A stretch of 64,000 bases of DNA from Bacteroidia bacterium (GTDB taxonomy: Bacteria > Bacteroidota > Bacteroidia > UKL13-3), in contig JAIOYZ010000008.1 in NCBI GenBank assembly GCA_021740845.1, positions 62,001-126,000 on the forward strand. The letters are read 5' to 3'. Positions 1-64,000 of this stretch are shown here, piece by piece (the first letter of the stretch is position 1; every line of letters starts with the position of its first letter). The translations under genes and the position numbers were made by a program. The notes under the pieces were generated by a model. The model was not told where the DNA came from, did not search any database, and saw only the letters and a program-made list of their open reading frames with translations.

Positions 1-48
1 AATAAAGCCAAAAAGGATATATTTGATTACCTCAATTTTAATGGATAA
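1..48 (+). CDS. Possible C-terminal end of an upstream cassette gene (partial)
   Basis: Frame 1 is open from the window edge to a TAA at 46-48 and would encode about 15 residues ending DYLNFNG. It lies just before a cassette-type boundary (GTTATGT near 95), where the previous cassette's gene should end. It is too short to identify or to be sure that it is coding. Confidence 0.25.
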   Translation, partial: NKAKKDIFDYLNFNG

Positions 49-130
49 GCCACCCACTTTCTTTGGCTTGTACTGATAGATGTTGGGGTATAAACTAGTT
101 ATGTGTAACTTTTAAAAACCGACAATTAAT

Positions 131-706
131 ATGGGACTTGACATAAATATAGGAGCAGACAACTTTGAGGAACTTCACGCAGCTGACTATAATGACGAGA
201 AAAATGACTATTTCAACAGGCATGGTTTGAGTCGAACATTTTGCAATTTTATGTTTCGCCAACATGTTGCAAGGAATGAACCCGAGTTAGACCAAATAGG
301 TAGAATGACAGGAGTTGATATTACCCCATTATATGACATGGAGAAGTATTTGGATGAGGATAGTGCCGAACACCAATTATCATTCGCAACAAATGAAAAA
401 GAGAGGGAGGAAGTGTTAAATCGAATTCAAGCAGACAAGGACAATTTAAAAGGCAATATCGATATTGTGTTGAAAACAATAAACGCACTAATTCAAAGTC
501 TATCTAAAATTGACAATCTCGACCAGAAACTTGATGATGGAGGAGAGGATACATTGGGTTATGACTTTTATTTTACCGACTTCAACAATGACAAGGAAGA
601 AGGATACAGTGGTAATAATTTCGGACAGGACTTAGGTAACTTTAAACATTTTTTAGAATTTGCAAAGGAACGGGGTACGACAACGATATGGTTTATCTAT
701 GGCTGA
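131..706 (+). CDS. Hypothetical cassette protein, 191 aa
   Basis: An acidic, soluble-looking 191-residue protein that I do not recognise. It starts MGLDINIGAD, has a charged, probably helical stretch around residues 85-135, and ends in an aromatic segment (TTIWFIYG). No signal peptide or membrane segment is visible. The ATG lies about 32 nt after a GTTATGTGTA cassette-type core, and the stop is followed within 10 nt by the matching arm TACACATAAC of the next attC-like site. The gene therefore looks like the single ORF of one integron-type cassette. Function unknown. Confidence 0.75.
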   Translation: MGLDINIGADNFEELHAADYNDEKNDYFNRHGLSRTFCNFMFRQHVARNEPELDQIGRMTGVDITPLYDMEKYLDEDSAEHQLSFATNEKEREEVLNRIQADKDNLKGNIDIVLKTINALIQSLSKIDNLDQKLDDGGEDTLGYDFYFTDFNNDKEEGYSGNNFGQDLGNFKHFLEFAKERGTTTIWFIYG

Positions 707-714
707 CAAAAAAG

Positions 715-846
715 CTACACATAACAGCACCTAACCTCAAATGGCCCGACTTTGTTCGCTATCAAGATTTTTCTATATTTGATATTCAGTTCTCACGAAG
801 ATTGCTCGCAGGGGCCATCTGCGGTTAGCTGCAAAACGTAATAGGC
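715..846 (+). repeat. attC-like recombination site following the first cassette
   Basis: The left half (ACATAAC, then CTAACC at 731-736 and ATGGCCC at 741-747) is complementary to the right half (GGGCCAT at 812-818, GGTTAG at 823-828, then GTAATAGGC near 839-847). About 23 positions pair with a few mismatches, separated by a roughly 60-nt AT-rich loop. Outer boxes, inner boxes and a variable central segment are the anatomy of an integron attC site. The outer R' box reads GTAATAG rather than GTTATAG, a one-base departure. Confidence 0.65.
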
Positions 847-855
847 AACCTTAAT

Positions 856-1356
856 ATGAAAGTTAAATACCATAAACTTTATATTATAATTTTACTAATT
901 TTCAGTACAACTTATATATTTGGACAGAAACGTGTGCCCTACTCTGTTAAAATTTCTATAGACACTTTAGTAGAAAAAAACATAACAGTTTGTGACTCCA
1001 ATAAAACAATTTCTTTAAAAGTAGAAATTAAGAATACGACCAGAAAAACCAGATTTTTATGGCTATGGAATTGTAGCATTTCAAATTCATTTCTATCAAA
1101 CAATAAAGGAATATTAATTTGTGAAGAAATTTGTTTTAGAAATTTTCCTGAAATTATAAGTCTATTACCAAACCAAGTATTTACAATAAATATAGAGCTA
1201 TACAAAACAGAACAAAGTATGAATAATAATTTAATGATAGGCTTTATTAATGTTGACACAAGTGAAGCATTATCATTTAATGATTTTTTTAAGGCATTAG
1301 AGGAAAAGAAAATTAGCAATCAAGTTATTTGGAGCAACGACCTGTTAATCAAATAA
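856..1356 (+). CDS. Hypothetical secreted protein, 166 aa
   Basis: Starts with a clear signal peptide (MKVKYHKLY, a hydrophobic run, then FGQ), so the product is probably exported to the periplasm or surface. The mature part is beta-rich and low in recognisable motifs, resembling the small secreted DUF proteins common in Bacteroidota; I do not recognise a family. The gene starts just after an attC-like site and ends just before another attC remnant, so it occupies its own cassette. Its 5' end (GTAATAGGCAACC, about 838-850) is nearly complementary to the 3' arm GGCTGCCTATAAC at 1358-1370, as expected for one intact cassette. Confidence 0.7.
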   Translation: MKVKYHKLYIIILLIFSTTYIFGQKRVPYSVKISIDTLVEKNITVCDSNKTISLKVEIKNTTRKTRFLWLWNCSISNSFLSNNKGILICEEICFRNFPEIISLLPNQVFTINIELYKTEQSMNNNLMIGFINVDTSEALSFNDFFKALEEKKISNQVIWSNDLLIK

Positions 1357-1359
1357 GGC

Positions 1360-1470
1360 TGCCTATAACAACACCTACAATAAATTGGCGGTTATGTGTT
1401 ACGCAGAAACATTTGTGGTTCATTGAAATTTGGTTCTCCGCAACTATATTCGTGCTGACAGCCGCCAACG
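1360..1470 (+). repeat. Truncated attC-like site
   Basis: A left arm (TGCCTATAAC followed by TTGGCGG at 1385-1391) and an inner right arm (CCGCCAA at 1462-1468) are present. The outer right arm, expected to read like GTTATAGGCAG, is missing. The sequence instead runs straight into repeat B. This looks like an attC site whose last part was replaced by, or recombined with, a B repeat. Confidence 0.5.
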
Positions 1471-1475
1471 GTTTG

Positions 1476-1817
1476 ACTCAGGGACCGCCTTTCGATTCAA
1501 CTAATGGACTTCAATCGGCTTTTTTTTCTACTCTGTATCCTGTATCGGTTCAAAACGAGATTGACTGAAAGCGAGTTTTGACAAGGTCCATTGTTTTGGG
1601 TGTAATGTATGCTGCTTTTATAGAGATGCTTTGTTTTTTACGTTTGCTTTTTTTAAGGCTTGTATAGTATTGTCAATGATTACCTAAATCTATTCTCGCA
1701 TTACTTCATCTAGAGTTTGGTTCAAACCGATTTTAACTAAACGACTTGCAGTATATCGCATAAAAATCCCTATTTTCGAGCGGCAAAACGTAGTTTTTAG
1801 ACAGACTGCAGTTATGT
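1476..1817 (+). repeat. Dispersed repeat B, copy 1
   Basis: First of three full copies of a roughly 340-390 bp intercassette repeat (others at 3466 and 8690). It contains a TTCGATT..ACT-type segment, a T-run, GGTTCAAAACGA, an AAAG/CTTTTAT hairpin, the iterated motif GGTTCAAACC (1719-1728), and the tail shared with repeat A, ending GTTATGT at 1811-1817. No convincing ORF lies inside. It fills the gap between the 856-1356 and 1830-2501 genes. Confidence 0.75.
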
Positions 1818-1829
1818 GCAATTTATAAG

Positions 1830-2501
1830 ATGAAATTTCAGCACATACTTTTATTAATCATATCTTCTTGTACGAATCAAGGAAATGAAACTAGCAAACC
1901 AAATATCCAAGTTGCTGGTTCAATAAAAATTGATAATATAAGGTGTGATACTAACTATATAGATGAAAAGGGACTAAAACAAGGTTTTTGGATAATAAAT
2001 GACTCAATAAATAATGAAATTAGAGAAGTATATTACAAAGACAATGAGCTAGACAGCATTTCTAAACAATTCCATTTCTCCCCAAAGGATAAATTAATAT
2101 CATTAGCTTTTTTTCAAAATGGAAAGATACAATGGTCAGTTATGCCTGAATATTTTAACAACACTCATCCTGAATATACTAAAGCATTTGCTTTGAAAGG
2201 TATCATTATTTATGAGGATAGTGTTTATGTAAAAGTTCCAAATGAGAATGGACAAACATGGTTTGAAGGATTATATTTAAAAACTAAGTATGATAGAGGT
2301 TGGCCATCGGGTGAATTAAAAAGTTATTATCCAAATGGACAAGTTAATACTATTGAAAATTGGAGTCATTGTAAAAAATATGATATGAAAAGTGGAAGAA
2401 CATTTGGTGGATCATTGTTAAATGGAAAATTTCAAATGTTCGACTCTAGCGGGAAAATATTAATAGACACAAACTTTAAGATGGCACCATTAATACTGTA
2501 A
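1830..2501 (+). CDS. MORN-type (YwqK-like) lipoprotein, 223 aa
   Basis: A short lipoprotein signal with a lipobox (LLIISSC) predicts a lipid-anchored envelope protein. The C-terminal half has the aromatic/glycine pattern of MORN_2 repeats (GWPSGELKSYYPNGQVN, then LLNGKFQMFDSSGKI), the fold seen in proteins annotated as YwqK-family antitoxins. Whether it acts as an antitoxin is not shown here; no partner toxin gene is adjacent. The ATG lies 19 nt after the GTTATGT core that ends repeat B1, and repeat A1 starts about 10 nt after the stop. It is a single-gene cassette. Confidence 0.75.
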   Translation: MKFQHILLLIISSCTNQGNETSKPNIQVAGSIKIDNIRCDTNYIDEKGLKQGFWIINDSINNEIREVYYKDNELDSISKQFHFSPKDKLISLAFFQNGKIQWSVMPEYFNNTHPEYTKAFALKGIIIYEDSVYVKVPNENGQTWFEGLYLKTKYDRGWPSGELKSYYPNGQVNTIENWSHCKKYDMKSGRTFGGSLLNGKFQMFDSSGKILIDTNFKMAPLIL

Positions 2502-2512
2502 AATAAACTGGG

Positions 2513-2783
2513 CATAACAGATAAAGGTTCGAAGCGGCCGGAGGACGCACTTTGAACCCTGTGTTGAGCGGAACCACGCTCAGGTTTGGGGCTTTTCGGC
2601 CCTTAAACTTTGTAGGCCGAAGCTTTAGCGAAGGCCTAATTTTATGGGGTTTGTGTTTTAATTTTAAGCCACCTATTTTTTATAAATATTTATACCAAAA
2701 TTTTTCAAGCCTTCGCCATATCGCATAAAAATACCCTATTTTCGAGTTGCAAAACGTAGTTTTTAGACAGACGGACGTTAGGG
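2513..2783 (+). repeat. Dispersed repeat A, copy 1
   Basis: First of four copies of a roughly 270 bp structured repeat (others at 5823, 6857, 9693). It begins CATAACAGATAAAGG, like the R'' end of a cassette. It contains hairpins GGTTCGAAG/CTTTGAACC (2526-2558), GAGCG/CGCTC (2566-2581) and TAGGCC/GGCCTA (2613-2638), and ends with the shared tail and GTTAGGG (2777-2783). Confidence 0.8.
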
Positions 2784-2793
2784 GCAATATTAA

Positions 2794-3456
2794 ATGAAAG
2801 ACAAACTATTCTTTATTGTACTGACCATTTTTTTCTCTTGCCAATCAGGTGAAGGTATCAAGAACCCTATATGGGACTATATAAAATCTCCCAGCGACAA
2901 TAGGGTATTTCAGCTTACGACTGACTCGTCATTTGGGACAAGGCTTTTTATTAAACAAAACTCGAAGCTTGTAAATGATACTACATGGGAATTTGAATTC
3001 TACTGGACTAGTTATGACTCCTTACCCATTCAAAAAAGTATTGAAAGATATAGTACAAACACATTAGAACTATTAGAGCAATCGTTTTTCGAACCAAACT
3101 CTTTAATCGGAGCTTCTGAAGTAAAAGCGGAAATTACTGGCAAAAAATATTTCTCTTTAGTTGACTCTAACAATATTTACGATTTTCAGTATAAATTTCA
3201 AACGGACCCTTATTTAATAATGAAAATCCATACTCAGTTTAGTCATAAATTTGAGCAGATAAACACATTAGGAAACGATAATTTAGATTGCTTGGTAATA
3301 ATATCAAAGGACCAAATTACCTTAGAGTATTCCGACAAACGGAAAGACACTACAATGTTCGAAAATAGTCGAAGAGTATACGCGAAAGGAAAAGGACTTA
3401 TCTTTTTTGAGCAGAGTGCAGGGAGAAGGAAACTTGCGTACAAATTAATAGAGTAA
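2794..3456 (+). CDS. Hypothetical lipoprotein, 220 aa
   Basis: The N-terminus MKDKLFFIVLTIFFSCQSG is a lipoprotein signal peptide with the modified cysteine after FFS, so the product should be anchored in the envelope. The mature part is a mix of beta strands and polar loops with no motif I recognise. It begins 17 nt after the GTTAGGG core that closes repeat A1 and is followed about 10 nt downstream by repeat B2. Position and orientation match the other cassette genes; function unknown. Confidence 0.7.
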   Translation: MKDKLFFIVLTIFFSCQSGEGIKNPIWDYIKSPSDNRVFQLTTDSSFGTRLFIKQNSKLVNDTTWEFEFYWTSYDSLPIQKSIERYSTNTLELLEQSFFEPNSLIGASEVKAEITGKKYFSLVDSNNIYDFQYKFQTDPYLIMKIHTQFSHKFEQINTLGNDNLDCLVIISKDQITLEYSDKRKDTTMFENSRRVYAKGKGLIFFEQSAGRRKLAYKLIE

Positions 3457-3465
3457 AAAACTACC

Positions 3466-3831
3466 ACTAACATTTAGCAGAATAGACGAAAATGGGCTGT
3501 GTCCTTCGATTTTACTCAGGAACCTAACGGGGCTTTTTTTACTACCCTATAACCTGTCTCGGTTCAAAACGAAATTGACTAAAAGCGAGTTTTGGCAAGG
3601 TCCATTCTTTTGGGTTATAAAGTAAGCTGCTTTTATGGGGTTACCTTGTTTTTTAAGTTTGCTTTTTAATGCTTGGATGGTATTGTCAATGATCACCTAA
3701 ATCTGTTCTCGCATTACTTCATCTAGAGTTTGGTTCAAACCGATTTTAACTAAACGACTAGTAGTATACCGCATAAAAATACCCTATTTTTGAGTTGCAA
3801 AATGTAGTTTTTAGACAGACTGACGTTACCT
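3466..3831 (+). repeat. Dispersed repeat B, copy 2
   Basis: Full copy of repeat B starting CTAACATTTAGCAGA and ending GTTACCT (3825-3831). It carries the iterated motif GGTTCAAACC (3732-3741) in the loop side of a hairpin with arms CTAG..GTTT and AAAC..CTAG (about 3723-3761). No credible gene inside; the antisense ORF across its 3' end recurs at other repeat copies and is a by-product of the repeat. Confidence 0.8.
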
Positions 3832-3886
3832 GCAAGTGTAGGACGACACGAACAACCAAACGTCTGACTAAAAATTGAATGAAAAT

Positions 3887-4039
3887 ATGAGTAGCTCGGA
3901 CGGAGAAGAAATGAATAAGAAATTGAATGAAATTGTTGTTCCAGCGTTGCGACAATTAAACTTTAACGAAGTAATGGTTAAAGTGGTTGACATTTTGGGA
4001 ATTGACACGAGTAAAATAATTGAAGTAAATATTAAATAA
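3887..4039 (+). CDS. Small hypothetical protein, 50 aa, paired with the ATPase gene
   Basis: A 50-codon ORF (MSSSDGEEMNKKLNEIVV... ending KIIEVNIK) that fills the space between repeat B2 and the Schlafen/AlbA-type gene, with only 14 nt between its stop and that gene's ATG. The protein is charged and probably helical. Its position makes co-transcription likely, and it could be a small partner or antitoxin-like protein. I have no family match, so this rests on ORF structure and spacing alone. Confidence 0.5.
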   Translation: MSSSDGEEMNKKLNEIVVPALRQLNFNEVMVKVVDILGIDTSKIIEVNIK

Positions 4040-4053
4040 GCGAAATTTACAGA

Positions 4054-5502
4054 ATGAATCATTGGGTAGAAACAGCCATACAATTGCTAACTAAAAGTCT
4101 GCATCCAGTTCCGCAAGAACTGAATGAGATTGATTGGAAAAGCGGATTATCGGATAAAAGCGAACGTTTGGCACAGCATATTTCTGCCTTTGCTAATCAC
4201 GCAAATGGTGGTTATTTGGCTTTTGGAATTGATAATGATGGCAAACCAAAACCACTGGACAAAACTGAAATGGATATAATCGTTCAAAAATTGGGAAACA
4301 TAGCAAGAAATAATTTGGCTCAACCTGTTGGCATAGAACATACCGTTGCTGATTATAAAGGCAATGCTGTTCTGTTTATTCATATTCCCGAACATACCGA
4401 TAAACCAGTTCATTTAAGAGGTAGCGATATTTTTGAAAGCTATAAACGCAGTGCTGGGCAAACAGTAAAACTTTCACGACACGAAGTAAAACAACTCATT
4501 GCTATTTCAACAGGTTTCGATTTTGAAGCACAAATAGCAATGCACAATGTAAGCGATGATGATGTAATGAAATTACTTGATTACGACAGCTATTTTACGC
4601 TACAAGAAAAGCGTTTGCCCGATACCAAATTGAGCATTCTGCAAACTTTGGCAACGGATGATTTAATAAAGAAAACACAAAACGGTTGGGATATTTTAAA
4701 TCTTGGAGCAATTCTGTTTTCAAAAGATGTAAAGAATTTTAAAGAATTAAAACGTAAAGCCATTCGGGTAATCGTTTACAAAGAAACCAGCCGAATAAAC
4801 GCATTGAAAGAACAAGAAGGCGGCAGAGGTTATGCTTCGGGTTTTGAAGGATTGGTAAATTACATAATGGACCAATTACCATCAAACGAAGTAATTGAAA
4901 ATGCTTTGCGTAAGAAAGTAAAAGTATATCCCGAAAAAGCCATTCGTGAATTTGTTGCCAATGCTTTAATACATCAAGATTTTTCGGTTACAGGTTCTGG
5001 CGTAATGATTGAAATTTTTAATGATAGAATTGAAATCACGAATCCTGGTGTTCCATTAGTTGACACTAACCGATTTATTGACACTGCCCCAAAATCAAGA
5101 AACGAAAATTTAGCATCTTTAATGCGAAGATTAAATATTTGCGAAGAAAGAGGAAGCGGAATTGACAGAGCCATTGAATCTATCGAAGTTTATCAATTGC
5201 CAGCACCAAAATTTATAAGAGGAGATGATTATACAAGAGTAATTATGTATGCTCCTACTCCATTAACTCGAATGAATAATGACGACAGAATTAGGGCTTG
5301 CTATCAACATACTTGTTTGCAATATGTAAACAATCAGCAAGTAAATAATCAATCGGTTCGTAAGCGTTTTAACATTGCTAAAAACAACGTTTCGTTTGCT
5401 TCAAAAATAATTGCTGACACCTTAGAAGCTGGTTTGATTAAGGCATCAGACCCTGAAAATGCTTCTAAAAAGTTTGCCTCTTATGTGCCATTTTGGACTT
5501 AA
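4054..5502 (+). CDS. ATP-binding protein with AlbA_2/Schlafen-type N-terminal domain
   Basis: A 482-residue protein of the RecG-related AlbA_2/Schlafen family. Residues about 20-125 carry the Schlafen-type core (E..DWKSGL..., FANHANGGYLAFGIDNDG, the strand LFIHIPE and SYKRSAGQT). Residues about 290-365 look like an HATPase_c_4 region (AIREFVANALIHQDFS, IEIFNDRIEITNPG, RGSGIDRA). A short winged-helix-like tail follows. Relatives are DNA-associated regulators of unknown targets, sometimes found in defence or mobile regions. It is by far the largest gene of the cassette array and follows a 50-codon ORF at 14 nt. Confidence 0.85.
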   Translation: MNHWVETAIQLLTKSLHPVPQELNEIDWKSGLSDKSERLAQHISAFANHANGGYLAFGIDNDGKPKPLDKTEMDIIVQKLGNIARNNLAQPVGIEHTVADYKGNAVLFIHIPEHTDKPVHLRGSDIFESYKRSAGQTVKLSRHEVKQLIAISTGFDFEAQIAMHNVSDDDVMKLLDYDSYFTLQEKRLPDTKLSILQTLATDDLIKKTQNGWDILNLGAILFSKDVKNFKELKRKAIRVIVYKETSRINALKEQEGGRGYASGFEGLVNYIMDQLPSNEVIENALRKKVKVYPEKAIREFVANALIHQDFSVTGSGVMIEIFNDRIEITNPGVPLVDTNRFIDTAPKSRNENLASLMRRLNICEERGSGIDRAIESIEVYQLPAPKFIRGDDYTRVIMYAPTPLTRMNNDDRIRACYQHTCLQYVNNQQVNNQSVRKRFNIAKNNVSFASKIIADTLEAGLIKASDPENASKKFASYVPFWT

Positions 5503-5822
5503 TGCTTAATTGTTTACAAAATCAAATGACTGCTAAAACGACACACAACTACTTGTATTACAATGATATATTTATTTCATTAGAAAATCCCGAAGTAAAA
5601 AGTCAGGCCACAGTTGTAAGCACATTTGCAATTCGCACAAGCCAATGCACAGACCAAAAATTGCAAAAGAGCTTCCGCCTCACCGACCCAAGAAAGAATT
5701 TCAAAATATTTTTTCCAACGCTTCAAAAAAAAATAAAAAACGCAACGCACAGCCGACACTCTATGACACAGAAACTCAATACTGACAATGGTTTGCAAGG
5801 ACGGAGGACAGAAGGCCAGCTT
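5503..5822 (+). other. Intercassette stretch with no convincing gene
   Basis: About 320 nt between the ATPase stop and repeat A2. It is open in one frame for about 120 codons, but that frame has poor codon character (many Q/T/S/N/H), needs a start overlapping the ATPase stop, and runs on into repeat A2. Segments such as AGTCAGGCCACAGTTG and GGCCAGCTTATAACAG resemble the flanks of attC-like sites, so this is probably a degraded cassette end. Confidence 0.45.
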
Positions 5823-6091
5823 ATAACAGATAAAGGTTCGAAGCGGCCGGAGGACGCACTTTGAACCCAGTTTTGAGCGGAACCACGCTCAGGTTTGGGC
5901 TTTTCGGCCCTTAAACTTAGTAGGCCGAAGCTTTAGCGAAGGCCTAATTTTATGGGGTTTGTGTTTTAATTTTAAACCACCCAATTTTTATGAATTTGTA
6001 TTCCAAAATTTTTCAAACCTTCACCATATCGCATAAAAATACCCTATTTTCGAGTTGCAAAACGTAGTTTTTAGACAGACTGACGTTAGCG
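5823..6091 (+). repeat. Dispersed repeat A, copy 2
   Basis: Nearly identical to copy 1: CATAACAG-like start (ATAACAGATAAAGG), the GGTTCGAAG and GAGCG hairpins, the TAGGCC/GGCCTA hairpin and the shared tail, ending GTTAGCG at 6085-6091. It sits between the ATPase unit and the VapBC-like unit. Confidence 0.8.
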
Positions 6092-6198
6092 CCTATGTTC
6101 AGACCGAACCACAGAACAACACGTTTCGACAAAATCGTTAAATTCGTGGTTGAGAACGTTTGATATTTTTTGTATTTTTGAATTAAAAGTAATCAAAG

Positions 6199-6444
6199 AT
6201 GAAGACAACAGATATAAATATAAATTTAGTTGACAGCTACTATACATTACTGAAAAGCCTAAGCCCAAACAATAAATTGGAGCTTATTGCCCGACTTTCA
6301 AAGTCAATGAAAACCACGAAAGCAAAAAAAGATACTTCATGGGAAGCATTATTTGGTTCTTGGGAACTTGACCAATCGGCTGACGAGTTTATTGACGAGC
6401 TGAAAAAAGACAGAAATTTCAGCCGAAAATCTATTGACTTGTGA
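6199..6444 (+). CDS. Antitoxin of a VapBC-like pair, 81 aa
   Basis: A small protein directly upstream of a PIN-domain gene, with a 4-nt GTGA overlap. The N-terminal part (LSPNNKLELIARLSKSMK) matches the helical region seen in many Bacteroidota antitoxins that accompany PIN toxins. The C-terminal part (SWEALFGSWELDQSADEFIDELKKDR) is the usual acidic toxin-binding tail. The family is inferred from size, order and overlap. A TTTG...TATTTTTG promoter-like stretch lies about 25 nt upstream of the ATG, so this unit may have its own promoter within the cassette. Confidence 0.75.
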   Translation: MKTTDININLVDSYYTLLKSLSPNNKLELIARLSKSMKTTKAKKDTSWEALFGSWELDQSADEFIDELKKDRNFSRKSIDL

Positions 6445-6842
6445 AAAAGTATCTTTTAGACACTAATATTTGTGCTTATTTCTTTAACGGACAATTCAGC
6501 CTTTTAGAAAAAATCCGTGAGATTGGATTTGAAAATTGCGTTGTATCTGAAATAACGATTGCAGAACTGAAATACGGAATAGCAAAAAGCACAAAAAAGG
6601 AAATGAATCAACTCGTACTTGATACGTTTCAATCGAAAATAGAAGTGCTTCCAATTTTCCCCGCACTTGACATCTACGCTATTGAAAAAGCTCGGCTAAA
6701 AACCAAAGGCAAAATGTTAGACGATTTTGATTTACTTATCGGTTCAACAGCTATTTTTAACAATCTGACTTTGGTAACAAAAAACATAAGCGACTTTAAC
6801 CGATTAGACGGAATTGTTATCGAAGATTGGACGACAGACTAA
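6441..6842 (+). CDS. vapC: VapC-type PIN-domain ribonuclease toxin, 133 aa
   Basis: A PIN-domain protein, the endoribonuclease toxin of VapBC modules. The metal-binding acidic residues are all visible: D7 in LLDTN, E42 in ITIAELKYG, D97 in FDLLIGSTA and D118 in NISDF; the length of 133 is normal. Translation starts at GTG, overlapping the antitoxin stop by 4 nt, which points to coupled translation. Family members cleave RNA, often tRNA or rRNA; the target here cannot be read from sequence. The pair is complete and looks functional. As part of a cassette array it fits the role of stabilising the array. Confidence 0.85.
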   Translation: MKKYLLDTNICAYFFNGQFSLLEKIREIGFENCVVSEITIAELKYGIAKSTKKEMNQLVLDTFQSKIEVLPIFPALDIYAIEKARLKTKGKMLDDFDLLIGSTAIFNNLTLVTKNISDFNRLDGIVIEDWTTD

Positions 6843-6856
6843 CTCAAAAACACAGC

Positions 6857-7128
6857 AGGTAAAAGATAATGGTTTTAAGCGGCCGGAGGACGCACTTTGA
6901 ACCTTGTGTTGAGCGGAACCACGCCCAGGTTTGCGGCTTTTCAGCCGTTAGACTTTGTAGGCCGAAGCTTTAGCGAAGGCCTAATTTTATGGGGTTTGTG
7001 TTTTAATTTTAAGCCACCCAATTTTTATAAATATGTATACCAACTATTTTTTATGCCTTCGCCATATCGCATAAAAATCCCTATTTTCGAGTTGCAAAAC
7101 GTAGTTTTTAGATAGAATGACGTTATGT
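6857..7128 (+). repeat. Dispersed repeat A, copy 3
   Basis: Copy of repeat A with a divergent start (GCAGGTAAAAGATAATGG instead of CATAACAGATAAAGG), then the same hairpins and shared tail, ending GTTATGT at 7122-7128. The start resembles the complement of GTTACCTGC, the 5' end of the ATPase cassette, which hints at past exchange between repeats. A 72-codon open frame inside it is repeat sequence, not a gene. Confidence 0.75.
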
Positions 7129-7147
7129 GCTATTTTAAAAAGCTACC

Positions 7148-7648
7148 ATGAAACAAATAATATTAATTTTGACAATTTTTCTGAGTGCTTCTTGTGGACA
7201 AAATAAAGACACAAAGAAAGCAACAGAGGAAAATACTATTGTATCAAAAAAAAATAGTATACCAAGTGACAATGCAGTGAAATTTATCAACTCATATGTC
7301 GAAAACTGTAATAAAATGAAAGAATCAATCGGAGTTGTGGAATGGGTAAATTCAAACAGTATGACAACTAATATCTTCAAGACAGAATTAAAAAAAATAA
7401 TGAAAGAAGCATATAAAATAGACCCAGAACTGGGACTTGACTCAGACCCTATTTTTGACGCTCAAGACTATCCTGAAAAAGGTTTTGAATTGGAATCATT
7501 TGACAGTAAAACAAATTATGTCGTGGTTAAAGGCAAAGACTGGACAGACTTTAAATTGACACTGAGAATGGTATTAGAAAATGAAAATTGGCTTGTTGAC
7601 GGTTGCGGAATTATAAATATCTCAGATGACAAACGAATTGCGATATAG
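7148..7648 (+). CDS. Hypothetical lipoprotein, 166 aa
   Basis: MKQIILILTIFLSASCGQN is a lipoprotein signal peptide with lipobox LSASC. After a short polar linker, the mature domain (about residues 40-160) has mixed helix and strand with the segments DPELGLDSDPIFDAQDYP and FKLTLRMVLENENWLVDGCG. That pattern resembles small DUF3828-like or NTF2-like periplasmic domains, where a residue ladder ends in WLVDG. This assignment is only a resemblance. It begins 26 nt after a GTTATGT core and its stop lies at the left arm of an attC-like site, so it is a single-gene cassette. Confidence 0.7.
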   Translation: MKQIILILTIFLSASCGQNKDTKKATEENTIVSKKNSIPSDNAVKFINSYVENCNKMKESIGVVEWVNSNSMTTNIFKTELKKIMKEAYKIDPELGLDSDPIFDAQDYPEKGFELESFDSKTNYVVVKGKDWTDFKLTLRMVLENENWLVDGCGIINISDDKRIAI

Positions 7649-7649
7649 A

Positions 7650-7780
7650 AAAACAGCACATTGGCAATAGGCATGCAATTGGTCTCTGTTTGACGAGATT
7701 TTAGTGGTTGTAAATTTCGTTTCCCTAAGTTACATTTGAGTTCAAACGCACGCCCATCGCAAATGTGCAAAGCGTTATAG
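7650..7780 (+). repeat. attC-like recombination site
   Basis: Left arm GCACATTGGCAATAGGC (7656-7672) pairs with right arm GCCCATCGCAAATGTGC (7752-7768) at 14 of 17 positions. It is followed by the spacer AAAGC and the outer core GTTATAG (7774-7780). The loop of about 80 nt is AT-rich. The layout TGTGCAAAGC-GTTATAG parallels CTGCAAAAC-GTAATAG in the site at 715-846, so the two are the same kind of element. The left outer box is degenerate (AAAAACAG). Confidence 0.65.
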
Positions 7781-7799
7781 CCACCCAAATAAATAAGGT

Positions 7800-8678
7800 A
7801 TGAAACATTATTTACTCATCGTAACATTTTCACTAACAATTTTGTTGAATTTAAATGTTTTAGGACAAATCAAGGCAGACGCAGGTCAAGATTTAAAATT
7901 ATGTATAAACCAAACAAACCTAGACTCAACTTATTTAGGAGGCAATCCAACTGCAACAGGAGGTTTACCTCCGTATAAATACATTTGGTCCACTATTCCT
8001 AAGGCGACTAAGTATAGTTTAACTGCTTCTGATTATTTAAATGACACAACCATTTCAAACCCAAAATTGAAATATTTAAGTAATGTAACTTTGAATTTAA
8101 TGGTAATTGACGCAAAAGGTGATTTTAGTTATGATGAGGTTAAAGTATTGGTTTCCTCAAATGCAATGAATTTAGACCAAAAAGTAAGATATATATCCAA
8201 AGGACAAAGTGTTGAACTATACACCCTATATCAAGGAGGTTTCCCCCCTTATAAATATACCTGGTCACCTAATTATAATATTTCTGATACAAATGCTGCA
8301 AAACCAATAGTCAAGCCAGATACGTCCCTTACTTACTTTGTAAAAATTGTTGATTCAATGGGTTGTATTGGGCCAAGGGACAATTTTACAATTTATCTCT
8401 ATCCAACTAGTTTAATAGATTTTGAAGATGACAGGGAAACTATTGAAATTTTTCCTAATCCTGTTAAAGATATTTCTACTTTAAAGCTTCGTAAACAAAA
8501 TATGAGGCAAGTTAGAATTATTATTACTGATATGTTGGGGCACGAAGTAAAATTATTAGAACCTAATGATTTTGGGGAGCAACAAATTCATAGTTCAGAT
8601 TTTGCAATGGGGTTATATATTGTTCAGGTTTTTGAGGAAAATAAATTAGTTGGAATTAAGAAAATAATAATCAAATAG
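7800..8678 (+). CDS. Secreted protein with T9SS type A sorting domain, 292 aa
   Basis: A signal peptide (MKHYLLIVTFSLTILLNLNVLGQ) is followed by two PKD/SprB-like beta-sandwich segments, recognisable from GGLPPYKYIWS and GGFPPYKYTWSP at about residues 58 and 145. The C-terminal domain (EIFPNPVKDISTL...GLYIVQVF..KKIIIK) is the type A signal recognised by the type IX secretion system. The product should therefore cross the outer membrane and be surface-attached or released. It is notable that a T9SS cargo gene sits in the cassette array; it starts 26 nt after a GTTATAG core. Confidence 0.85.
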   Translation: MKHYLLIVTFSLTILLNLNVLGQIKADAGQDLKLCINQTNLDSTYLGGNPTATGGLPPYKYIWSTIPKATKYSLTASDYLNDTTISNPKLKYLSNVTLNLMVIDAKGDFSYDEVKVLVSSNAMNLDQKVRYISKGQSVELYTLYQGGFPPYKYTWSPNYNISDTNAAKPIVKPDTSLTYFVKIVDSMGCIGPRDNFTIYLYPTSLIDFEDDRETIEIFPNPVKDISTLKLRKQNMRQVRIIITDMLGHEVKLLEPNDFGEQQIHSSDFAMGLYIVQVFEENKLVGIKKIIIK

Positions 8679-8689
8679 ATGGGCAGTTG

Positions 8690-9078
8690 GTAAAATTTAG
8701 TAGAGTAAACGAAAAAGAGCTGTGCCCTTCGATTCAACTCAGGGATCATTCTTCGATTTTACTCAGGAACCTAACGGGGCTTTTTTGTTCTACTCTGTAA
8801 CCTGTCTCGTTTCAAAACGAAATTGACTGAAAGCGAGTTTTGGCAAGGTTATTCTTTTGGGTTATAAAGTAAGCTGCTTTTATAGGGTTACCTTGTTTTT
8901 TAAGTTTGCTTTTTAATGCTTGGATGGTATTGTCAATGATTACCTAAATCTGTTCTCGCATTACTTCATCTAGAGTTTGGTTCAAACCGATTTTAACTAA
9001 ACGACTAGTAGTTTACCGTATAAAAATGCCTTATTTTCGAGTTGCAAAATTTAGTTTTTAGATAGACTGACGTTATGC
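8690..9078 (+). repeat. Dispersed repeat B, copy 3
   Basis: Full copy of repeat B between the T9SS cargo gene and the Doc-type module. The TTCGATT..ACTCAGG segment is duplicated near its start. It contains GGTTCAAACC at 8979-8988 and ends with the shared tail and GTTATGC (9072-9078). Confidence 0.8.
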
Positions 9079-9126
9079 CTCATTTTAAGGAAATGCCAAC
9101 ATAATAGACTTTTATTATATTTGTTT

Positions 9127-9315
9127 ATGACCAAAACACAATTACATACAGAAATTCAAAAAGTGCTTGATAACGTTCCTGAAACAATTTTACAAGACGT
9201 TTTAGACTTTTTAAAAGCACTGCAAGATCAGCCAGCAAACAAAGTTAAGTTGACCAATAATTTGCGTCAAATTCTATCTGAAGACAAGGAACTTCTTGAA
9301 AAACTTGCTCAATGA
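9127..9315 (+). CDS. Antitoxin of a Doc-type pair, about 62 aa
   Basis: A small acidic protein (MTKTQLHTEIQKVLDNVPE...) ending in a helical tail (LRQILSEDKELLEKLAQ), and overlapping the Doc-type gene by an ATGA. The ATG at 9127 is preferred over an upstream in-frame TTG at 9121. It is not a classical Phd by sequence that I can see, but size, order and overlap make it the cognate antitoxin. A TTATTATATTTG stretch just upstream fits a -7 type promoter box. Confidence 0.7.
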   Translation: MTKTQLHTEIQKVLDNVPETILQDVLDFLKALQDQPANKVKLTNNLRQILSEDKELLEKLAQ

Positions 9316-9698
9316 TTGAATTGAACGACGTTTTAAACATTCATAATATACTTATTGACAAGTTTGGCGGGAGTAAAGGTATTCGTGACATTGGAGCACT
9401 CGAATCAGCAATTAATAGACCATTTGCTACATTTGACAATATAGAACTTTATCCAAATCCTGCTGAAAAGGCAGCTGCGGTTCTTGAAAGTATTTTAATT
9501 AATCATCCATTTATTGACGGCAACAAAAGGACAGCTTATGTAATTATGAGGCTTGTACTCCTTGAATATGGCTTAGACATTTTAGCAAACCAAGACGAAA
9601 AATACAAAATGGTTATTTCTGCAAGTAAAGGTGACATTCGTTTTGACGAAATAAAAACTTGGATTCAAACACATATCCGGAACAAAAACGAGGCATAA
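9312..9698 (+). CDS. doc: Doc-type (death-on-curing) Fic-fold toxin, 128 aa
   Basis: Carries the diagnostic motif HPFIDGNKRTA at residues 65-75 and the Doc-type N-terminal pattern (LNIHNILIDKFGG, GIRDIGALESAINRP). Doc proteins phosphorylate elongation factor Tu and stop translation, and are neutralised by the upstream antitoxin. The length of 128 is normal and the active motif is intact. Translation is coupled through ATGA overlap. The final codons and stop (GAGGCATAAC, 9689-9698) are the exact complement of this cassette's 5' end GTTATGCCTC (9072-9081), which ties the gene to cassette mechanics. Confidence 0.9.
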   Translation: MIELNDVLNIHNILIDKFGGSKGIRDIGALESAINRPFATFDNIELYPNPAEKAAAVLESILINHPFIDGNKRTAYVIMRLVLLEYGLDILANQDEKYKMVISASKGDIRFDEIKTWIQTHIRNKNEA

Positions 9699-9960
9699 CA
9701 GATAAGAGTTCAAAGCAGCCGGAGGATGCACTTTGAACCTTGTGTTGAGGGGAACCACGCTCAGATTTGGGGCTTTTCGGCCCTTAGACTTTGTAGTCCG
9801 AAGCTTTAGCGAAGGCCTAATTTTATGGGGTTTGTGTTTTAATTTTAAGCCACCCAATTTTCTTTAATAACAACTACCAAACTATTTTTCAAGCCTTCGC
9901 CATATCGCATAAAAATACCCTATTTTCGAGTTGCAAAACGTTGTTTTTAGACAGACTTGA
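9693..9960 (+). repeat. Dispersed repeat A, copy 4 (tail altered)
   Basis: Begins CATAACAGATAAGAG overlapping the doc stop, keeps the A hairpins and most of the shared tail (CGCATAAAAATACCC, GAGTTGCAAAACG), but ends AGACAGACTTGAGTAAG with no GTTA core. This boundary has probably lost its recombination core. Confidence 0.75.
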
Positions 9961-10035
9961 GTAAGCTGTAATTTTAAAAAGACCTGAATTCTTAGGTATT
10001 TTCTGAAGTTCAGGATTATACTTAACTTTGTTGAG

Positions 10036-10689
10036 ATGCAAAACCATCTAAAGAATGAACTACACCATATCATTTCAGGAAAGAGCCAGGTTAGGTTTGG
10101 CGCAACTATCCAAACAGTCGCCAGTTACCTTAGCGATGGCACGCAGACAAGCCCAAAGGCTCAAGATACAAAGCAAATCAGGGAACAAGAAACAAAGAAC
10201 TTAGAGAAATTCATTTCGGAAAAGGCACTTTGGATAAACGATATTGACTTTTCAAAATATGTAAGTGAAGGTGCAGAACAAAGGGTTTTTCTGAAAGATT
10301 CTGATCATGTTCTAAAATTAAACGATGCCATTTATTACAGTTATTGGAAAGACTATTTCCATAACTTATTACTCCACAACTTCTTTTTTTCTGATACTGC
10401 ATACGAACTCGTTGGCTTCACTAAGGAGAATAATGCCCTGTATGCCGTCGTTCAACAGTCATTTGTCACAATCACACAAAATACTGATCTGGAACAAGTA
10501 AAAGCATTTCTTGGTTCAAATGGTTTTATAAACAACCGAAATAACGATTATTTCAATTCTGATTTAGGCATCATTTTAGAAGATTTGCATGATGAGAACG
10601 TCTTGACCAAAGACGAAATTTTATATTTCATAGACACTGTCTTTTATTTAACAGACGAGTTTTGGTCGCATGAAAAATACTCCCGCTAA
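10036..10689 (+). CDS. Polyvalent-protein-type kinase domain protein, 217 aa
   Basis: Residues about 75-195 match the kinase-like domain described from polyvalent proteins of phages and conjugative elements: SEGAEQRVFL (glycine-rich start), HVLKLNDAIYYSYW, LLLHNFFFSDTAYELVGFT, ALYAVVQQSFV, then ILEDLHDENVL as the catalytic-loop equivalent. In phages and plasmids such domains are carried in large injected proteins; here the domain stands nearly alone after a 60-residue basic N-terminus. The substrate is unknown. The gene follows the altered A4 repeat and precedes a B fragment. Confidence 0.75.
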   Translation: MQNHLKNELHHIISGKSQVRFGATIQTVASYLSDGTQTSPKAQDTKQIREQETKNLEKFISEKALWINDIDFSKYVSEGAEQRVFLKDSDHVLKLNDAIYYSYWKDYFHNLLLHNFFFSDTAYELVGFTKENNALYAVVQQSFVTITQNTDLEQVKAFLGSNGFINNRNNDYFNSDLGIILEDLHDENVLTKDEILYFIDTVFYLTDEFWSHEKYSR

Positions 10690-10752
10690 CATTTAGCAGA
10701 GTAGACGAAAAAGCCCTGTGCCCTTCGATTTAACTCAGGGACTGCCCTTCTT
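10686..10752 (+). repeat. Partial repeat B (first about 65 bp)
   Basis: CTAACATTTAGCAGAGTAGACG and the following TTCGATT..ACTCAGGGAC match the starts of B2 and B3. The rest of the repeat, including the shared tail and GTTA core, is missing. The next gene starts about 45 nt later. Confidence 0.65.
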
Positions 10753-10794
10753 GTAGCTACTAATCGTCATAGGCCACTTTAAACCTCAACTGTA

Positions 10795-11262
10795 TTGCTA
10801 AAACTTAGGCGACTTTTACTAATTTGTTTGGTGGCACTTTGTAGTGGTTGTAAACTTTTTCATCCAACTGCCTATTTCTTCATAAGCAATTGTAGCGAAG
10901 ACAAAACTCCAGTTGACGTCCAAATTAAAATTGGCGGACAAACTATTTTTGATGACTCTATTAAATACACAAACGTAAGACCTGACCTCCAGTATACGCC
11001 GAGTATTACATTGACCAAAGGAAAGTATATAATTTTTGTAACTGCTGAAAATGGTAAAACAAATTTGACAAAGCCAATAATGCTTGACGGCGACAGTTGG
11101 ATTTTTATTTATTATAATTTTAGTAGTCCTACTGACTCCATGGAAAGAGAAAGATTAATGAAAGATTTTTGGTTTGACACAACTTATATGAATACAAAGA
11201 TTCGTGGGACACCTCCAAAAGTTGATATTTATATTATGGACAAAGAACCGATTCATATGTAA
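10795..11262 (+). CDS. Hypothetical lipoprotein, 155 aa (TTG start)
   Basis: The only good start is TTG at 10795, giving a textbook lipoprotein signal (MLKLRRLLLICLVALCSGC, lipobox LCSGC). The mature part is short and beta-rich (FISNCSEDKTPVDVQIKIGG, SITLTKGKYIIFVTAENG), resembling small envelope beta-sandwich domains. I do not recognise a family. It is the last + strand gene of the cassette-like region; the sequence after its stop lacks the A, B or attC features, so the array appears to end here. Confidence 0.65.
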   Translation: MLKLRRLLLICLVALCSGCKLFHPTAYFFISNCSEDKTPVDVQIKIGGQTIFDDSIKYTNVRPDLQYTPSITLTKGKYIIFVTAENGKTNLTKPIMLDGDSWIFIYYNFSSPTDSMERERLMKDFWFDTTYMNTKIRGTPPKVDIYIMDKEPIHM

Positions 11263-11435
11263 ATGAACGAAAAGTAGCATATAATCGAGTAAGGCTGAGA
11301 AATTTCACCCCTACCCTCTTTCACTTGTGCTAAGCATAGTCGAAGTAGAACCTTGCTTGAACCTATAGACTAACACTTTATTTAGATTTATTTCGCGAAA
11401 GGCATCTCAAATGGTAAAAAAACAGCCAAGCCACC

Positions 11436-12629
11436 TCAATAAATTAAACCAAACATCCAAAGAGGAATTGCTCCATTAACAGGAAACTCTATATCGTCTT
11501 TAACTATCCAAGCATTTTCAATTCCTGTAATTTGTTTTCTACCTTTTCCCTTTCCGCCAACTTCAAAAACATATTTATTATCAACCAAGAAATCACCTTT
11601 GGGTGGTATTTGAATTTTATGTGAAATGCTTATTTGTGAAAGAAAAAAGGTTTCTCTTAAACTACCCATTTCTGGTTTTTGTTCGGCCAATGCGTTTAGC
11701 AAAGTGGTATTATTTAGAAATATTTTTTCTGGCTTTTGCAATACAGCCGTGCTTATTCCTGCTGGAAATACCAATGATATAACCTTGGCTCTTTCTAAAT
11801 AAACCAAATAGTTGTTTAAAGAATTTCTATGAATCCCTGTTTTTTCGGCAAGACTAGTTAGGTTGGGTTTAAATGGAACTTGTTGAGCAAGGATATAAAT
11901 TAATTGCAATAGCTTTTGTGCATTCCTACTATCAAAATCTTTCAACTCCAACAAGTCCACTTCAACAATGGTTCTAACCAATTGGTTTATGCGTTGATGA
12001 ACACTCAATGGATCATCTAAACCAAATGGATAATAACCATAATTCAAATATACTCTAAAATGCTCAAGTGGTTTAAAACTCTTTGGCAATTCCCTCCCCA
12101 ACTTGATTCCATTGCTCAGCAAATCTGTTAAAGTGCAAACTGGAATATCAATAATTTCTTTGATTTTTAAATACTCACGAAAAGACAATCCTGGCATTTC
12201 ATACATTAATGCTCGGCGACTTAAATCTCCTTTCTGTTTAGAAATATCTATGATGGAGGAACCTGTAAATACAATCCTTAAATCAGGAAAAAAATCGTAA
12301 CTGTTTTTCAACTCCTGCGACCAATTTGGGTATTTATGTATTTCGTCCAATACCAAAACTTCACCGCCATTTTTATAGAATTGTGCTACTGTGTCTTTCA
12401 AAGAATGCTTGGTAAAATACAAATCATCTAATGAAAAATAAGCAGCCTTTTCTGTTGGCAAATCCAACTCTTTTAACCATTGTAACAATAGGGTAGTTTT
12501 ACCTGTTCCTCTCGCACCCTTAATTCCAATTAGTCTATTCTCCCATTTTATGGTATCGTATAAAAACCGCTTAAATTTAAGAGAGGTTCCTGCTATTAAC
12601 CGCTCCGATTGCTCAAATAATATATCCAT
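11436..12629 (-). CDS. AAA ATPase with DUF4143-type C-terminus, 397 aa
   Basis: Walker A is GARGTGKTT (residues 38-46) and Walker B is VLVLDEIH (91-98), followed by the sensor-like FTGSS. The second half (TSLAEKTGIHRNSLNNYLVYLERAKVI, then a nuclease-like FLVDNKYVFEVGGKGKG) matches the DUF4143 module. This very common bacterial family of ATPases has no settled function and often occurs in many copies. The start is set at the ATG at 12629; the frame stays open upstream only because it reads through three palindromes. Likely a single-gene unit. Confidence 0.85.
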   Translation of the reverse strand: MDILFEQSERLIAGTSLKFKRFLYDTIKWENRLIGIKGARGTGKTTLLLQWLKELDLPTEKAAYFSLDDLYFTKHSLKDTVAQFYKNGGEVLVLDEIHKYPNWSQELKNSYDFFPDLRIVFTGSSIIDISKQKGDLSRRALMYEMPGLSFREYLKIKEIIDIPVCTLTDLLSNGIKLGRELPKSFKPLEHFRVYLNYGYYPFGLDDPLSVHQRINQLVRTIVEVDLLELKDFDSRNAQKLLQLIYILAQQVPFKPNLTSLAEKTGIHRNSLNNYLVYLERAKVISLVFPAGISTAVLQKPEKIFLNNTTLLNALAEQKPEMGSLRETFFLSQISISHKIQIPPKGDFLVDNKYVFEVGGKGKGRKQITGIENAWIVKDDIEFPVNGAIPLWMFGLIY

Positions 12630-12631
12630 AA

Positions 12632-12715
12632 TGCACAATATAATGTGCAAATATATGCAAATACTGCACAATAGAAAGTGCAAAATTAATTACAATTTGC
12701 ATAATAGAATATGCA
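12632..12715 (-). promoter_or_regulatory. Three 18-bp palindromes at exact 33-bp spacing
   Basis: TGCACAATATAATGTGCA (12632-12649), TGCACAATAGAAAGTGCA (12665-12682) and TGCATAATAGAATATGCA (12698-12715) begin exactly 33 bp apart and end 3 nt before the ATPase start codon. Spacing of about three helical turns puts all sites on one DNA face, as expected for a cooperatively bound operator; the ATPase itself could be the repressor. Confidence 0.7.
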
Positions 12716-12772
12716 ATTCAATTAAATCACAATGGAAATCTAGAGCAAAAAACTATCTGTAAACTACGCTTT

Positions 12773-12782
12773 GGTTCAAACC
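12773..12782 (+). repeat. Iterated motif GGTTCAAACC, intergenic
   Basis: Part of TTTGGTTCAAACCGAACC (12771-12788), just downstream of comB. An inverted copy lies on the other side of comB at 13559-13568. Confidence 0.8.
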
Positions 12783-12787
12783 GAACC

Positions 12788-13525
12788 TTAATTATGAGAG
12801 GCCATTGGAGTATGGTTAACCAAAAACTCACCTTCCATTTCTGGCACCACAGCGCAAATGTCTGCTTGAAGGCAAAACTTAACATCGTCTGTTTGAAGGT
12901 GCAATAAGGTAAAACGCTCTGCATGGGAACTTTTTCTCACCAAAGCTTCCAAATTATCTTGGTGTTGCTCAAAAAGAAAATAAGCCGAAAGGGCTGCATC
13001 GTCTTTCATTTCAAATTCATCATTACCCAAATGAGCAATAACTGCTCCTGCAAATAAGGTATCTTCTAAATTGTACTTATCCTTCCAGCCAGAGCAAAGC
13101 AAAACTAAGTCTTTGTTGCTCTCTTTAATTTTTCTACACAAAGCAGAAATATTCAAAAACGAACCAATTAATATTTTTTCTGGTCCCATTTGCTTGGCCA
13201 TTTTTATAGCCTTGGTTCCATTGGTTGTGGTAAATGCAATATTCTTTCCCGCCAAAAAAGGATTCTCGTATTCAAAGGGAGAATTACCCATATCAAACCC
13301 AGGAACCTTCACTGCATTGCGTTCTGCAGCTATTATAAAATCAAACTCCTTAAACATAAGGCATTCATCAGGCGTTGCAACAGGGAGAATTTTGTTAACG
13401 CCTGTATTGAATGCAACACACATGGTGCTGGTTGCACGAAGAATATCAATAACAACAACCACCTTACCTTTTAAATCGTATAAAGGTAATAATGCTGGTG
13501 TATGTATAACTTCTATTTTATTCAT
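12788..13525 (-). CDS. comB: 2-phosphosulfolactate phosphatase, 245 aa
   Basis: Matches the ComB family from end to end: VVVVIDILRATSTMCVAF near residue 25, IIAAERNAVKVPGFDMGNSPFEY, FTTTNGTKAI and VLLCSGWKDKYNLEDTLFAGA. ComB hydrolyses 2-phosphosulfolactate to sulfolactate. That step belongs to coenzyme M synthesis in archaea; Bacteroidota have no coenzyme M pathway, so the physiological role is open (sulfonate or sulfonolipid metabolism has been suggested). No other sulfonate gene lies nearby. The gene is flanked by inverted copies of the iterated motif. Confidence 0.85.
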   Translation of the reverse strand: MNKIEVIHTPALLPLYDLKGKVVVVIDILRATSTMCVAFNTGVNKILPVATPDECLMFKEFDFIIAAERNAVKVPGFDMGNSPFEYENPFLAGKNIAFTTTNGTKAIKMAKQMGPEKILIGSFLNISALCRKIKESNKDLVLLCSGWKDKYNLEDTLFAGAVIAHLGNDEFEMKDDAALSAYFLFEQHQDNLEALVRKSSHAERFTLLHLQTDDVKFCLQADICAVVPEMEGEFLVNHTPMASHN

Positions 13526-13530
13526 GGGAT

Positions 13531-13584
13531 AAAAATTAGTCGCTAAGCTTTAGGGTTCGGTTTGAACCAAAAAACTTAGCGACT
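13531..13584 (-). terminator. Hairpin terminator of gcvT with the iterated motif in its loop
   Basis: Arms AGTCGCTAAG (13538-13547) and CTTAGCGACT (13575-13584) pair perfectly. On the minus strand they are followed by AATTTTT (13537-13531), a standard intrinsic terminator for the gcvT transcript. The loop contains GGTTTGAACC (13559-13568). Confidence 0.7.
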
Positions 13585-13594
13585 TAAGTATTTT

Positions 13595-14671
13595 CTACAA
13601 GAAAGGTAATTTTACCACTTTAGCTTTAATGCCTTTTTCGCGGATATCAATAAAGATTTCTGAATCTACTTTTGAATGAGATACTGCAACATAACCCATT
13701 CCAATTCCTTTGTTTAAGGATGGAGATTGTGTACCTGAAGTTACTTCACCAATAACGTTTCCTTCTGCATCTTTAATGGCATAATACTGACGAGGAATAC
13801 CTCTATCAATCATTTCAAAACCAACTAATTTCTTAGTAGGACCATTTTCTTTTATTGCTTTATGGAATTCGTGGTTAACAAATGGTTTGGTAAATTTGGT
13901 AATCCAACCTAAACCCGCTTCAATTGGTGAAGTGGTATCGTTGATATCATGACCATACAAACAGAAACCTTTTTCTAAACGCAAGGTATCACGAGCGCCA
14001 AGACCAGTAGGCATGATATTAAATTCTTTACCTGCTTCAAAAACTGCATCCCATAATTTGCGCACATCGCCATTGGCAACATACAATTCAAATCCTCCAG
14101 CACCGGTATAACCTGTATTAGAAATAATCACATCTTTAATTCCAGCTAAATCACCCATTTTAAAGGTATAATATTCCATTTCTGAAAGGTTCACCTCGGT
14201 TAATTTTTGCAAAGTAGCCAATGCATTTGGTCCTTGAACGGCTAACAAACTCATGTCGTCGCTCATGTTTATCATTTCAACACCAAATGTATTGTGCTGG
14301 CTAATCCAATTCCAATCCTTTTCAATATTGCTCGCATTAACTACTAAGTAATATTCTGTAGCACTATAACGGTATACCAAAAGATCATCTACAATACCAC
14401 CTTCGTTATTAGGCAAGCAAGAGTATTGCACTTTGCCATCGGTTAATTTAGAAGCATCGTTAGAAGTTACCAATTGAATTAAGTCTAAAGCTTTTTCGCC
14501 TTTCAACATAAACTCGCCCATGTGGCTAACATCAAAAACGCCTACACTGTTTCTTACAGCTAAGTGCTCTTGAATTAAATTGTTGTATAAAACAGGCATG
14601 TTGTATCCTGCAAATTCAATCATTTTTGCTCCTAAAGAAGCATGAAGGTCGTTAAGTGCTACGTATTTCAT
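13595..14671 (-). CDS. gcvT: Aminomethyltransferase (glycine cleavage T protein), 358 aa
   Basis: Normal-length Gcv[14 protein letters not shown] at the start, [12 protein letters not shown], the folate-binding region around DDLLVYRY and [19 protein letters not shown], and [16 protein letters not shown]. It transfers the aminomethyl-derived one-carbon unit to tetrahydrofolate in the glycine cleavage system. The other gcv genes are not in the window, which is common in Bacteroidota. It is followed by a clear terminator and separated from the upstream lptD gene by about 60 nt. Confidence 0.95.
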
Positions 14672-14730
14672 TTTTGAATAATTATGGGACGATATTAGAG
14701 GTTCAAATTAAATCAATTTTCTTTTAAATA

Positions 14731-17466
14731 CTATATTCTTCTATTGTCGAACCAATCCTTACGCTTAGGAACTTTTAAATCTTGCAATACAGATGATTTC
14801 ACATTTATATTAAACAAGAAATATTGGTTACCGTATGCCGATAAGGGAGTCCAAGCAAAGGTAAATTGCCAACAATGCAAATCTCTGCGCAAATCAATAC
14901 CTAAATGCGAAATTTTCTTCTGAGTAAAATCATACCCAGAATTAAAATTTATAAACCAGTTTGGAGTTGGATTTAGGTTTCCACTAAATGAAAGTGTTTG
15001 AATGAAGGGTTCGGTTGTGGTGCTAATTTTGGAGCGATAATCGTATGATATGGTATAATTAAAATTCAAAGACCAAGGCATTTTAACCTCATTAAACCCA
15101 GCATCCGTCAATTCCTTTTTCCTAGCATCGCGTTTATCTGCATTTTTACTTTTCAGCATTTCTGGGTTCAAACTAGCCCCTAAACCCATATTTGCATTGG
15201 TAAACATACCCAGTTTGCCCTGCTCATTTATGTAAAATTGATTTACCCTTTGGTAATATTTTACCCCAGTGGTAGTTTCCAAAACATTATTTACATAAGG
15301 ATCAAGTGTAGCGCCACCATTCAGGTTAATCGTCTTAAACAAATTGGTTCGCCAAGAAATTGGGATCAAACTTAACTTTAAAGAATCTGCATAAATATTA
15401 TAGCTGCTACTTGCACGAATACTTTCAAATATTTTTATTTTCTCAACTTTCTCGGAAGTATCTTTTCCTTTTTTCCATTTTATCTCCAAGTTATTATCTA
15501 CCCCAAAATTAATATTTCCTTGGCGGCCTCTGCTTGGCCCTCCAAATAAAGATTTCTCAAAAATAGAATAAGTGCTAGTGGCTCCAGTAGTATCGGTTTG
15601 AACCGACTGATAATACCCATAATTAGGTTTTGAAAAATCAGGAACATAAGAAAAACTTAAATCGGGATTGACTACATGACGGATGGCTTGCAGCTTTCCT
15701 TTTTTAAATAGAACCGTACCATAATAACGGGTAGAAACTCCGCCTCTAAATGAATATTGGTAGGCTCTTTCAAATCCATTAACATTGTCCGAATTAACGG
15801 TCTTTAATTCTGGATCAAATTCCTTCTTAACAGTTTTTAGCGTCCAAACCTCACTATAATCTGCACCTACAGAAACGGTATAATACTTAAAAAAGTTGAA
15901 AGAATTCTGAGCACTCATAGAATGTCTTGCCCCATTTCTCATTACCGAATCCAAAAACAACTTGGTATCGTATTGATTTCTGGGTTTGAACAACAGGGTG
16001 TCCTTTGCGTTTAAGACATTCTGTATTTGACCTGTATAATTGATACTCGTTTTTTCATACCATTTATCGGCAGTGGGCTTCCATTTTGGCTTGAAGGGTT
16101 GAAAGGAAGCAACCGTAAATGTTAAATCGGGCAGGGTAACACTGATATCTCTTGTTTGAGTATTTTGAGAAGCACGTGTATTTGCCGAAAGGTTGTACTT
16201 CCCTTTTCCAAAAGAATGCGCGTAACTTACAGAGGAGTTAATATTATTATTAAAAGCAGTATTATTTGTTTGATACGTGTTAAACGCCAAATATTGATTT
16301 CCCACTAAGTTTACATCTGCTCTAAAATTAGTTCCTGGCTTAGCTTTTCCATCCATATTGTGATTCCAGGTAATATTAAAGGTATTGAACTGCTGGTAAT
16401 CTCTATCCTCAGGCATTCCATTTTTGTTGTGGGCAAAGTTGGCGTTAAAGGCTCCTGTATGCTTATATCGCCTAGAATAGTTGAGCCTGCCACCCAATTG
16501 CCAACTTAAATTAGCGTAAATATCCCCAAGTACCGCTAAATCTGCATGTTCGCCTAAACCTAAATAATAACCACCTTGCCTCAAAAAGAAACCTCTACCA
16601 GATGCATTCCCATAAGTTGGAATAATAATACCAGATTGCTGACCACGTTTTAAGGGGAAAATACCAAATGGCACAAAAAGAGGTGTGCTCACACCAGCTA
16701 TAGATAAGTTGGCCGGACCAGTAATTACTCTTGAGCCAGGAATTACTTTAAGTTTTTTAGCATTAATTGCAAAATGGGGTTCGTGCTGATCGCAGGTTGT
16801 ATAATAACTATCCCGAATATAAAAGTTATTGTTTTCATCACGCTTTACCCGTTCACCTCTAATATAGCCTTCCCCTTCTTGAGTTCTAAACTCGCGCATG
16901 AGTCCACGTTTACTTTGGTAATTAAAAGTTACCTCCTCAATATTATACTCATCCTCCCCTTGTTTAAATTTTGGAGTATTTGCCAAATTCCCCAAACTAT
17001 CCTTTTCACCAATTGCATTTACCGTATTATTCTCAAAGTTGATTTTAATCCGAGCGGCCTTCATATCATAGTCCTCAAAATTAATTTTGGCATCCTTATA
17101 TAAAGTGGTGGTTTTCTCACCTGCAAAATACACTATGGAGTCTTTGGCACCGTACTTGACTTTATTTTTAATAGCAGATTGAGTTCTTGGCAAATAATTG
17201 CTATCGGCAATTAGGGAGTCGGGAACATGATTTGAGTCGATTCGGGAGGAATCACCCAAATAAAATAATTCTGATTTACAGATACTTAGAAAATCGGTTT
17301 TTATTTTACTTGCAGTTATGGCTGATAAACTGTTTAATTTTGTATAAAATTTGGAGTTGGCAGCACAGACTGGATTTTCTTCCGTAAAAACTAAAATAAC
17401 GGATACAAAAACCATTAAAGCTCTGAGGAGCCTAAAAAACCAAAGATATGAAAATGCTTTTTTCAA
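14731..17466 (-). CDS. lptD: LPS-assembly outer membrane protein LptD-like, about 911 aa
   Basis: A large outer membrane protein: signal peptide, an OstA-like periplasmic domain (about residues 100-280: YFAGEKTTTLYKDAKINFEDYDMKA, GEKDSLGN, YNIEEVTFNYQSKRG), then a long beta-barrel rich in aromatic strands. This is the Bacteroidota form of LptD, which inserts lipopolysaccharide into the outer leaflet. The frame is open to an ATG at 17526, but that start would overlap the divergent amidase start. The TTG at 17466 gives a good signal (MKKAFSYLWFF...) and is preferred; ATG 17415 is an alternative. GGTTTGAACC (15595-15604) is read in frame. Confidence 0.85.
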   Translation of the reverse strand: MKKAFSYLWFFRLLRALMVFVSVILVFTEENPVCAANSKFYTKLNSLSAITASKIKTDFLSICKSELFYLGDSSRIDSNHVPDSLIADSNYLPRTQSAIKNKVKYGAKDSIVYFAGEKTTTLYKDAKINFEDYDMKAARIKINFENNTVNAIGEKDSLGNLANTPKFKQGEDEYNIEEVTFNYQSKRGLMREFRTQEGEGYIRGERVKRDENNNFYIRDSYYTTCDQHEPHFAINAKKLKVIPGSRVITGPANLSIAGVSTPLFVPFGIFPLKRGQQSGIIIPTYGNASGRGFFLRQGGYYLGLGEHADLAVLGDIYANLSWQLGGRLNYSRRYKHTGAFNANFAHNKNGMPEDRDYQQFNTFNITWNHNMDGKAKPGTNFRADVNLVGNQYLAFNTYQTNNTAFNNNINSSVSYAHSFGKGKYNLSANTRASQNTQTRDISVTLPDLTFTVASFQPFKPKWKPTADKWYEKTSINYTGQIQNVLNAKDTLLFKPRNQYDTKLFLDSVMRNGARHSMSAQNSFNFFKYYTVSVGADYSEVWTLKTVKKEFDPELKTVNSDNVNGFERAYQYSFRGGVSTRYYGTVLFKKGKLQAIRHVVNPDLSFSYVPDFSKPNYGYYQSVQTDTTGATSTYSIFEKSLFGGPSRGRQGNINFGVDNNLEIKWKKGKDTSEKVEKIKIFESIRASSSYNIYADSLKLSLIPISWRTNLFKTINLNGGATLDPYVNNVLETTTGVKYYQRVNQFYINEQGKLGMFTNANMGLGASLNPEMLKSKNADKRDARKKELTDAGFNEVKMPWSLNFNYTISYDYRSKISTTTEPFIQTLSFSGNLNPTPNWFINFNSGYDFTQKKISHLGIDLRRDLHCWQFTFAWTPLSAYGNQYFLFNINVKSSVLQDLKVPKRKDWFDNRRI

Positions 17467-17492
17467 TGTTGAGTGCAAATCTAAATAAACAA

Positions 17493-18305
17493 ATGAATTT
17501 ACCGAAATGGGAAAAAATTGTGCCATTTCTGGTCATATTCCTTTTTGTTGCCGCTACACCCCCCACTTCGAAAAAAATTTATAAAAAAAGTATCTCTACC
17601 GTTGTTATAGATGCTGGTCATGGTGGCCATGATCCTGGCTGCTTAAGTAATGGAGTGCGCGAAAAAGAAGTAACCTTGGCAATTGCTCTTTCCTTGGGTG
17701 CGAAAATAAAGGAGCAAATGCCAGATGTGAAAATTATTTACACACGTTCTTCCGACAAATTTGTGGAATTATGGGAAAGAGCAGCAATAGCAAACAGAAA
17801 TAATGCAGATTTATTTATTTCAATCCACTGCAACGCAACTAAAAACCCTTCCATACATGGCACTGAAACCTTTGCCATGGGTTTACACAAGGCTGATGAT
17901 AACTTAGATGTTGCCAAAAGAGAGAACGATGTTGTATTGTTAGAGGATAATTATATCCAACGTTATGAAGGCTTCGACCCAAGTTCTCCTGAATCGCATA
18001 TTTATTTCTCATTGTTCCAAAATGCCTATATGGATCAAAGCATAAAATTAGCGGCCGGAATAGAAAAAGAAATTAGCTCAGGTATTAACCGCCCAAGTAG
18101 AGGAGTTAAACAGGCTGGTTTTGTGGTGCTATGGAAAACCAAAATGCCAAGTATCTTAATAGAATCTGGATTTTTGAGTAATAAAACTGATAGAGAATAC
18201 TTAAATAGCGCAAAAGGCGTGGATGAAATTTCATCAGCGATTGCCAATGCGGTAAGTAATTACAAAAAATCTTTCGAGGCAGTTTCTTCCAATAAGATTA
18301 ATTAG
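17493..18305 (+). CDS. N-acetylmuramoyl-L-alanine amidase, about 270 aa
   Basis: Amidase_3-type zinc hydrolase that cleaves the stem peptide from peptidoglycan. Visible motifs: VVIDAGHGGHDPG (zinc ligand His), SIHCNA (second His), ETFAMGLH, and ILIESGFLSN with the catalytic Glu. The ATG at 17493 gives a compact signal peptide (MNLPKWEKIVPFLVIFLFVAAT); the upstream ATG at 17448 would deepen the overlap with divergent lptD. The lptD, amidase, MCE-protein neighbourhood is typical for the phylum and groups envelope-building functions. Confidence 0.9.
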   Translation: MNLPKWEKIVPFLVIFLFVAATPPTSKKIYKKSISTVVIDAGHGGHDPGCLSNGVREKEVTLAIALSLGAKIKEQMPDVKIIYTRSSDKFVELWERAAIANRNNADLFISIHCNATKNPSIHGTETFAMGLHKADDNLDVAKRENDVVLLEDNYIQRYEGFDPSSPESHIYFSLFQNAYMDQSIKLAAGIEKEISSGINRPSRGVKQAGFVVLWKTKMPSILIESGFLSNKTDREYLNSAKGVDEISSAIANAVSNYKKSFEAVSSNKIN

Positions 18306-18345
18306 CAAAGGATTTTAAATTCCTTATTTTTGTCCAAAATTAATT

Positions 18346-19314
18346 ATGTTGAGAGTATCAAGAGAATTAAAGATTGGACTTTTTGCGGCAGTTTCTTTAG
18401 CTGCACTTTACCTAGGTTATAATTTCCTTAGAGGGAAAAAGTTGTTTTCTAACCAAACAACGTATTATGTTGTTTACAATAGAATAGACGGTATTGTAAA
18501 ATCAACTCCTATATATTTTAAAGGATTAAAAGTTGGGCAAGTAGAAAAGTTGAGTCTATTAAGAACAGATAGCGCCAATCAAATTATTGCCACCCTGCTT
18601 ATTGATGATAAAATTCAATTGGCAAGATCTAGTGAAGCAAAAATTGTAAGCATGGATTTATTGGGTGGAAAAGCCATTTCACTTTTAATTCCATCCTTGG
18701 TTGACCCACTAAGTAAAGGAGATACTCTAATCGGAACAGAAGAAACCAGTTTGTCTGCCTCCATTTCTGAAATGCTTACTCCTGTTAAAAACAAAACTGA
18801 AAACGTAATGGTTTCCTTAAACCGAGTTTTGGGAGAAGTTGAAAAGGTTTTAGAAGAAGGTGGAACCAAAAATTTATCTTCAGGCATCAGCGATTTAGCA
18901 GCAATTCTTAATAACCTAAAAACAACAACCGCTCAACTCGACCAATTGATGGCCTCTGAAAAAGGCAAGTTGAGTAAGATTACTGGAAACTTAGATGCTA
19001 TTACAGAAAACATCAAAAGAAATAATAGTGATATTGATGCCAGCATAAAGAATTTTAGAATGATTAGTGACTCAATGGCTCAAGCTCCTTTAAAGCAAAC
19101 CATCGAACAACTTAATAGAACTTCCCAACAATTAGCCTCTATTAGCGAGAAAATCAATAAAGGTGAAGGCTCTGCCGGTAAATTTATTAACGATAAAGAG
19201 CTTTACGATAACTTAAACAAATCTTCTTTTGAGCTTCAAGAATTATTAAAAGACTTAAAAGCAAATCCAGGAAGGTATGTTCAAGTTTCTGTTTTCGGCA
19301 AAAAACAAAAATAG
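18346..19314 (+). CDS. MCE/MlaD-family lipid transport protein, 322 aa
   Basis: An N-terminal membrane anchor (LKIGLFAAVSLAALYLGYNFLRG) is followed by an MCE domain (about residues 38-115: TYYVVYNRIDGIVKSTPIYFKGLKVG, AKIVSMDLLGGKAISLL). The long helical C-terminus is predicted to form the coiled stalk of MlaD-like rings. These proteins carry lipids between the two membranes. A TATTTTTG box (18325-18332) just upstream suggests its own promoter. It converges with the TolC gene; the shared hairpin lies between them. Confidence 0.9.
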   Translation: MLRVSRELKIGLFAAVSLAALYLGYNFLRGKKLFSNQTTYYVVYNRIDGIVKSTPIYFKGLKVGQVEKLSLLRTDSANQIIATLLIDDKIQLARSSEAKIVSMDLLGGKAISLLIPSLVDPLSKGDTLIGTEETSLSASISEMLTPVKNKTENVMVSLNRVLGEVEKVLEEGGTKNLSSGISDLAAILNNLKTTTAQLDQLMASEKGKLSKITGNLDAITENIKRNNSDIDASIKNFRMISDSMAQAPLKQTIEQLNRTSQQLASISEKINKGEGSAGKFINDKELYDNLNKSSFELQELLKDLKANPGRYVQVSVFGKKQK

Positions 19315-19329
19315 TCTTTCAAAAAATTC

Positions 19330-19373
19330 TTCTTTGGTTCAAACCGAATTTACTTACTGTTTGAACCAAAGAA
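19330..19373. terminator. Hairpin terminator built from two inverted copies of the iterated motif
   Basis: TTCTTTGGTTCAAAC (19330-19344) and GTTTGAACCAAAGAA (19359-19373) form a perfect 15-bp stem with a 14-nt loop between convergent genes. On the minus strand it is followed by a T-run (AATTTTTT), so it should terminate the TolC-side transcript and may also act on the other strand. The stem is made from the genome-wide motif and a near copy. Confidence 0.75.
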
Positions 19374-19381
19374 ATTTACAC

Positions 19382-20692
19382 CTATTTAATTAGGCCGCCA
19401 CTTAACCTTTGCAATTCTGTTTCGCTTAACCTTGCATCGTATGCTGCCACCAATAATCTGTTTACATTTTGCAAATAATTTACTTGGGCTAAACGCAAAT
19501 CGTTATTACTAATAATTCCTTGCTCGTATTGCACTTTGGCTATATCAAAATTTTGTTGGGCAACGGTTAAATTACTTTGCTCAAACTGATACAAATCCAA
19601 ATTGGTAAGGTAAATATTATAGGCTTGCGTTAAGGCAATATCTAATTTTAGCAAAGAATCCTTCATTAAAAGCTCTGCATTTTTATACTGTAACTGGGCA
19701 TTGCCAATTCTTCTGTTTACATCAAAACCATTAAATAGGTTCAAACTTAAACCTGCACCATAATGAAAACCCGTATTCTGAGCTGAAGATAAAAAGCCTG
19801 CCTCTGATTGCTGCTGACTAGCATTATATCCCGTTTTTAATTGCAAGGAAGGATAACGCTCTCCTTTTATTTCTCTCAATTGCTGAAAAGTAATGGTTTG
19901 ATTTACCTTGGCCATTCTTACCCCACTATTATTGCTTAATGCATTTTCTCTTAAGTTTTCAAAATTAAGGGTTGAACCTGGAGGCAAAGAATCTATTGGG
20001 ATAAAAGTAAATTTCAAGTCCATTCCCATTAATTGGTTCAAAGATAATTGGCTGTTTTTATATTGAGTTTCTAATCGTTTTAAACCCGCTATATCACTAT
20101 TTAAATTTACTTGAGCATTGAGCACTTCTGATTTAGAACTTCGTCCAGTTTGCAATTTTGCTTGAGCCACTTCCAATCTTTTTTGAGAAATATCTACAAA
20201 CAATTTTCCAGATTTCAATTGTTCTTTTGCCAAAACCACATCAAAATACGATTTGGCAACGCGGGTTAAAGTATTCTCTATTTGTTGCCTTAATTTTAAT
20301 TGCCCCATGGCTTCCAATTCTTGCAACTTGCTTCGAGTGGCAAACATTTTCATGCCGTTAAAAATAGTCCAGCTCAACTCTACATTTCCGTTGAGCTGAC
20401 TACTTTTTGCGCCATCACGATTGTTCTCTGCACCACTTAAAAACTTCTGTTTGGTATCAACCACTTGCTGATCTTGATTAACCGTACCCAGCACCGTTGG
20501 CAGCATACCAGCATTTCCAATTTGGTTATTTTTCTTTGTTATTTCATAATCGTTGCTTGCAATTTGCAGAGAAAAATTATTCTGTAAGGCCAATTCAAAA
20601 GCGCCTTGTAAAGTTAATTCGGTTTGAGCCAAACCTTGGTTGAAAACACCGATTATGCACCAAGAAAAAAACAGGATATTAAGCTTCTTCAT
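19382..20692 (-). CDS. TolC-family outer membrane efflux protein, 436 aa
   Basis: Signal peptide MKKLNILFFSWCIIGVFNQGLAQ, then the two long helical-hairpin repeats of TolC-like channels (QGAFELALQNNFSLQIASNDYEI, LRENALSNNSGVRMAKVNQ, and FDIAKVQYEQGIISNNDLRLAQVNYL near the end). It forms the outer membrane exit duct for the RND pump encoded just upstream. The start at 20692 overlaps the RND stop by 14 nt; longer in-frame starts inside the RND gene are rejected. It is the last gene of the efflux operon. Confidence 0.92.
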   Translation of the reverse strand: MKKLNILFFSWCIIGVFNQGLAQTELTLQGAFELALQNNFSLQIASNDYEITKKNNQIGNAGMLPTVLGTVNQDQQVVDTKQKFLSGAENNRDGAKSSQLNGNVELSWTIFNGMKMFATRSKLQELEAMGQLKLRQQIENTLTRVAKSYFDVVLAKEQLKSGKLFVDISQKRLEVAQAKLQTGRSSKSEVLNAQVNLNSDIAGLKRLETQYKNSQLSLNQLMGMDLKFTFIPIDSLPPGSTLNFENLRENALSNNSGVRMAKVNQTITFQQLREIKGERYPSLQLKTGYNASQQQSEAGFLSSAQNTGFHYGAGLSLNLFNGFDVNRRIGNAQLQYKNAELLMKDSLLKLDIALTQAYNIYLTNLDLYQFEQSNLTVAQQNFDIAKVQYEQGIISNNDLRLAQVNYLQNVNRLLVAAYDARLSETELQRLSGGLIK

Positions 20693-23600
20693 TTGTAGAT
20701 TCATTTTCTTGAGTATGACGTTTTTTACCCGACATAAATTGATAAACAACAGGAATTACATAGAGCGTTAAAAAGCCCGAAAACAACAAACCACCAATAA
20801 TAACCATACCCATTGAAACCCTACTTTTTGCTCCAGCACCAAGGGCTAGGGCAATTGGCAATGCTCCTAAAACGGTTGCGAGGGTAGTCATCATAATTGG
20901 TCGTAAACGAGAAACTGCTGCTTCTTTTACTGCTTGTAATTTAGGTACTCCTAACTCTCTTTTTTGGTTGGCAAATTCTACAATTAGAATTCCGTTTTTA
21001 GTAACCAAACCTAGTAAAACTATAATTCCAATCTGACTAAAAATATTCAAGGTTTGGTTAAAATACCAAAGGCTAATTAATGCACCAGCCAAAGCCAAAG
21101 GAACCGTAAACATGATGATAATTGGATCTTTGAAACTTTCGAACTGAGCGGCAAGTACCAAATAAATAAGAACCAAGGCCAATATGAAGGCAAACATGGT
21201 ATTGCTTGAGCTTTCTGCAAAATCTCTGGATGGTCCGGCTAAATCTGTGCTAAAAGAATCATCGAGAATTTTCATTTGTATTTTCTTCATTTCCTCAATT
21301 CCGTCGCCAATGGTTTTGCCAGGTGCTAAACCTGCAGAAACAGTTGCAGCCTTATATCTATTGTAATGATACAATTGAGGCGGACTACTTTGTTCTTCCA
21401 CATTCACTAAATTCTCTAATTGAATTAATTCACCTCTATCGTTTCTAACATAAAGTGTTTTCATATCAATTGGTTCATCTCTATTCTCGCGTTCTACCTG
21501 ACCAATAACTTGGTATTGCTTTCCGCTTTTACTGAAGTAACCATAACGAATTCCACCATAAGCAAACTGTAAGGTTTGGGCAACGCTTTGAACCGAAACG
21601 CCTAAGTTTTTTGCCTTATCTCTATCAAAAGTAACTACCAATTCTGGGCGGTTAAACTTTAAATTTACATCCACCCCTTGAAAGGTTTTATTATTGTTTA
21701 CCTCTTCAATAAATTTAGGCAAGTAGGTTTGAATTTTATCAAAATCTTGGTTTTGCAAAATAAACTGAACGGGCAACCCAGAGCGAGAGCCACCCGACCC
21801 ACTGATGGTTTGATCTTGAATAACGAAAGATTTTGCACCAGTAAAATTCATCAATTGCTTTTGGACATTTTGTGCAATTTGACCCTGGGTTTTATTCCTT
21901 TCTCCCCTATCCTTAAGAATAATCCTCATAAAACCTGTATTCATAGCTCCACTTCCAGTAAAGCCAGGAGCTGTAACTGCCAAGGTTAACCTTTTCTCTG
22001 GAACAGAATCATCTATCATTTGAGAAATATTATCCATGTATCTATCCATGTATTCAAAGGAAGCACCTTCTGGAGCACTAGAGCTAATGCGCATCCAACC
22101 TCTATCATCCATTGGAGATAACTCAGACTGTAGGTTCAAACCGATAAGAAAAATAAAACCAACACTTACCAAAACCATTGCCCAAACTACCCATTTATGA
22201 TGGAAAACCTTATCTAAGGAATTGGCGTAAGCAGTATTTAACCTTTGAAAAAAGGGTTCTGTTGATTCATAAAAATTAGAGTGCTTTTTATTTTTGCGTT
22301 GTAAGTAAACATTTAAAACAGGTGTAAGTGTTAAAGAAACAAAAGCAGAAATTAGAACCGCCCCGGCCACCACTACACCAAACTCTCGGAACAAACGACC
22401 CACAAAACCTTGAATGAAAATAATAGGTAAAAACACAACAGCCAGAGTAATAGAAGTAGCAATAACGGCAAAGAAAATTTCTTCGGTCCCTTTAATAGCA
22501 GCTTCTCTTGGTTTCATTCCCTCTTCAATTTTCTTGAAGATATTTTCTGTTACAACAATACCATCGTCCACCACCAAACCTGTTGCCAAAACAATGGCCA
22601 AGAGAGTTAAAATATTTATGGAGAATCCCGCCAAATACATAATAAAGAAAGCACCTAAGAGAGAAACAGGAATATCTATTAATGGTCGGAAAGCGATTAA
22701 CCAATCTCTAAAAAACAAGAAAATAATCAAAACCACTAATAAGAAAGCAATCCCCAATGTTTCGGCCACTTCTGTAATTGAAGTTCTTACAAACTTGGTA
22801 TTATCAAGGGCTACATCCAAGCGAATATCTGAAGGAATTTCTTTCTTAATTTGCTCGTAGCGTTTGTAAAACTCATCTGCAATTTCAATATAATTTGTTC
22901 CAGGTTGAGGCACTACACCCAAACCAATCATAGGTACACCAGAAGATTTTAGCACCGACTCATCATTTTCGGGAGCTAATATTGCTCTGCCTACATCTGA
23001 TAAGCGAACAACTTGGGTTCCTTTATTTAATAGAATGATATTGTTAAATTCTTCTTCGGTGGTATATCTCCCAACTGTTTTAATAGCTAGTTCTGTATTG
23101 TCTCCAGATATTTTCCCGCCAGGTAATTCAATATTTTCCTTATCCAATGCACTTCTAACATCTAATGGAGTTAAACCAAAAGAAGCCAATTTATTTGGGT
23201 TGAGCCAAAGCCGCATAGAATATTTTTTCTGACCCCAAATTTGGATGCTACTAACGCCTGGAATGGTTTGCAAACGCTCCATTACTACGTTCTCTGCATA
23301 ATCGTTGAGCTCTAATTTTGAGCGTGTATCGCTTTGTAAGGTTAGCGATAGAATGGCATCAGAGTTGGCATCTGCCTTACTCACCACTGGCGGCGCATCA
23401 ATATCTTGAGGCAATTGGCGAGTAGCCTGAGAAACCTTATCGCGAACATCATTGGCAGCTTCTTCAAGGTTAGAATTCAAGTTAAATTCAACCGTAATTA
23501 CACTGCTACCTTGGTTACTAGAAGAAGAAATAGAACGAATACCTGCAATTCCATTGATTGCCTTTTCGAGAGGCTCTGTAATCTGTGATTCAATAATATC

Positions 23601-23768
23601 TGGATTTGCACCCGTATAACTTGTACGCACCGTAATTACGGGAGGATCAATACTAGGGAACTCACGAACTCCGAGAAAATTAAAAGAAATTATCCCAAAT
23701 AAAACGATGAGTATAGAACTTACTACCGCTAAAACAGGCCTGTTTATACTTAAACTTGCTAAACTCAT
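20679..23768 (-). CDS. RND efflux pump permease (HAE1/AcrB type), 1029 aa
   Basis: Full-length RND transporter: N-terminal membrane helix (INRPVLAVVSSILIVLFG), two large periplasmic porter domains, the hydrophobic block with ATGLVVDDGIVVTENIFKKIEEG (proton-relay aspartates), and a second membrane block ending GLVTKNGILIVEFANQ. It exports organic compounds or drugs by proton motive force. The gene starts 3 nt after the adaptor stop and overlaps the TolC gene, so the three form a tripartite system. GGTTCAAACC (22133-22142) is read in this gene as GLNL. Confidence 0.95.
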   Translation of the reverse strand: MSLASLSINRPVLAVVSSILIVLFGIISFNFLGVREFPSIDPPVITVRTSYTGANPDIIESQITEPLEKAINGIAGIRSISSSSNQGSSVITVEFNLNSNLEEAANDVRDKVSQATRQLPQDIDAPPVVSKADANSDAILSLTLQSDTRSKLELNDYAENVVMERLQTIPGVSSIQIWGQKKYSMRLWLNPNKLASFGLTPLDVRSALDKENIELPGGKISGDNTELAIKTVGRYTTEEEFNNIILLNKGTQVVRLSDVGRAILAPENDESVLKSSGVPMIGLGVVPQPGTNYIEIADEFYKRYEQIKKEIPSDIRLDVALDNTKFVRTSITEVAETLGIAFLLVVLIIFLFFRDWLIAFRPLIDIPVSLLGAFFIMYLAGFSINILTLLAIVLATGLVVDDGIVVTENIFKKIEEGMKPREAAIKGTEEIFFAVIATSITLAVVFLPIIFIQGFVGRLFREFGVVVAGAVLISAFVSLTLTPVLNVYLQRKNKKHSNFYESTEPFFQRLNTAYANSLDKVFHHKWVVWAMVLVSVGFIFLIGLNLQSELSPMDDRGWMRISSSAPEGASFEYMDRYMDNISQMIDDSVPEKRLTLAVTAPGFTGSGAMNTGFMRIILKDRGERNKTQGQIAQNVQKQLMNFTGAKSFVIQDQTISGSGGSRSGLPVQFILQNQDFDKIQTYLPKFIEEVNNNKTFQGVDVNLKFNRPELVVTFDRDKAKNLGVSVQSVAQTLQFAYGGIRYGYFSKSGKQYQVIGQVERENRDEPIDMKTLYVRNDRGELIQLENLVNVEEQSSPPQLYHYNRYKAATVSAGLAPGKTIGDGIEEMKKIQMKILDDSFSTDLAGPSRDFAESSSNTMFAFILALVLIYLVLAAQFESFKDPIIIMFTVPLALAGALISLWYFNQTLNIFSQIGIIVLLGLVTKNGILIVEFANQKRELGVPKLQAVKEAAVSRLRPIMMTTLATVLGALPIALALGAGAKSRVSMGMVIIGGLLFSGFLTLYVIPVVYQFMSGKKRHTQENESTNEEA

Positions 23769-23771
23769 GTG

Positions 23772-24830
23772 TTAGTTTTTACTCACCTTTACTTTAACCC
23801 CCAATTTCATATACATGATTCCATCAACTATTAAAGAATCTCCAGCGTTTAAACCCTCCACCACTTCTATTTGTTTATCGCTTCTAAAACCTGTTTTAAT
23901 AGAACGTTCAATAGCAGAATCGCCTTGAACCAAAAACACTTTTTGACCTTTTAATACTGGCACCATTGCCTGGGTAGGAATCATTATGCTTTGTTTTTCA
24001 CCCGATAATTGAAGTGTGATATTGGCAAACAAACCTGGAATTAATTTGCGGGACGAATTGCTGCAAATTGCTCTCATTTTTACCGTTCTAGTTTGTTCAG
24101 AAACCGAGGCATCTCTTGCATATACTTTGGCGTGGTAAATTTCATCAGAACCACTTAAGGCAAATTGAATATCATCACCATTTTTTACTTTCAAGGCATA
24201 TTTTTCGGGAACAGAAAACTCGAGTTTTAATTTAGATTCATCTTGCAAAGAAGCAATAGGCGAATTTGGTGTTAGGTAGGCACCTTCACTAATCGACCTT
24301 AAGCCAATGGTTCCAGAAAAGGGAGCTCTTATTTCTGTCTTCCTAATTTGCTCTTTTAAAAAATCAATGTCTGCATCTAAGCCAGCTAATTCGGTTAAAG
24401 TTAAATCGTAATCAGCTTGGGAAATGGCTTCTTTTTTCAAGAGAGTTTCATTTCTAGTTGCATTTTCTTGCTTTAATTTCCTATTGGAAATGGCCTTTTT
24501 TAGTTGCGCTTGGTACTCCAAATCGTTCATTTTTAACAATAACTCACCTTTGGATACAAACTTCCCTTCCTGAAAATAAAGATGGGTAACTCTTCCTTGG
24601 GTTTCGCTGCTTAGCATTACTTGTTCATTGGCCATTAGAGTGCCGCTCACCTTATAATCAGAGCTAACAAATTCCTCCTTAACAACCAAAACCTTAACCT
24701 TCATAGGCATTCCTGCTCCGTTTGGTTTTTTACCACCGCTTCCTTCTTTTTTCTCTTGGCAAAAGAATTTTGGGATCAACAAAACCAAAATTACACCAAC
24801 ACCGATTCCTATATTTTTAATACTTTTCAT
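23772..24830 (-). CDS. RND efflux periplasmic adaptor subunit, 352 aa
   Basis: An N-terminal membrane anchor, then the usual membrane-fusion order: barrel-sandwich half (VMLSSETQGRVTHLYFQEGKFVSKGELLLKMND), a helical hairpin (about residues 105-150), the second half (IRAPFSGTIGLRSISEGAYLTP), and beta-barrel segments (SVPEKYALKVKNGDDI, LIPGLFANITLQL). It links the inner membrane pump to the TolC duct. It is first of the three-gene pump set and lies 32 nt after the MFS gene. Confidence 0.93.
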   Translation of the reverse strand: MKSIKNIGIGVGVILVLLIPKFFCQEKKEGSGGKKPNGAGMPMKVKVLVVKEEFVSSDYKVSGTLMANEQVMLSSETQGRVTHLYFQEGKFVSKGELLLKMNDLEYQAQLKKAISNRKLKQENATRNETLLKKEAISQADYDLTLTELAGLDADIDFLKEQIRKTEIRAPFSGTIGLRSISEGAYLTPNSPIASLQDESKLKLEFSVPEKYALKVKNGDDIQFALSGSDEIYHAKVYARDASVSEQTRTVKMRAICSNSSRKLIPGLFANITLQLSGEKQSIMIPTQAMVPVLKGQKVFLVQGDSAIERSIKTGFRSDKQIEVVEGLNAGDSLIVDGIMYMKLGVKVKVSKN

Positions 24831-24862
24831 AAAACATTATCTTTAATGTAACCTCAAAAACT

Positions 24863-26059
24863 TTAGTTTGTTTTAAGAGTATGAGCATGCTTCTTCAATA
24901 ACAAACTTGCAATGAAGTAAGATGAAATCATCAAAATTGCACCACCTACATACGGCCAAACAAAATTTAAACTATATAAAAAACCACCCAAAATTGGACC
25001 AATTACTCTTGCCAAGGAGCCAAAAGATTGGTTCATACCTAAAACCTGACCTTGTTCATTCTTGGGAGAATATTGCGAAATTAAGGAAGTGATGGAAGGC
25101 ATCATACATCCATTGGCTAAGGCTATTAATAAAATGCTAATCATTTGGAGGAAAAACAAATCAACTGGCACAAAAGGCATGCTACCCAAACCAATTGCCA
25201 TCAAAACAGAGCCAATTAACAAAAGGGATTTCTCACCAAAGGTTTTGGTAAGTTTACCAATTAATCCACCTTGAACCACAGCAGAACTTATTCCCATAAA
25301 CATAAAAACAAAACCTATTTGTTTTTCGTCTAATAAATAGTGTTCAACCCAAAGAATAGCAGCGGTAATTTGCATCATAGAAAAAGCTGCAATAAATATG
25401 AAATTGATAAAAAACAATTCGCTAATAATGGGCTTTTGCAATTCTTTAAATAAATCAGAAATTGGTTTGAACCTAAATTTCTTTTGGGTCTGTTTAATTT
25501 TAAGCGACTCTGGTAAAAATGAATAGGCCATTATTAAATTGAAGGCACACAAACTAGCAGCAAAATAGCCTATTAAATCAACACTACCGGGGCCACTGAG
25601 TGATTTTAAATAACCACCAACGGGAGGACCAAAAATAAAACCCAATCCAAAAGCAGCACCAATCAAACCCATGTTTTTTGCTCTGTCTTTTGGTTCAGTT
25701 ATATCTGCTATATAAGCTTGAGCAGCAGAAATATTTGCTGCACCAATTCCAGAAAATATTCTAGAAACCACTAAAAATAATAAATCATGAGTAAAGGCAA
25801 AAAAGATATACGATAGCATGGTAAGAAATATGCTAATTAACATTACGGGTCGTCTACCAATTTTATCACTTAATGTTCCCCAAAAAGGCGCAAACAAAAA
25901 AGTCATTAATGAATAAATAGCTGCAATTAAACCAATCTGAAAAGAGCTTGCATGGAGTTCTTTTGCAAAAATGGGAAGTATGGGAATTATTAATCCAAAC
26001 CCAAGCAAATCGATGAAAATAGTAATGAAAAGAACAAAAATTGGAGAGCGATTTTTCAT
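24863..26059 (-). CDS. MFS transporter, tetracycline-resistance-type, 398 aa
   Basis: Twelve hydrophobic segments and the MFS motif A between helices 2 and 3 (WGTLSDKIGRRPVML). The start (IFVLFITIFIDLLGFGLIIPILPIFA) is typical of the TCR/Tet multidrug antiporter group. Substrate unknown. It lies between the TonB-dependent receptor and the RND genes, all on the minus strand with gaps of 19 and 32 nt, so an operon is likely. GGTTTGAACC (25464-25473) is read in frame. Confidence 0.9.
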   Translation of the reverse strand: MKNRSPIFVLFITIFIDLLGFGLIIPILPIFAKELHASSFQIGLIAAIYSLMTFLFAPFWGTLSDKIGRRPVMLISIFLTMLSYIFFAFTHDLLFLVVSRIFSGIGAANISAAQAYIADITEPKDRAKNMGLIGAAFGLGFIFGPPVGGYLKSLSGPGSVDLIGYFAASLCAFNLIMAYSFLPESLKIKQTQKKFRFKPISDLFKELQKPIISELFFINFIFIAAFSMMQITAAILWVEHYLLDEKQIGFVFMFMGISSAVVQGGLIGKLTKTFGEKSLLLIGSVLMAIGLGSMPFVPVDLFFLQMISILLIALANGCMMPSITSLISQYSPKNEQGQVLGMNQSFGSLARVIGPILGGFLYSLNFVWPYVGGAILMISSYFIASLLLKKHAHTLKTN

Positions 26060-26078
26060 GTCGCAAATAAATGAAATA

Positions 26079-28400
26079 TTAGAACATAATTCTTAATTGA
26101 ATATTAAAGCTACGCGGAGGGTCAATTTTTCCTGGTCTGGTAGCGTATTCTACATTTGTAAAATTATTAACTAAAAAGGCAATTCTACTTTGTTGGGTTA
26201 CTTGGTAAGAGAACCTTACGTTTTGAACCAAATCGCCTTTTCCAGCTCTCTCGAAGAAGGTAACAAAACTAGGAATGAACACTAAAAAGAAAGGGTCGAC
26301 CTTTTCATAAACACTATAATAATTAAAAGCATAGCCAATAGATATTTTCTTCCAAGTACCCTCAATATCCCATTTAGCTGTTTTTCTATTTCTATAAGGC
26401 ATCAATGCATTGAAATATTTAGCGCTATCCAATTTTCCAAAACTCCCAAAAAAGGCTTTCGAATAATTCCCCCAATCCTCCATGCTTGGGTCAACACTTA
26501 AATTAACAGGCATTGAATAAGTAAAACCACCAATTGTTCTAATTAAAACATCCTTTATTCTTCCTTCTCCAGAAAGGCTAATTTCAAATCCAGAAGTTCT
26601 GGTTTTTCCAATATTAACCGCCTTAAAGCCAATTCTACTCCAGATAGGTAACTCAGGATAATCAATTGAAGAAAGCCATTGATCAAACCTAAACTCAATC
26701 ATGCTATCAAATTGTTGATTGAAAATGGCAAAATCCAAAGCGCCATTAAAATTCCCAATTTTAAACCCTTTTTGCACTCCAATTTCGGCTGTCCAACCTT
26801 TTTCAGAAACCAATTGCGAATTAGGAAAAATTCTCAAATCAGAAACCTTGTCTTGCACATATTTCTCTCCAATAGTTGGAAAACGGTAACCTTCGGAGTA
26901 ATTGGCGCGAATAAATGTTTTTTCGGTTGCTTGGTAATTTGCTCCAATACGTTTTAATAAACCAGTTGGTTCAGACAGTTCTTGCAAGCCATTTACTTCA
27001 TATCTTCCGCCTAAAACAAAACTCCATCTTTTGTAACGATAATCTAATTGGCTAAAAGCGGCAGCACTAAAACCAGCAAACTCGCCTTTGTAAACGTTTC
27101 CAACTGCCCAAAGTGAAGTTAAATAGCTACCAGCTGTTAAATCAAGATTTTTATAAAGAGTAGTTTTTAGGTTATAATCAAAAGCATATAAATTAGCAAT
27201 GGCGTCGTTATCTGCTGGAAATAAGGTTTTGTCTACATACCTTCTAATTTGGTAAATGCGTGCTTTAAAAGAGTGAACACTTTTTCCGTGTTTGTATTCT
27301 GCATGTGGGTCAAAAGAAAATATGCGGTAAAAATCATCCACAATATAATTATCTAAAGGCCTAAGAGCTCCAGAATCTGCATTAGCCCAAAGGAAAAATC
27401 GGCCCGACTGCTCGTACATAGCGTTAAAATTTACGCCTGCACTAAAATTCTTATTGAACCTATACCTAGTTTTCAGATAATTTCTAACACGATACGAATC
27501 TGCGAATTCTAAATGGCTGCGAACGGCATTTACATTACCACAAACTACTAAATCAAATTTACCCCAACTTTGCTTGTGACTATAAAACATTCCACTATTC
27601 ATGGGATGAGAAGTTCTTGACCACCAAATGGTTTCTTTTCTTTCGGGATTTGAAAGTATCCCTTGGTACATCTGTATTTTTGTTTGAGGCTTTTGGTTTC
27701 CCCAACCTGTTCTAACATTAACGGTACCATTAAGAGCAGAACTACCATACAAAACGGAAGCAGAACCCTTAATAATTTCTATTTGTTCTGCAGATTCTAT
27801 GGGCAGGAATGTCCAACGGATATCTCCTAAATCGGCACCCAATAAAGGCATATCATCTAAAAGAACAGCCACTCTACTTCCAGTATTATAAGAAAAACCA
27901 ACTCCACCGCGAATGGTTACCTGACCATCTACGACATTTACACCTGGAACTTTATTTAAAATTTCTGATAAATCTGCAGCGTTGGAATTGCTTATTAAAT
28001 AAGGCTGAATAAGATTTACTGTAGTTACTTCTCTAGCCACTTCTTTTGCACCTCTTGAACCAGAAACAACAACCTGACTCAGCTGATTTACAAAGGGAAT
28101 TAATAAAATCTGAAACTCTCTTTTGCCGTCGAGTAACTCTTCAAAACGAAGCTCTTCATTTTTATAGCCAATTCTGCTAAATTTAATATAATGCTTCCCG
28201 GGCTCCGATTCAAACGCAAAAAAGCCATTTGAATCGGTGATGGTTTGACTAATTTTATCGAGGGAAACAGAAACAGCTGAAAGTGGTTTAAGGGTATTTT
28301 CGTCAATAACTACTCCTTTAATAGATAAATGCTGCGCACTTGCCTTAGAAAATGCAAGGCTAACAAAAATCAATGACAGGTATAAATAGATTGTTCTCAT
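26079..28400 (-). CDS. TonB-dependent outer membrane receptor, about 773 aa
   Basis: Signal peptide (MRTIYLYLSLIFVSLAFSKASAQ), a CarboxypepD_reg-like domain (about residues 25-105: IKGVVIDENTLKPLSAVSVSL, GFFAFESEPGKHYIKFSRIGYK), a plug domain (VVVSGSRGAKEVAREVTTV, VDGQVTIRGGVGFSYN) and a 22-strand-type barrel ending LRIMF. It imports a siderophore, vitamin or similar ligand with TonB energy. It is the first gene of the presumed transport operon. An ATG four codons upstream (28412) is possible. Confidence 0.92.
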   Translation of the reverse strand: MRTIYLYLSLIFVSLAFSKASAQHLSIKGVVIDENTLKPLSAVSVSLDKISQTITDSNGFFAFESEPGKHYIKFSRIGYKNEELRFEELLDGKREFQILLIPFVNQLSQVVVSGSRGAKEVAREVTTVNLIQPYLISNSNAADLSEILNKVPGVNVVDGQVTIRGGVGFSYNTGSRVAVLLDDMPLLGADLGDIRWTFLPIESAEQIEIIKGSASVLYGSSALNGTVNVRTGWGNQKPQTKIQMYQGILSNPERKETIWWSRTSHPMNSGMFYSHKQSWGKFDLVVCGNVNAVRSHLEFADSYRVRNYLKTRYRFNKNFSAGVNFNAMYEQSGRFFLWANADSGALRPLDNYIVDDFYRIFSFDPHAEYKHGKSVHSFKARIYQIRRYVDKTLFPADNDAIANLYAFDYNLKTTLYKNLDLTAGSYLTSLWAVGNVYKGEFAGFSAAAFSQLDYRYKRWSFVLGGRYEVNGLQELSEPTGLLKRIGANYQATEKTFIRANYSEGYRFPTIGEKYVQDKVSDLRIFPNSQLVSEKGWTAEIGVQKGFKIGNFNGALDFAIFNQQFDSMIEFRFDQWLSSIDYPELPIWSRIGFKAVNIGKTRTSGFEISLSGEGRIKDVLIRTIGGFTYSMPVNLSVDPSMEDWGNYSKAFFGSFGKLDSAKYFNALMPYRNRKTAKWDIEGTWKKISIGYAFNYYSVYEKVDPFFLVFIPSFVTFFERAGKGDLVQNVRFSYQVTQQSRIAFLVNNFTNVEYATRPGKIDPPRSFNIQLRIMF

Positions 28401-28518
28401 GGTATATGGCACTCGGTAAAAATAATACTTTCCATATTTTTTAAAACAATTTGTTTAAGTTGTGAAACAAATACTAATTTAGCGGGGTTATTATAGAGTA
28501 CCTCGTTATTGAGTAAAA

Positions 28519-29835
28519 ATGGTTCAGTTAAAGAGAAAGTTCATCGAAAAAGCGCAGCCACTTTCGGCTGAAATTAGACAATTTGTAAAAGAAAACGGAA
28601 ATGTGGCCCTTGGGTCTTTCACCGTTGAAGATATTTACGCTGGTCAAAAAGGAATTATTGGATTGTTAACCGAAACTTCGTTGCTTGATGCTAATGAAGG
28701 AATTCGTTTTAGGGGTTACAGTATTCCCGAATTGCGTGAAAAACTTCCAAAAGTTCCGGGAGGAACAGAACCTTTACCAGAGGGTTTATTCTACCTAATG
28801 GTTTTGGGCGAATTGCCTACTTACGAAGATGTATTAGAAATTCAAGAAACATGGAGAGAAAGAGCTGATGTTCCTAAACATGTTTTTGAAACATTGGATG
28901 CACTTCCTATTACTACACATCCAATGACCCAATTTAGCATTGGAATTATGGCCATGCAAACCGATTCTGTTTTTGCAAAAGCATACAGAGAAGGCATTAA
29001 CAAAAAGGATTATTGGGATCCAACTTACGAAGACGTAATTAATTTATTGGCTCGTTTGCCAAGAATCGCAGCTTATATATATAGAAGAACTTATAAAAAT
29101 GGTGACCATATTGCTCCAAATCCTGAATTGGATTGGGCAGCAAATTTTGCTCACATGTTGGGTTACGATCAAAATGAGTTTTATAAGTTAATGCGTTTGT
29201 ATTTAACCATTCATGCCGATCATGAAGGTGGAAACGTTTCTGCCCATACCACCCACTTGGTTGGTTCTGCTTTGAGCGATCCTTATTTGGCGTTCTCTGC
29301 TTCTATGAATGGTTTGGCAGGTCCATTACATGGATTGGCTAATCAAGAAGTGGTAAGATGGTTAAACGAATTGCGAGAAGAAATTGGCCATTCGCCAAGC
29401 AAAGAAGAAATTGCCAACTATATCAAAGAAACTTTAGCCAATGGTAAAGTAGTTCCTGGTTATGGACATGCCGTTTTAAGAAAAACAGACCCACGTTTTG
29501 TGGCACAACAAGAGTTTGCAAAAACGTATATGCCAGATGATGCTTTGGTAAATATTGTTTGGAATGTATATGAAGTAGCTCCTCCAATTTTGGAAGGAAC
29601 AGGAAAAATTAAAAATCCATGGCCAAATGTGGATGCACATTCTGGAGCATTGCTATTGCATTATGGTTTAAACGAATATGATTTTTACACTGTATTGTTT
29701 GGTGTGAGTAGGGCTTTGGGTGTAATGGCATCCTTACTTTGGGATAGAGCATTAGGCTTACCAATTGAAAGACCTAAATCTGTAACATTTGAACTTTTAA
29801 AAAATTTAGTTGAAGCAAAAAAAGCTAAAGCATAA
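28519..29835 (+). CDS. gltA: Citrate synthase (eukaryotic-like type), 438 aa
   Basis: Condenses acetyl-CoA and oxaloacetate in the TCA cycle. It is the subgroup resembling mitochondrial citrate synthase: LTETSLLDANEGIRFRGYSIPE, HEGGNVSAHTTHLVGSALSDPY, GLAGPLHGLANQEV (active-site His), VPGYGHAVLRKTDPR and NVDAHSGALL (catalytic Asp). No copy of the iterated motif occurs in it. A TTTG plus TAATTTAG promoter-like pair lies at 28450-28482, and a strong terminator follows the gene. Confidence 0.97.
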   Translation: MVQLKRKFIEKAQPLSAEIRQFVKENGNVALGSFTVEDIYAGQKGIIGLLTETSLLDANEGIRFRGYSIPELREKLPKVPGGTEPLPEGLFYLMVLGELPTYEDVLEIQETWRERADVPKHVFETLDALPITTHPMTQFSIGIMAMQTDSVFAKAYREGINKKDYWDPTYEDVINLLARLPRIAAYIYRRTYKNGDHIAPNPELDWAANFAHMLGYDQNEFYKLMRLYLTIHADHEGGNVSAHTTHLVGSALSDPYLAFSASMNGLAGPLHGLANQEVVRWLNELREEIGHSPSKEEIANYIKETLANGKVVPGYGHAVLRKTDPRFVAQQEFAKTYMPDDALVNIVWNVYEVAPPILEGTGKIKNPWPNVDAHSGALLLHYGLNEYDFYTVLFGVSRALGVMASLLWDRALGLPIERPKSVTFELLKNLVEAKKAKA

Positions 29836-29860
29836 TTTTCAAACTCAAATAAATTAGTTA

Positions 29861-29890
29861 AAACGCGGTTGATATCAACCGCGTTTTTTT
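29861..29890 (+). terminator. Intrinsic terminator after citrate synthase
   Basis: AACGCGGTTGATATCAACCGCGTT is a perfect inverted repeat (centre GATATC) followed by a run of T, about 25 nt after the citrate synthase stop. Confidence 0.9.
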
Positions 29891-29922
29891 TTGATACTTG
29901 TGGCTCGATTGTTGTATTTTTG
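29890..29922 (+). promoter_or_regulatory. Bacteroidota-type promoter of lptE
   Basis: TTTG (29890-29893), 21 nt, then TATTTTTG (29915-29922), matching the phylum's -33 TTTG and -7 TAnnTTTG elements; the lptE ATG is 6 nt further on, so the leader is very short. The -33 box overlaps the T-run of the preceding terminator. Confidence 0.5.
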
Positions 29923-29928
29923 GCGCTT

Positions 29929-30468
29929 ATGAAATCAATTGGCAATTTCTTTTTTGTTGGTTCAAACCGAACCCTATTTTTATTTAGTTTATTAATAGCA
30001 AGTTTTGTATTGGGTGGCTGTGGTGTTTATACACAAAGTGGTGCTTCTATTCACCCCGATGCCAAAACTTTTAGCGTACAGTATATTGTAAACAACGCCA
30101 GTATTGTTGCCCCAACCTTAAGTCAGACCTTAACTGAAAAACTAAAGACCAAATTTATTAACGAAACTCCATTAAAATTAACCACAGAAATTGGCGATTT
30201 GCACTTTTATGGGAAAATTACTAGCTATGTAACGGCACCTGTGGCTATTCAAGGGAACCAAACTAACGCAGTAAGTAGGTTAACGGTTACGGTAGAGATA
30301 ACTTGTGAAAACAAGATTGAAGAAGCAAAGGGTTTCACCCAGACATTCAGCAACTTTACCGACTTTAATTCCCAATTAGATTTTGCGAGTATTGAGAATG
30401 ATTTAATCACTAAAGTTTGTGATGGAATGGTGCAGGATATATTTAATAAAGCTTTTATCAATTGGTAA
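29929..30468 (+). CDS. lptE: LptE-like LPS-assembly lipoprotein, 179 aa
   Basis: A lipoprotein with lipobox LGGC (FSLLIASFVLGGCGVYTQSGASI), then the LptE-type domain with PDAKTFSVQYIVNNASIVAPTLSQTLTEKLKTKF. It plugs and stabilises LptD in the outer membrane. The ATG at 29929 gives a normal signal; the frame upstream is not used. The iterated motif (29959-29968) encodes GSNRT within the signal peptide, a place where protein sequence is loosely constrained. It is the first gene of an lptE, repeat-protein, secG run. Confidence 0.88.
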   Translation: MKSIGNFFFVGSNRTLFLFSLLIASFVLGGCGVYTQSGASIHPDAKTFSVQYIVNNASIVAPTLSQTLTEKLKTKFINETPLKLTTEIGDLHFYGKITSYVTAPVAIQGNQTNAVSRLTVTVEITCENKIEEAKGFTQTFSNFTDFNSQLDFASIENDLITKVCDGMVQDIFNKAFINW

Positions 30469-30516
30469 ATTGACTAGCAGTCTATTTTTAATTATATTGC
30501 TTGAAAAATTAAGGGC

Positions 30517-32751
30517 TTGAATAAGTACGATTTTACAAATTTGGTTAAGGACCCTAAGAAACTTGGGGAGGCAGATATTGAGAAACTGAAGTCGGTAGTG
30601 GCAGAGTTTCCCTATTTTTCTGTTGGCCAAAATCTATTGGTTAAGGCCTTACACAATACCAAACATTACGAATACGATAAATTCTTAAAACAGGCTGCCC
30701 TTCAGGCCGGAAATCGTTCTGTTTTATACAATTTGGTTCATAACCTTCCGCAAGAAACAGAAATAGAAGTTAACTTGAACCAATCGGTTGAAGGAATTGA
30801 GTTTGAAAATCCAATTTATCAAAGGGAAGAAATTGCCGAACCAATAATTCCTGTGGTGGAAACTCCAATTATTCCTGAGGTAAAAGTGGATGCAATCATT
30901 CCAGAACCTATAGAAAAGGAAATTCCTGAAGAAATATCCATACCAGAAGTTTTTGAAACCACAGTCAAAGAAGAGTTGGTTCAAACCTTAGAAACTAACA
31001 TTAATAAAATTGAAATACCTGAAGAAGACATTATTCCAGAGGTTTTTGAAAGTTCATTTAAAGAAATAGAATTACCGGAGGTAGAACCAGCACAGATTTT
31101 TGAAGAGCCTAAAACTGAAACAAAAGAAAACATACCTGCAGAACCAATAAAACCTGAAACTATTTGGGATCCAACTATCATAACTGAAGAGGAAAAGTTG
31201 GTTAATGCCACGGGCAAGTTTGTAAAATTTGTTCCAAGAAAAAATACTATCGGCGAGAATTTAGATGATGTTTCTCTAATTCCTGAAATATTAGATCCTG
31301 TTGAAGGTTTCTTGGCAGATTTTGACATGAGCACCTTGAGTGGCTCTGAGGAAAAAGCCAATTTAGCTGCTAATGATAGCTATAAACCAGTATATCTTGA
31401 AGTTGAAAAATTGGAACAAACTCCAATTGAAGAAACTCTAAATTTGGTTCAAACCGAATTAGAAAAAACTGAAGAAGTACAGAAAATACAAGAAGAAATA
31501 CGGGTTGAACCAATTGCAGAAGAACCCGTTATAATTCATCAAACGATTCAGGATGAAGCCTCAAAAATTGAGGAAACAGTTGAAAATATTAAAGAGGAAA
31601 ATATTTCTAAACCAGAAATTGAAACCCAAGCTTTAGGCGATGATTTCTTTAAATGGATTCAAGCAAAAGAAGAAAAAGAAATTGAAGAAAATATAGGTTT
31701 GAACCAAGTTCAAGAAATTACTTCTGAACCAAGCATAGAAACTAAACCTATTGAAGAAGTAAAAGCTAAAATTGTTGAAGACGATGTATTTGTAAATAAA
31801 TACCAAAACGATTTAGCAAAACAGGCAGATGATGCTTTAAAAGCTGTGATAGAAACACATCATGCCTCACAAGAAATTGCAACGCCAATAGTACAGTCCA
31901 ATATTGTTATTGAGGAAATTGTTGCTCCTTCTACTCAAAGTAAAGAGGTAATTACTGAAGAAATCATTAGCGAATCTGCACCTGCAAAACCTGTTGTTGA
32001 AGAGAAAATAGTTGAAGTAAATATTGGTGAAGTTAAAACAGTTGAAGAAAAGCCTAAGGCAATAGAAACTAAGGATGAGAAGAGAGAGAAAATGCTTCAA
32101 AGTTTGTATTCTTATGAAGTAAATGAATTTTTAGCTCCATTATACGAACAGGTAAGTTACCAATCTAGCTTATTTGAAAATAGTTTCCAGGGAATTTTTG
32201 AAGGTAAAAACTCTGTTGAACCAGAATGGACAGAACCTTTTGTTGCACTAAAACCAAAGGAAACTCCTAAGCTTGAACCAATAGAAAAGGCCTTTAATTT
32301 TGAACCAATAATTGAAGAACCAGTTGCGCCAATTGAAAAGCCAGTTGAAATAGTGCCACCAGTTATTACAAAACCTATTGAACCAAAAGTTGAAAGACCA
32401 ATTACAAGAAAGGTTGAAGAGCCAATTAAACCAAAGCTTTCAGACATTCCAACACCTAAAATACAACGCGATTCAAGTTCTGTAGAATCCATCTTAGATA
32501 AATTTATCCGAGAAAATCCTAGCATTGCTCGTCCTAAAAGCGAGTTTTATAGTCCTACCAATATGGCAAGACTGAGTGCAGAGGAAGATGAGGAAATTAT
32601 TAGTGAAACTTTAGCCCAAATTTATACCCGCCAAGGCCTCTATAAAAAGGCAATTGGCATGTATGAAAAATTGGGTTTGCATTATCCCGAGAAAATACCT
32701 TATTTCGCAGGCCTGATTTCGCAAATCAAATCAGCACATAATATAGACTAG
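30517..32751 (+). CDS. Glu/Pro-rich repeat protein of the lptE-secG cluster, 744 aa
   Basis: Translation must start at TTG 30517. A conserved N-terminal domain (about residues 1-85: FTNLVKDPKKLGEADIEKLKSVVAEFPYFSVGQNLL) is followed by about 530 residues of acidic, proline-rich low-complexity repeats (IPEV, EEPV, KPIE units). A short C-terminal TPR-like helix pair ends the protein (ETLAQIYTRQGLYKKAIGMYEKLGLHYPEK). The protein is conserved beside secG in Bacteroidota; function unknown. The low-complexity part carries three copies of the iterated motif (30978, 31446, 31696), read as LVQT, LVQTE and GLNQ. Confidence 0.85.
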   Translation: MNKYDFTNLVKDPKKLGEADIEKLKSVVAEFPYFSVGQNLLVKALHNTKHYEYDKFLKQAALQAGNRSVLYNLVHNLPQETEIEVNLNQSVEGIEFENPIYQREEIAEPIIPVVETPIIPEVKVDAIIPEPIEKEIPEEISIPEVFETTVKEELVQTLETNINKIEIPEEDIIPEVFESSFKEIELPEVEPAQIFEEPKTETKENIPAEPIKPETIWDPTIITEEEKLVNATGKFVKFVPRKNTIGENLDDVSLIPEILDPVEGFLADFDMSTLSGSEEKANLAANDSYKPVYLEVEKLEQTPIEETLNLVQTELEKTEEVQKIQEEIRVEPIAEEPVIIHQTIQDEASKIEETVENIKEENISKPEIETQALGDDFFKWIQAKEEKEIEENIGLNQVQEITSEPSIETKPIEEVKAKIVEDDVFVNKYQNDLAKQADDALKAVIETHHASQEIATPIVQSNIVIEEIVAPSTQSKEVITEEIISESAPAKPVVEEKIVEVNIGEVKTVEEKPKAIETKDEKREKMLQSLYSYEVNEFLAPLYEQVSYQSSLFENSFQGIFEGKNSVEPEWTEPFVALKPKETPKLEPIEKAFNFEPIIEEPVAPIEKPVEIVPPVITKPIEPKVERPITRKVEEPIKPKLSDIPTPKIQRDSSSVESILDKFIRENPSIARPKSEFYSPTNMARLSAEEDEEIISETLAQIYTRQGLYKKAIGMYEKLGLHYPEKIPYFAGLISQIKSAHNID

Positions 32752-32753
32752 AC

Positions 32754-33125
32754 ATGTTAACAGTTATCTTAATTTTAATCGTAGTAGCTTGTTTGTTACT
32801 TACTTTATTGGTGTTAATTCAAAATCCTAAAGGAGGAATTGCAGCAAACTTTGTGGCTCCAAGCCAAATCATGGGAGTTAAACGTAGCACCGATGTAGTT
32901 GAAAAAGCTACTTGGGTAATGGCTATTGCGTTAATTTCTTTATCGTTAATGTCTAATTTCTTCCGCCCAACAGGTGTTTCAACAGAAGGATTAAACGATT
33001 CACGTATTAAGGCAAATATTGAAGAGCAATCTGTACCTGCTGCTCCAATGGCACCTCAGCCTGCACAAACAGCACAACCAGAAAATGCTGGTGCTGCTGG
33101 TGAAGAGCCTCCTTCCAACCAATAA
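32754..33125 (+). CDS. secG: Preprotein translocase subunit SecG, 123 aa
   Basis: Two hydrophobic segments (LILIVVACLLLTLLVLIQNPKGGI and ATWVMAIALISLSLMSNFF) around the conserved NPKGG and a small loop, plus the Ala/Pro/Gln-rich tail seen in this phylum. SecG assists SecYEG protein export. It begins 2 nt after the preceding stop, so the genes are co-transcribed, and is followed by a good terminator. Confidence 0.93.
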   Translation: MLTVILILIVVACLLLTLLVLIQNPKGGIAANFVAPSQIMGVKRSTDVVEKATWVMAIALISLSLMSNFFRPTGVSTEGLNDSRIKANIEEQSVPAAPMAPQPAQTAQPENAGAAGEEPPSNQ

Positions 33126-33143
33126 TTAAAAATATTTTTTTTC

Positions 33144-33175
33144 AAAAAGCCTTCGAGTAATCGAGGGCTTTTTTT
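33144..33175 (+). terminator. Intrinsic terminator after secG
   Basis: AAAAAGCC(T)TCGA, GTAA loop, TCGA(G)GGCTTTTTTT: a stem of about 12 bp with a T-run, 18 nt after the secG stop. Confidence 0.85.
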
Positions 33176-33243
33176 GTTGCTAAAAATTACAACCAATACC
33201 CTAATTCCAATTGTGTCGTTAGAAGCCTAACATAACAATTGGA

Positions 33244-33834
33244 ATGAAAAATTATTTATTATCCCTCGTTTTTCAAACCCTATTATTGGGTGCCATTTCG
33301 GCTCAAACAAATTTCTATAAACAATTAGCAGATTCTGCATTTGTACTTACTCACCAAAAAGTATCTTACGACCCAAGTTATTTCATAATCCCCTACCCAA
33401 ATGGTGATGTGCCCAGTAATAAAGGCGTTTGCACAGATGTTGTAATTAGAGCTTATAGAAAACTTGGTATCGATTTGCAAAAGGAAGTTCATGAAGACAT
33501 GCAGGCGCATTTTAAGTTGTATCCCAAAAATTGGGGCTTATCCAAAACCGACAAAAATATTGACCACAGAAGGGTTCCTAATCTCATGATATTCTTCTCG
33601 AGAAAAGGTGTGGTAAAAGAAATTTCAACCGACCCAAAATTGTATTTACCTGGTGATATTGTTTGTTGGAATTTAGGAGGAGCAATTACCCATATAGGCA
33701 TTGTTTCCTCGCGCAAAACGCCAGATGGTAAACAGTATTTAATGATTCACAATATTGGTTCAGGACAAGTATTAGAAGACTGCCTATTTTCTTATAAAAT
33801 AATTGGGCATTATCAGTACAAAAAAGTAAGCTGA
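33244..33834 (+). CDS. DUF1287 secreted protein, 196 aa
   Basis: Signal peptide (MKNYLLSLVFQTLLLGAISAQ), then the full DUF1287 pattern: GDVPSNKGVCTDVVIRAYRKLGIDLQ, HEDMQAHF, NIDHRRVPNLMIFF, LYLPGDIVCWNL, THIGIVSSRK, MIHNIGSGQVLEDCLF. The Cys in GVCTDVV and the His in THIGIV suggest an NlpC/P60-like papain fold, so a peptidoglycan-related hydrolase is plausible but unproven. It ends 6 nt before the convergent gene. Confidence 0.85.
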   Translation: MKNYLLSLVFQTLLLGAISAQTNFYKQLADSAFVLTHQKVSYDPSYFIIPYPNGDVPSNKGVCTDVVIRAYRKLGIDLQKEVHEDMQAHFKLYPKNWGLSKTDKNIDHRRVPNLMIFFSRKGVVKEISTDPKLYLPGDIVCWNLGGAITHIGIVSSRKTPDGKQYLMIHNIGSGQVLEDCLFSYKIIGHYQYKKVS

Positions 33835-33840
33835 TTCTTT

Positions 33841-35520
33841 TTAGAATTTCTTCCTTAAGAAAAAACCTAATCCCATAGAATAAGGCCTTTGTTGTATCCA
33901 ATTAGGATTATTAACCATGGATGTCATGGAAACTTTTACATTGGGCATTAAACCCAATGCCACAGAGCTATTGAGATCAAACGCCACAGAAGGTGCGAAG
34001 GAAGCAAAAAACACATTCTTAAATTCTGGGAAAGAGGATTTATCTGTTGCTACCAAAATACCAATACAACCTGGATCTGGCATGTAGGCATTAACCAAAT
34101 TCAACCTACCATAACTTACACCACCAGTTAATTCTAAATGAACATTGCTTTCTCTAAAAAACTGGTAAGTAACCAATAATGGTATTTCGGTAAAACTATA
34201 TTTATTTTCTAATGTATTACTTGAGCCAGCAATAATAGAATCATTGGGGTTAACGTATAAATTTCTTGGCTGAACCAAACTTGGAGTTGATTGAACTGCT
34301 GGCAATACATTAAATTTAACATTTTGCTTAAACGAACTTATTCCAATACCTGATGAGATTATCCAAGACTTCCCTAAATGGTAATTTAATAAAAGTCCTC
34401 CCGCAAAATCTAAAGCAGGAGATTCCATTTCTTTTCTTAGGTCATACGATTTTTGCAAATCACCATAAGTATTAGAATTAGGCTTAATCAATTGCATAAA
34501 ACTCATATGCATTTCGGCATAGGCACTTAAAGAAAATTTGGTAAAAACTTCCTCTGGTGCTACATAAGCAGAACCTCTAAATAATTTATCCTCAGCAAAT
34601 GTATCTTTAGGATTTGGATTGATGTTTACCGATTCCAAAATCACTTTTGGCTCAGGAGCTTTTGGGGTTTCTGTTAATTTATTTCCAGGCTCACTAATAG
34701 GCTTTTCAACTTGTGGATTTACACCCACTTTTTTAGGTTCTGTAAGCGCAGAGATATTGCTGGAGGCATTTGAATTTGCACCAGAGGTGGCATGGTTTAT
34801 ACCATCCGAAACTGGAGGAATATTTAAGGTGTTATTAGATTTAGAAGCTCCACCATTTTTTGTTTTGGGTGCCTCTTCTGTTTGTGCAGGTTTAGTTTTG
34901 GTTTGAACCAATTTATCCTTTTTAGAAAGTGGTTTATTCTTATTTAAAATATCAGATTTAGGAGCAGAACTTTTTTTATGGTTCAACTTATTTGTAATCA
35001 CATCCTGTTCATCTGCAATTATTTTTTTGTTTGATTCATTAGTTTGGTTCAAACCGCTATTTGCATTTATGTTATTTGAACTAGATTTTGCTGAATTTGG
35101 TTCTTGAGATTTGGAGGCAATATTAGGTTTAATAACTTCTGCATCAGATGCGGCAGAGTTATCTATTAATTGTTGCCTATCGGTAATTTCGGTTTGAACC
35201 AACTCGTTTTTCTGCAGGTTTTGGTTTACATAAAAACCTGCTACAAAAGTTCCAACCAATAATAATAAGGCAGTGCTATACCATAAAATACCACGGCGTT
35301 TAGGGGCATCTGGCAACTGGGATTCTACACCTTCCCAAACTTCTTGTCTTGGTTCAACTGAATAATTAGCTAACTTTTCTTGAAGTTTTGGCTCAAAAGT
35401 AGTGGCATCGATATTTTGCTCTATCTTACTCCATAAGGCATCAGAAGGCTTTAGCTCCATGCTATCCAACTGTTCCTTCAACTTCTCTTCAAAACTATTT
35501 TGCTTCTTCAAATGGCTCAT
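33841..35520 (-). CDS. Transmembrane protein with C-terminal beta-barrel, 559 aa
   Basis: The N-terminus has two related 30-residue units (FEEKLKEQLDSMELKPSDALW and FEPKLQEKLANYSVEPRQEVW), then one inner-membrane-type helix (ILWYSTALLLLVGTFVAGFYV, about residue 85). A polar low-complexity linker of about 200 residues follows, then an outer membrane beta-barrel-like domain (YAEMHMSF..., GGLLLNYHLGKSW, LGFFLRKKF at the end). It overlaps the upstream ECF sigma gene by 26 nt, so it probably signals to or restrains that sigma factor. Its linker holds three copies of the iterated motif (34900, 35046, 35191). Confidence 0.85.
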   Translation of the reverse strand: MSHLKKQNSFEEKLKEQLDSMELKPSDALWSKIEQNIDATTFEPKLQEKLANYSVEPRQEVWEGVESQLPDAPKRRGILWYSTALLLLVGTFVAGFYVNQNLQKNELVQTEITDRQQLIDNSAASDAEVIKPNIASKSQEPNSAKSSSNNINANSGLNQTNESNKKIIADEQDVITNKLNHKKSSAPKSDILNKNKPLSKKDKLVQTKTKPAQTEEAPKTKNGGASKSNNTLNIPPVSDGINHATSGANSNASSNISALTEPKKVGVNPQVEKPISEPGNKLTETPKAPEPKVILESVNINPNPKDTFAEDKLFRGSAYVAPEEVFTKFSLSAYAEMHMSFMQLIKPNSNTYGDLQKSYDLRKEMESPALDFAGGLLLNYHLGKSWIISSGIGISSFKQNVKFNVLPAVQSTPSLVQPRNLYVNPNDSIIAGSSNTLENKYSFTEIPLLVTYQFFRESNVHLELTGGVSYGRLNLVNAYMPDPGCIGILVATDKSSFPEFKNVFFASFAPSVAFDLNSSVALGLMPNVKVSMTSMVNNPNWIQQRPYSMGLGFFLRKKF

Positions 35521-36058
35521 TTAAAATATGATAATGTTTTGCCAATAATCCTTGCATGTATTGCTTTGCACGGGAATATTGCGATTTGCTGGTGCCAACA
35601 GCGATATTTAATTTCTCGGATATTTCTTTGTGGGAATATCCTTCTATGGCATAAAGGTTAAATATTACTCTATATCCCTCTGGCAAATGTTGGATCAAAG
35701 CAATAATTTCCTTAGCAGAAATTTTCTCTAGAATATCATCATGGTAAACGGCATCGTAATTTTCTTTATCTAAATCTTCCTGGAATTTTCGGCTGCGATG
35801 TTTGTAGTGATTGATGGCGTTATAAACCATAATTCTTCTCACCCAACCTTCAAAACTTCCTTCAAATTTAAATTTAGAGATACCCTGAAAAACTTTTAAA
35901 AAACCTTCTTGAAGCATGTCTTCGGCTTCAGCACGGTCTTTTGCATAGCGCATACATACACCCAACATTTTTCCGGCAAAATGCTCATAGAGGGCTTTCT
36001 GACTGGCTCTTTCGCCATCTAGACAACCTTGAATGATATGGGGTTCGTTGTATTGCAT
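35495..36058 (-). CDS. ECF-type RNA polymerase sigma factor, 187 aa
   Basis: Region 2 is clear (MRYAKDRAEAEDMLQEGFLKVFQGISKF, GWVRRIMVYNAINHYK) and region 4 carries the helix-turn-helix (LPEGYRVIFNLYAIEGYSHKEISEKLNIAVGTSKSQYSRAKQ). Length and order fit the ECF sigma-70 family common in Bacteroidota. It is translationally coupled to the downstream membrane/barrel gene, which takes the place of an anti-sigma factor. Target promoters are unknown. Confidence 0.92.
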   Translation of the reverse strand: MQYNEPHIIQGCLDGERASQKALYEHFAGKMLGVCMRYAKDRAEAEDMLQEGFLKVFQGISKFKFEGSFEGWVRRIMVYNAINHYKHRSRKFQEDLDKENYDAVYHDDILEKISAKEIIALIQHLPEGYRVIFNLYAIEGYSHKEISEKLNIAVGTSKSQYSRAKQYMQGLLAKHYHILNEPFEEAK

Positions 36059-36195
36059 ATGATCTGCTTATTGGGTAGTCAAGCATAGTGTGCTAGAGGT
36101 TGCCCATACAGACAAAAATATCGTAATGTTTTGAAACTTGGCAAGTTTTTCAAAGGCAAAGTCAAAAAAGGTGAAAAACTGTCAGCATTTACCCG

Positions 36196-36211
36196 TTGGC
36201 ATAGCTTTGGC
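36196..36211 (+). promoter_or_regulatory. Candidate promoter of groES-groEL
   Basis: TTGGCATAGCTTTGGC has the GG and GC pairs at the spacing of sigma-54 promoters (TGGCAC-N5-TTGC type) with one mismatch in the -12 box. The same bases include TAGCTTTG, a match to the phylum's sigma-A -7 box. Sequence alone cannot decide; the site is 43 nt upstream of the groES ATG. No CIRCE element is seen. Confidence 0.35.
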
Positions 36212-36253
36212 TAAAGATGGTTGTTCACAAAAACAACATTAAATAAAAAGTAT

Positions 36254-36541
36254 ATGTCAGTAACATTAAAACCCATTGCAGGAACCCAGAACAGAGTTAT
36301 TGTTCAGGCTGCACCAGCAGAAGAAAAAACAGCTTCAGGAATTATTATCCCAGACACTGCAAAAGAAAAACCGCAAAGAGGAACTGTTATTTCAGTAAGT
36401 GAAATTGATGAAAAAGGTAACAAGCCAGCAGTAAAAGTTGGAGATACCGTTCTTTATGGCAAATACGCCGGAACTGAAATTAGCGTAGAAGGTAACGATT
36501 ACCTGATTATGCGTGAAAGTGACATTTTTGCCACTATTTAA
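36254..36541 (+). CDS. groES: Co-chaperonin GroES, 95 aa
   Basis: Complete GroES with the GroEL-binding mobile loop ([21 protein letters not shown]) and the C-terminal [14 protein letters not shown]. It caps the GroEL folding chamber. ATG 36254 gives the normal N-terminus [10 protein letters not shown]; the frame is open 11 codons further upstream but that extension is not expected. groEL follows after 39 nt, forming the usual two-gene heat-shock operon. Confidence 0.96.
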
Positions 36542-36547
36542 TTCTAA

Positions 36548-38218
<1,671 letters not shown>

Positions 38219-38261
38219 ATCAGGATTGGGTTGGAGTGTGAGGGTGAGAGAGGAGATCCAA

Positions 38262-38302
38262 ACAAAAAAAAATCCCGGAATTTTATTCCGGGATTTTTTT
38301 TT
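38262..38302 (+). terminator. Strong intrinsic terminator after groEL
   Basis: AATCCCGGAA and TTCCGGGATT form a 10-bp GC-rich stem flanked by an A-run and a T-run of about nine, so it can work in both directions. Confidence 0.92.
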
Positions 38303-38308
38303 GCATGA

Positions 38309-38540
38309 TTTTGCCGGCGCAGGATGCAGGGACAGGTCGAGACCTTTCCTTACGGGGCGAATGGGCGGAATTTTGCGGGGGCAGGGTGCAGGGATGGATG
38401 GGAATTTTGCCGGCGCAGGATGCAGGGACAGGTCGAGACCTTTCCTTACGGGGCGAATGGGCGGAATTTTGCGGGGGCAGAATGTGGGGACAGGTCGAGA
38501 CCTGTCCTTACGGGGCGAATGGGCGGATTTTTTTTCAGGG
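38309..38540. repeat. GC-rich REP-like repeat cluster next to a RAYT gene
   Basis: Units begin TTTTGC[C/G]GG at 38309, 38371, 38405 and 38467, in the order long (62 bp), short (34 bp), long, long. Each long unit has a near-palindrome, complete in the last one (GGACAGGTC-GA-GACCTGTCC, 38488-38507), then CCTTACGGGGCGAATGGGC. The GC content is far above the surroundings. All three frames are open across it, which reflects composition, not coding. The adjacent REP-associated transposase gene is the probable source of its spread. Confidence 0.8.
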
Positions 38541-38665
38541 AAATAGGATTTTTTTTTAGGAGGCGAAAAGATTGAGGGTGCGGAATGAAATGATGTTTTT
38601 TTTAAAGCAGGAGGATTTTAGGGATTTGATAGTTGATTGATATTTCTATCTATTTTGGTGTTTCA

Positions 38666-38681
38666 TTTGGTTCGAACCAAA
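38666..38681. repeat. Perfect palindrome TTTGGTTCGAACCAAA before the RAYT gene
   Basis: A fully symmetric relative of the iterated motif (core GGTTCGAACC, 38669-38678), 14 nt upstream of the transposase ATG. A second exact copy lies at 46834-46849. Confidence 0.75.
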
Positions 38682-38694
38682 AAATAATATTCCT

Positions 38695-39321
38695 ATGAAA
38701 CCCCTAAAAAATAGAAGGCTCAATCGATTAAAAGGCTTTGACTACAAGTATAATACCTTGTATTTTGTGACCTCTTGCGTTAAAAATAAGGTGTGTGATT
38801 TTGGGCAAATAATAAATGGAGAAATGCATTTGAGTGAGGAAGGTAAAATTGTTGAAGAGCAATGGAATTGGATGATTCAACATTATCCTTTGGCAAATTC
38901 TTATGGTTTTGTGGTGATGCCAGATCATGTTCATGGTATCTTAGGAATTATTAACCCTAAACTTGAAAACGAATACCAAATAACAAAGGTTGGCAAATCA
39001 ATTTTGAGAACTGAATCAAAAGAAGATGAGGATGAAGATGAGAATGAGGATATAAATGTAAATACTGGCGAATATTTAAAGGAAAATACTTTACCCAAAA
39101 TTAAATCTCTTTCTCAATTAATGGGGGCATTTAAAACAACCTCATCGAAGCGAATTCACTTACTTGGAAATGGCGCTTTTGCTTGGCAAAGATCTTTCCA
39201 TGAAAGAATTATTACCACTACCATTTCATTAGATAATATTCAGCGATATATTACAGATAATCCCAAAAATTGGAAAGCAAAAGAATTGCAAAAATGTAAA
39301 GCAAGGATTACATTTGAATAA
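38695..39321 (+). CDS. REP-associated tyrosine transposase (Y1/RAYT), 208 aa
   Basis: A single-strand HUH transposase of the Y1_Tnp family. The histidine motif is H78-V-H80 in VVMPDHVHGI, and the likely catalytic tyrosine is Y185 in QRYITDNPKNW, at the position that Y115 holds in the E. coli RAYT. LYFVTSCVKNK and WQRSFHERII also match the family. An acidic insert (ESKEDEDEDENED) sits between. RAYTs mobilise or maintain REP palindromes rather than moving as insertion sequences, and the REP-like cluster lies about 150 nt upstream. No terminal inverted repeats bound the gene, so it is probably domesticated. Confidence 0.88.
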   Translation: MKPLKNRRLNRLKGFDYKYNTLYFVTSCVKNKVCDFGQIINGEMHLSEEGKIVEEQWNWMIQHYPLANSYGFVVMPDHVHGILGIINPKLENEYQITKVGKSILRTESKEDEDEDENEDINVNTGEYLKENTLPKIKSLSQLMGAFKTTSSKRIHLLGNGAFAWQRSFHERIITTTISLDNIQRYITDNPKNWKAKELQKCKARITFE

Positions 39322-39327
39322 TAAGCT

Positions 39328-39714
39328 ATGAAAAGAGAATTATTATTTCCACCTCATTTTAAAACCATTGGTTGGATTGTTTTACTAGCCTGCATTCCAA
39401 GTATTTTGTTTATGAAGTATATTGGCATGTATAGGCAAGATGCCATCAATCTTTCATCTATGCTAGCGATAATTGGCTTTATGATGACAGTATTTTCAAG
39501 CAAAAAAAATGAAGATGAAAGAACAAAATTATTGCGCTGGAAATCGTTGGGAAAATCGTTTACATTAATAATTTTACTGGTTTTCATTCATCAAGTATTC
39601 GACCTATTTAATTTCACATCAGACCTTATGCTTTCGGCTGGCCCGATGGGATTAATATATTTTGGAGCCATAAATTTTTACTTCAGCTTTTGGTTGGTAG
39701 ACAATGTTAGTTAA
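39328..39714 (+). CDS. Small membrane protein, paralogue 1, 128 aa
   Basis: Four hydrophobic segments and a central cytoplasmic loop with EDERTKLLRWKSLGKSF. The same loop recurs in the next two genes (EDERTMICRYKALGHTF, EDERTSICRYKALAGAF), so the three are paralogues. The pattern resembles DUF2178/DUF3796-type membrane proteins that often sit beside small XRE regulators; that family link is an inference. It starts 6 nt after the RAYT stop and might be co-transcribed with it. Confidence 0.75.
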   Translation: MKRELLFPPHFKTIGWIVLLACIPSILFMKYIGMYRQDAINLSSMLAIIGFMMTVFSSKKNEDERTKLLRWKSLGKSFTLIILLVFIHQVFDLFNFTSDLMLSAGPMGLIYFGAINFYFSFWLVDNVS

Positions 39715-39761
39715 CTTGACTTCTGATAAAGCAATTCATATTTAACTCCTAGCTTTATTTA

Positions 39762-39771
39762 GGTTCAAACC
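39762..39771 (+). repeat. Iterated motif GGTTCAAACC, intergenic
   Basis: In AGGTTCAAACCGAAAAA between the first and second small membrane protein genes. Confidence 0.8.
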
Positions 39772-39840
39772 GAAAAAATTAAATTATTTTGAGATTAAGC
39801 AGATTGTTAAAGGAATAATGACATTATGAAATTTTAACAC

Positions 39841-39889
39841 TTGCATTTATGTAAAGCTTACTTTACATTTGGACAAGTTAACTTTACAT
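39841..39889 (+). promoter_or_regulatory. Promoter and palindromic operator of the membrane-protein/XRE cluster
   Basis: A -33-like TTG (39841-39843) and a -7 box TACATTTG (39864-39871) are separated by 20 nt. ATGTAAAG-CTTA-CTTTACAT (39849-39868) is a perfect palindrome with a 4-nt centre overlapping the -7 box, and a further half-site CTTTACAT lies at 39882-39889, 21 bp on and just before the ATG at 39892. The layout suggests repression, most simply by the XRE protein encoded in the same cluster. Confidence 0.6.
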
Positions 39890-39891
39890 AT

Positions 39892-40272
39892 ATGATTAAT
39901 TATTTATTACCCAATGTATTTAAAAAACTGGGATTAGTCCTGATTATTTTATGTTACATTTTTATAGCTTTTGCAACTGATATGGGCATTAATGCAATTG
40001 AAAGGGAGAACATAATTATACTAACAGCTGTGCTTGGGTTTTTATTGATAATAAACAGCAAAGAAAAAATGGAAGATGAACGCACCATGATTTGCCGTTA
40101 CAAGGCCCTTGGACATACATTTAGGTTTGTATTGCTCTTTTTACTTTTTGCAACAATCATAGAAATCTTTAATCCCGAAATTCAAACTAGGCAAATAGGT
40201 ATTAGCTTCTTCACGGTTTCTATTTTGGAATATTATTCAACATTTGAAAAGCATTTGAAAAACGAGCTATAA
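39892..40272 (+). CDS. Small membrane protein, paralogue 2, 126 aa
   Basis: Four membrane segments with the loop MEDERTMICRYKALGHTF. The ATG at 39892 (MINYLLPNVFKKLG) is chosen because the longer frame to 39841 would translate the promoter and operator. Its N-terminus aligns with that of the next gene (LLPNKFKKIGW). The next gene follows after 21 nt, so the two form an operon with the regulator. Confidence 0.75.
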   Translation: MINYLLPNVFKKLGLVLIILCYIFIAFATDMGINAIERENIIILTAVLGFLLIINSKEKMEDERTMICRYKALGHTFRFVLLFLLFATIIEIFNPEIQTRQIGISFFTVSILEYYSTFEKHLKNEL

Positions 40273-40293
40273 AACCCATTAATAAAGCTAAAG

Positions 40294-40707
40294 ATGTTTA
40301 AACATTTACTCCCAAATAAGTTTAAGAAAATAGGCTGGGCACTAATATTCTTAGTTTGCCCACTATTCTTAATATTCTTTCCAAAATCAATATTAACAAT
40401 TGACCAACTAGTAGACATTGTTTCTATTATTGCGCTCATAGGCCTGTTGTTAACCATTGGAAGTGAAGAAAAGCTGGAAGATGAAAGAACAAGTATATGC
40501 AGGTATAAAGCTTTAGCAGGTGCATTTCTTGCATTTATTTCAATTACAATTACGGCCAAATTATTAAGTTTAATTCCTATTATCTCCTACATAATTCCTG
40601 GACATTTACATAAAGAAAACATTATAGATAATCCTATGTGGCTAATCTATTTTGCAGCATTTTTCTATCATATCAATTTTAGAGCGCTGGTAAGAAATGA
40701 AGAATAG
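40294..40707 (+). CDS. Small membrane protein, paralogue 3, 137 aa
   Basis: Similar to the previous two: LLPNKFKKIGWALIFLVCPLFLIFF at the start, and the charged loop EEKLEDERTSICRYKALAGAF between membrane segments 2 and 3. Its last 11 nt overlap the XRE regulator gene, indicating translational coupling and a functional link between the membrane protein and the regulator. Role unknown. Confidence 0.75.
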   Translation: MFKHLLPNKFKKIGWALIFLVCPLFLIFFPKSILTIDQLVDIVSIIALIGLLLTIGSEEKLEDERTSICRYKALAGAFLAFISITITAKLLSLIPIISYIIPGHLHKENIIDNPMWLIYFAAFFYHINFRALVRNEE

Positions 40708-40888
40708 GATACGACAAGAAAGGGCAGAACACCAACTATCACAGCAAGAATTAGCCGAAAAAATTGGGGTAAGCAGACAGACTATTATTTCAATAGAAAC
40801 TGGCAAGTATACACCCTCCACAGAATTGGCTTTGAAACTTTCTTTGGTTTTTGATAAATCTGTTAACGAGCTTTTTTCGTTAGACTGA
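40697..40888 (+). CDS. Small XRE-family transcriptional regulator, 63 aa
   Basis: A bare helix-turn-helix domain: RIRQERAEHQLSQQELAEKIGVSRQTIISIETGKYTPSTELALKLSLVF. It belongs to the Cro/CI group of minimal regulators often paired with small membrane proteins. It overlaps the upstream paralogue gene by 11 nt. The palindrome at 39849-39868, with a half-site beyond it, is the natural candidate for its binding site. Confidence 0.9.
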   Translation: MKNRIRQERAEHQLSQQELAEKIGVSRQTIISIETGKYTPSTELALKLSLVFDKSVNELFSLD

Positions 40889-40916
40889 ATTATCAATTTT
40901 TATTTATCTTCACTTT

Positions 40917-41885
40917 ATGAAAAAAAGCAGCTTCCTCCTATTCCTCCTTTTTGGGACCATTTTTGCAAATGCACAATTTCCATATAGCCAACTCGTATTT
41001 GCAAAAAACAACAATAATTATTCTCAAAGTAATGCTAAAAAAAACAAAACAAAAACAATTGAAATAACACATTTTAAAAAGAATACGGAGAAGGTTTCGA
41101 ACAAAAATTATTACGAGTATTTACCCAATGGAAATTTTGTTGAAATACGCAATTCCAAAAGAAAAACGATTCAATATTTTCAATGGAAAAATGATTCTCT
41201 TTTGCTAAAACATATCACTATTAGAAAGGGAGATACCAGCTATTATGAAATTAATTCTTATGATGAAAATGGGAATAAGATAGGCACTGAATATTTAAAT
41301 GGTAAGAAGCCTAAAATCTACTGGACAATTGAGAATAAATATAATACATCAGGGAAGTTAATTAAATCCACTGCTTTCGATAAAAACAAAAAAGTGAATT
41401 ACCATTACGAATATGATTTTTATGACGACGGAAAACCCATGGAAACGCGTTTGTTTAATAAAAAAGGAAAGCTTAAAAATGTTTATACCTATACCTGCGA
41501 CCCTAAGGGTGAAGTAGAAAAAGATGTAAAAAAGGTAAACTATTGCACCAGCAAAACCATGCATCCAGATGGGTCGTTTTTTGAAGTTGTAGAGACTCAA
41601 GAAAAAGGAAAAATGAGGCGTAATGTTTATAGTTACTCGGCAGATTCATTACTCATAAAATTTGAGAATTTCGACTTAAAAGGTAAATGTAAGTACACTA
41701 CCATTTATACCTATAATCAAAATAAAAAAATGCTTACCTATCAAAGGTATAAAGGCACAAATAAATTGCAGTATGCCTATACTTATTTTTATAATGAAAA
41801 AGATTTAGTTGAAAAAGAAATTGTGTTCAATAAGAAAAACAAAATCAAATTTACTTCATCTAATACCTATACGTTTTTTGAATAA
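40917..41885 (+). CDS. Secreted protein with RHS/MORN-like strand repeats, 322 aa
   Basis: Signal peptide (MKKSSFLLFLLFGTIFANAQ), then a chain of about eleven strand-turn-strand repeats rich in Tyr, Asn and Lys (YYEYLPNGNFVEI, YYEINSYDENGNKIGTEYLNG, YHYEYDFYDDGKPMETRLFNKKGKLKNVYTYT). The repeats resemble YD/RHS or MORN-type extended beta structures. Location should be periplasm or surface; function unknown. It stands alone between the XRE gene and the serine hydrolase. Confidence 0.75.
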   Translation: MKKSSFLLFLLFGTIFANAQFPYSQLVFAKNNNNYSQSNAKKNKTKTIEITHFKKNTEKVSNKNYYEYLPNGNFVEIRNSKRKTIQYFQWKNDSLLLKHITIRKGDTSYYEINSYDENGNKIGTEYLNGKKPKIYWTIENKYNTSGKLIKSTAFDKNKKVNYHYEYDFYDDGKPMETRLFNKKGKLKNVYTYTCDPKGEVEKDVKKVNYCTSKTMHPDGSFFEVVETQEKGKMRRNVYSYSADSLLIKFENFDLKGKCKYTTIYTYNQNKKMLTYQRYKGTNKLQYAYTYFYNEKDLVEKEIVFNKKNKIKFTSSNTYTFFE

Positions 41886-41911
41886 TTTGTTCTTACCTTA
41901 AACCTAAATTT

Positions 41912-41921
41912 GGTTCAAACC
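41912..41921 (+). repeat. Iterated motif GGTTCAAACC, 8 nt before a start codon
   Basis: In TTTGGTTCAAACCGAAATACT immediately upstream of the serine hydrolase ATG at 41930. Confidence 0.8.
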
Positions 41922-41929
41922 GAAATACT

Positions 41930-43081
41930 ATGCGCAAACTTTTATTGATACTTTTTTTTGTAGTAATAGCTGGAGCAATTGCAATTAAACTAAGTGGCAA
42001 CCAACATATTTACCGCACCATTGCCATGACCATTTTTAGAGGTAAAATGGGGCCAGATATTGATGAATTAAAAGATTTTCCAACTAGATCTATATCTCAT
42101 CCCAATCCAGAGCCTTGGCCAAAATCTAATGTTTATGGCGGTTTGAACCCAAGCCAAGAATTACTAAATAAAGCAATTAAATATAAAACAACAGCGCTTT
42201 TGGTTATACAGAACGATAGCATTTTATACGAGCAATATTTTGATGGCTATGATGCAACAACCGTTAGCAATTCTTTTTCGATGGCAAAGAGTTTTACTGG
42301 ATTATTGATAGGTTGTGCATTGAAGGATGGCTTTATAAAAAGTTTGGATGAACCTGTTGGAAACTATGTTGCAGGATATGATGTTGCGCCTTATGATATA
42401 ATAACTATTAGGCATCTATTGATGATGAGTTCTGGCTTAGACTTTAAAGAAAGCTATGGAAGTTTATTTGGTTGGCCGGCCAAAGCCTATTATGGAAAAG
42501 ATGTAAATGCAACCTTGGCTTCTCCACCAAAAATAAATGAACCCGGAACAGTTTACGAGTACAAAGGTGGCGACTCTCAACTCTTAGGAATGATATTAGA
42601 AAAGGCAACCAAAATGAGGGTTGCAAACTATGCAGCCAAGCGTTTGTGGCAAAAAATTGGAGCAGAATCGGATGCGTATTGGAGTTTGGATGTTGAAGGT
42701 GGAATGGAAAAAGTTAGTTGTTGTTATTATGCAACAGCACATGACTTTGCCCGATTTGGAAAACTGGCTTTGCAATATGGCAGATGGAACGAAGAGCAAG
42801 TAATTGATAGTTCATTTATAGCAGAAAGTATGACCCTAGCTCCCATTGTTACTAAAGAAGGAAAACCCAATACACAATATGGCTACCAATGGTGGGTTAC
42901 CAATTATAAAGATTTGGATGTATTTTATGCCAGAGGCATTTTAGGTCAGTATATTTTTTGCATTCCTGCCAAAAACATGATTGTTGTGAGATTAGGGCAC
43001 AAAAGAGCGGAGAAAAAAGGAGACGAATTGCCTCAGGATATTTTTGATTATTTGGATATGGGATTAGAAATGGCGAGATAA
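41930..43081 (+). CDS. Serine hydrolase of the beta-lactamase class C family, 383 aa
   Basis: An N-terminal membrane anchor or signal (LLLILFFVVIAGAIAIKL), then the penicillin-binding fold: nucleophile motif S117-M-A-K120 in NSFSMAKSFTGLLIG, RHLLMMSSGLDF, the Tyr motif region YEYKGGDSQLLG, and FYARGILGQYIFCIP near the end. Members include esterases, D-amino peptidases and cell-wall enzymes; substrate unknown, and resistance activity is not implied. The iterated motif at 42140-42149 is read as GLNP at residues 71-74. Confidence 0.88.
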   Translation: MRKLLLILFFVVIAGAIAIKLSGNQHIYRTIAMTIFRGKMGPDIDELKDFPTRSISHPNPEPWPKSNVYGGLNPSQELLNKAIKYKTTALLVIQNDSILYEQYFDGYDATTVSNSFSMAKSFTGLLIGCALKDGFIKSLDEPVGNYVAGYDVAPYDIITIRHLLMMSSGLDFKESYGSLFGWPAKAYYGKDVNATLASPPKINEPGTVYEYKGGDSQLLGMILEKATKMRVANYAAKRLWQKIGAESDAYWSLDVEGGMEKVSCCYYATAHDFARFGKLALQYGRWNEEQVIDSSFIAESMTLAPIVTKEGKPNTQYGYQWWVTNYKDLDVFYARGILGQYIFCIPAKNMIVVRLGHKRAEKKGDELPQDIFDYLDMGLEMAR

Positions 43082-43083
43082 AA

Positions 43084-43509
43084 TTAATCTCTTACATCTA
43101 CCAAATATTCTACAAATTCTGGAGAAGGACCCGTAATTTTTATAAGACCTTTTTTGCCTTTGCGGGTAACAATAACTAAACCTTCTTTGCTGGTTCCAAT
43201 ATAATCGTAAATGGGATCAAGTAATATTTCACCTTGCTCGTTGATTAAGCCCAAAAGGCCTACATTTTCTACGCGAGCAACACCTTTTTCGAATGGATAA
43301 ATTTGATCGAATTCGGGCTTGATAACTTCCTCACCCTGCATATCGATAAAACCCATTTTACCATTCTTTATAACCTTAGCACGGCCATTCTTAAAAGGGT
43401 AAATTACATCGTATCCTTTCAACATTTTACCTCCCACTCTTTTCTGAGCAGAAGTGTCGAAACTAAAAATACAAACAAAAGCGGCAATCAATAACAATAT
43501 TCTCATCAC
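43084..43509 (-). CDS. WG-repeat secreted protein, 141 aa
   Basis: Signal peptide (MMRILLLIAAFVCIFSFDTSAQ), then three WG-type repeats (YPFKNGRAKVIKNGKMGFIDMQGEEVIKPEFD, YPFEKGVARVENVGLLGLINEQGE, and a shorter last unit). Proteins with such repeats are usually exported and may bind partners through their beta structure. It is shorter than most members. It converges tightly with the serine hydrolase gene (2 nt between stops). Confidence 0.85.
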   Translation of the reverse strand: MMRILLLIAAFVCIFSFDTSAQKRVGGKMLKGYDVIYPFKNGRAKVIKNGKMGFIDMQGEEVIKPEFDQIYPFEKGVARVENVGLLGLINEQGEILLDPIYDYIGTSKEGLVIVTRKGKKGLIKITGPSPEFVEYLVDVRD

Positions 43510-43617
43510 ACGGCGAATTTAATTTATTTAGAGTAAAAACAAACCAAGTGCCAGAATATTGTATTTTTTCCTTTGCATTGATTTTTTGAAAAACTACTTT
43601 TATAAAAAATTAGCAAT

Positions 43618-44181
43618 ATGGAAACATTTAGAAAAAGTGCGGGCTGGGCTTTAATCATTCGAGGACTACTTTTTAGCCTTTTTGGCTTTTTAGTTTTGTT
43701 TATGGAATCTAAAACCATTTACGGCCCCATGAATTTCTTAGGAATTATTCTTTTGGTTTCTGGAGGATTGTATTTTTTGCTTTCTATAATGCTAAGAAAA
43801 TCATCCAAAGCTTGGGTATTTGGCCTCTTTTGGGGCTTAGTAGATTTATTAACCGGCGGCTATATAATGCTCAACATGGCAAAAGCCACCGATTTATTTA
43901 CCGATATAATTGGAATATTTGCCATTATAATGGGTGCCGCTATTTTGCTTTCGGCATTTTTTATCAAAGGATATAGAATTTTCTTATACATCAATTCCAT
44001 TGTTTCCATCAGCTTTGGGTTCTTAATATTAACCAATCCCACACTTGGGCGTTTAGACTTTCTAGTTGGCTTATACGGCCTTTTGCTTGGCATGTTTGTT
44101 ATTTATGGTGGCTACTCTTTATTAAGCTGGAAATCGAAAGAAAAGCCTGAAGAAAAAACTATGGGTATAAACGAAGATTAA
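43618..44181 (+). CDS. HdeD-like (DUF308) membrane protein, 187 aa
   Basis: Six hydrophobic segments arranged as three pairs (GWALIIRGLLFSLFGFLVLF, GPMNFLGIILLVSGGLYFLLSIML, and so on), matching DUF308/HdeD membrane proteins. HdeD in E. coli relates to acid resistance, but function is unproven in this phylum. It is 2 nt from the downstream AlkB-type gene, so the two are co-transcribed. Confidence 0.82.
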   Translation: METFRKSAGWALIIRGLLFSLFGFLVLFMESKTIYGPMNFLGIILLVSGGLYFLLSIMLRKSSKAWVFGLFWGLVDLLTGGYIMLNMAKATDLFTDIIGIFAIIMGAAILLSAFFIKGYRIFLYINSIVSISFGFLILTNPTLGRLDFLVGLYGLLLGMFVIYGGYSLLSWKSKEKPEEKTMGINED

Positions 44182-44183
44182 GC

Positions 44184-45200
44184 ATGTTAAGCGCAAACAA
44201 TAGAAATTTCCTTTACCTTTTTAGTTTAAGTCCAAGCTTATTTTGCCTCTTTGGAAATCTTAGTGGCTCTTGGTTTTCATTGGCAAATACTTTGTATTCT
44301 CTGGGCTTTTTAGCTGTAATAGAATGGATTTCAAAACCAATTGGTTCAAACCAAAACTCTAGCAAAGACGCCCTATTTCCAAAATTAGTTTTGTGGCTGC
44401 ATATTCCATTTCAGCTGATAAGTATTGGTAGTTTTATTTGGGGAATTCATGAGGAAATTTTAACAGGACCTTGGATAATCACAGCGGCAATTAGCACGGG
44501 CATTAATACGGGTTCATCTGCAATTGTTGTGGCGCATGAATTTATTCATAGAAAGAATCCATTTGAAAATTTCTTGGGAAGATTTCTATTATTTAGTGCG
44601 GGCAATATGTATTTTTTTGTGGATCATTTGCGTGTGCATCACAAGTGGGTAGGAACGGCCAAAGACCACGCTACTGCCAAGAAAGGTGAAAGTTTATATG
44701 GCTTTTTTTACCGCTCAGCAACTGGCCAATTTTTAGGAGCTATAAAACTTGAAAACGAGAGGCTAAAAAAAGAAAATAAAAGAAATATTATCCTCAACCA
44801 TTATGTGTTTAGGCAATTGTTTTTGCACGCAATTTTGGATACCAGTTTATTTTTTTACGGCGGTGGAATTTTAGTAGCAGCCTGGTTTGCGCATTGCATT
44901 GTGGCAAATTTCCTTTTAGAATATGTTAACTATGTTCAACATTACGGCTTGGAAAGAAATGAAAAAACTAGGGTAACAGAAGCGCATAGTTGGGACAGTG
45001 ATTTATTTGTTAGCCGCTTTGTTTTGGTAGATTTAAGTAGGCATGCCGACCATCATTATTATGCTAGCAAGCCTTACCACACTTTGGTAAATTATGAAAA
45101 GAGTCCAAAGATGCCAAGCGGTTATGCAGGCATGTTTGTATTGGCAGCTATTCCACCTTTGTGGTATAAATTAATGCATAAAAGGTTGCCTGAGTTGTAG
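44184..45200 (+). CDS. alkB: AlkB-type alkane 1-monooxygenase / membrane di-iron hydroxylase, 338 aa
   Basis: An integral-membrane di-iron enzyme with the three histidine clusters: HEFIHR (H118-H122), DHLRVHH (H148, H152, H153) and LSRHADHHYY near residue 290. It also has the AlkB signature NYVQHYGLER. It should hydroxylate a hydrophobic chain at the membrane; alkanes or fatty acids are the likely substrates, and other fatty acyl hydroxylases share the motifs. No rubredoxin gene is adjacent. The iterated motif (44343-44352) encodes GSNQ near residues 54-57, in a loop. Confidence 0.85.
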   Translation: MLSANNRNFLYLFSLSPSLFCLFGNLSGSWFSLANTLYSLGFLAVIEWISKPIGSNQNSSKDALFPKLVLWLHIPFQLISIGSFIWGIHEEILTGPWIITAAISTGINTGSSAIVVAHEFIHRKNPFENFLGRFLLFSAGNMYFFVDHLRVHHKWVGTAKDHATAKKGESLYGFFYRSATGQFLGAIKLENERLKKENKRNIILNHYVFRQLFLHAILDTSLFFYGGGILVAAWFAHCIVANFLLEYVNYVQHYGLERNEKTRVTEAHSWDSDLFVSRFVLVDLSRHADHHYYASKPYHTLVNYEKSPKMPSGYAGMFVLAAIPPLWYKLMHKRLPEL

Positions 45201-45257
45201 TGTGCTGCAAAGGATAGAACAGAAAATCGAATCAAAAAAATAATTATATTCGCCTCC

Positions 45258-45560
45258 ATGACTTTATTATCGACCTATATTGACCAAATAAAAGATGCTT
45301 GTGCTGCAAACAAGGTAAAATCTCTTTTTGCATTTGGGTCTGTGACAAATGACAAGTTTAGAGCAGATAGTGATATAGACCTGATTGTTGATTTAGCAGA
45401 ATCAGATCCCCTTGAATACACAAACAATTATTTCGACTTAAAGGAGCAACTTGAAAAAATATTAAACAGACATATTGACCTTTTAGAACAAAAAGCCATC
45501 AGAAACCCCTTTCTAAAAAAAGAAATCGATCAAACCAAAGTTCTCATTTATGAAGCATGA
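45258..45560 (+). CDS. mntA: MNT-type nucleotidyltransferase antitoxin, 100 aa
   Basis: A minimal nucleotidyltransferase: GS motif (FAFGSV, residues 25-29) and the metal-binding D39-I-D41 in RADSDIDLIV. In HEPT/MNT modules MntA neutralises HepT by transferring AMP groups to a tyrosine. The next gene is a HEPT protein overlapping by 11 nt. A TATATTCG promoter-like box is about 10 nt upstream of the ATG. The catalytic residues are intact. Confidence 0.9.
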   Translation: MTLLSTYIDQIKDACAANKVKSLFAFGSVTNDKFRADSDIDLIVDLAESDPLEYTNNYFDLKEQLEKILNRHIDLLEQKAIRNPFLKKEIDQTKVLIYEA

Positions 45561-45888
45561 AATTGCATCGAGTCTTTCAGACATCAAACAAGCGATAGAT
45601 GAAATTAATGAGTTTCTTCCCGAAAAAAAGAACTTTTTCGAATTTCAAAAAGACAAAAAAACTAAAAGAGCAATAGAAAGAAATATTGAAATAATTGGGG
45701 AAGCGGTTAATCGAATTCTCAAATCAAATCCAGATTACCCAATAACAAATGCCCGCAGAATTGTTGACACCAGAAATAGGATTAGTCATGGATACGATAG
45801 CGTTACGGAAGACATTATTTGGGGTATAGTGGTCAAAGAAATCCCATCCTTAGACAAAGAAATAAGTCAACTCTTAAACAGTTTATAA
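45550..45888 (+). CDS. hepT: HEPT-domain (DUF86) toxin, 112 aa
   Basis: An all-helical HEPT ribonuclease with the active motif R-x4-H-x-Y: R75, H80 and Y82 in RNRISHGY. Y82 is the residue that MntA proteins modify with AMP in studied systems. Length and gene order are normal for the family. Known HepT toxins cleave RNA, including tRNA ends; the target here is unknown. The module is complete and lies outside the cassette region. Confidence 0.9.
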   Translation: MKHEIASSLSDIKQAIDEINEFLPEKKNFFEFQKDKKTKRAIERNIEIIGEAVNRILKSNPDYPITNARRIVDTRNRISHGYDSVTEDIIWGIVVKEIPSLDKEISQLLNSL

Positions 45889-46019
45889 AGAATGTTTTTG
45901 TGATAACAGCAAACTTGCAGAATTTCACCATTCACCCTGAAATTTAGCATTTAATTCTGCCCTATTTTTCATATTGATAGATATTTCATTTGGAATGTAT
46001 ATTAAATTGAAAAACCCAA

Positions 46020-46607
46020 TCACCCCAAAGCTTCCAACAAATCTGGTATTGGTTTTACCTCTCCACTTTCTAAGTTTCCTAAGTGTAAATTACCAACTCG
46101 CACGCGTACTAAGCGCATGGTTGGAAAGCCAACTGCTGAAGTCATTTTACGAATTTGCCTGTGCTTGCCTTCTGTTAAAACTATGGAAATCCAAGAACTT
46201 GGTCGGTGCTGCCCTGCACGAGATGGCTTGTGGCGAGGCGGCAATTGAGGCTCTTCATTCAATTTTATAACCACACAAGGTTTGGTTTGAACCAAATCCT
46301 TTTTAATAGAAATAGTTAAGCCATTTTGCATTTGGGCAATGGCATCTGGAGTAATATCTCCATCGAGTTGAACCCAATATTCTTTTTCAAACTTTGCGCT
46401 GTTGATAATGGAAACTAATTTTCCATTGGAGCTCATAAAGAGTAAGCCCTCGCTGTCTTCATCTAATCTACCAATGGGATAAACACCTTTGGGGAAAGGA
46501 AATAATTCTGCTAAACCTTTTTTGCCTTTATAGCCTTCAGTTCCTAATTGGCTCAGCATTCTATATGGCTTATAAATAAAATAATGGTAGAAAGTTTCTT
46601 CCATCAA
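46020..46607 (-). CDS. rluE: 23S rRNA pseudouridine synthase, RluE/RsuA family, 195 aa
   Basis: Has the catalytic motif GRLDEDSEGLLFMSSNG (Asp49), the EKEYWVQLDG strand and the C-terminal RxxxHxxSSW...EGKHRQIRKMTSAVGFPTMRLVRVRVG block. The protein lacks the N-terminal S4 domain, as E. coli RluE does, which modifies 23S rRNA U2457. GGTTTGAACC (46284-46293) encodes LVQTK in a variable strand. It overlaps the upstream DUF3820 gene by 4 nt. Confidence 0.92.
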   Translation of the reverse strand: MMEETFYHYFIYKPYRMLSQLGTEGYKGKKGLAELFPFPKGVYPIGRLDEDSEGLLFMSSNGKLVSIINSAKFEKEYWVQLDGDITPDAIAQMQNGLTISIKKDLVQTKPCVVIKLNEEPQLPPRHKPSRAGQHRPSSWISIVLTEGKHRQIRKMTSAVGFPTMRLVRVRVGNLHLGNLESGEVKPIPDLLEALG

Positions 46608-46828
46608 GACATTTTCTTAATTGGATCAAGCAGTTTTTCTAAACCATTTAGGCGTATCTCGTAAAGGGTTTCTAATTGCTGACCTAACTTACCTTTTGGA
46701 AAACCATTTCTTTGAATCCATTCGAGGTAATGAACGGGAAGATTCATGAGCAAGGTTCCTTTGTATTTGCCATAAGGCATGGGGGTTTTAACAATACCCA
46801 CCAAAATTTCTTGCGCGCTATACTCCAT
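46604..46828 (-). CDS. DUF3820 protein, 74 aa
   Basis: Matches the short DUF3820 family: MPYGKYKGTLLMNLPVHYLEWIQRNGFPKGKLGQQLETLYEIRLNG. Some members are annotated as quorum-sensing-regulated virulence factors, which does not define a role here. It is coupled to rluE by a 4-nt overlap. A perfect palindrome GGTTCGAACC lies 9 nt upstream of its start. Confidence 0.88.
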   Translation of the reverse strand: MEYSAQEILVGIVKTPMPYGKYKGTLLMNLPVHYLEWIQRNGFPKGKLGQQLETLYEIRLNGLEKLLDPIKKMS

Positions 46829-46833
46829 TTATT

Positions 46834-46849
46834 TTTGGTTCGAACCAAA
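46834..46849. repeat. Perfect palindrome TTTGGTTCGAACCAAA between scoB and the DUF3820 gene
   Basis: Second copy of the symmetric form of the iterated motif (core GGTTCGAACC at 46837-46846), located in the 26-nt gap between two co-directional minus-strand genes. Confidence 0.7.
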
Positions 46850-46854
46850 CCTTT

Positions 46855-47508
46855 TTACAACTCCATTTCTGGAATTTCGCCACGAACCACCAATCTGCCT
46901 GCTGTTTTCTCTTTTATGTATTCTACAGTAACACCGGGAGCTCTTTCCAATAATACAAAGCCTTCTTCGGTAATATCAAAAACTCCTAATTCTGTAACCA
47001 CTTTTTTAACACAACCCAAGCCAGTAATTGGCAAAGAACATTGGCTTAATAATTTAGATTCGCCAGCTTTGTTTACATGTTGCATGGCCACAATAATATT
47101 CTTTGCAGAAGCAACCAAATCCATTGCGCCGCCCATGCCTTTTACCATTTTACCGGGTATTTTCCAATTGGCAATATCACCATTATCTGCAACTTCCATT
47201 GCGCCCAAAACGGTTAGGTCTACTCTCCCACTGCGTATCATTCCAAAGCTCATAGCAGAATCAAAAAAGCTAGAACCTTTGGTGGTGGTAACAGTTTGCT
47301 TGCCAGCATTAATTAAATCAGCATCAACTTCCTCTTCAAACGGAAAAGGCCCAATGCCCAATAAACCGTTCTCGGATTGGAGGATTACTTCAATTCCTTC
47401 TGGCACATAGTTGGCCACTAAAGTTGGGATTCCTATTCCAAGGTTTACATAGTAACCATCTTTTAATTCTTTTGCAATACGTTTTGCAATTCCAAATTTA
47501 TCGAGCAT
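46855..47508 (-). CDS. scoB: 3-oxoacid CoA-transferase subunit B, 217 aa
   Basis: Subunit B of succinyl-CoA:3-ketoacid CoA-transferase: GYYVNLGIGIPTLVANYVPEG, the catalytic glutamate in ILQSENGLLGIGPFP, GRVDLTVLGAMEVADNGDIANWKIPGKMVKGMGGAMDLV, and CSLPITGLGCVKKVVTELGVF. It moves CoA between acids in ketone-body or butyrate metabolism. ATG 47508 (MLDKFGIAKRIA) is the normal start; the longer frame adds a spurious hydrophobic leader. The partner subunit A gene is not adjacent and not in the window. Confidence 0.93.
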   Translation of the reverse strand: MLDKFGIAKRIAKELKDGYYVNLGIGIPTLVANYVPEGIEVILQSENGLLGIGPFPFEEEVDADLINAGKQTVTTTKGSSFFDSAMSFGMIRSGRVDLTVLGAMEVADNGDIANWKIPGKMVKGMGGAMDLVASAKNIIVAMQHVNKAGESKLLSQCSLPITGLGCVKKVVTELGVFDITEEGFVLLERAPGVTVEYIKEKTAGRLVVRGEIPEMEL

Positions 47509-47840
47509 AGTAGTTGGGTTTGAAGCAAGGCAAATGTATACAGGATATGATAGAAAGCAAAAATGAAGATAGATTTTATGCAGAAAAAAAAATACTATTA
47601 GTGTTAATAATGGAAACAATATTTCAAAAAAACTACTTAAAATTTAACCCAAATCTTAGTTAATTTATTTTTATAAATCGGTCTGAACCAAAAAACAACA
47701 TGAAATTAAGTTTAAAAAATTCTTAATAAATCAACAAGACACAAGTAAATGCGTAGAACTACGCAATTGAATTGAAAAATTTCTTGTATTTTCGCCTACC
47801 ATAAAATCAAAACTGTTCCAATTAATATTCCCATATTGTT
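47509..47840. other. Divergent intergenic region between scoB and the receiver gene
   Basis: About 330 AT-rich nt that hold both genes' promoters. A degenerate form of the iterated motif (GGTCTGAACC) lies at 47680-47689. No ORF of credible coding character is seen. Confidence 0.5.
47767..47794 (+). promoter_or_regulatory. Promoter-like pair before the receiver gene
   Basis: TTG (47767-47769), 17 nt, then TATTTTCG (47787-47794), a close match to the phylum's -7 box and the same octamer seen before mdh; the ATG is 46 nt downstream. Confidence 0.4.
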
Positions 47841-48203
47841 ATGAAAACCACATCTATATTAGTAGTAGAAGACGATGCAATGAGTTATGAGTCTTTAAAA
47901 AGAATACTTGAAGACTTAGGCTATACTAATTTCACACGCGTTACCAATGGAATGGACGCACTAAACCTTGTAAAAGTAAATTCATTTGATTTAGTATTAA
48001 TGGATATAGGTTTGGAAGGAAAATTAGATGGTATTGATACCTCCGCTTTAATGGACGGAAAATCTAGAGTTGTTTTCACATCTGGTCATCACAAAGATGG
48101 TGAAACCTTTAGCAGGGTTGCAAAAGCTGGTAGTTATGGATTTATTAGCAAACCTTTTACAGGCCAAATTGTACGCGAAGCGATAGAAAACGCTTTGATG
48201 TAA
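47841..48203 (+). CDS. Single-domain response regulator receiver, 120 aa
   Basis: A stand-alone REC domain with all phosphorylation residues: acidic pocket E10-D11-D12, phospho-acceptor D55 in LVLMDIG, T80 in VVFTSG and K104 in FISKPF. There is no output domain, so it must act through protein contacts or as a phosphate relay. No histidine kinase gene is next to it. The downstream gene starts 15 nt after the stop. Confidence 0.92.
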   Translation: MKTTSILVVEDDAMSYESLKRILEDLGYTNFTRVTNGMDALNLVKVNSFDLVLMDIGLEGKLDGIDTSALMDGKSRVVFTSGHHKDGETFSRVAKAGSYGFISKPFTGQIVREAIENALM

Positions 48204-48218
48204 TTTAAGTCTAAGGTT

Positions 48219-48734
48219 TTGACAAAAGATTTTTCTTTAGGTCCAACCTTTGAAGGATTCTTCTCCACAATTGGATTAATAAGTTGTGGTTTTGGAGTTT
48301 TTTATTTCTTTGTTTTTCATCTTTATTTATTTGGTTCAAGCCTATTTTTGGTTGGATTGCCAGTATTCTTTAGCATTAAAGGAACGGTTCTCGATTTTTC
48401 AAAAAGGCGGTTCAAGCCTTATTTTCATTGTTTTATTTTTAAACTCGGCTTTTGGGAAAGTATTGATACTATTGAGTCTTTGGAGTTAGATATTTACAAC
48501 CAATCTCAAAACCTAAACCTAAAAGGAGCATTGGTAAGCACTTATACTGTTAGAACTTTTGATTTGGTTTTACAACTGAAAAATAAGGAGAAAATCATCC
48601 TTGCAGAGTTGAAAGACCCAAGTGAAGGAAGGCGAATAATGGAAGAACTGAGTAAGGAAATTCAAATTCCTTTTTCCGATAAATACGAAATTTTGCGGGA
48701 AAGTATTGAGGAAAGAAAAGAGTACACACGCTAA
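48219..48734 (+). CDS. Hypothetical membrane protein, 171 aa (TTG start)
   Basis: Starts at TTG 48219. Two closely spaced hydrophobic segments (residues about 10-60, FEGFFSTIGLISCGFGVFYFFVFHLYLFG and a second stretch) are followed by a cytoplasmic domain with a strand-rich pattern (ALVSTYTVRTFDLVLQLKNKEKIILAEL) resembling a PH-like fold. No family recognised. It may be co-transcribed with the receiver gene. It contains two degenerate forms of the iterated motif (GGTTCAAGCC at 48333 and 48409). Confidence 0.7.
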   Translation: MTKDFSLGPTFEGFFSTIGLISCGFGVFYFFVFHLYLFGSSLFLVGLPVFFSIKGTVLDFSKRRFKPYFHCFIFKLGFWESIDTIESLELDIYNQSQNLNLKGALVSTYTVRTFDLVLQLKNKEKIILAELKDPSEGRRIMEELSKEIQIPFSDKYEILRESIEERKEYTR

Positions 48735-48752
48735 TTTCAGTACTATTATTTT

Positions 48753-48762
48753 GGTTCAAACC
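48753..48762 (+). repeat. Iterated motif GGTTCAAACC, intergenic
   Basis: In TTTGGTTCAAACCGAACCTTA, 19 nt after the stop at 48734. The extended form matches that beside comB (12771) and before gldA (55406). Confidence 0.8.
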
Positions 48763-48995
48763 GAACCTTAAGAAATTGTTTAAGGCACAAGTTGAAAAAA
48801 GGGCAAAAGCTTTGATTAATACCGAAAGCAAATCTGTAATAATATAATAGAATTGGCATAACATCTATTGCATCGGCATTCACCTTGTAAGTTTTAGGCT
48901 AAATAATAAATATTGATGGTGTAAAATCATTTCTATTTCTCAGGATACTTGCTATTTTCGCATCACTTTTTTAAATACTATTAAATCAATATACA

Positions 48996-49937
48996 ATGAC
49001 TAAAGTTTCTGTGATTGGTGCTGGTGCCGTAGGTGCTACCACTGCTGATGTAATTTGTTTCCGTGAGCTTGCTGACGAAGTAGTTTTGCTTGACGTAAAA
49101 GAAGGTTTTGCTGAAGGCAAAGCGCTAGATATTTATCAAACAACTTCTCTTTTGGGTATTAAAACTCGCATTACTGGTACCACCAACGATTATAGCAAAA
49201 CTGCTGGTTCTGATGTGGTTGTTATTACTTCTGGTATTCCTCGCAAGCCAGGTATGACGCGTGAAGAGTTAATTGGTACCAATGCTAATATTGTAAAAAC
49301 CGTTTCCGAAAATGTTTTGAAACATTCTCCAAATGCAGTTATTGTGGTTGTTTCTAACCCAATGGACACCATGACTTACCTTGCTTTGAAAGCAACTGGT
49401 TTGCCTAAAAATAGAATTATTGGAATGGGTGGAATTTTAGATAGCGCTCGTTTTAAAGGTTATTTAGGATTGGCTTTGGGTCAGCCAACTGCTGATATTC
49501 AAGGAACCGTTATTGGTGGACATGGTGATACTACTATGATTCCATTAACTCGTTTGGCAACTTTGAATGGTGTTTCTGTATCAAGCAAATTGAGTGCAGA
49601 CCAATTAAAAGAAATTAGCGATGCTACCATGGTTGGTGGTGCTACATTAACTAAATTATTAGGCACTTCTGCTTGGTATGCGCCAGGTGCTGCTGCTGCT
49701 TTATTAGTTGAAAGCATTGTTCGCGATCAAAAACGCATTATGCCTTGTTGCGTTTCTTTAGAAGGCGAATACGGACAAAGTGATATTTGCATGGGTGTTC
49801 CTGTTTCTATTGGTAAAAACGGTTGGGAATCTATTGTAGATTATAACTTAAGCGCTGATGAGCAAGCTGCATTTAACAAAAGTGCTGATGCCGTTAGAGC
49901 AATGAATGCGGTTTTGAAAGAGATTAATGTACTTTAA
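48996..49937 (+). CDS. mdh: Malate dehydrogenase, 313 aa
   Basis: Lactate/malate dehydrogenase fold: dinucleotide motif VIGAGAVGATTAD at residues 5-17, substrate arginine loop PRKPGMTREEL, NPMDTMTYLALKATG, and the catalytic histidine in VIGGHGDTTMIPL. It interconverts malate and oxaloacetate, working with citrate synthase in the TCA cycle. A TATTTTCG promoter-like box lies at 48953-48960. Codon bias is strong and no iterated motif is present. The first clear terminator downstream is 360 nt away. Confidence 0.97.
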   Translation: MTKVSVIGAGAVGATTADVICFRELADEVVLLDVKEGFAEGKALDIYQTTSLLGIKTRITGTTNDYSKTAGSDVVVITSGIPRKPGMTREELIGTNANIVKTVSENVLKHSPNAVIVVVSNPMDTMTYLALKATGLPKNRIIGMGGILDSARFKGYLGLALGQPTADIQGTVIGGHGDTTMIPLTRLATLNGVSVSSKLSADQLKEISDATMVGGATLTKLLGTSAWYAPGAAAALLVESIVRDQKRIMPCCVSLEGEYGQSDICMGVPVSIGKNGWESIVDYNLSADEQAAFNKSADAVRAMNAVLKEINVL

Positions 49938-50297
49938 GAAGGCTGTTAGCTGTTGGCTATTAGCTTTTAGCCTTTAGCCTTTAGCTGTTGGTCTTTAGTC
50001 TTTGGTGGGATTTAAGTGATGATTTTTTTTGTCGATAGACGATGGACAATAGACCATAGAAAAAAAATTTGAGAGGAAAAATATTTCTCGCAATTGAATC
50101 CTGAAAATTCTATGGGAAATATCTTCAAACACTAAGCTCACAAAGGTTTTCACAAAGAACACAAAGTTTAAATATGCTATACATATACCTTGTGTTCTTT
50201 GTGTTAAAAACAGGCAAACAAAATTGAAGGATGTAAAATCAACGAAAGCAAAATAAAAAACTATGGACTAAGCTCTATGGACCATTGACTTATTTAA
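49938..50297. other. Repeat-rich non-coding stretch between mdh and its distant terminator
   Basis: Contains tandem variants of TTAGCTTTTAGCCTTTAGC (49945-50005), an imperfect inverted pair around AACACAAAG (about 50158) and CTTTGTGTT (about 50195), and paired ATAGACCATAG / CTATGGAC words (50050, 50262-50285). These look like expanded simple repeats; no gene is visible. Confidence 0.6.
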
Positions 50298-50329
50298 GGT
50301 CAGGAAACGGAATTTCCTGACCTTTTTTT
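50298..50329 (+). terminator. Intrinsic terminator
   Basis: GGTCAGGAAA and TTTCCTGACC form a perfect 10-bp stem with a 5-nt loop, followed by seven T. It lies 360 nt after mdh and about 150 nt before the SprB-repeat gene. Confidence 0.88.
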
Positions 50330-50476
50330 GTGATTAATTTGAGGGATTTTTAATTTGACTTTAGATTTGGGGAAACATAAAACATTCCTAAAAATAATTT
50401 AAAAGATTCCTAATTCTTTATAGGAGGGTTGAATTATCAGTTTAAAACAAGAAATTGCTTAAGAAATTTAACCCAA

Positions 50477-53400
50477 ATGAAAGCACTACCCTTTTTAGAC
50501 TTAAAATCACTAAAGCTATATTTAGTTTTCTGTTTCTCTTTTTTCGGTTTGAACCAAAGTTTTGGAGCACACCAAATAGGAAGCGACTTTTCTTATGAGT
50601 GCACATCAACGCCAGGCATTTACAATGTAACTGCCAAAATATATAGAGATTGTGCGGGTGTTCAATTGTGTCCAAATTGTCCAACGGCACTGAGTTCAAC
50701 CTGTTCAATTTCTCTTACTATTTCTGGAACTGGCACTTATCAAGGAACAACATTTGGAAGCGCAACTTTAAGTATAATTCCTACACAAAGTGCTTATGAT
50801 GTGGTTGCAATTTGCTCCCTATCCAAAACTATTTGTAGCAACTGTGGCACTCGCACTGCTGGAACATTTTCGCCTGGAGTGGAAGTTTATACCTATCAAG
50901 GAACTCTTAATTTAAACTCACTTCCCGCAGCTGCTTGTTTGGTAAGATTGTCCTATAACTCCTGTTGCCGCAATTCAAATATTTCCGCAATGGTTGCTCC
51001 TTCCTTTACAAATTTCTTTTCTGAGTTTATGTTGAACCGATGCATTACCCCTTGTAATAGTTCACCACTAACTTCAAACACACCTGTATTTGTTATGTGT
51101 GCTGGTGCCGACCAAAGCATTAATTTAAGCACACCAGATCCGGATGGCGATTCGCTTTCTTATAATTTTGCACCTTCCCTAAATGGACCTTCGCAAGCAG
51201 TTGCTTATGTTTCCCCTTATTCACCAACTGAGCCATTTCCTTATTTAGGTCCTCCAACCGGTCCACCCTATTTGTTCCCTGCCGGATTATATTTATCTAT
51301 TAATACTGGAGATTTGAAGTTTCGTCCGGTTGGTACATTTATGGCAAATTTGGTTATTGAAACCAAACAATGGGTGAAGGTTTTAGGAGTCCCAACCTTG
51401 GCAGGTTCTATAAGAAGAGATTACCAATTTATTAGTAAAACTTGTCCAGCTAATTCACCTGTAAACATAAAGAAATTCGATAGTTTAGGAGTCAATTTAG
51501 GTTATATTGGATTTACCAACGATACGGTTAGCATCCAAGAAGGAAAGCCATTTTGCCGAACCTATGTAGCTAGTGATACCGCCCTTGCAGATACCACTGA
51601 TTTCACTTGGAATACTATAGACCAAATGCCGGGTGCAAGCGTAAGCAAACTATACAACCCAGCCACTAGAAGTACAATTGGACCAAGACAAGATTCCATT
51701 AAATTTTGTTGGACTCCGCCGATAAATTCTAAAAGAGAATTAGCCTATTATTTTATTTTTACTGCTAAAGACCGTGTGTGCCCAATTCCTTATAGTTCTA
51801 CCCAAACACTTTCAATAAAAGTTATTGGAAGAATACCAGATCCTATTCATATCTCCAATATGAGTTATTCCAATCCAAAGTGCGTTGGTGATAGCAGTGG
51901 AAAGCTTTCCGTAAATATCTCAGAAGGCATACCTCCATTTATTTATAAATTGAACCAAGGAAACTATCAATCCACCAATATATTTAACAAGCTTCCAGCT
52001 GGCTCATACACTGTTTATGCCATGGATTCAATAGGTACAATTGATTCGGCACAATTCACTTTATTTGACCCAAGCGCATTACAAGTTAGTCTTTCCATTC
52101 TTTCTCAAACACCAATAGCTTGCAAATACGATTCTACAGGAATTGCAACACTTAACGTAACAAATGGAAAAGCACCTTTTCTTTTTTATGAGATTGGAAA
52201 AAGTGTACAAACAAGCCCTATTTTCTCTGGACTACCTGCAGGAAATACCACATTCATTGTTGTTGATTCTAATAATTGTAGAGATTCTGCTATTGCAACT
52301 ATTTTTGAACCAAGTCTGGCACTTACAGCAACAATTAGCACGAGCAATGCAAGCTGTTGGGGTAATAATGGAAGCTATACCATAAATGTATCTGGAGGTG
52401 TTAGTCCATACACTTATAGCACAAATGATGGACTATCCTTTGATTCCATTTCAAGCAATAATTCTGCAAGTATTGGCAATTATAAATTTCAAATAAAGGA
52501 TTCCAATAATTGCATTTTTAAATACCAAACAGACATAACAACTCCAAGCCAATTAAACTTAAGCACTGTTGTTTCCTCAGTAAAATGTAAGGGAGATTCT
52601 ACAGGAAGCATTCTTATTAATGCAAGTGGAGGAATATTACCTTATAAATATGCAATCCATAATGGTTCATACGATAGCAGCTCATTCTTTTCTAAATTAA
52701 TAGCTGGAACTTATTCTGTAAGTTTATTAGACTCTAATAATTGTTTGGCAACAGAAAATAATATCCTAATAACTGAACCAACTAGTAGCTTACAGGCAAG
52801 CATTGTTTCACAAGATGCAACTTGTTTAGGTGCAACAAATGGATGGGCAAAAGTTTTGGTTCAAGGCGGTACTTTACCATATAAAATTGGATGGAGCACA
52901 ACACCCATTCGATACGGAGATAGCATTGGTTTATTGCCTGCGGGAAAGGTATATGTTTTGGTAATAGATACTAATTTTTGTTATGCCGGCGACTCCACCA
53001 TTATTGGCTATAAACCTGTTTACAATAGCGAAGTAATTTGCGCCATCAATACAGATACCGCCAGTGGATTGCATGCCCTAATTTGGAATAAAACACAAGA
53101 CATGGGAATTGCTCAATACAGAATCTATGGCTCGTTAACTAGTGGTTCTGGCTTTACACTTTTAGACTCAGTTCTGTTTACTGGCAACTCTGTTTATGAA
53201 GATAGTGAGGCCACTCGCTTAAATAAAATCTATTACTACCAATTGAGTGCAGTTGATAGTTGTGGAAATGAATCCAATGCTTCTGGGACGCAATCTAATT
53301 TGTTTGTAACAGGACAAACTATTGCAGGAGTAAATCAGTTAAATTGGTTGCTACCAATGGGAACAATGGGCATTCAAAATATACTTATTTGGAGAAGCAA

Positions 53401-53854
53401 TAACGGAGCTGCATTTACACAAATAGCAAATTTACCCGCTAGTTCAACTACCTTTTCCGACAGTATTTTGCCCGCTGGAGAGTATACTTATTTCCTTGAA
53501 TTAAATCAAAACCCAGCTTGTAATTTTAGTGGCACTAGTCAAGCAAAATTTACCAGCAACTCCGTCTTACTTTCAATAAATACAGGTATTAAGGAGTTAG
53601 CAATTCCAAAATTTTATACCATTTATCCTAACCCAAGTTCTGGTAAATTATTTATTATTGCTAACACAAATCAATTTGGTATTGAAGCAGTAGAAATATT
53701 CAATGCACAAGGAGCAAAAGTATTTGCACAGAATTACTCTAACTCACAAACTATAGAAATTAATATGAGCGAATTGGCAGCAGGGATATACCATGTAAAA
53801 GTGCTGACAAAAGACAATGGTAGTCAAAGTACCAAGGTGGTTTTAACTAAATAA
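50477..53854 (+). CDS. Large SprB-repeat surface protein with T9SS sorting domain, 1125 aa
   Basis: Signal peptide after ATG 50477 (MKALPFLDLKSLKLYLVFCFSFFGLNQSFGA). A cysteine-rich N-terminal region follows (residues about 40-190), then at least four SprB/PKD-like repeats (CVGDSSGKLSVNISEGIPPF, CKYDSTGIATLNVTNGKAPF, CWGNNGSYTINVSGGVSPY, CKGDSTGSILINASGGILPY). A fibronectin-like region and a C-terminal type A sorting domain (YTIYPNPSSGKLFIIAN...GIYHVKV) end the protein. Such proteins are exported by T9SS; SprB itself is the gliding adhesin. The iterated motif (50546-50555) encodes GLNQ inside the signal peptide. Confidence 0.9.
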   Translation: MKALPFLDLKSLKLYLVFCFSFFGLNQSFGAHQIGSDFSYECTSTPGIYNVTAKIYRDCAGVQLCPNCPTALSSTCSISLTISGTGTYQGTTFGSATLSIIPTQSAYDVVAICSLSKTICSNCGTRTAGTFSPGVEVYTYQGTLNLNSLPAAACLVRLSYNSCCRNSNISAMVAPSFTNFFSEFMLNRCITPCNSSPLTSNTPVFVMCAGADQSINLSTPDPDGDSLSYNFAPSLNGPSQAVAYVSPYSPTEPFPYLGPPTGPPYLFPAGLYLSINTGDLKFRPVGTFMANLVIETKQWVKVLGVPTLAGSIRRDYQFISKTCPANSPVNIKKFDSLGVNLGYIGFTNDTVSIQEGKPFCRTYVASDTALADTTDFTWNTIDQMPGASVSKLYNPATRSTIGPRQDSIKFCWTPPINSKRELAYYFIFTAKDRVCPIPYSSTQTLSIKVIGRIPDPIHISNMSYSNPKCVGDSSGKLSVNISEGIPPFIYKLNQGNYQSTNIFNKLPAGSYTVYAMDSIGTIDSAQFTLFDPSALQVSLSILSQTPIACKYDSTGIATLNVTNGKAPFLFYEIGKSVQTSPIFSGLPAGNTTFIVVDSNNCRDSAIATIFEPSLALTATISTSNASCWGNNGSYTINVSGGVSPYTYSTNDGLSFDSISSNNSASIGNYKFQIKDSNNCIFKYQTDITTPSQLNLSTVVSSVKCKGDSTGSILINASGGILPYKYAIHNGSYDSSSFFSKLIAGTYSVSLLDSNNCLATENNILITEPTSSLQASIVSQDATCLGATNGWAKVLVQGGTLPYKIGWSTTPIRYGDSIGLLPAGKVYVLVIDTNFCYAGDSTIIGYKPVYNSEVICAINTDTASGLHALIWNKTQDMGIAQYRIYGSLTSGSGFTLLDSVLFTGNSVYEDSEATRLNKIYYYQLSAVDSCGNESNASGTQSNLFVTGQTIAGVNQLNWLLPMGTMGIQNILIWRSNNGAAFTQIANLPASSTTFSDSILPAGEYTYFLELNQNPACNFSGTSQAKFTSNSVLLSINTGIKELAIPKFYTIYPNPSSGKLFIIANTNQFGIEAVEIFNAQGAKVFAQNYSNSQTIEINMSELAAGIYHVKVLTKDNGSQSTKVVLTK

Positions 53855-53857
53855 TTC

Positions 53858-53867
53858 GGTTTGAACC
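53858..53867 (-). repeat. Iterated motif between convergent genes
   Basis: GGTTTGAACC within TTCGGTTTGAACCAAA, 4 nt after the SprB-repeat stop and 14 nt before the end of the convergent zinc-ribbon gene. No other terminator is visible here. Confidence 0.8.
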
Positions 53868-53880
53868 AAACAAATTTTTC

Positions 53881-54063
53881 TTATTTATTAACTCTTTTTG
53901 AACCGCAGCGTTTGCAATATTTCCAATCTTTTTTCATGCGACCACAGCGATTGCATGTTTCTACAATTGGCTCTCCGGGATTGGAAAGGCGCTGGTAGAG
54001 ATATATAATTCCTGCCACAAAAAACAAGAGAATCAACATCAGAAAATCGAAAATCTTTTTCAT
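53881..54063 (-). CDS. Small membrane protein with zinc ribbon, 60 aa
   Basis: One hydrophobic segment (FLMLILLFFVAGIIYLYQRL, residues 7-26) is followed by a C-terminal zinc ribbon with two CxxC pairs (CNRCGRMKKDWKYCKRCGSK). The neat ribbon pattern argues that this short ORF is real. Such small proteins are usually unannotated; role unknown. Confidence 0.7.
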   Translation of the reverse strand: MKKIFDFLMLILLFFVAGIIYLYQRLSNPGEPIVETCNRCGRMKKDWKYCKRCGSKRVNK

Positions 54064-54294
54064 GTTTGCCTGCTTGCAAAAGTCTTTTGGGAATGCATTA
54101 TTATTCTGAATTTCCCTGCACTAAATTAGACCTTTACACCAGAAAAAAATCTGATTTTTATACGAAATTCAAGTCCGAGGTTTAGTGGAAATTGTTTTAA
54201 AAGCTGCACTGGTAATCAGGATTCCGTTAGGCAATGGATTTAAAGTTTACTCATCAGGCAATTAATGAAACTATTTGTTGGGAGTTCGTTTTAT

Positions 54295-55176
54295 CTATTG
54301 CTCGTCAAAAAAGTCTTCATCAATTTCTTTAATCTCATAAGAAGTCTTTAATTGAATACCAACATTAAATTCGTGCATTAAGGAAACCAATTTTAGTCCG
54401 TCAATACATATTATTTTATGATGTGCAGAACGAGCTTTTTCAATTGCCTTTATATCAAATTCGGATGTTGTAACAAATACTCCTTTGTTTGTGTCACCAC
54501 TCATTGCACCTATAAAATTTCTAATATCTTTTTCTCTAACTTTTCCTTCATTAAACCTTTTGGCTTGTATGTATATCTTGTCAAGTCCAAGTTTATCTTC
54601 ATTTATAATACCATCAATACCTCCATCATTGGATTTTGATGTTTCTATGAAATCACCATATCCCATTTTCTTTAGTAATCTAAGAACTACTTTTTCAAAA
54701 AAATACGGATCGATATTTTTTAGTTTTATCAAAAGTTCACTTTTTACATCTGATTCAATTCTATTGAAACCTTCATCAATTAAGTCTTGTGGAGATGAAA
54801 TTTCAACATTTGCCTGCTTGTCAATTGCTCTTGTTTCTTTTTCTTGTTTATAAAAGTCAAATAATGAGCTTTCATTTTCTAAATCTCTAACAGTCAAATT
54901 TGCCGAATGATTTTTACCTTTTTCAGTAATTTGAACATGTCCGCGTTCTGGAAATACTAAATATCCACCTTTTTTGAGATATGATTTACCCCAAGCAATT
55001 CTATTGTCTATCAGTAAGTCGCCAGATTTTGTTTTTTGTTTTAGCTGATCATTGCTCAATTCAGAGTAAAACTTTGTTTTTACTACTTCAATAAGCTCTC
55101 TTGATTTATAAATTTTATTGTCTTTTAGAACTTCAAGTATTGGGATAAATGTCTCGTCAAATTTTGGTATTTCCAT
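54295..55176 (-). CDS. Mrr-type restriction endonuclease family protein, 293 aa
   Basis: An N-terminal winged helix (Mrr_N, residues about 1-95: FDETFIPILEVLKDNKIYKSRELIEVV, GYLVFPERGHVQITEKG) and a C-terminal Mrr catalytic domain: FFEKVVLRLLKKMGYGDF, GGIDGII, and IYIQAKRF as the PD-(D/E)XK core. E. coli Mrr cuts DNA carrying methylated bases. ATG 55176 is preferred; the frame continues 29 codons upstream without similarity. No methyltransferase gene is adjacent, consistent with a modification-dependent enzyme. Confidence 0.87.
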   Translation of the reverse strand: MEIPKFDETFIPILEVLKDNKIYKSRELIEVVKTKFYSELSNDQLKQKTKSGDLLIDNRIAWGKSYLKKGGYLVFPERGHVQITEKGKNHSANLTVRDLENESSLFDFYKQEKETRAIDKQANVEISSPQDLIDEGFNRIESDVKSELLIKLKNIDPYFFEKVVLRLLKKMGYGDFIETSKSNDGGIDGIINEDKLGLDKIYIQAKRFNEGKVREKDIRNFIGAMSGDTNKGVFVTTSEFDIKAIEKARSAHHKIICIDGLKLVSLMHEFNVGIQLKTSYEIKEIDEDFFDEQ

Positions 55177-55548
55177 TAATTTTATGTTTTCGTGTAGTTT
55201 ATTTTCATGAACGCTTACAATATTAATACCCCCCCATTCATCAACCCCAAGCATTACCCCCAACTAAATTTCAATTAAGATTTTTCCTTAGCAATAATTT
55301 TAAAAGGGTATAGGCTTTTACAAAACGAATATAAAAAATCTACAAACTTTTCCAATCCTAATTTTCAAGGGATTCGGGATTATCAATTAAAACAAAAAAC
55401 AGATTTTGGTTCAAACCGAACCTTTGCTTAATTGCTTTACTTGGCTTTGCCCATTGGGATATGCTTTGGGTATTATTTATTAAACCATTTGCCTATTTTC
55501 GTTGACTTACTCATATTCGTGGGTGATTAGGTAAATGAATTTGTATAA
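55177..55548. other. Divergent intergenic region upstream of gldA
   Basis: About 370 nt with the iterated motif GGTTCAAACC (55408-55417, in TTTGGTTCAAACCGAACC) and a TATTTTCG box (55493-55500) upstream of gldA. The part next to the Mrr-like gene has a run of C that could vary in length. No gene is visible. Confidence 0.55.
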
Positions 55549-56451
55549 ATGTCGATTATAGTCAGTGATTTAACAAAAATATACGGCGCTCAAAAAGCAC
55601 TTGATGGAATTAGCTTTGAGGTAAAACCCGGCGAAATCCTTGGTTTTTTAGGTCCAAACGGTGCTGGGAAATCCACTACCATGAAAATACTTACAGGCTA
55701 TTTGCCTCAGCATTCTGGTAGCGCCAGTATTTGTGGTTACGATGTAAATACCCAAAGCATGGAAGCCCGCAAACGCATTGGTTATTTGCCAGAATTAAAC
55801 CCTTTGTATACGGATATGTATATCAAAGAATATTTGCTTTTTTCTGCAGGCTTATTGGGTTTAACTGGTGAGGCAGCCAATACCGCTGTGGAAACCATGA
55901 TTCAAAAAACGGGATTAACCCCCGAACGCAAAAAACAAATTGCTCAGCTTTCTAAAGGGTACAAACAGCGTGTGGGCTTAGCCGCTGCCATGTTGCACAA
56001 CCCAGAAGTTTTAATTTTGGATGAACCTACAAGTGGTTTAGACCCTAACCAAGTGGTAGAAATTAGAAATCTAATTAAAGAGATTGGCAAGGATAAAACG
56101 GTATTATTTTCTACGCATATCATGCAAGAAGTAGAAGCCATGTGTACTCGAGTTATTATTATTAACAAAGGAAAAATTGTGGCCAATGATGCCATCGAAA
56201 ACTTGCAGAAAAAATTAAACAAAACGTTTATTCTCACCATCGAGTTCAAAGATGAAATCAACGAAAGCCTTATCCAGTCGCTAGCGCCTTTGGTTCAAAC
56301 CGAAAAAAATGGAAAACTTTACAAGATAAAAGCCCAAAGCGATTTAAGAGAAGCCATTGCCAAATTGGCCCAGCAAAATAACTGGCTCATACTTTCCATG
56401 CAATTAGAAGAAAGTTCGTTGGAAGAAGTATTTCAATCATTAACCCAATAA
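55549..56451 (+). CDS. gldA: Gliding-motility ABC transporter ATP-binding protein GldA, 300 aa
   Basis: ABC ATPase with Walker A GPNGAGKST (residues 35-43), a signature of the LSKGY type (AQLSKGYKQRVGLA) and Walker B VLILDEPTSGLD. The order with the next two genes matches gldA-gldF-gldG, which supply an ABC complex required for gliding in flavobacteria and found more widely in the phylum. The iterated motif (56292-56301) encodes LVQTE in the poorly conserved C-terminal region (APLVQTEKN). Confidence 0.9.
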   Translation: MSIIVSDLTKIYGAQKALDGISFEVKPGEILGFLGPNGAGKSTTMKILTGYLPQHSGSASICGYDVNTQSMEARKRIGYLPELNPLYTDMYIKEYLLFSAGLLGLTGEAANTAVETMIQKTGLTPERKKQIAQLSKGYKQRVGLAAAMLHNPEVLILDEPTSGLDPNQVVEIRNLIKEIGKDKTVLFSTHIMQEVEAMCTRVIIINKGKIVANDAIENLQKKLNKTFILTIEFKDEINESLIQSLAPLVQTEKNGKLYKIKAQSDLREAIAKLAQQNNWLILSMQLEESSLEEVFQSLTQ

Positions 56452-56453
56452 GG

Positions 56454-57182
56454 ATGTTTAGTATCTATCAGAAGGAAATAAGAAGTTTCTTGAGTTCGCT
56501 CATTGCCTATGTGGTTATGCTGGTGTTTTTGCTGGCAATAGGTTTGTTTACTTGGGTTTTGCCCGATTATAATGTGTTTGATTATGGTTATGCCAACCTA
56601 GATACCTTATTTAGCATGGCGCCTTGGATGTTTATTTTTCTTATTTCTGCCATTACCATGCGCAGCTTAAGTGAAGAAAAAAAGAACGGCACCATTGAAA
56701 TTATTACCACCAAACCCATTAGCGATTTGCAAATTTTATTAGGGAAATATTTTGCTGGATTAACCTTGGTGGTTTTTACGCTTTTGCCAACCCTAATTTA
56801 TTATGTAACCATTTACAAATTGGGTGCTCCCAAAGGCAATTTAGATAGCGGCGCCATCTGGGGCTCCTACTTGGGATTGCTCTTTTTAGGTTCTTGCTTT
56901 GTTGCCATTGGCATGTTTGCATCTGCAGTAAGCGATAACCAAATTGTATCGTTTGTGGTTTCTATGTTCTTGTGTTTTTTGTTTTATAATTTATTTGAAT
57001 TGATAGCCGATTTTAAACTATTGGGCTCATGGGATTCTGTGGTTGCAGGCTTGGGAATTAACGCCCATTACCAAAGCATTAGCAGAGGCGTTATTGACTC
57101 AAGAGATGTATTTTATTTTATTGGTTTTGATGTGGTATTTATTGCCGCTACCAAAACATTATTTGGAAGCAGAAAATGGTAA
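56454..57182 (+). CDS. gldF: Gliding-motility ABC transporter permease GldF, 242 aa
   Basis: Six membrane segments of the ABC-2 permease type, with the family loop SLSEEKKNGTIEIITTKPISDLQILLGKYFAGL. It begins 2 nt after gldA and overlaps gldG by 7 nt, so the three are translated as a unit. With GldA and GldG it forms the inner membrane ABC complex linked to gliding. Confidence 0.92.
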   Translation: MFSIYQKEIRSFLSSLIAYVVMLVFLLAIGLFTWVLPDYNVFDYGYANLDTLFSMAPWMFIFLISAITMRSLSEEKKNGTIEIITTKPISDLQILLGKYFAGLTLVVFTLLPTLIYYVTIYKLGAPKGNLDSGAIWGSYLGLLFLGSCFVAIGMFASAVSDNQIVSFVVSMFLCFLFYNLFELIADFKLLGSWDSVVAGLGINAHYQSISRGVIDSRDVFYFIGFDVVFIAATKTLFGSRKW

Positions 57183-58906
57183 GTATGAAAAATCAATCTG
57201 CACAAGCTAAAAAAATGAGGTATACCAAAAGCCAAAGTCTACTTCAATTGGCACTTGTTATTGCCATTGTAGTGGTAGCAAATCTCGTTTTGAACCCATT
57301 CTTTTTTAGAATAGATTTAACCAAAGAAAAGAGATTTTCGTTGGGCGACGCCAGTAAAAAATTGGCAGAAAAAGTAACGGAACCTTTGTATATTAAAGTC
57401 TTCTTAGAAGGCGAATTTCCTGCTGGTTTCAAGCGTTTGAGTAAATCATCTAAAGAAATGTTGGATGAATTTGCAGCTTATAGTCATGGCAATATTCAAT
57501 ACGAATTTATTGATCCATTTTTAGATGCTAATGCTAAAAAGACGGAGGATATAATTGTTGAATTAGGCAATAAAGGAATTCAGCCTACCAATGTTCAAAT
57601 AAAGAAGGAAGATGAATTTGCGCAGAAGATAATTATTCCTGGTGCCTTGGCTTATTACAAGGGTGTAGAATACCCAATGAACTTTTTGAAAAGTCAGTTT
57701 GGCCAAGACCCAGAAGAAGTAATTAATAGCAGTATAGAATTATTGGAATATGAAATTGCCAATACCTTACGCAAAGCCACACAAGAGAAAACCAAAAAGA
57801 TTGCCATTATAGAAGATCATGGCGAATTGGGGCGTTGGGAAATGGCCGAGGCACAGGCAATGCTTTCTCAATTTTATGAAGTAGAGAGATTGCCTTTGAG
57901 CATTCAGGTGCCGCAGCGATTAAATGATTTTGCAGGTATTATTATTGCCAAACCTACCAAAGAAATATCTGAGTTCGATAAGTTTAAAATCGACCAGTAT
58001 ATTATGAATGGTGGTAAGGTTCTTTGGTTAATAGAATCGCAATTGGCAGAAATAGATAGTTTACAAAACGAGAATATTTTTGTTTCTACTACCTACCCTA
58101 CCCATGTAGACGATATGCTTTTTAAATATGGCATTCGTATCAATGCTAATATTATACAGGATTTGCAATGCAATGGAATTCCAATTTTGAGTGGATTAAA
58201 AGATGGTGTGCCGCAACAAAAATTATTGCCTTGGCCATTTTATCCGGTTGCTCCTGGCGCAGAAAATAATTCAATTGTAAAAGGCATTGAGCCGGTTTGG
58301 TTTCAATTTGCTTCTTCTATAGATACACTTGCCAATCCAGATATTAAGAAAACGGTTTTGTTCCAAAGTTCACCGTATAGTCGTGTTTTGGCGGCACCTG
58401 CACGTGTAGATTTAAACACTGCCCGTTTAGATTTACAGCCCGAAATGTTTAGAAGAAACAGCAATGGCAACTTTATTATGGGTGTTCTTTTGGAAGGTAA
58501 GTTTATCTCCAATTTCCGCTACCGTTTTGATGCTAGCAAAACTCCAGACATGCCGTTTAAAGATTTTGTAGAAAACAATAAAATGATTGTGATTTCTGAT
58601 GGAGATGTAATTCGCAACCAAGTAAAAAAATCTACAGGAGAAGTTTTTCCATTGGGTTACGACCGCTATACACGTGAGACTTTTGGCAACAAAAAGCTCA
58701 TCCAAAATTGCATTGATTATTTGTGCGACGACAGTGGAATTATAGAAATACGTTCTAAGGAAATTAAGTTACGCTTGTTGGACAAAGGAAAGGTGAAGAA
58801 GGAAAGAAACTTCTGGACAATGATAAATATTGGTTTGCCAATAGCATTAATTCTGTTGTTTGGATTTATAAACAAGTGGATAAGAAAAAGAAAATACGCA
58901 GCCTAA
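57176..58906 (+). CDS. gldG: Gliding-motility ABC transporter auxiliary protein GldG, 576 aa
   Basis: An N-terminal membrane segment, a large periplasmic region of the ABC_transp_aux type (RIDLTKEKRFSLGDASKKLAEKV near residue 48, KIAIIEDHGELGRWEMAEAQAML, GKVLWLIESQLAEID) and a C-terminal membrane helix (IGLPIALILLFGFINKWIRKRK). Length and neighbours are typical. It is followed without a gap by a DUF4340 gene. Confidence 0.93.
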   Translation: MVSMKNQSAQAKKMRYTKSQSLLQLALVIAIVVVANLVLNPFFFRIDLTKEKRFSLGDASKKLAEKVTEPLYIKVFLEGEFPAGFKRLSKSSKEMLDEFAAYSHGNIQYEFIDPFLDANAKKTEDIIVELGNKGIQPTNVQIKKEDEFAQKIIIPGALAYYKGVEYPMNFLKSQFGQDPEEVINSSIELLEYEIANTLRKATQEKTKKIAIIEDHGELGRWEMAEAQAMLSQFYEVERLPLSIQVPQRLNDFAGIIIAKPTKEISEFDKFKIDQYIMNGGKVLWLIESQLAEIDSLQNENIFVSTTYPTHVDDMLFKYGIRINANIIQDLQCNGIPILSGLKDGVPQQKLLPWPFYPVAPGAENNSIVKGIEPVWFQFASSIDTLANPDIKKTVLFQSSPYSRVLAAPARVDLNTARLDLQPEMFRRNSNGNFIMGVLLEGKFISNFRYRFDASKTPDMPFKDFVENNKMIVISDGDVIRNQVKKSTGEVFPLGYDRYTRETFGNKKLIQNCIDYLCDDSGIIEIRSKEIKLRLLDKGKVKKERNFWTMINIGLPIALILLFGFINKWIRKRKYAA

Positions 58907-59935
58907 ATGATGAACAAAAACACCAAAATACTATTGCTCATTCTGTTTGTATTGAGCATTGGATTTTATTTAGTAAGCAAAAAACCTTGGAGAACTGCCA
59001 GCAAAGATGCCAAGGCTTTTTCTATTGAAGATACCAGTATTGTTACCAAAATTTTTATGGCAAACAAGTTGGGTCAGAAAGTTTTGTTAGAAAGAAATGC
59101 CCAAAACCAATGGTTTGTTAATGGAGGTGTTTTAGCAGAAGAAAGCAAAGTAAAACTTTTGTTGAGCACGCTACACGACATGGAAATACAAAAGCCATTG
59201 CCGCCTAATATGCACAATACAGCTATTGGAATTTTAGCCGTGCGCGGAATAAAAACAGAAATTTATGCCCAAGATAAATTGCTAAAAACCATTTATGTGG
59301 GTAGCGAAACTCCCGATCAAACTGGAACGTTTATGTTAATTGAAGGAGAAGATGAGCCATACTCAATTCATGTTCCGGGCTTTATCGGTTATCTTACACC
59401 ACGCTTTTTCTTGAGTGAAATTAAATGGAGAAGCAAGCTTATTTTTGATGTGCCAGCAGAATCTATTGCAGAAATTCAAATAGATTATCCGGGCAATTCT
59501 GCTTCTTCCTTTACATTTTCCAAAGAGTTGTATAAAAGTAAAGGTTTCGTTTTGAACCAAAAAGGAGAAGAGTTTTTAGCAGATACGCAAGAAGTGAAAA
59601 TGTTGCTTCATTCTTTTGAACAAAAATTTGCAGAAGGTTATTACGATGATAGCACTTTTACTAATCACGAAAGAGATTCCTTATTTCAACTTACGCCCTA
59701 CTGCACCATACGTTTGAAGCAAGTAAGTGGAAAAGAACAGCACTTGGCATTTTACTATAAACCCATTGGCAATAATACCAAAGAAAGATACGACGATAAT
59801 GGAATTGAACTCAGCATCGACCCAGAGAAATTTTATGTAAAGCTGGATAATATCGAACAAATTGCCTCGGTTCAGGAATATGCATTTCGTAGGATTTTGG
59901 TTCAAGCCAATCGATTAAAAGCAAAAAGGAATTAG
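58907..59935 (+). CDS. DUF4340 membrane-anchored protein, 342 aa
   Basis: An N-terminal membrane anchor (TKILLLILFVLSIGFYLV), then beta-rich repeats of the DUF4340 type (NQWFVNGGVLAEESKVKLLLSTLHDMEIQKP, IYVGSETPDQTGTFMLIEGE). DUF4340 proteins commonly accompany GldG-like ABC systems, and this gene starts directly after the gldG stop, so it probably belongs to the complex. Two degenerate forms of the iterated motif occur in its second half. Confidence 0.88.
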   Translation: MMNKNTKILLLILFVLSIGFYLVSKKPWRTASKDAKAFSIEDTSIVTKIFMANKLGQKVLLERNAQNQWFVNGGVLAEESKVKLLLSTLHDMEIQKPLPPNMHNTAIGILAVRGIKTEIYAQDKLLKTIYVGSETPDQTGTFMLIEGEDEPYSIHVPGFIGYLTPRFFLSEIKWRSKLIFDVPAESIAEIQIDYPGNSASSFTFSKELYKSKGFVLNQKGEEFLADTQEVKMLLHSFEQKFAEGYYDDSTFTNHERDSLFQLTPYCTIRLKQVSGKEQHLAFYYKPIGNNTKERYDDNGIELSIDPEKFYVKLDNIEQIASVQEYAFRRILVQANRLKAKRN

Positions 59936-60026
59936 TTTCAAACCGAATTAAAAAAAAAGGCTAATAAAGGAACTGCTTAAAAATCCCATTTCTTAATTAG
60001 CTTATTTCCTGTATTTTTGCCACCAT

Positions 60027-61298
60027 ATGGACCCTTCCGTCATTATTATTTGTAGCATTATTTTCTCGGCGTTTTTTGCTGGGATGGAAATTGCATTTAT
60101 CTCTGCCAATAAATTATTAATAGAATTAAAGAACAAACAGGGAAGCAGTTATGCGCAGTTGCTTTCTCCATTTGTGGCCAACCCATCTAAATTTATTAGC
60201 ACCACACTTATTGGAAACAATATTGGTTTGGTAGTTTATGGAATTTATATGGCGCGCATTTTAGATGATTTCTTTTTGGCGCTTATACCACAGTTAGAAC
60301 AGCATTTCTTGTTGCTTTTAACACTTCAAACAGTTGCCTCTACTTTGGTGGTTTTGGTTACTGCGGAGTTCCTTCCCAAAGTACTTTTTAGGATCAACCC
60401 AGATAATTTATTGAAGGTTTTGATTTTCCCCTTCATGCTATTTTACTACTTATTTTGGCCTATTGTTAATTTTATTACTTGGCTTTCTAAGCTCATATTA
60501 ACCAAAGTAAGTGGCGTACAATTCAAGGAAAGTACTCCTGTTTTTAGTAAGGTAGATTTGGATCAATACATAGACCAAATTAACGAGCAAGATTTGCCAG
60601 AAGACATTGAAGTAGATACCGAAATTTTTAAGAACGCCTTAGATTTTAGCAATATAAAAGTTAGAGAATGCTTGGTTCCCAGAACCGAGTTGGTGGCTTT
60701 AGATTTAGATACTTCTATTGAGGAGCTCTATGAAAAATTTGTGGAAACAGGCTTGAGTAAAATCCTTATTTACCGCGATACTCCCGACCAAATTATTGGT
60801 TACGTGCATCAGAAGGAAATGTTTAAAAAGCCGCAAACGCTGCGTAGCATTTTAATTCCTATAGAGATTGCTACAGAAACTATGAGCATAATGGATTTGC
60901 TTAATAAGTTTATTCGTAGCAGAAAAAGCTTGGCAGTTGTAGTGGATGAAATGGGCGGAACAGCAGGTATTATTACCATAGAAGATATTTTAGAAGAGGT
61001 ATTTGGCGAGATTGAAGACGAGCACGATGTTGAGGATTTGGTAGAGGAAAAATTATCTGAAAACGAGTACCGTTTTTCTGCCCGTCAAGAAATAGATTAC
61101 CTCAATAACGAGTATGATATTAACTTGCCAGAAGGCGATTACCATACCTTGGGAGGCTTTGTATTTGCAAGGCATGAGAACATTCCGGTATCTGGTGAAA
61201 AGATTATGTTAGATAATTTTGAACTCACCATTGAGCGCGTAGAAAATGCACGCATTGAAGTAATTCATTTGCGCATTTTGGGCAAGAACGAACACTAA
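60027..61298 (+). CDS. CNNM/CorC-type membrane protein (DUF21, CBS, CorC_HlyC), 423 aa
   Basis: A DUF21 membrane domain (FSAFFAGMEIAFISANKLLIELK, about residues 1-180), a CBS pair (VRECLVPRTELVALDLDTSIEELYEKF to VVVDEMGGTAGIITIEDILEEVFGEIEDE) and a C-terminal CorC_HlyC domain (LPEGDYHTLGGFV). The family includes Mg2+ transport-related proteins and, in this phylum, GldE. It is near gldAFG, but gldD is not adjacent, so the GldE name is not safe. TATTTTTG (60012-60019) is the likely -7 box. Confidence 0.87.
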   Translation: MDPSVIIICSIIFSAFFAGMEIAFISANKLLIELKNKQGSSYAQLLSPFVANPSKFISTTLIGNNIGLVVYGIYMARILDDFFLALIPQLEQHFLLLLTLQTVASTLVVLVTAEFLPKVLFRINPDNLLKVLIFPFMLFYYLFWPIVNFITWLSKLILTKVSGVQFKESTPVFSKVDLDQYIDQINEQDLPEDIEVDTEIFKNALDFSNIKVRECLVPRTELVALDLDTSIEELYEKFVETGLSKILIYRDTPDQIIGYVHQKEMFKKPQTLRSILIPIEIATETMSIMDLLNKFIRSRKSLAVVVDEMGGTAGIITIEDILEEVFGEIEDEHDVEDLVEEKLSENEYRFSARQEIDYLNNEYDINLPEGDYHTLGGFVFARHENIPVSGEKIMLDNFELTIERVENARIEVIHLRILGKNEH

Positions 61299-61747
61299 GA
61301 AATTTCTATAATTTTTTGAGTTTTTCCGTTAAGCGAAAAAGTTGCACCCACTTTTAAACCCAACATCATTTGCGCAATGGGAGATAAAGGAGAAACTACC
61401 ATAACCTTTTGGGTGTTTATGGCTACTTGTCCCAAAGCAACTGCTATCCAATAGAGTTGTATTTCGGTTTGAACCAAAGCGCCTGTTTCAACGGATTTTG
61501 AATTTCCCTGGAGAGAAACCTTTTGCAATTTACTGTATTCGTCTTGCAGTTTGGCGAGTTGTTTGGCATGCATGTCTCGCTCCAATTGACTCATAGCTCT
61601 TCCCGTTTCGTATTTATCGCCCATGCTGCTTTTCTCGTTGCTGTTTGCCGATTCCTGCGCCGCCTTCATGGCAACAGTTGTTTCTGCAATACGATCTTGA
61701 AAGAGGGTTTCGCAAATTTCAAATAACTCTTGTTTACTAAAAGACAT
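61295..61747 (-). CDS. GreA/GreB-like C-terminal domain protein, 150 aa
   Basis: Two long N-terminal helices (LFQDRIAETTVAMKAAQESANSNEKSSMGDKYETGRAMSQLERD) form the coiled-coil seen in Gre factors, followed by a beta domain ending LSPIAQMMLGLKVGATFSLNGKTQKIIEI, like the GreA C-terminal FKBP-like domain. It is probably an RNA polymerase-binding relative of GreA, common in Bacteroidota and sometimes misnamed in databases. ATG 61747 avoids a spurious lysine-rich extension. LVQTE comes from the iterated motif (61466-61475). Its 3' end overlaps the convergent gene by 4 nt. Confidence 0.8.
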   Translation of the reverse strand: MSFSKQELFEICETLFQDRIAETTVAMKAAQESANSNEKSSMGDKYETGRAMSQLERDMHAKQLAKLQDEYSKLQKVSLQGNSKSVETGALVQTEIQLYWIAVALGQVAINTQKVMVVSPLSPIAQMMLGLKVGATFSLNGKTQKIIEIS

Positions 61748-61856
61748 CATGCTCGCGAAAATAAGCGAAAGAAACTTCAACTTCTTTTCTTTTAATATTT
61801 CCTTAATTTTAGTTTGGATCAAACCAAAATTGAAAGAATAGTTTACCTTAGTTTAT

Positions 61857-63554
61857 ATGAAAAAAATTGGCCTGCTTTTATTAATTTCACTTGCTCAACT
61901 TGGGCTTTTTGCTCAGGTTACCAATTATTATTCTAAATCTACCGGCGCAATAAATTCTTTATCAACTTGGGGCACAAATACCAATGGAACAGGAACTTCT
62001 CCCAGTTCATTTACAGCCAACAACTGTAGGTATTACGTGCACAATAGAAGTTTGGTAAACTTATATGGTTTAGGCAATTTTATTATTGGAGGAAGCAATA
62101 CCGTTTTAATTGTTGGAAATGGCTTATCCAATGTTAGTTTTTATGTTCCAGAAGGCAATATACTAAAAGTGGATTCTATGTATTTGGATAGCGCAGTTTC
62201 ACTTTATATCACGGGAATTTCTGACTGTTTAAAACCGAAATTCTCCTTTTATAGTTCTGTAATTTATCAAGACACCAATGTATTACAACCCATCATGCCA
62301 GGCTCGTATGGAAAATTATTTTTATTAGGTGGAGCAACAAATAATTTTTGGCCAGATACACGAACTAAAATTCTAAAAGGAGATGTTCAAGCAAGAAATT
62401 ATATAAACATAGATTGCATTGTTTATTGCGATACATTTAGTTTAACAATTGGCGAATCTCCAACTAAAGTTGGCACCTTGGCATATAATACTTACGACAA
62501 ATATGGAAGAGTAATTGGCACCATGAAAAGGTGGATTCCTGCAACCACCACTAGCGGAATTCAGGGATTATTTCCATTGGGGAGTCCAAACAAAAAACAC
62601 CAATTATTATATATACAAAATACAATTGCACCTAGCACTGGCGGATTAGTTTCTGTAAATTATCTTCCATTTTTCGCTGGCAATGCTGGACTTCCAATTA
62701 TAGATTCTAGCAGTACACCCATTTTAAATTTAAATCGTTTGCATACTGGTTTTTACGATGTTAATGTAGAAAGTGGATTAACTGGCGGAACATTTACCAT
62801 TTATGCAAATCCTACAGCCATAGGAAATGTGAATTGGGAAGGTGCACTTAGAATGCTAAAAAGAGATGGAAGCAATTCCAATTGGCGTTTAGATAGTTTA
62901 TCATTTGGAGGCGGAATTAGTGCCTTTAATCCTCAAATTGGAATTTCTGGTATGGCCTATTTAGATGCCCAATATGTAATTGCTTCTGATTCTAATATCA
63001 ATACATTACCTGTTCAGCTAATCAATTTTTCAGGAAAGTATTCTCAAGGAAAAATCTACCTAAATTGGGCAACTGCATCCGAAACAAATACAAAAGAATT
63101 TGTGGTTTCTATTTTGGATCAAACCAACTGGATTTCTTTAGAAAAAATTAAAGCATTTGGCAATAGCAAGCAAACAAAAAAGTACTCATACCAAATTGAT
63201 TATCCAAGCGAAGAAAAGGAACTGGTGCTTCAATTAAGCTGTTACGACAAAGATGGAAGCATGAGTTTTTCTAAACAATTGGTTTTATATAAAGATGCGC
63301 CATTACTAGAAATCACACTGACGCCCAATCCCTTTCAAGAAAAATTAGAAATTACTTATTTCGGTTTGAACCAAAACGCCGAAGCCAAATTATTAATTAG
63401 AGATGGGCAAGGAAAAATTGTGAAAGAAGAATATCTAAATTTAGTGCAAGGGAATAAACAAAGTAAAAGCACATCGGAACTAACTCCAGGAATTTATTTT
63501 GTTGAAATAAGAATTGAAGGCCAAACCTTTAAATGGAAACAAATTAAAATTTGA
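61857..63554 (+). CDS. Secreted protein with T9SS type A sorting domain, 565 aa
   Basis: Signal peptide (MKKIGLLLLISLAQLGLFAQ), a beta-helix or G8-like middle part (YYSKSTGAINSLSTWGTNTNGTG, repeated strands), a conserved linker (LPVQLINFSGKYSQGKIYLNWATASETNTKEFVV) found before many sorting domains, and the C-terminal sorting domain (ITLTPNPFQEKLEITYFG...GIYFVEI). The substrate or ligand is unknown. The iterated motif (63363-63372) encodes FGLNQ within the sorting domain. Confidence 0.88.
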   Translation: MKKIGLLLLISLAQLGLFAQVTNYYSKSTGAINSLSTWGTNTNGTGTSPSSFTANNCRYYVHNRSLVNLYGLGNFIIGGSNTVLIVGNGLSNVSFYVPEGNILKVDSMYLDSAVSLYITGISDCLKPKFSFYSSVIYQDTNVLQPIMPGSYGKLFLLGGATNNFWPDTRTKILKGDVQARNYINIDCIVYCDTFSLTIGESPTKVGTLAYNTYDKYGRVIGTMKRWIPATTTSGIQGLFPLGSPNKKHQLLYIQNTIAPSTGGLVSVNYLPFFAGNAGLPIIDSSSTPILNLNRLHTGFYDVNVESGLTGGTFTIYANPTAIGNVNWEGALRMLKRDGSNSNWRLDSLSFGGGISAFNPQIGISGMAYLDAQYVIASDSNINTLPVQLINFSGKYSQGKIYLNWATASETNTKEFVVSILDQTNWISLEKIKAFGNSKQTKKYSYQIDYPSEEKELVLQLSCYDKDGSMSFSKQLVLYKDAPLLEITLTPNPFQEKLEITYFGLNQNAEAKLLIRDGQGKIVKEEYLNLVQGNKQSKSTSELTPGIYFVEIRIEGQTFKWKQIKI

Positions 63555-63636
63555 GCTGAAGGTAAAACCTTTAACGCCTTGTCAATTGCTGAGGAATAGG
63601 AAACAATTCGTATTATTGCAGTCAATTTTAAAAGCA

Positions 63637-64000
63637 ATGAAAGAGGTATTTGTTATAGACGCTTTGCGCACACCCATTGGAAAATATGCTGGAGCATTAA
63701 GTACTGTTCGTCCGGATGATTTGGCTGCAATGGCTATTAAAGCATTGATAGACCGCAATCCAGAAATAGATGTAAACGAAATTGAAGATGTAATTTTAGG
63801 AGCAGCCAACCAAGCCGGAGAAGACAATAGAAATGTTGCCCGCATGGCTTTGTTATTGGCAGGCTTACCTGTTCATATTGGAGGAAATACCGTAAATAGA
63901 TTGTGTGCAAGTGGCTTGCAAAGTATTATGGATGCCTCGCGCGCCATTCAAGCTGGTGATGGCGAAATGTATATTGCAGGTGGAGTAGAAAGCATGACGC
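63637..64000 (+). CDS. Acetyl-CoA acyltransferase (thiolase), 5' part
   Basis: The N-terminal 121 residues of a thiolase run off the window: EVFVIDALRTPIGKYAGALSTVRPDDLA at the start and NRLCASGLQSIMDASRAIQAGD with the nucleophilic cysteine. GGVESM at the edge is also diagnostic. Similarity is strongest to 3-oxoadipyl-CoA or acetyl-CoA acyltransferases of the PcaF/FadA type. The substrate cannot be fixed from this part. Confidence 0.93.
   Translation, partial: MKEVFVIDALRTPIGKYAGALSTVRPDDLAAMAIKALIDRNPEIDVNEIEDVILGAANQAGEDNRNVARMALLLAGLPVHIGGNTVNRLCASGLQSIMDASRAIQAGDGEMYIAGGVESMT

Follow-up and report, generated by a model that had tools for sequence, protein, structure and literature searches.

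Described REP/RAYT systems and position of the locus

Three published accounts describe the closest known systems. PMC6006769 (Quentin et al. 2018) reports RAYT/REP systems in Bacteroidota and divides the transposases into subclasses, of which subclass 2.4 has double-foot REPs and, as a feature unique to it, REP insertions within the transposase gene that as a rule lie between HuH and Y and keep the frame. REPs within subclass-2.4 genes have been published before, and so have intragenic REPs. GTAG-tagged REPs and REPtrons are the subject of PMC3733652 (Di Nocera et al. 2013), whose main text places these repeats in Proteobacteria, Cyanobacteria, Chloroflexi and PVC, Bacteroidetes not being among the groups named there; REPs within larger palindromes are reported in it for three species, as consensus sequences rather than site by site. 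The third account, PMC8266576, concerns E. coli TnpA_REP (subclass 2.2 or group 2; structure 4er8) and reports that it specifically recognises and cleaves the folded single-stranded REP.

The locus analysed here lies in a 64,000-nucleotide stretch of DNA from a Bacteroidia bacterium (hereafter the window), in which an array of repeat units stands upstream of a RAYT gene (Table 1). The pair shares with subclass 2.4, as PMC6006769 presents it, a WQ and a YIxNNP-like motif, a variable stretch inserted between HuH and the tyrosine, occurrence in Bacteroidetes, and long or double-foot GT[AG]G REPs flanking or inside the gene. In contrast, the window enzyme reads DHVH and YITDNP where Table 1 of that paper gives NH[IFV]H and YIxNNP, that is, D for N twice, and its subclass 2.7 ([ND]HVH, WQ, YI[LR][NQ]NP) is also near. 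The variable loop of the window protein contains an acidic stretch instead of a REP, and the palindromes, most of them degenerate, are all found upstream of the gene. Judged by motifs rather than by placement on the published tree, the enzyme appears to resemble subclass 2.4, or RAYT group 4, and not the enterobacterial group. With the GTAG-tagged REPs of PMC3733652 the locus has in common a short GC-rich palindrome with a GTAG-type foot beside a RAYT, both intergenic and intragenic copies, and REPs within larger palindromes; the motif GGACAGG is absent from the main text of that paper, figures aside. Fold, catalytic residues and a folded hairpin with a GTAG-type foot are shared with the E. 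coli system of PMC8266576. The E. coli REPs need a bulge for activity, whereas the window stem is a perfect palindrome without a bulge, as described for group 3. The initial annotation had likened the locus to the REP/RAYT pairs of enterobacteria and had seen in it a view of the system in Bacteroidota. The first comparison holds for the arrangement, a REP cluster beside its RAYT, and not for the enzyme or the bulge-free stem, so that the resemblance moves from the enterobacterial to the subclass-2.4 type; the second holds in that a REP/RAYT pair of Bacteroidota is at hand, although PMC6006769 had already described such systems there.

Table 1. Features of the array and its surroundings, in positions of the window.
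Feature	Position	Strand	Description
Bidirectional terminator hairpin after groEL	38263-38303	.	19-bp arms, 3-nt loop; z -6.38; borders the array, not part of the REP array
Unit 1	38310-38371	+	62 bp; same sequence as unit 3
Degenerate REP palindrome GGACAGGTCGAGACCTTTCC	38330-38349	+	One pair broken; 5' foot GCAG; in unit 1
Unit 2	38372-38405	+	34 bp; without palindrome
Unit 3	38406-38467	+	62 bp
Degenerate REP palindrome	38426-38445	+	In unit 3; defect as in unit 1; foot GCAG
Unit 4	38468-38529	+	62 bp
Intact REP	38484-38511	+	GTGG foot, GGACAGGTCGAGACCTGTCC (38488-38507) and TTAC; in unit 4
RAYT / TnpA_REP gene	38695-39321	+	208 aa; HUH 78-80, Tyr 185; low-confidence variable loop about 91-138

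Organization of the repeat array

The coordinates bear out the four GC-rich units initially proposed, with a G+C content of 0.61 in the array against 0.35 in the window. The array is separated from the groEL terminator by 6 bases, and its end lies 165 nt before the RAYT start codon, in agreement with the proximity to the transposase gene noted earlier. The palindrome, of the form GGACAGGTC-NN-GACCTGTCC, had been ascribed to the units collectively; it is present in three of them and is complete in one. The full arms are found only at 38488, while the copies at 38330 and 38426 read ...GACCTTTCC. As single-stranded DNA, the intact copy (38480-38515) folds at -8.7 kcal/mol with a z-score of -3.31, and the two copies with a broken arm fold weakly (-3.7 kcal/mol, z -1.07). 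The backward-read palindrome, used as a control, gave no match in the genomes searched, which indicates that the palindrome is not a chance occurrence.

Units 1 and 3 are identical at 62 of 62 positions, and unit 4 differs from both at 7 of 62. Since the broken copies share their defect, local duplication, rather than separate insertions, would most simply account for the newest copies, which lends support to the stepwise duplication suggested in the initial annotation. The units are head-to-tail direct repeats, not the paired inverted REPs of a REPIN or BIME arrangement. Three open frames of 83-122 aa cross the array and are probably non-coding. Other origins of the array or its units found no support. 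The 34-bp unit does not correspond to a precise excision of the 28-bp REP, as the 28-bp deletion that fits best is at another place and gives a match at only 27 of 34 positions. No Rfam family reached its gathering score over 38000-39400, most of the weak rows falling on the groEL terminator, and a plasmid origin of the array was not borne out, PLSDB giving no match.

The RAYT enzyme

The open reading frame is uninterrupted and carries H78, H80 and Y185, confirming an intact HUH transposase. Its motifs are DHVH, W164-Q165 and Y185-ITDNP, with N189 and P190 following the tyrosine. H78, H80, W164, Y185 and N189 are conserved without exception in the aligned relatives (18 of 18 and 65 of 65). The protein scores 25.1 bits against Pfam Y1_Tnp, above the cut-off of 23, and 46.2 bits against NCBIfam REP_Tyr_transpos (NF047646), below the cut-off of 80. 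The NCBI rule would consequently not name the protein; this cut-off is an annotation threshold and not a defining biochemical trait. A profile built from 18 relatives matched a single PDB sequence at E ≤0.01, namely 4er8, E. coli TnpA_REP (E 1.2e-6). The AlphaFold model has a mean pLDDT of 82.8, with low confidence in the loop at about 91-138. Among the 50 Foldseek rows listed, IS200/IS605 transposases stand at the top, and the highest TM-score by query length, 0.50, is that of 4er8. The invariant residues, the Y1_Tnp match and the fold match to 4er8 and the IS200 family together give the single HUH motif and one catalytic tyrosine in a Y1 transposase fold that characterize a RAYT. The window protein matches once in the host genome, where it leaves four other Y1_Tnp places unmatched.

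Copies in the host genome

The host genome contains six copies within one mismatch of GGACAGGTCNNGACCTGTCC, distributed over three contigs: three in the window, two on a second contig (C53:161 and C53:243) and one on a third (C63:45144). Confinement of the palindrome to this locus, which the initial annotation had named as contrary to its reading, is therefore not seen. A single-copy gene is thus accompanied by dispersed REPs and has cognate palindromes beside it, both RAYT traits, with a copy number that is low for a REP family. Two weaker copies occur at C29:179405 and C42:32887. The trait of GTAG-tagged REPs, a GT[AG]G foot adjoining the stem on its 5' side, is carried by the intact copy at 38484 (GTGG) and by the C63 copy (GTAG), and the foot is GCAG in the two degenerate copies and GTAT and GTAA in the C53 copies. 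Both C53 copies and the C29 and C42 copies lie outside any ATG-started open reading frame of at least 60 aa. The expectation that all copies would be intergenic fails at the C63 copy, which is in frame within a gene of the prolyl-oligopeptidase family (Peptidase_S9; gene at 108-2237 on the minus strand of locus L100, 1-4020).

The Peptidase_S9 site was compared across the 16 genomes of the host genus that cover it, the own genome included; the sequences of G002 and G016 do not reach the site and G017 has no match, and these three were left out. The REP is present in four genomes (G000, which is the host, G003, G011 and G013), in frame in all of them, and the last two have it twice. What is probably a remnant (TGRDLSS) is seen in G012, and 11 of the 16 have a short loop without the palindrome. 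This comparison with empty sites indicates that the palindrome was gained or lost as a block, and insertion is the simplest reading of how the REP at this site arose.

Distribution across genomes

Among 98 relatives searched, the own genome included, the palindrome occurs within one mismatch in seven, all of the host genus, with 6 copies in G000, 20 in G003, 5 in G011, 5 in G012, 11 in G013, 12 in G015 and 1 in G016. In each of G003, G011, G012, G013 and G015, no more than about 200 nt separate a copy from the closest RAYT. The exact palindrome was found in 5 of 395 genomes of the phylum, again counting the own genome: besides G000, these are G149 (1 copy), G370 (2), G393 (40) and G433 (1). 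The sole exact copy in G149 is inside the RAYT gene, upstream of the HUH motif.

A RAYT was detected by profile in 9 of the 11 distinct palindrome genomes, and the same search found none in G016 (68% complete) or G433 (82% complete). A palindrome frequent in genomes that lack any RAYT, an outcome named at the start as contrary to the pairing, was accordingly not encountered, with the caveat that the distant Bacteroidota genome G393 has 40 exact copies and RAYTs of other clades only. Both RAYTs of G393 belong to such clades, one being broken by a stop, and the RAYT of G370 falls outside the cognate clade; at the RAYT loci read in these two genomes, the core palindrome was not found and the RAYTs match other clades best. 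At the G393 loci L242-L247, many of the palindromes read have a GTAG foot on one side only.

Pairing of the palindrome with one RAYT clade

The association was examined in a sample of 112 RAYT loci, comprising 80 named loci, 31 others and the window. Because the named loci are the best 80 of at least 398 confirmed stretches and 20 loci were chosen among search matches, the sample has the window protein at its centre. Seven loci that are not full-length, among them L069, L160, L072 and L081, were excluded, which left 105. The core was defined as CARGTCnnGACYTG inside the open frame or at most 400 nt away, and clades were read from a quick tree with midpoint root and SH-aLRT support, without bootstrap. 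The core is present at 14 of the 105 loci, and a single set of 15 rows (SH-aLRT 97) contains all of them. Taken as a label, the core requires two changes on the tree against a mean of 13.4 in shuffles, none of 500 shuffles being as low. The set reaches from Bacteroidota to candidate phyla and covers the host genus and family, Segetibacter, Pontibacter, Flavobacterium, and one MAG each of Flavobacteriales, Magasanikbacteria and Parcubacteria; the Gracilibacteria row (L171) is the fifteenth and has no core palindrome in or near its gene. Among the excluded partial loci, L069 (G011) and L160 (a Chitinophagaceae MAG) have the core and match this clade best, and L072 and L081 match other clades best.

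In the host genus, a clade RAYT is found in six of the seven palindrome genomes versus one of the 12 others (Fisher p 0.0017, uncorrected for kinship). Assignment was by tree or by best BLAST matches; four of the 12 are without any RAYT match, and the assignment excludes RAYT fragments of G010 (C36, C51), G015 (C5) and G018 (C149, C166, C173). The one genome with a clade RAYT and without the palindrome is G001, which carries the variant GGACAAGTCGCGACTTGTCC just after the gene, and G021, of another genus, has the variant GGGCAGGTCGCGACCTGCCC inside its RAYT gene. These genomes offer natural variant pairs for recognition assays, with GGACAAGTC in G001 and GGGCAGGTC in G021. The match of clade and palindrome constitutes an independent cross-phylum test that the two belong together and, with the pattern in G015 described below, is the most useful part of the analysis. 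In a Magasanikbacteria MAG (L166, 4930-5609), the 28-bp palindrome of the genus lies both upstream of and within the RAYT gene; its presence at both places in a candidate-phylum RAYT suggests transfer between phyla.

Palindromes of at least 11 paired bases are located inside 54 of the 105 RAYT genes, against 1.4 expected after codon shuffling; two rows of this gene set are the same protein. Of 57 in-gene palindromes, 54 are between HUH and the tyrosine and 38 have GTAG...CTAC.

Mechanism and alternative explanations

The locus is a true REP/RAYT pair of the already described selfish-DNA kind, its copies few and mostly worn. We consider it very likely that it represents a small REPtron, in which a single-copy RAYT, most like subclass 2.4 or group 4, is coupled to a cognate GTRG-tagged palindrome, with slow or finished spread and local duplication. 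By analogy with the characterized enzymes, the protein would bind the palindrome in its single-stranded folded form and read the GT[AG]G tetranucleotide at the foot, which would guide cleavage; Tyr185 would cleave and form a covalent intermediate, and the enzyme would thereby move or copy the palindrome to new sites. Beside the gene, the array was probably enlarged by tandem duplication in place, in the course of which one broken stem was copied as well. With few copies, most of them with changed feet or stems, the spread by transposition in the host genome looks slow or finished.

Plain tandem duplication would also account for the 62-bp period, and the position of the array immediately after the groEL terminator, together with two broken palindromes out of three, would suit a local tandem repeat or a transcription-termination element next to which the RAYT stands by coincidence. 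The confinement of the core to one clade, at or inside the RAYT gene in 14 of the 105 loci and across phyla, largely refutes this coincidence, and the palindrome is also present at dispersed sites in several of these genomes; we regard such an origin as improbable. Even less credit is due to an ordinary IS200/IS605 transposase whose ends are the palindromes, as in a solo or decayed insertion sequence. The Y1_Tnp domain and the leading Foldseek rows would fit this reading. However, N189 and P190 follow the tyrosine where Table 1 of PMC6006769 gives Q for IS200, the profile finds no PDB sequence other than TnpA_REP, and the genome has one match to the protein rather than multiple near-identical full copies. 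Moreover, the palindromes lie on one side of the gene only, and the C53, C63, C29 and C42 copies are without a match to the protein.

A domesticated RAYT, retained to serve the host on folded DNA, with immobile palindromes as by-products or binding sites, is compatible with a REPtron, and we hold it to be possible, if on balance rather unlikely. The single match to the protein and the few, worn palindromes of the host agree with it, and PMC8266576 describes TnpA_REP as domesticated; nevertheless, the empty sites in the S9 gene and the 20 dispersed copies in the sister genome G003 indicate past spread.

REPs on hairpin axes in one genome of the genus

In G015, nine exact copies are flanked on each side by at least 20 nt, and eight of these nine sit exactly on the axis of an inverted repeat that adds 17-22 paired bases beyond the 28-bp element. 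Flank pairing of at least 8 bases is found elsewhere in one of 10 copies read in G013 and in none of those read in G003 (0/16), G012 (0/5), G011 (0/4) and G000 (0/3); G393 gave 0/11 (of its 40 copies) and G370 0/2, and G016, G149 and G433 gave 0/1 each. A cross-copy control within G015 gave 3 of 110. At loci L066, L105-L109, L113 and L114, almost all copies with sufficient flanks are centred on such a longer, site-specific inverted repeat, and several of these repeats resemble bidirectional terminators. In this genome, a copy is no more than 4 bases from an end of contigs C78 and C82.

Three of the G015 sites were compared with the orthologous places in other members of the genus. L114 lies between convergent genes, and 18 of 18 other genomes have there a hairpin that lacks the REP and is of the A-tract/T-tract terminator type (arms of at least 9). 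At L106, a hairpin occurs in 2 of 11 resolved regions (arms of at least 10), leaving out five genomes with one gene only, one with the genes 1.4 kb apart and one without a match. At L107, a divergent promoter region, none of 12 resolved regions has a hairpin, and six more genomes have one gene only. A general rule that the REP inserts in terminators fails at L106 and L107, and only L114 lends good support to insertion at a hairpin apex. That the clade RAYTs place the REP by structure and not by sequence, at the apex of pre-existing chromosomal hairpins including terminators, is a tentative and somewhat doubtful proposal. Since the terminator rule does not hold across the three sites, a variant may apply, in which the REP makes its own flanks palindromic through fold-back synthesis. 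If the former proposal is true, the hairpin apex would be a nearly neutral landing site and insertion there would lengthen terminators; the G015 pattern, if general, would suggest how REPs choose harmless sites. No report of REPs in terminator loops was found among the titles and abstract openings covered by a literature search, and a search for words starting with "terminator" in the main text of PMC3733652 found none.

Neighbouring genes and enlarged variable regions

Directly after the RAYT gene, at 39328-40888, three similar proteins of about 130 aa are encoded in tandem. They look membrane-like by eye, have a DERT motif in common and no Pfam match above cut-off, and are followed by a 63-aa HTH_3 protein. 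The variable regions of some RAYTs are enlarged into tandem peptide repeats, which are DEN-rich at L072 (2129-3205, in G018) and of the QPQPEN type at L074 (2085-2828, in G036).
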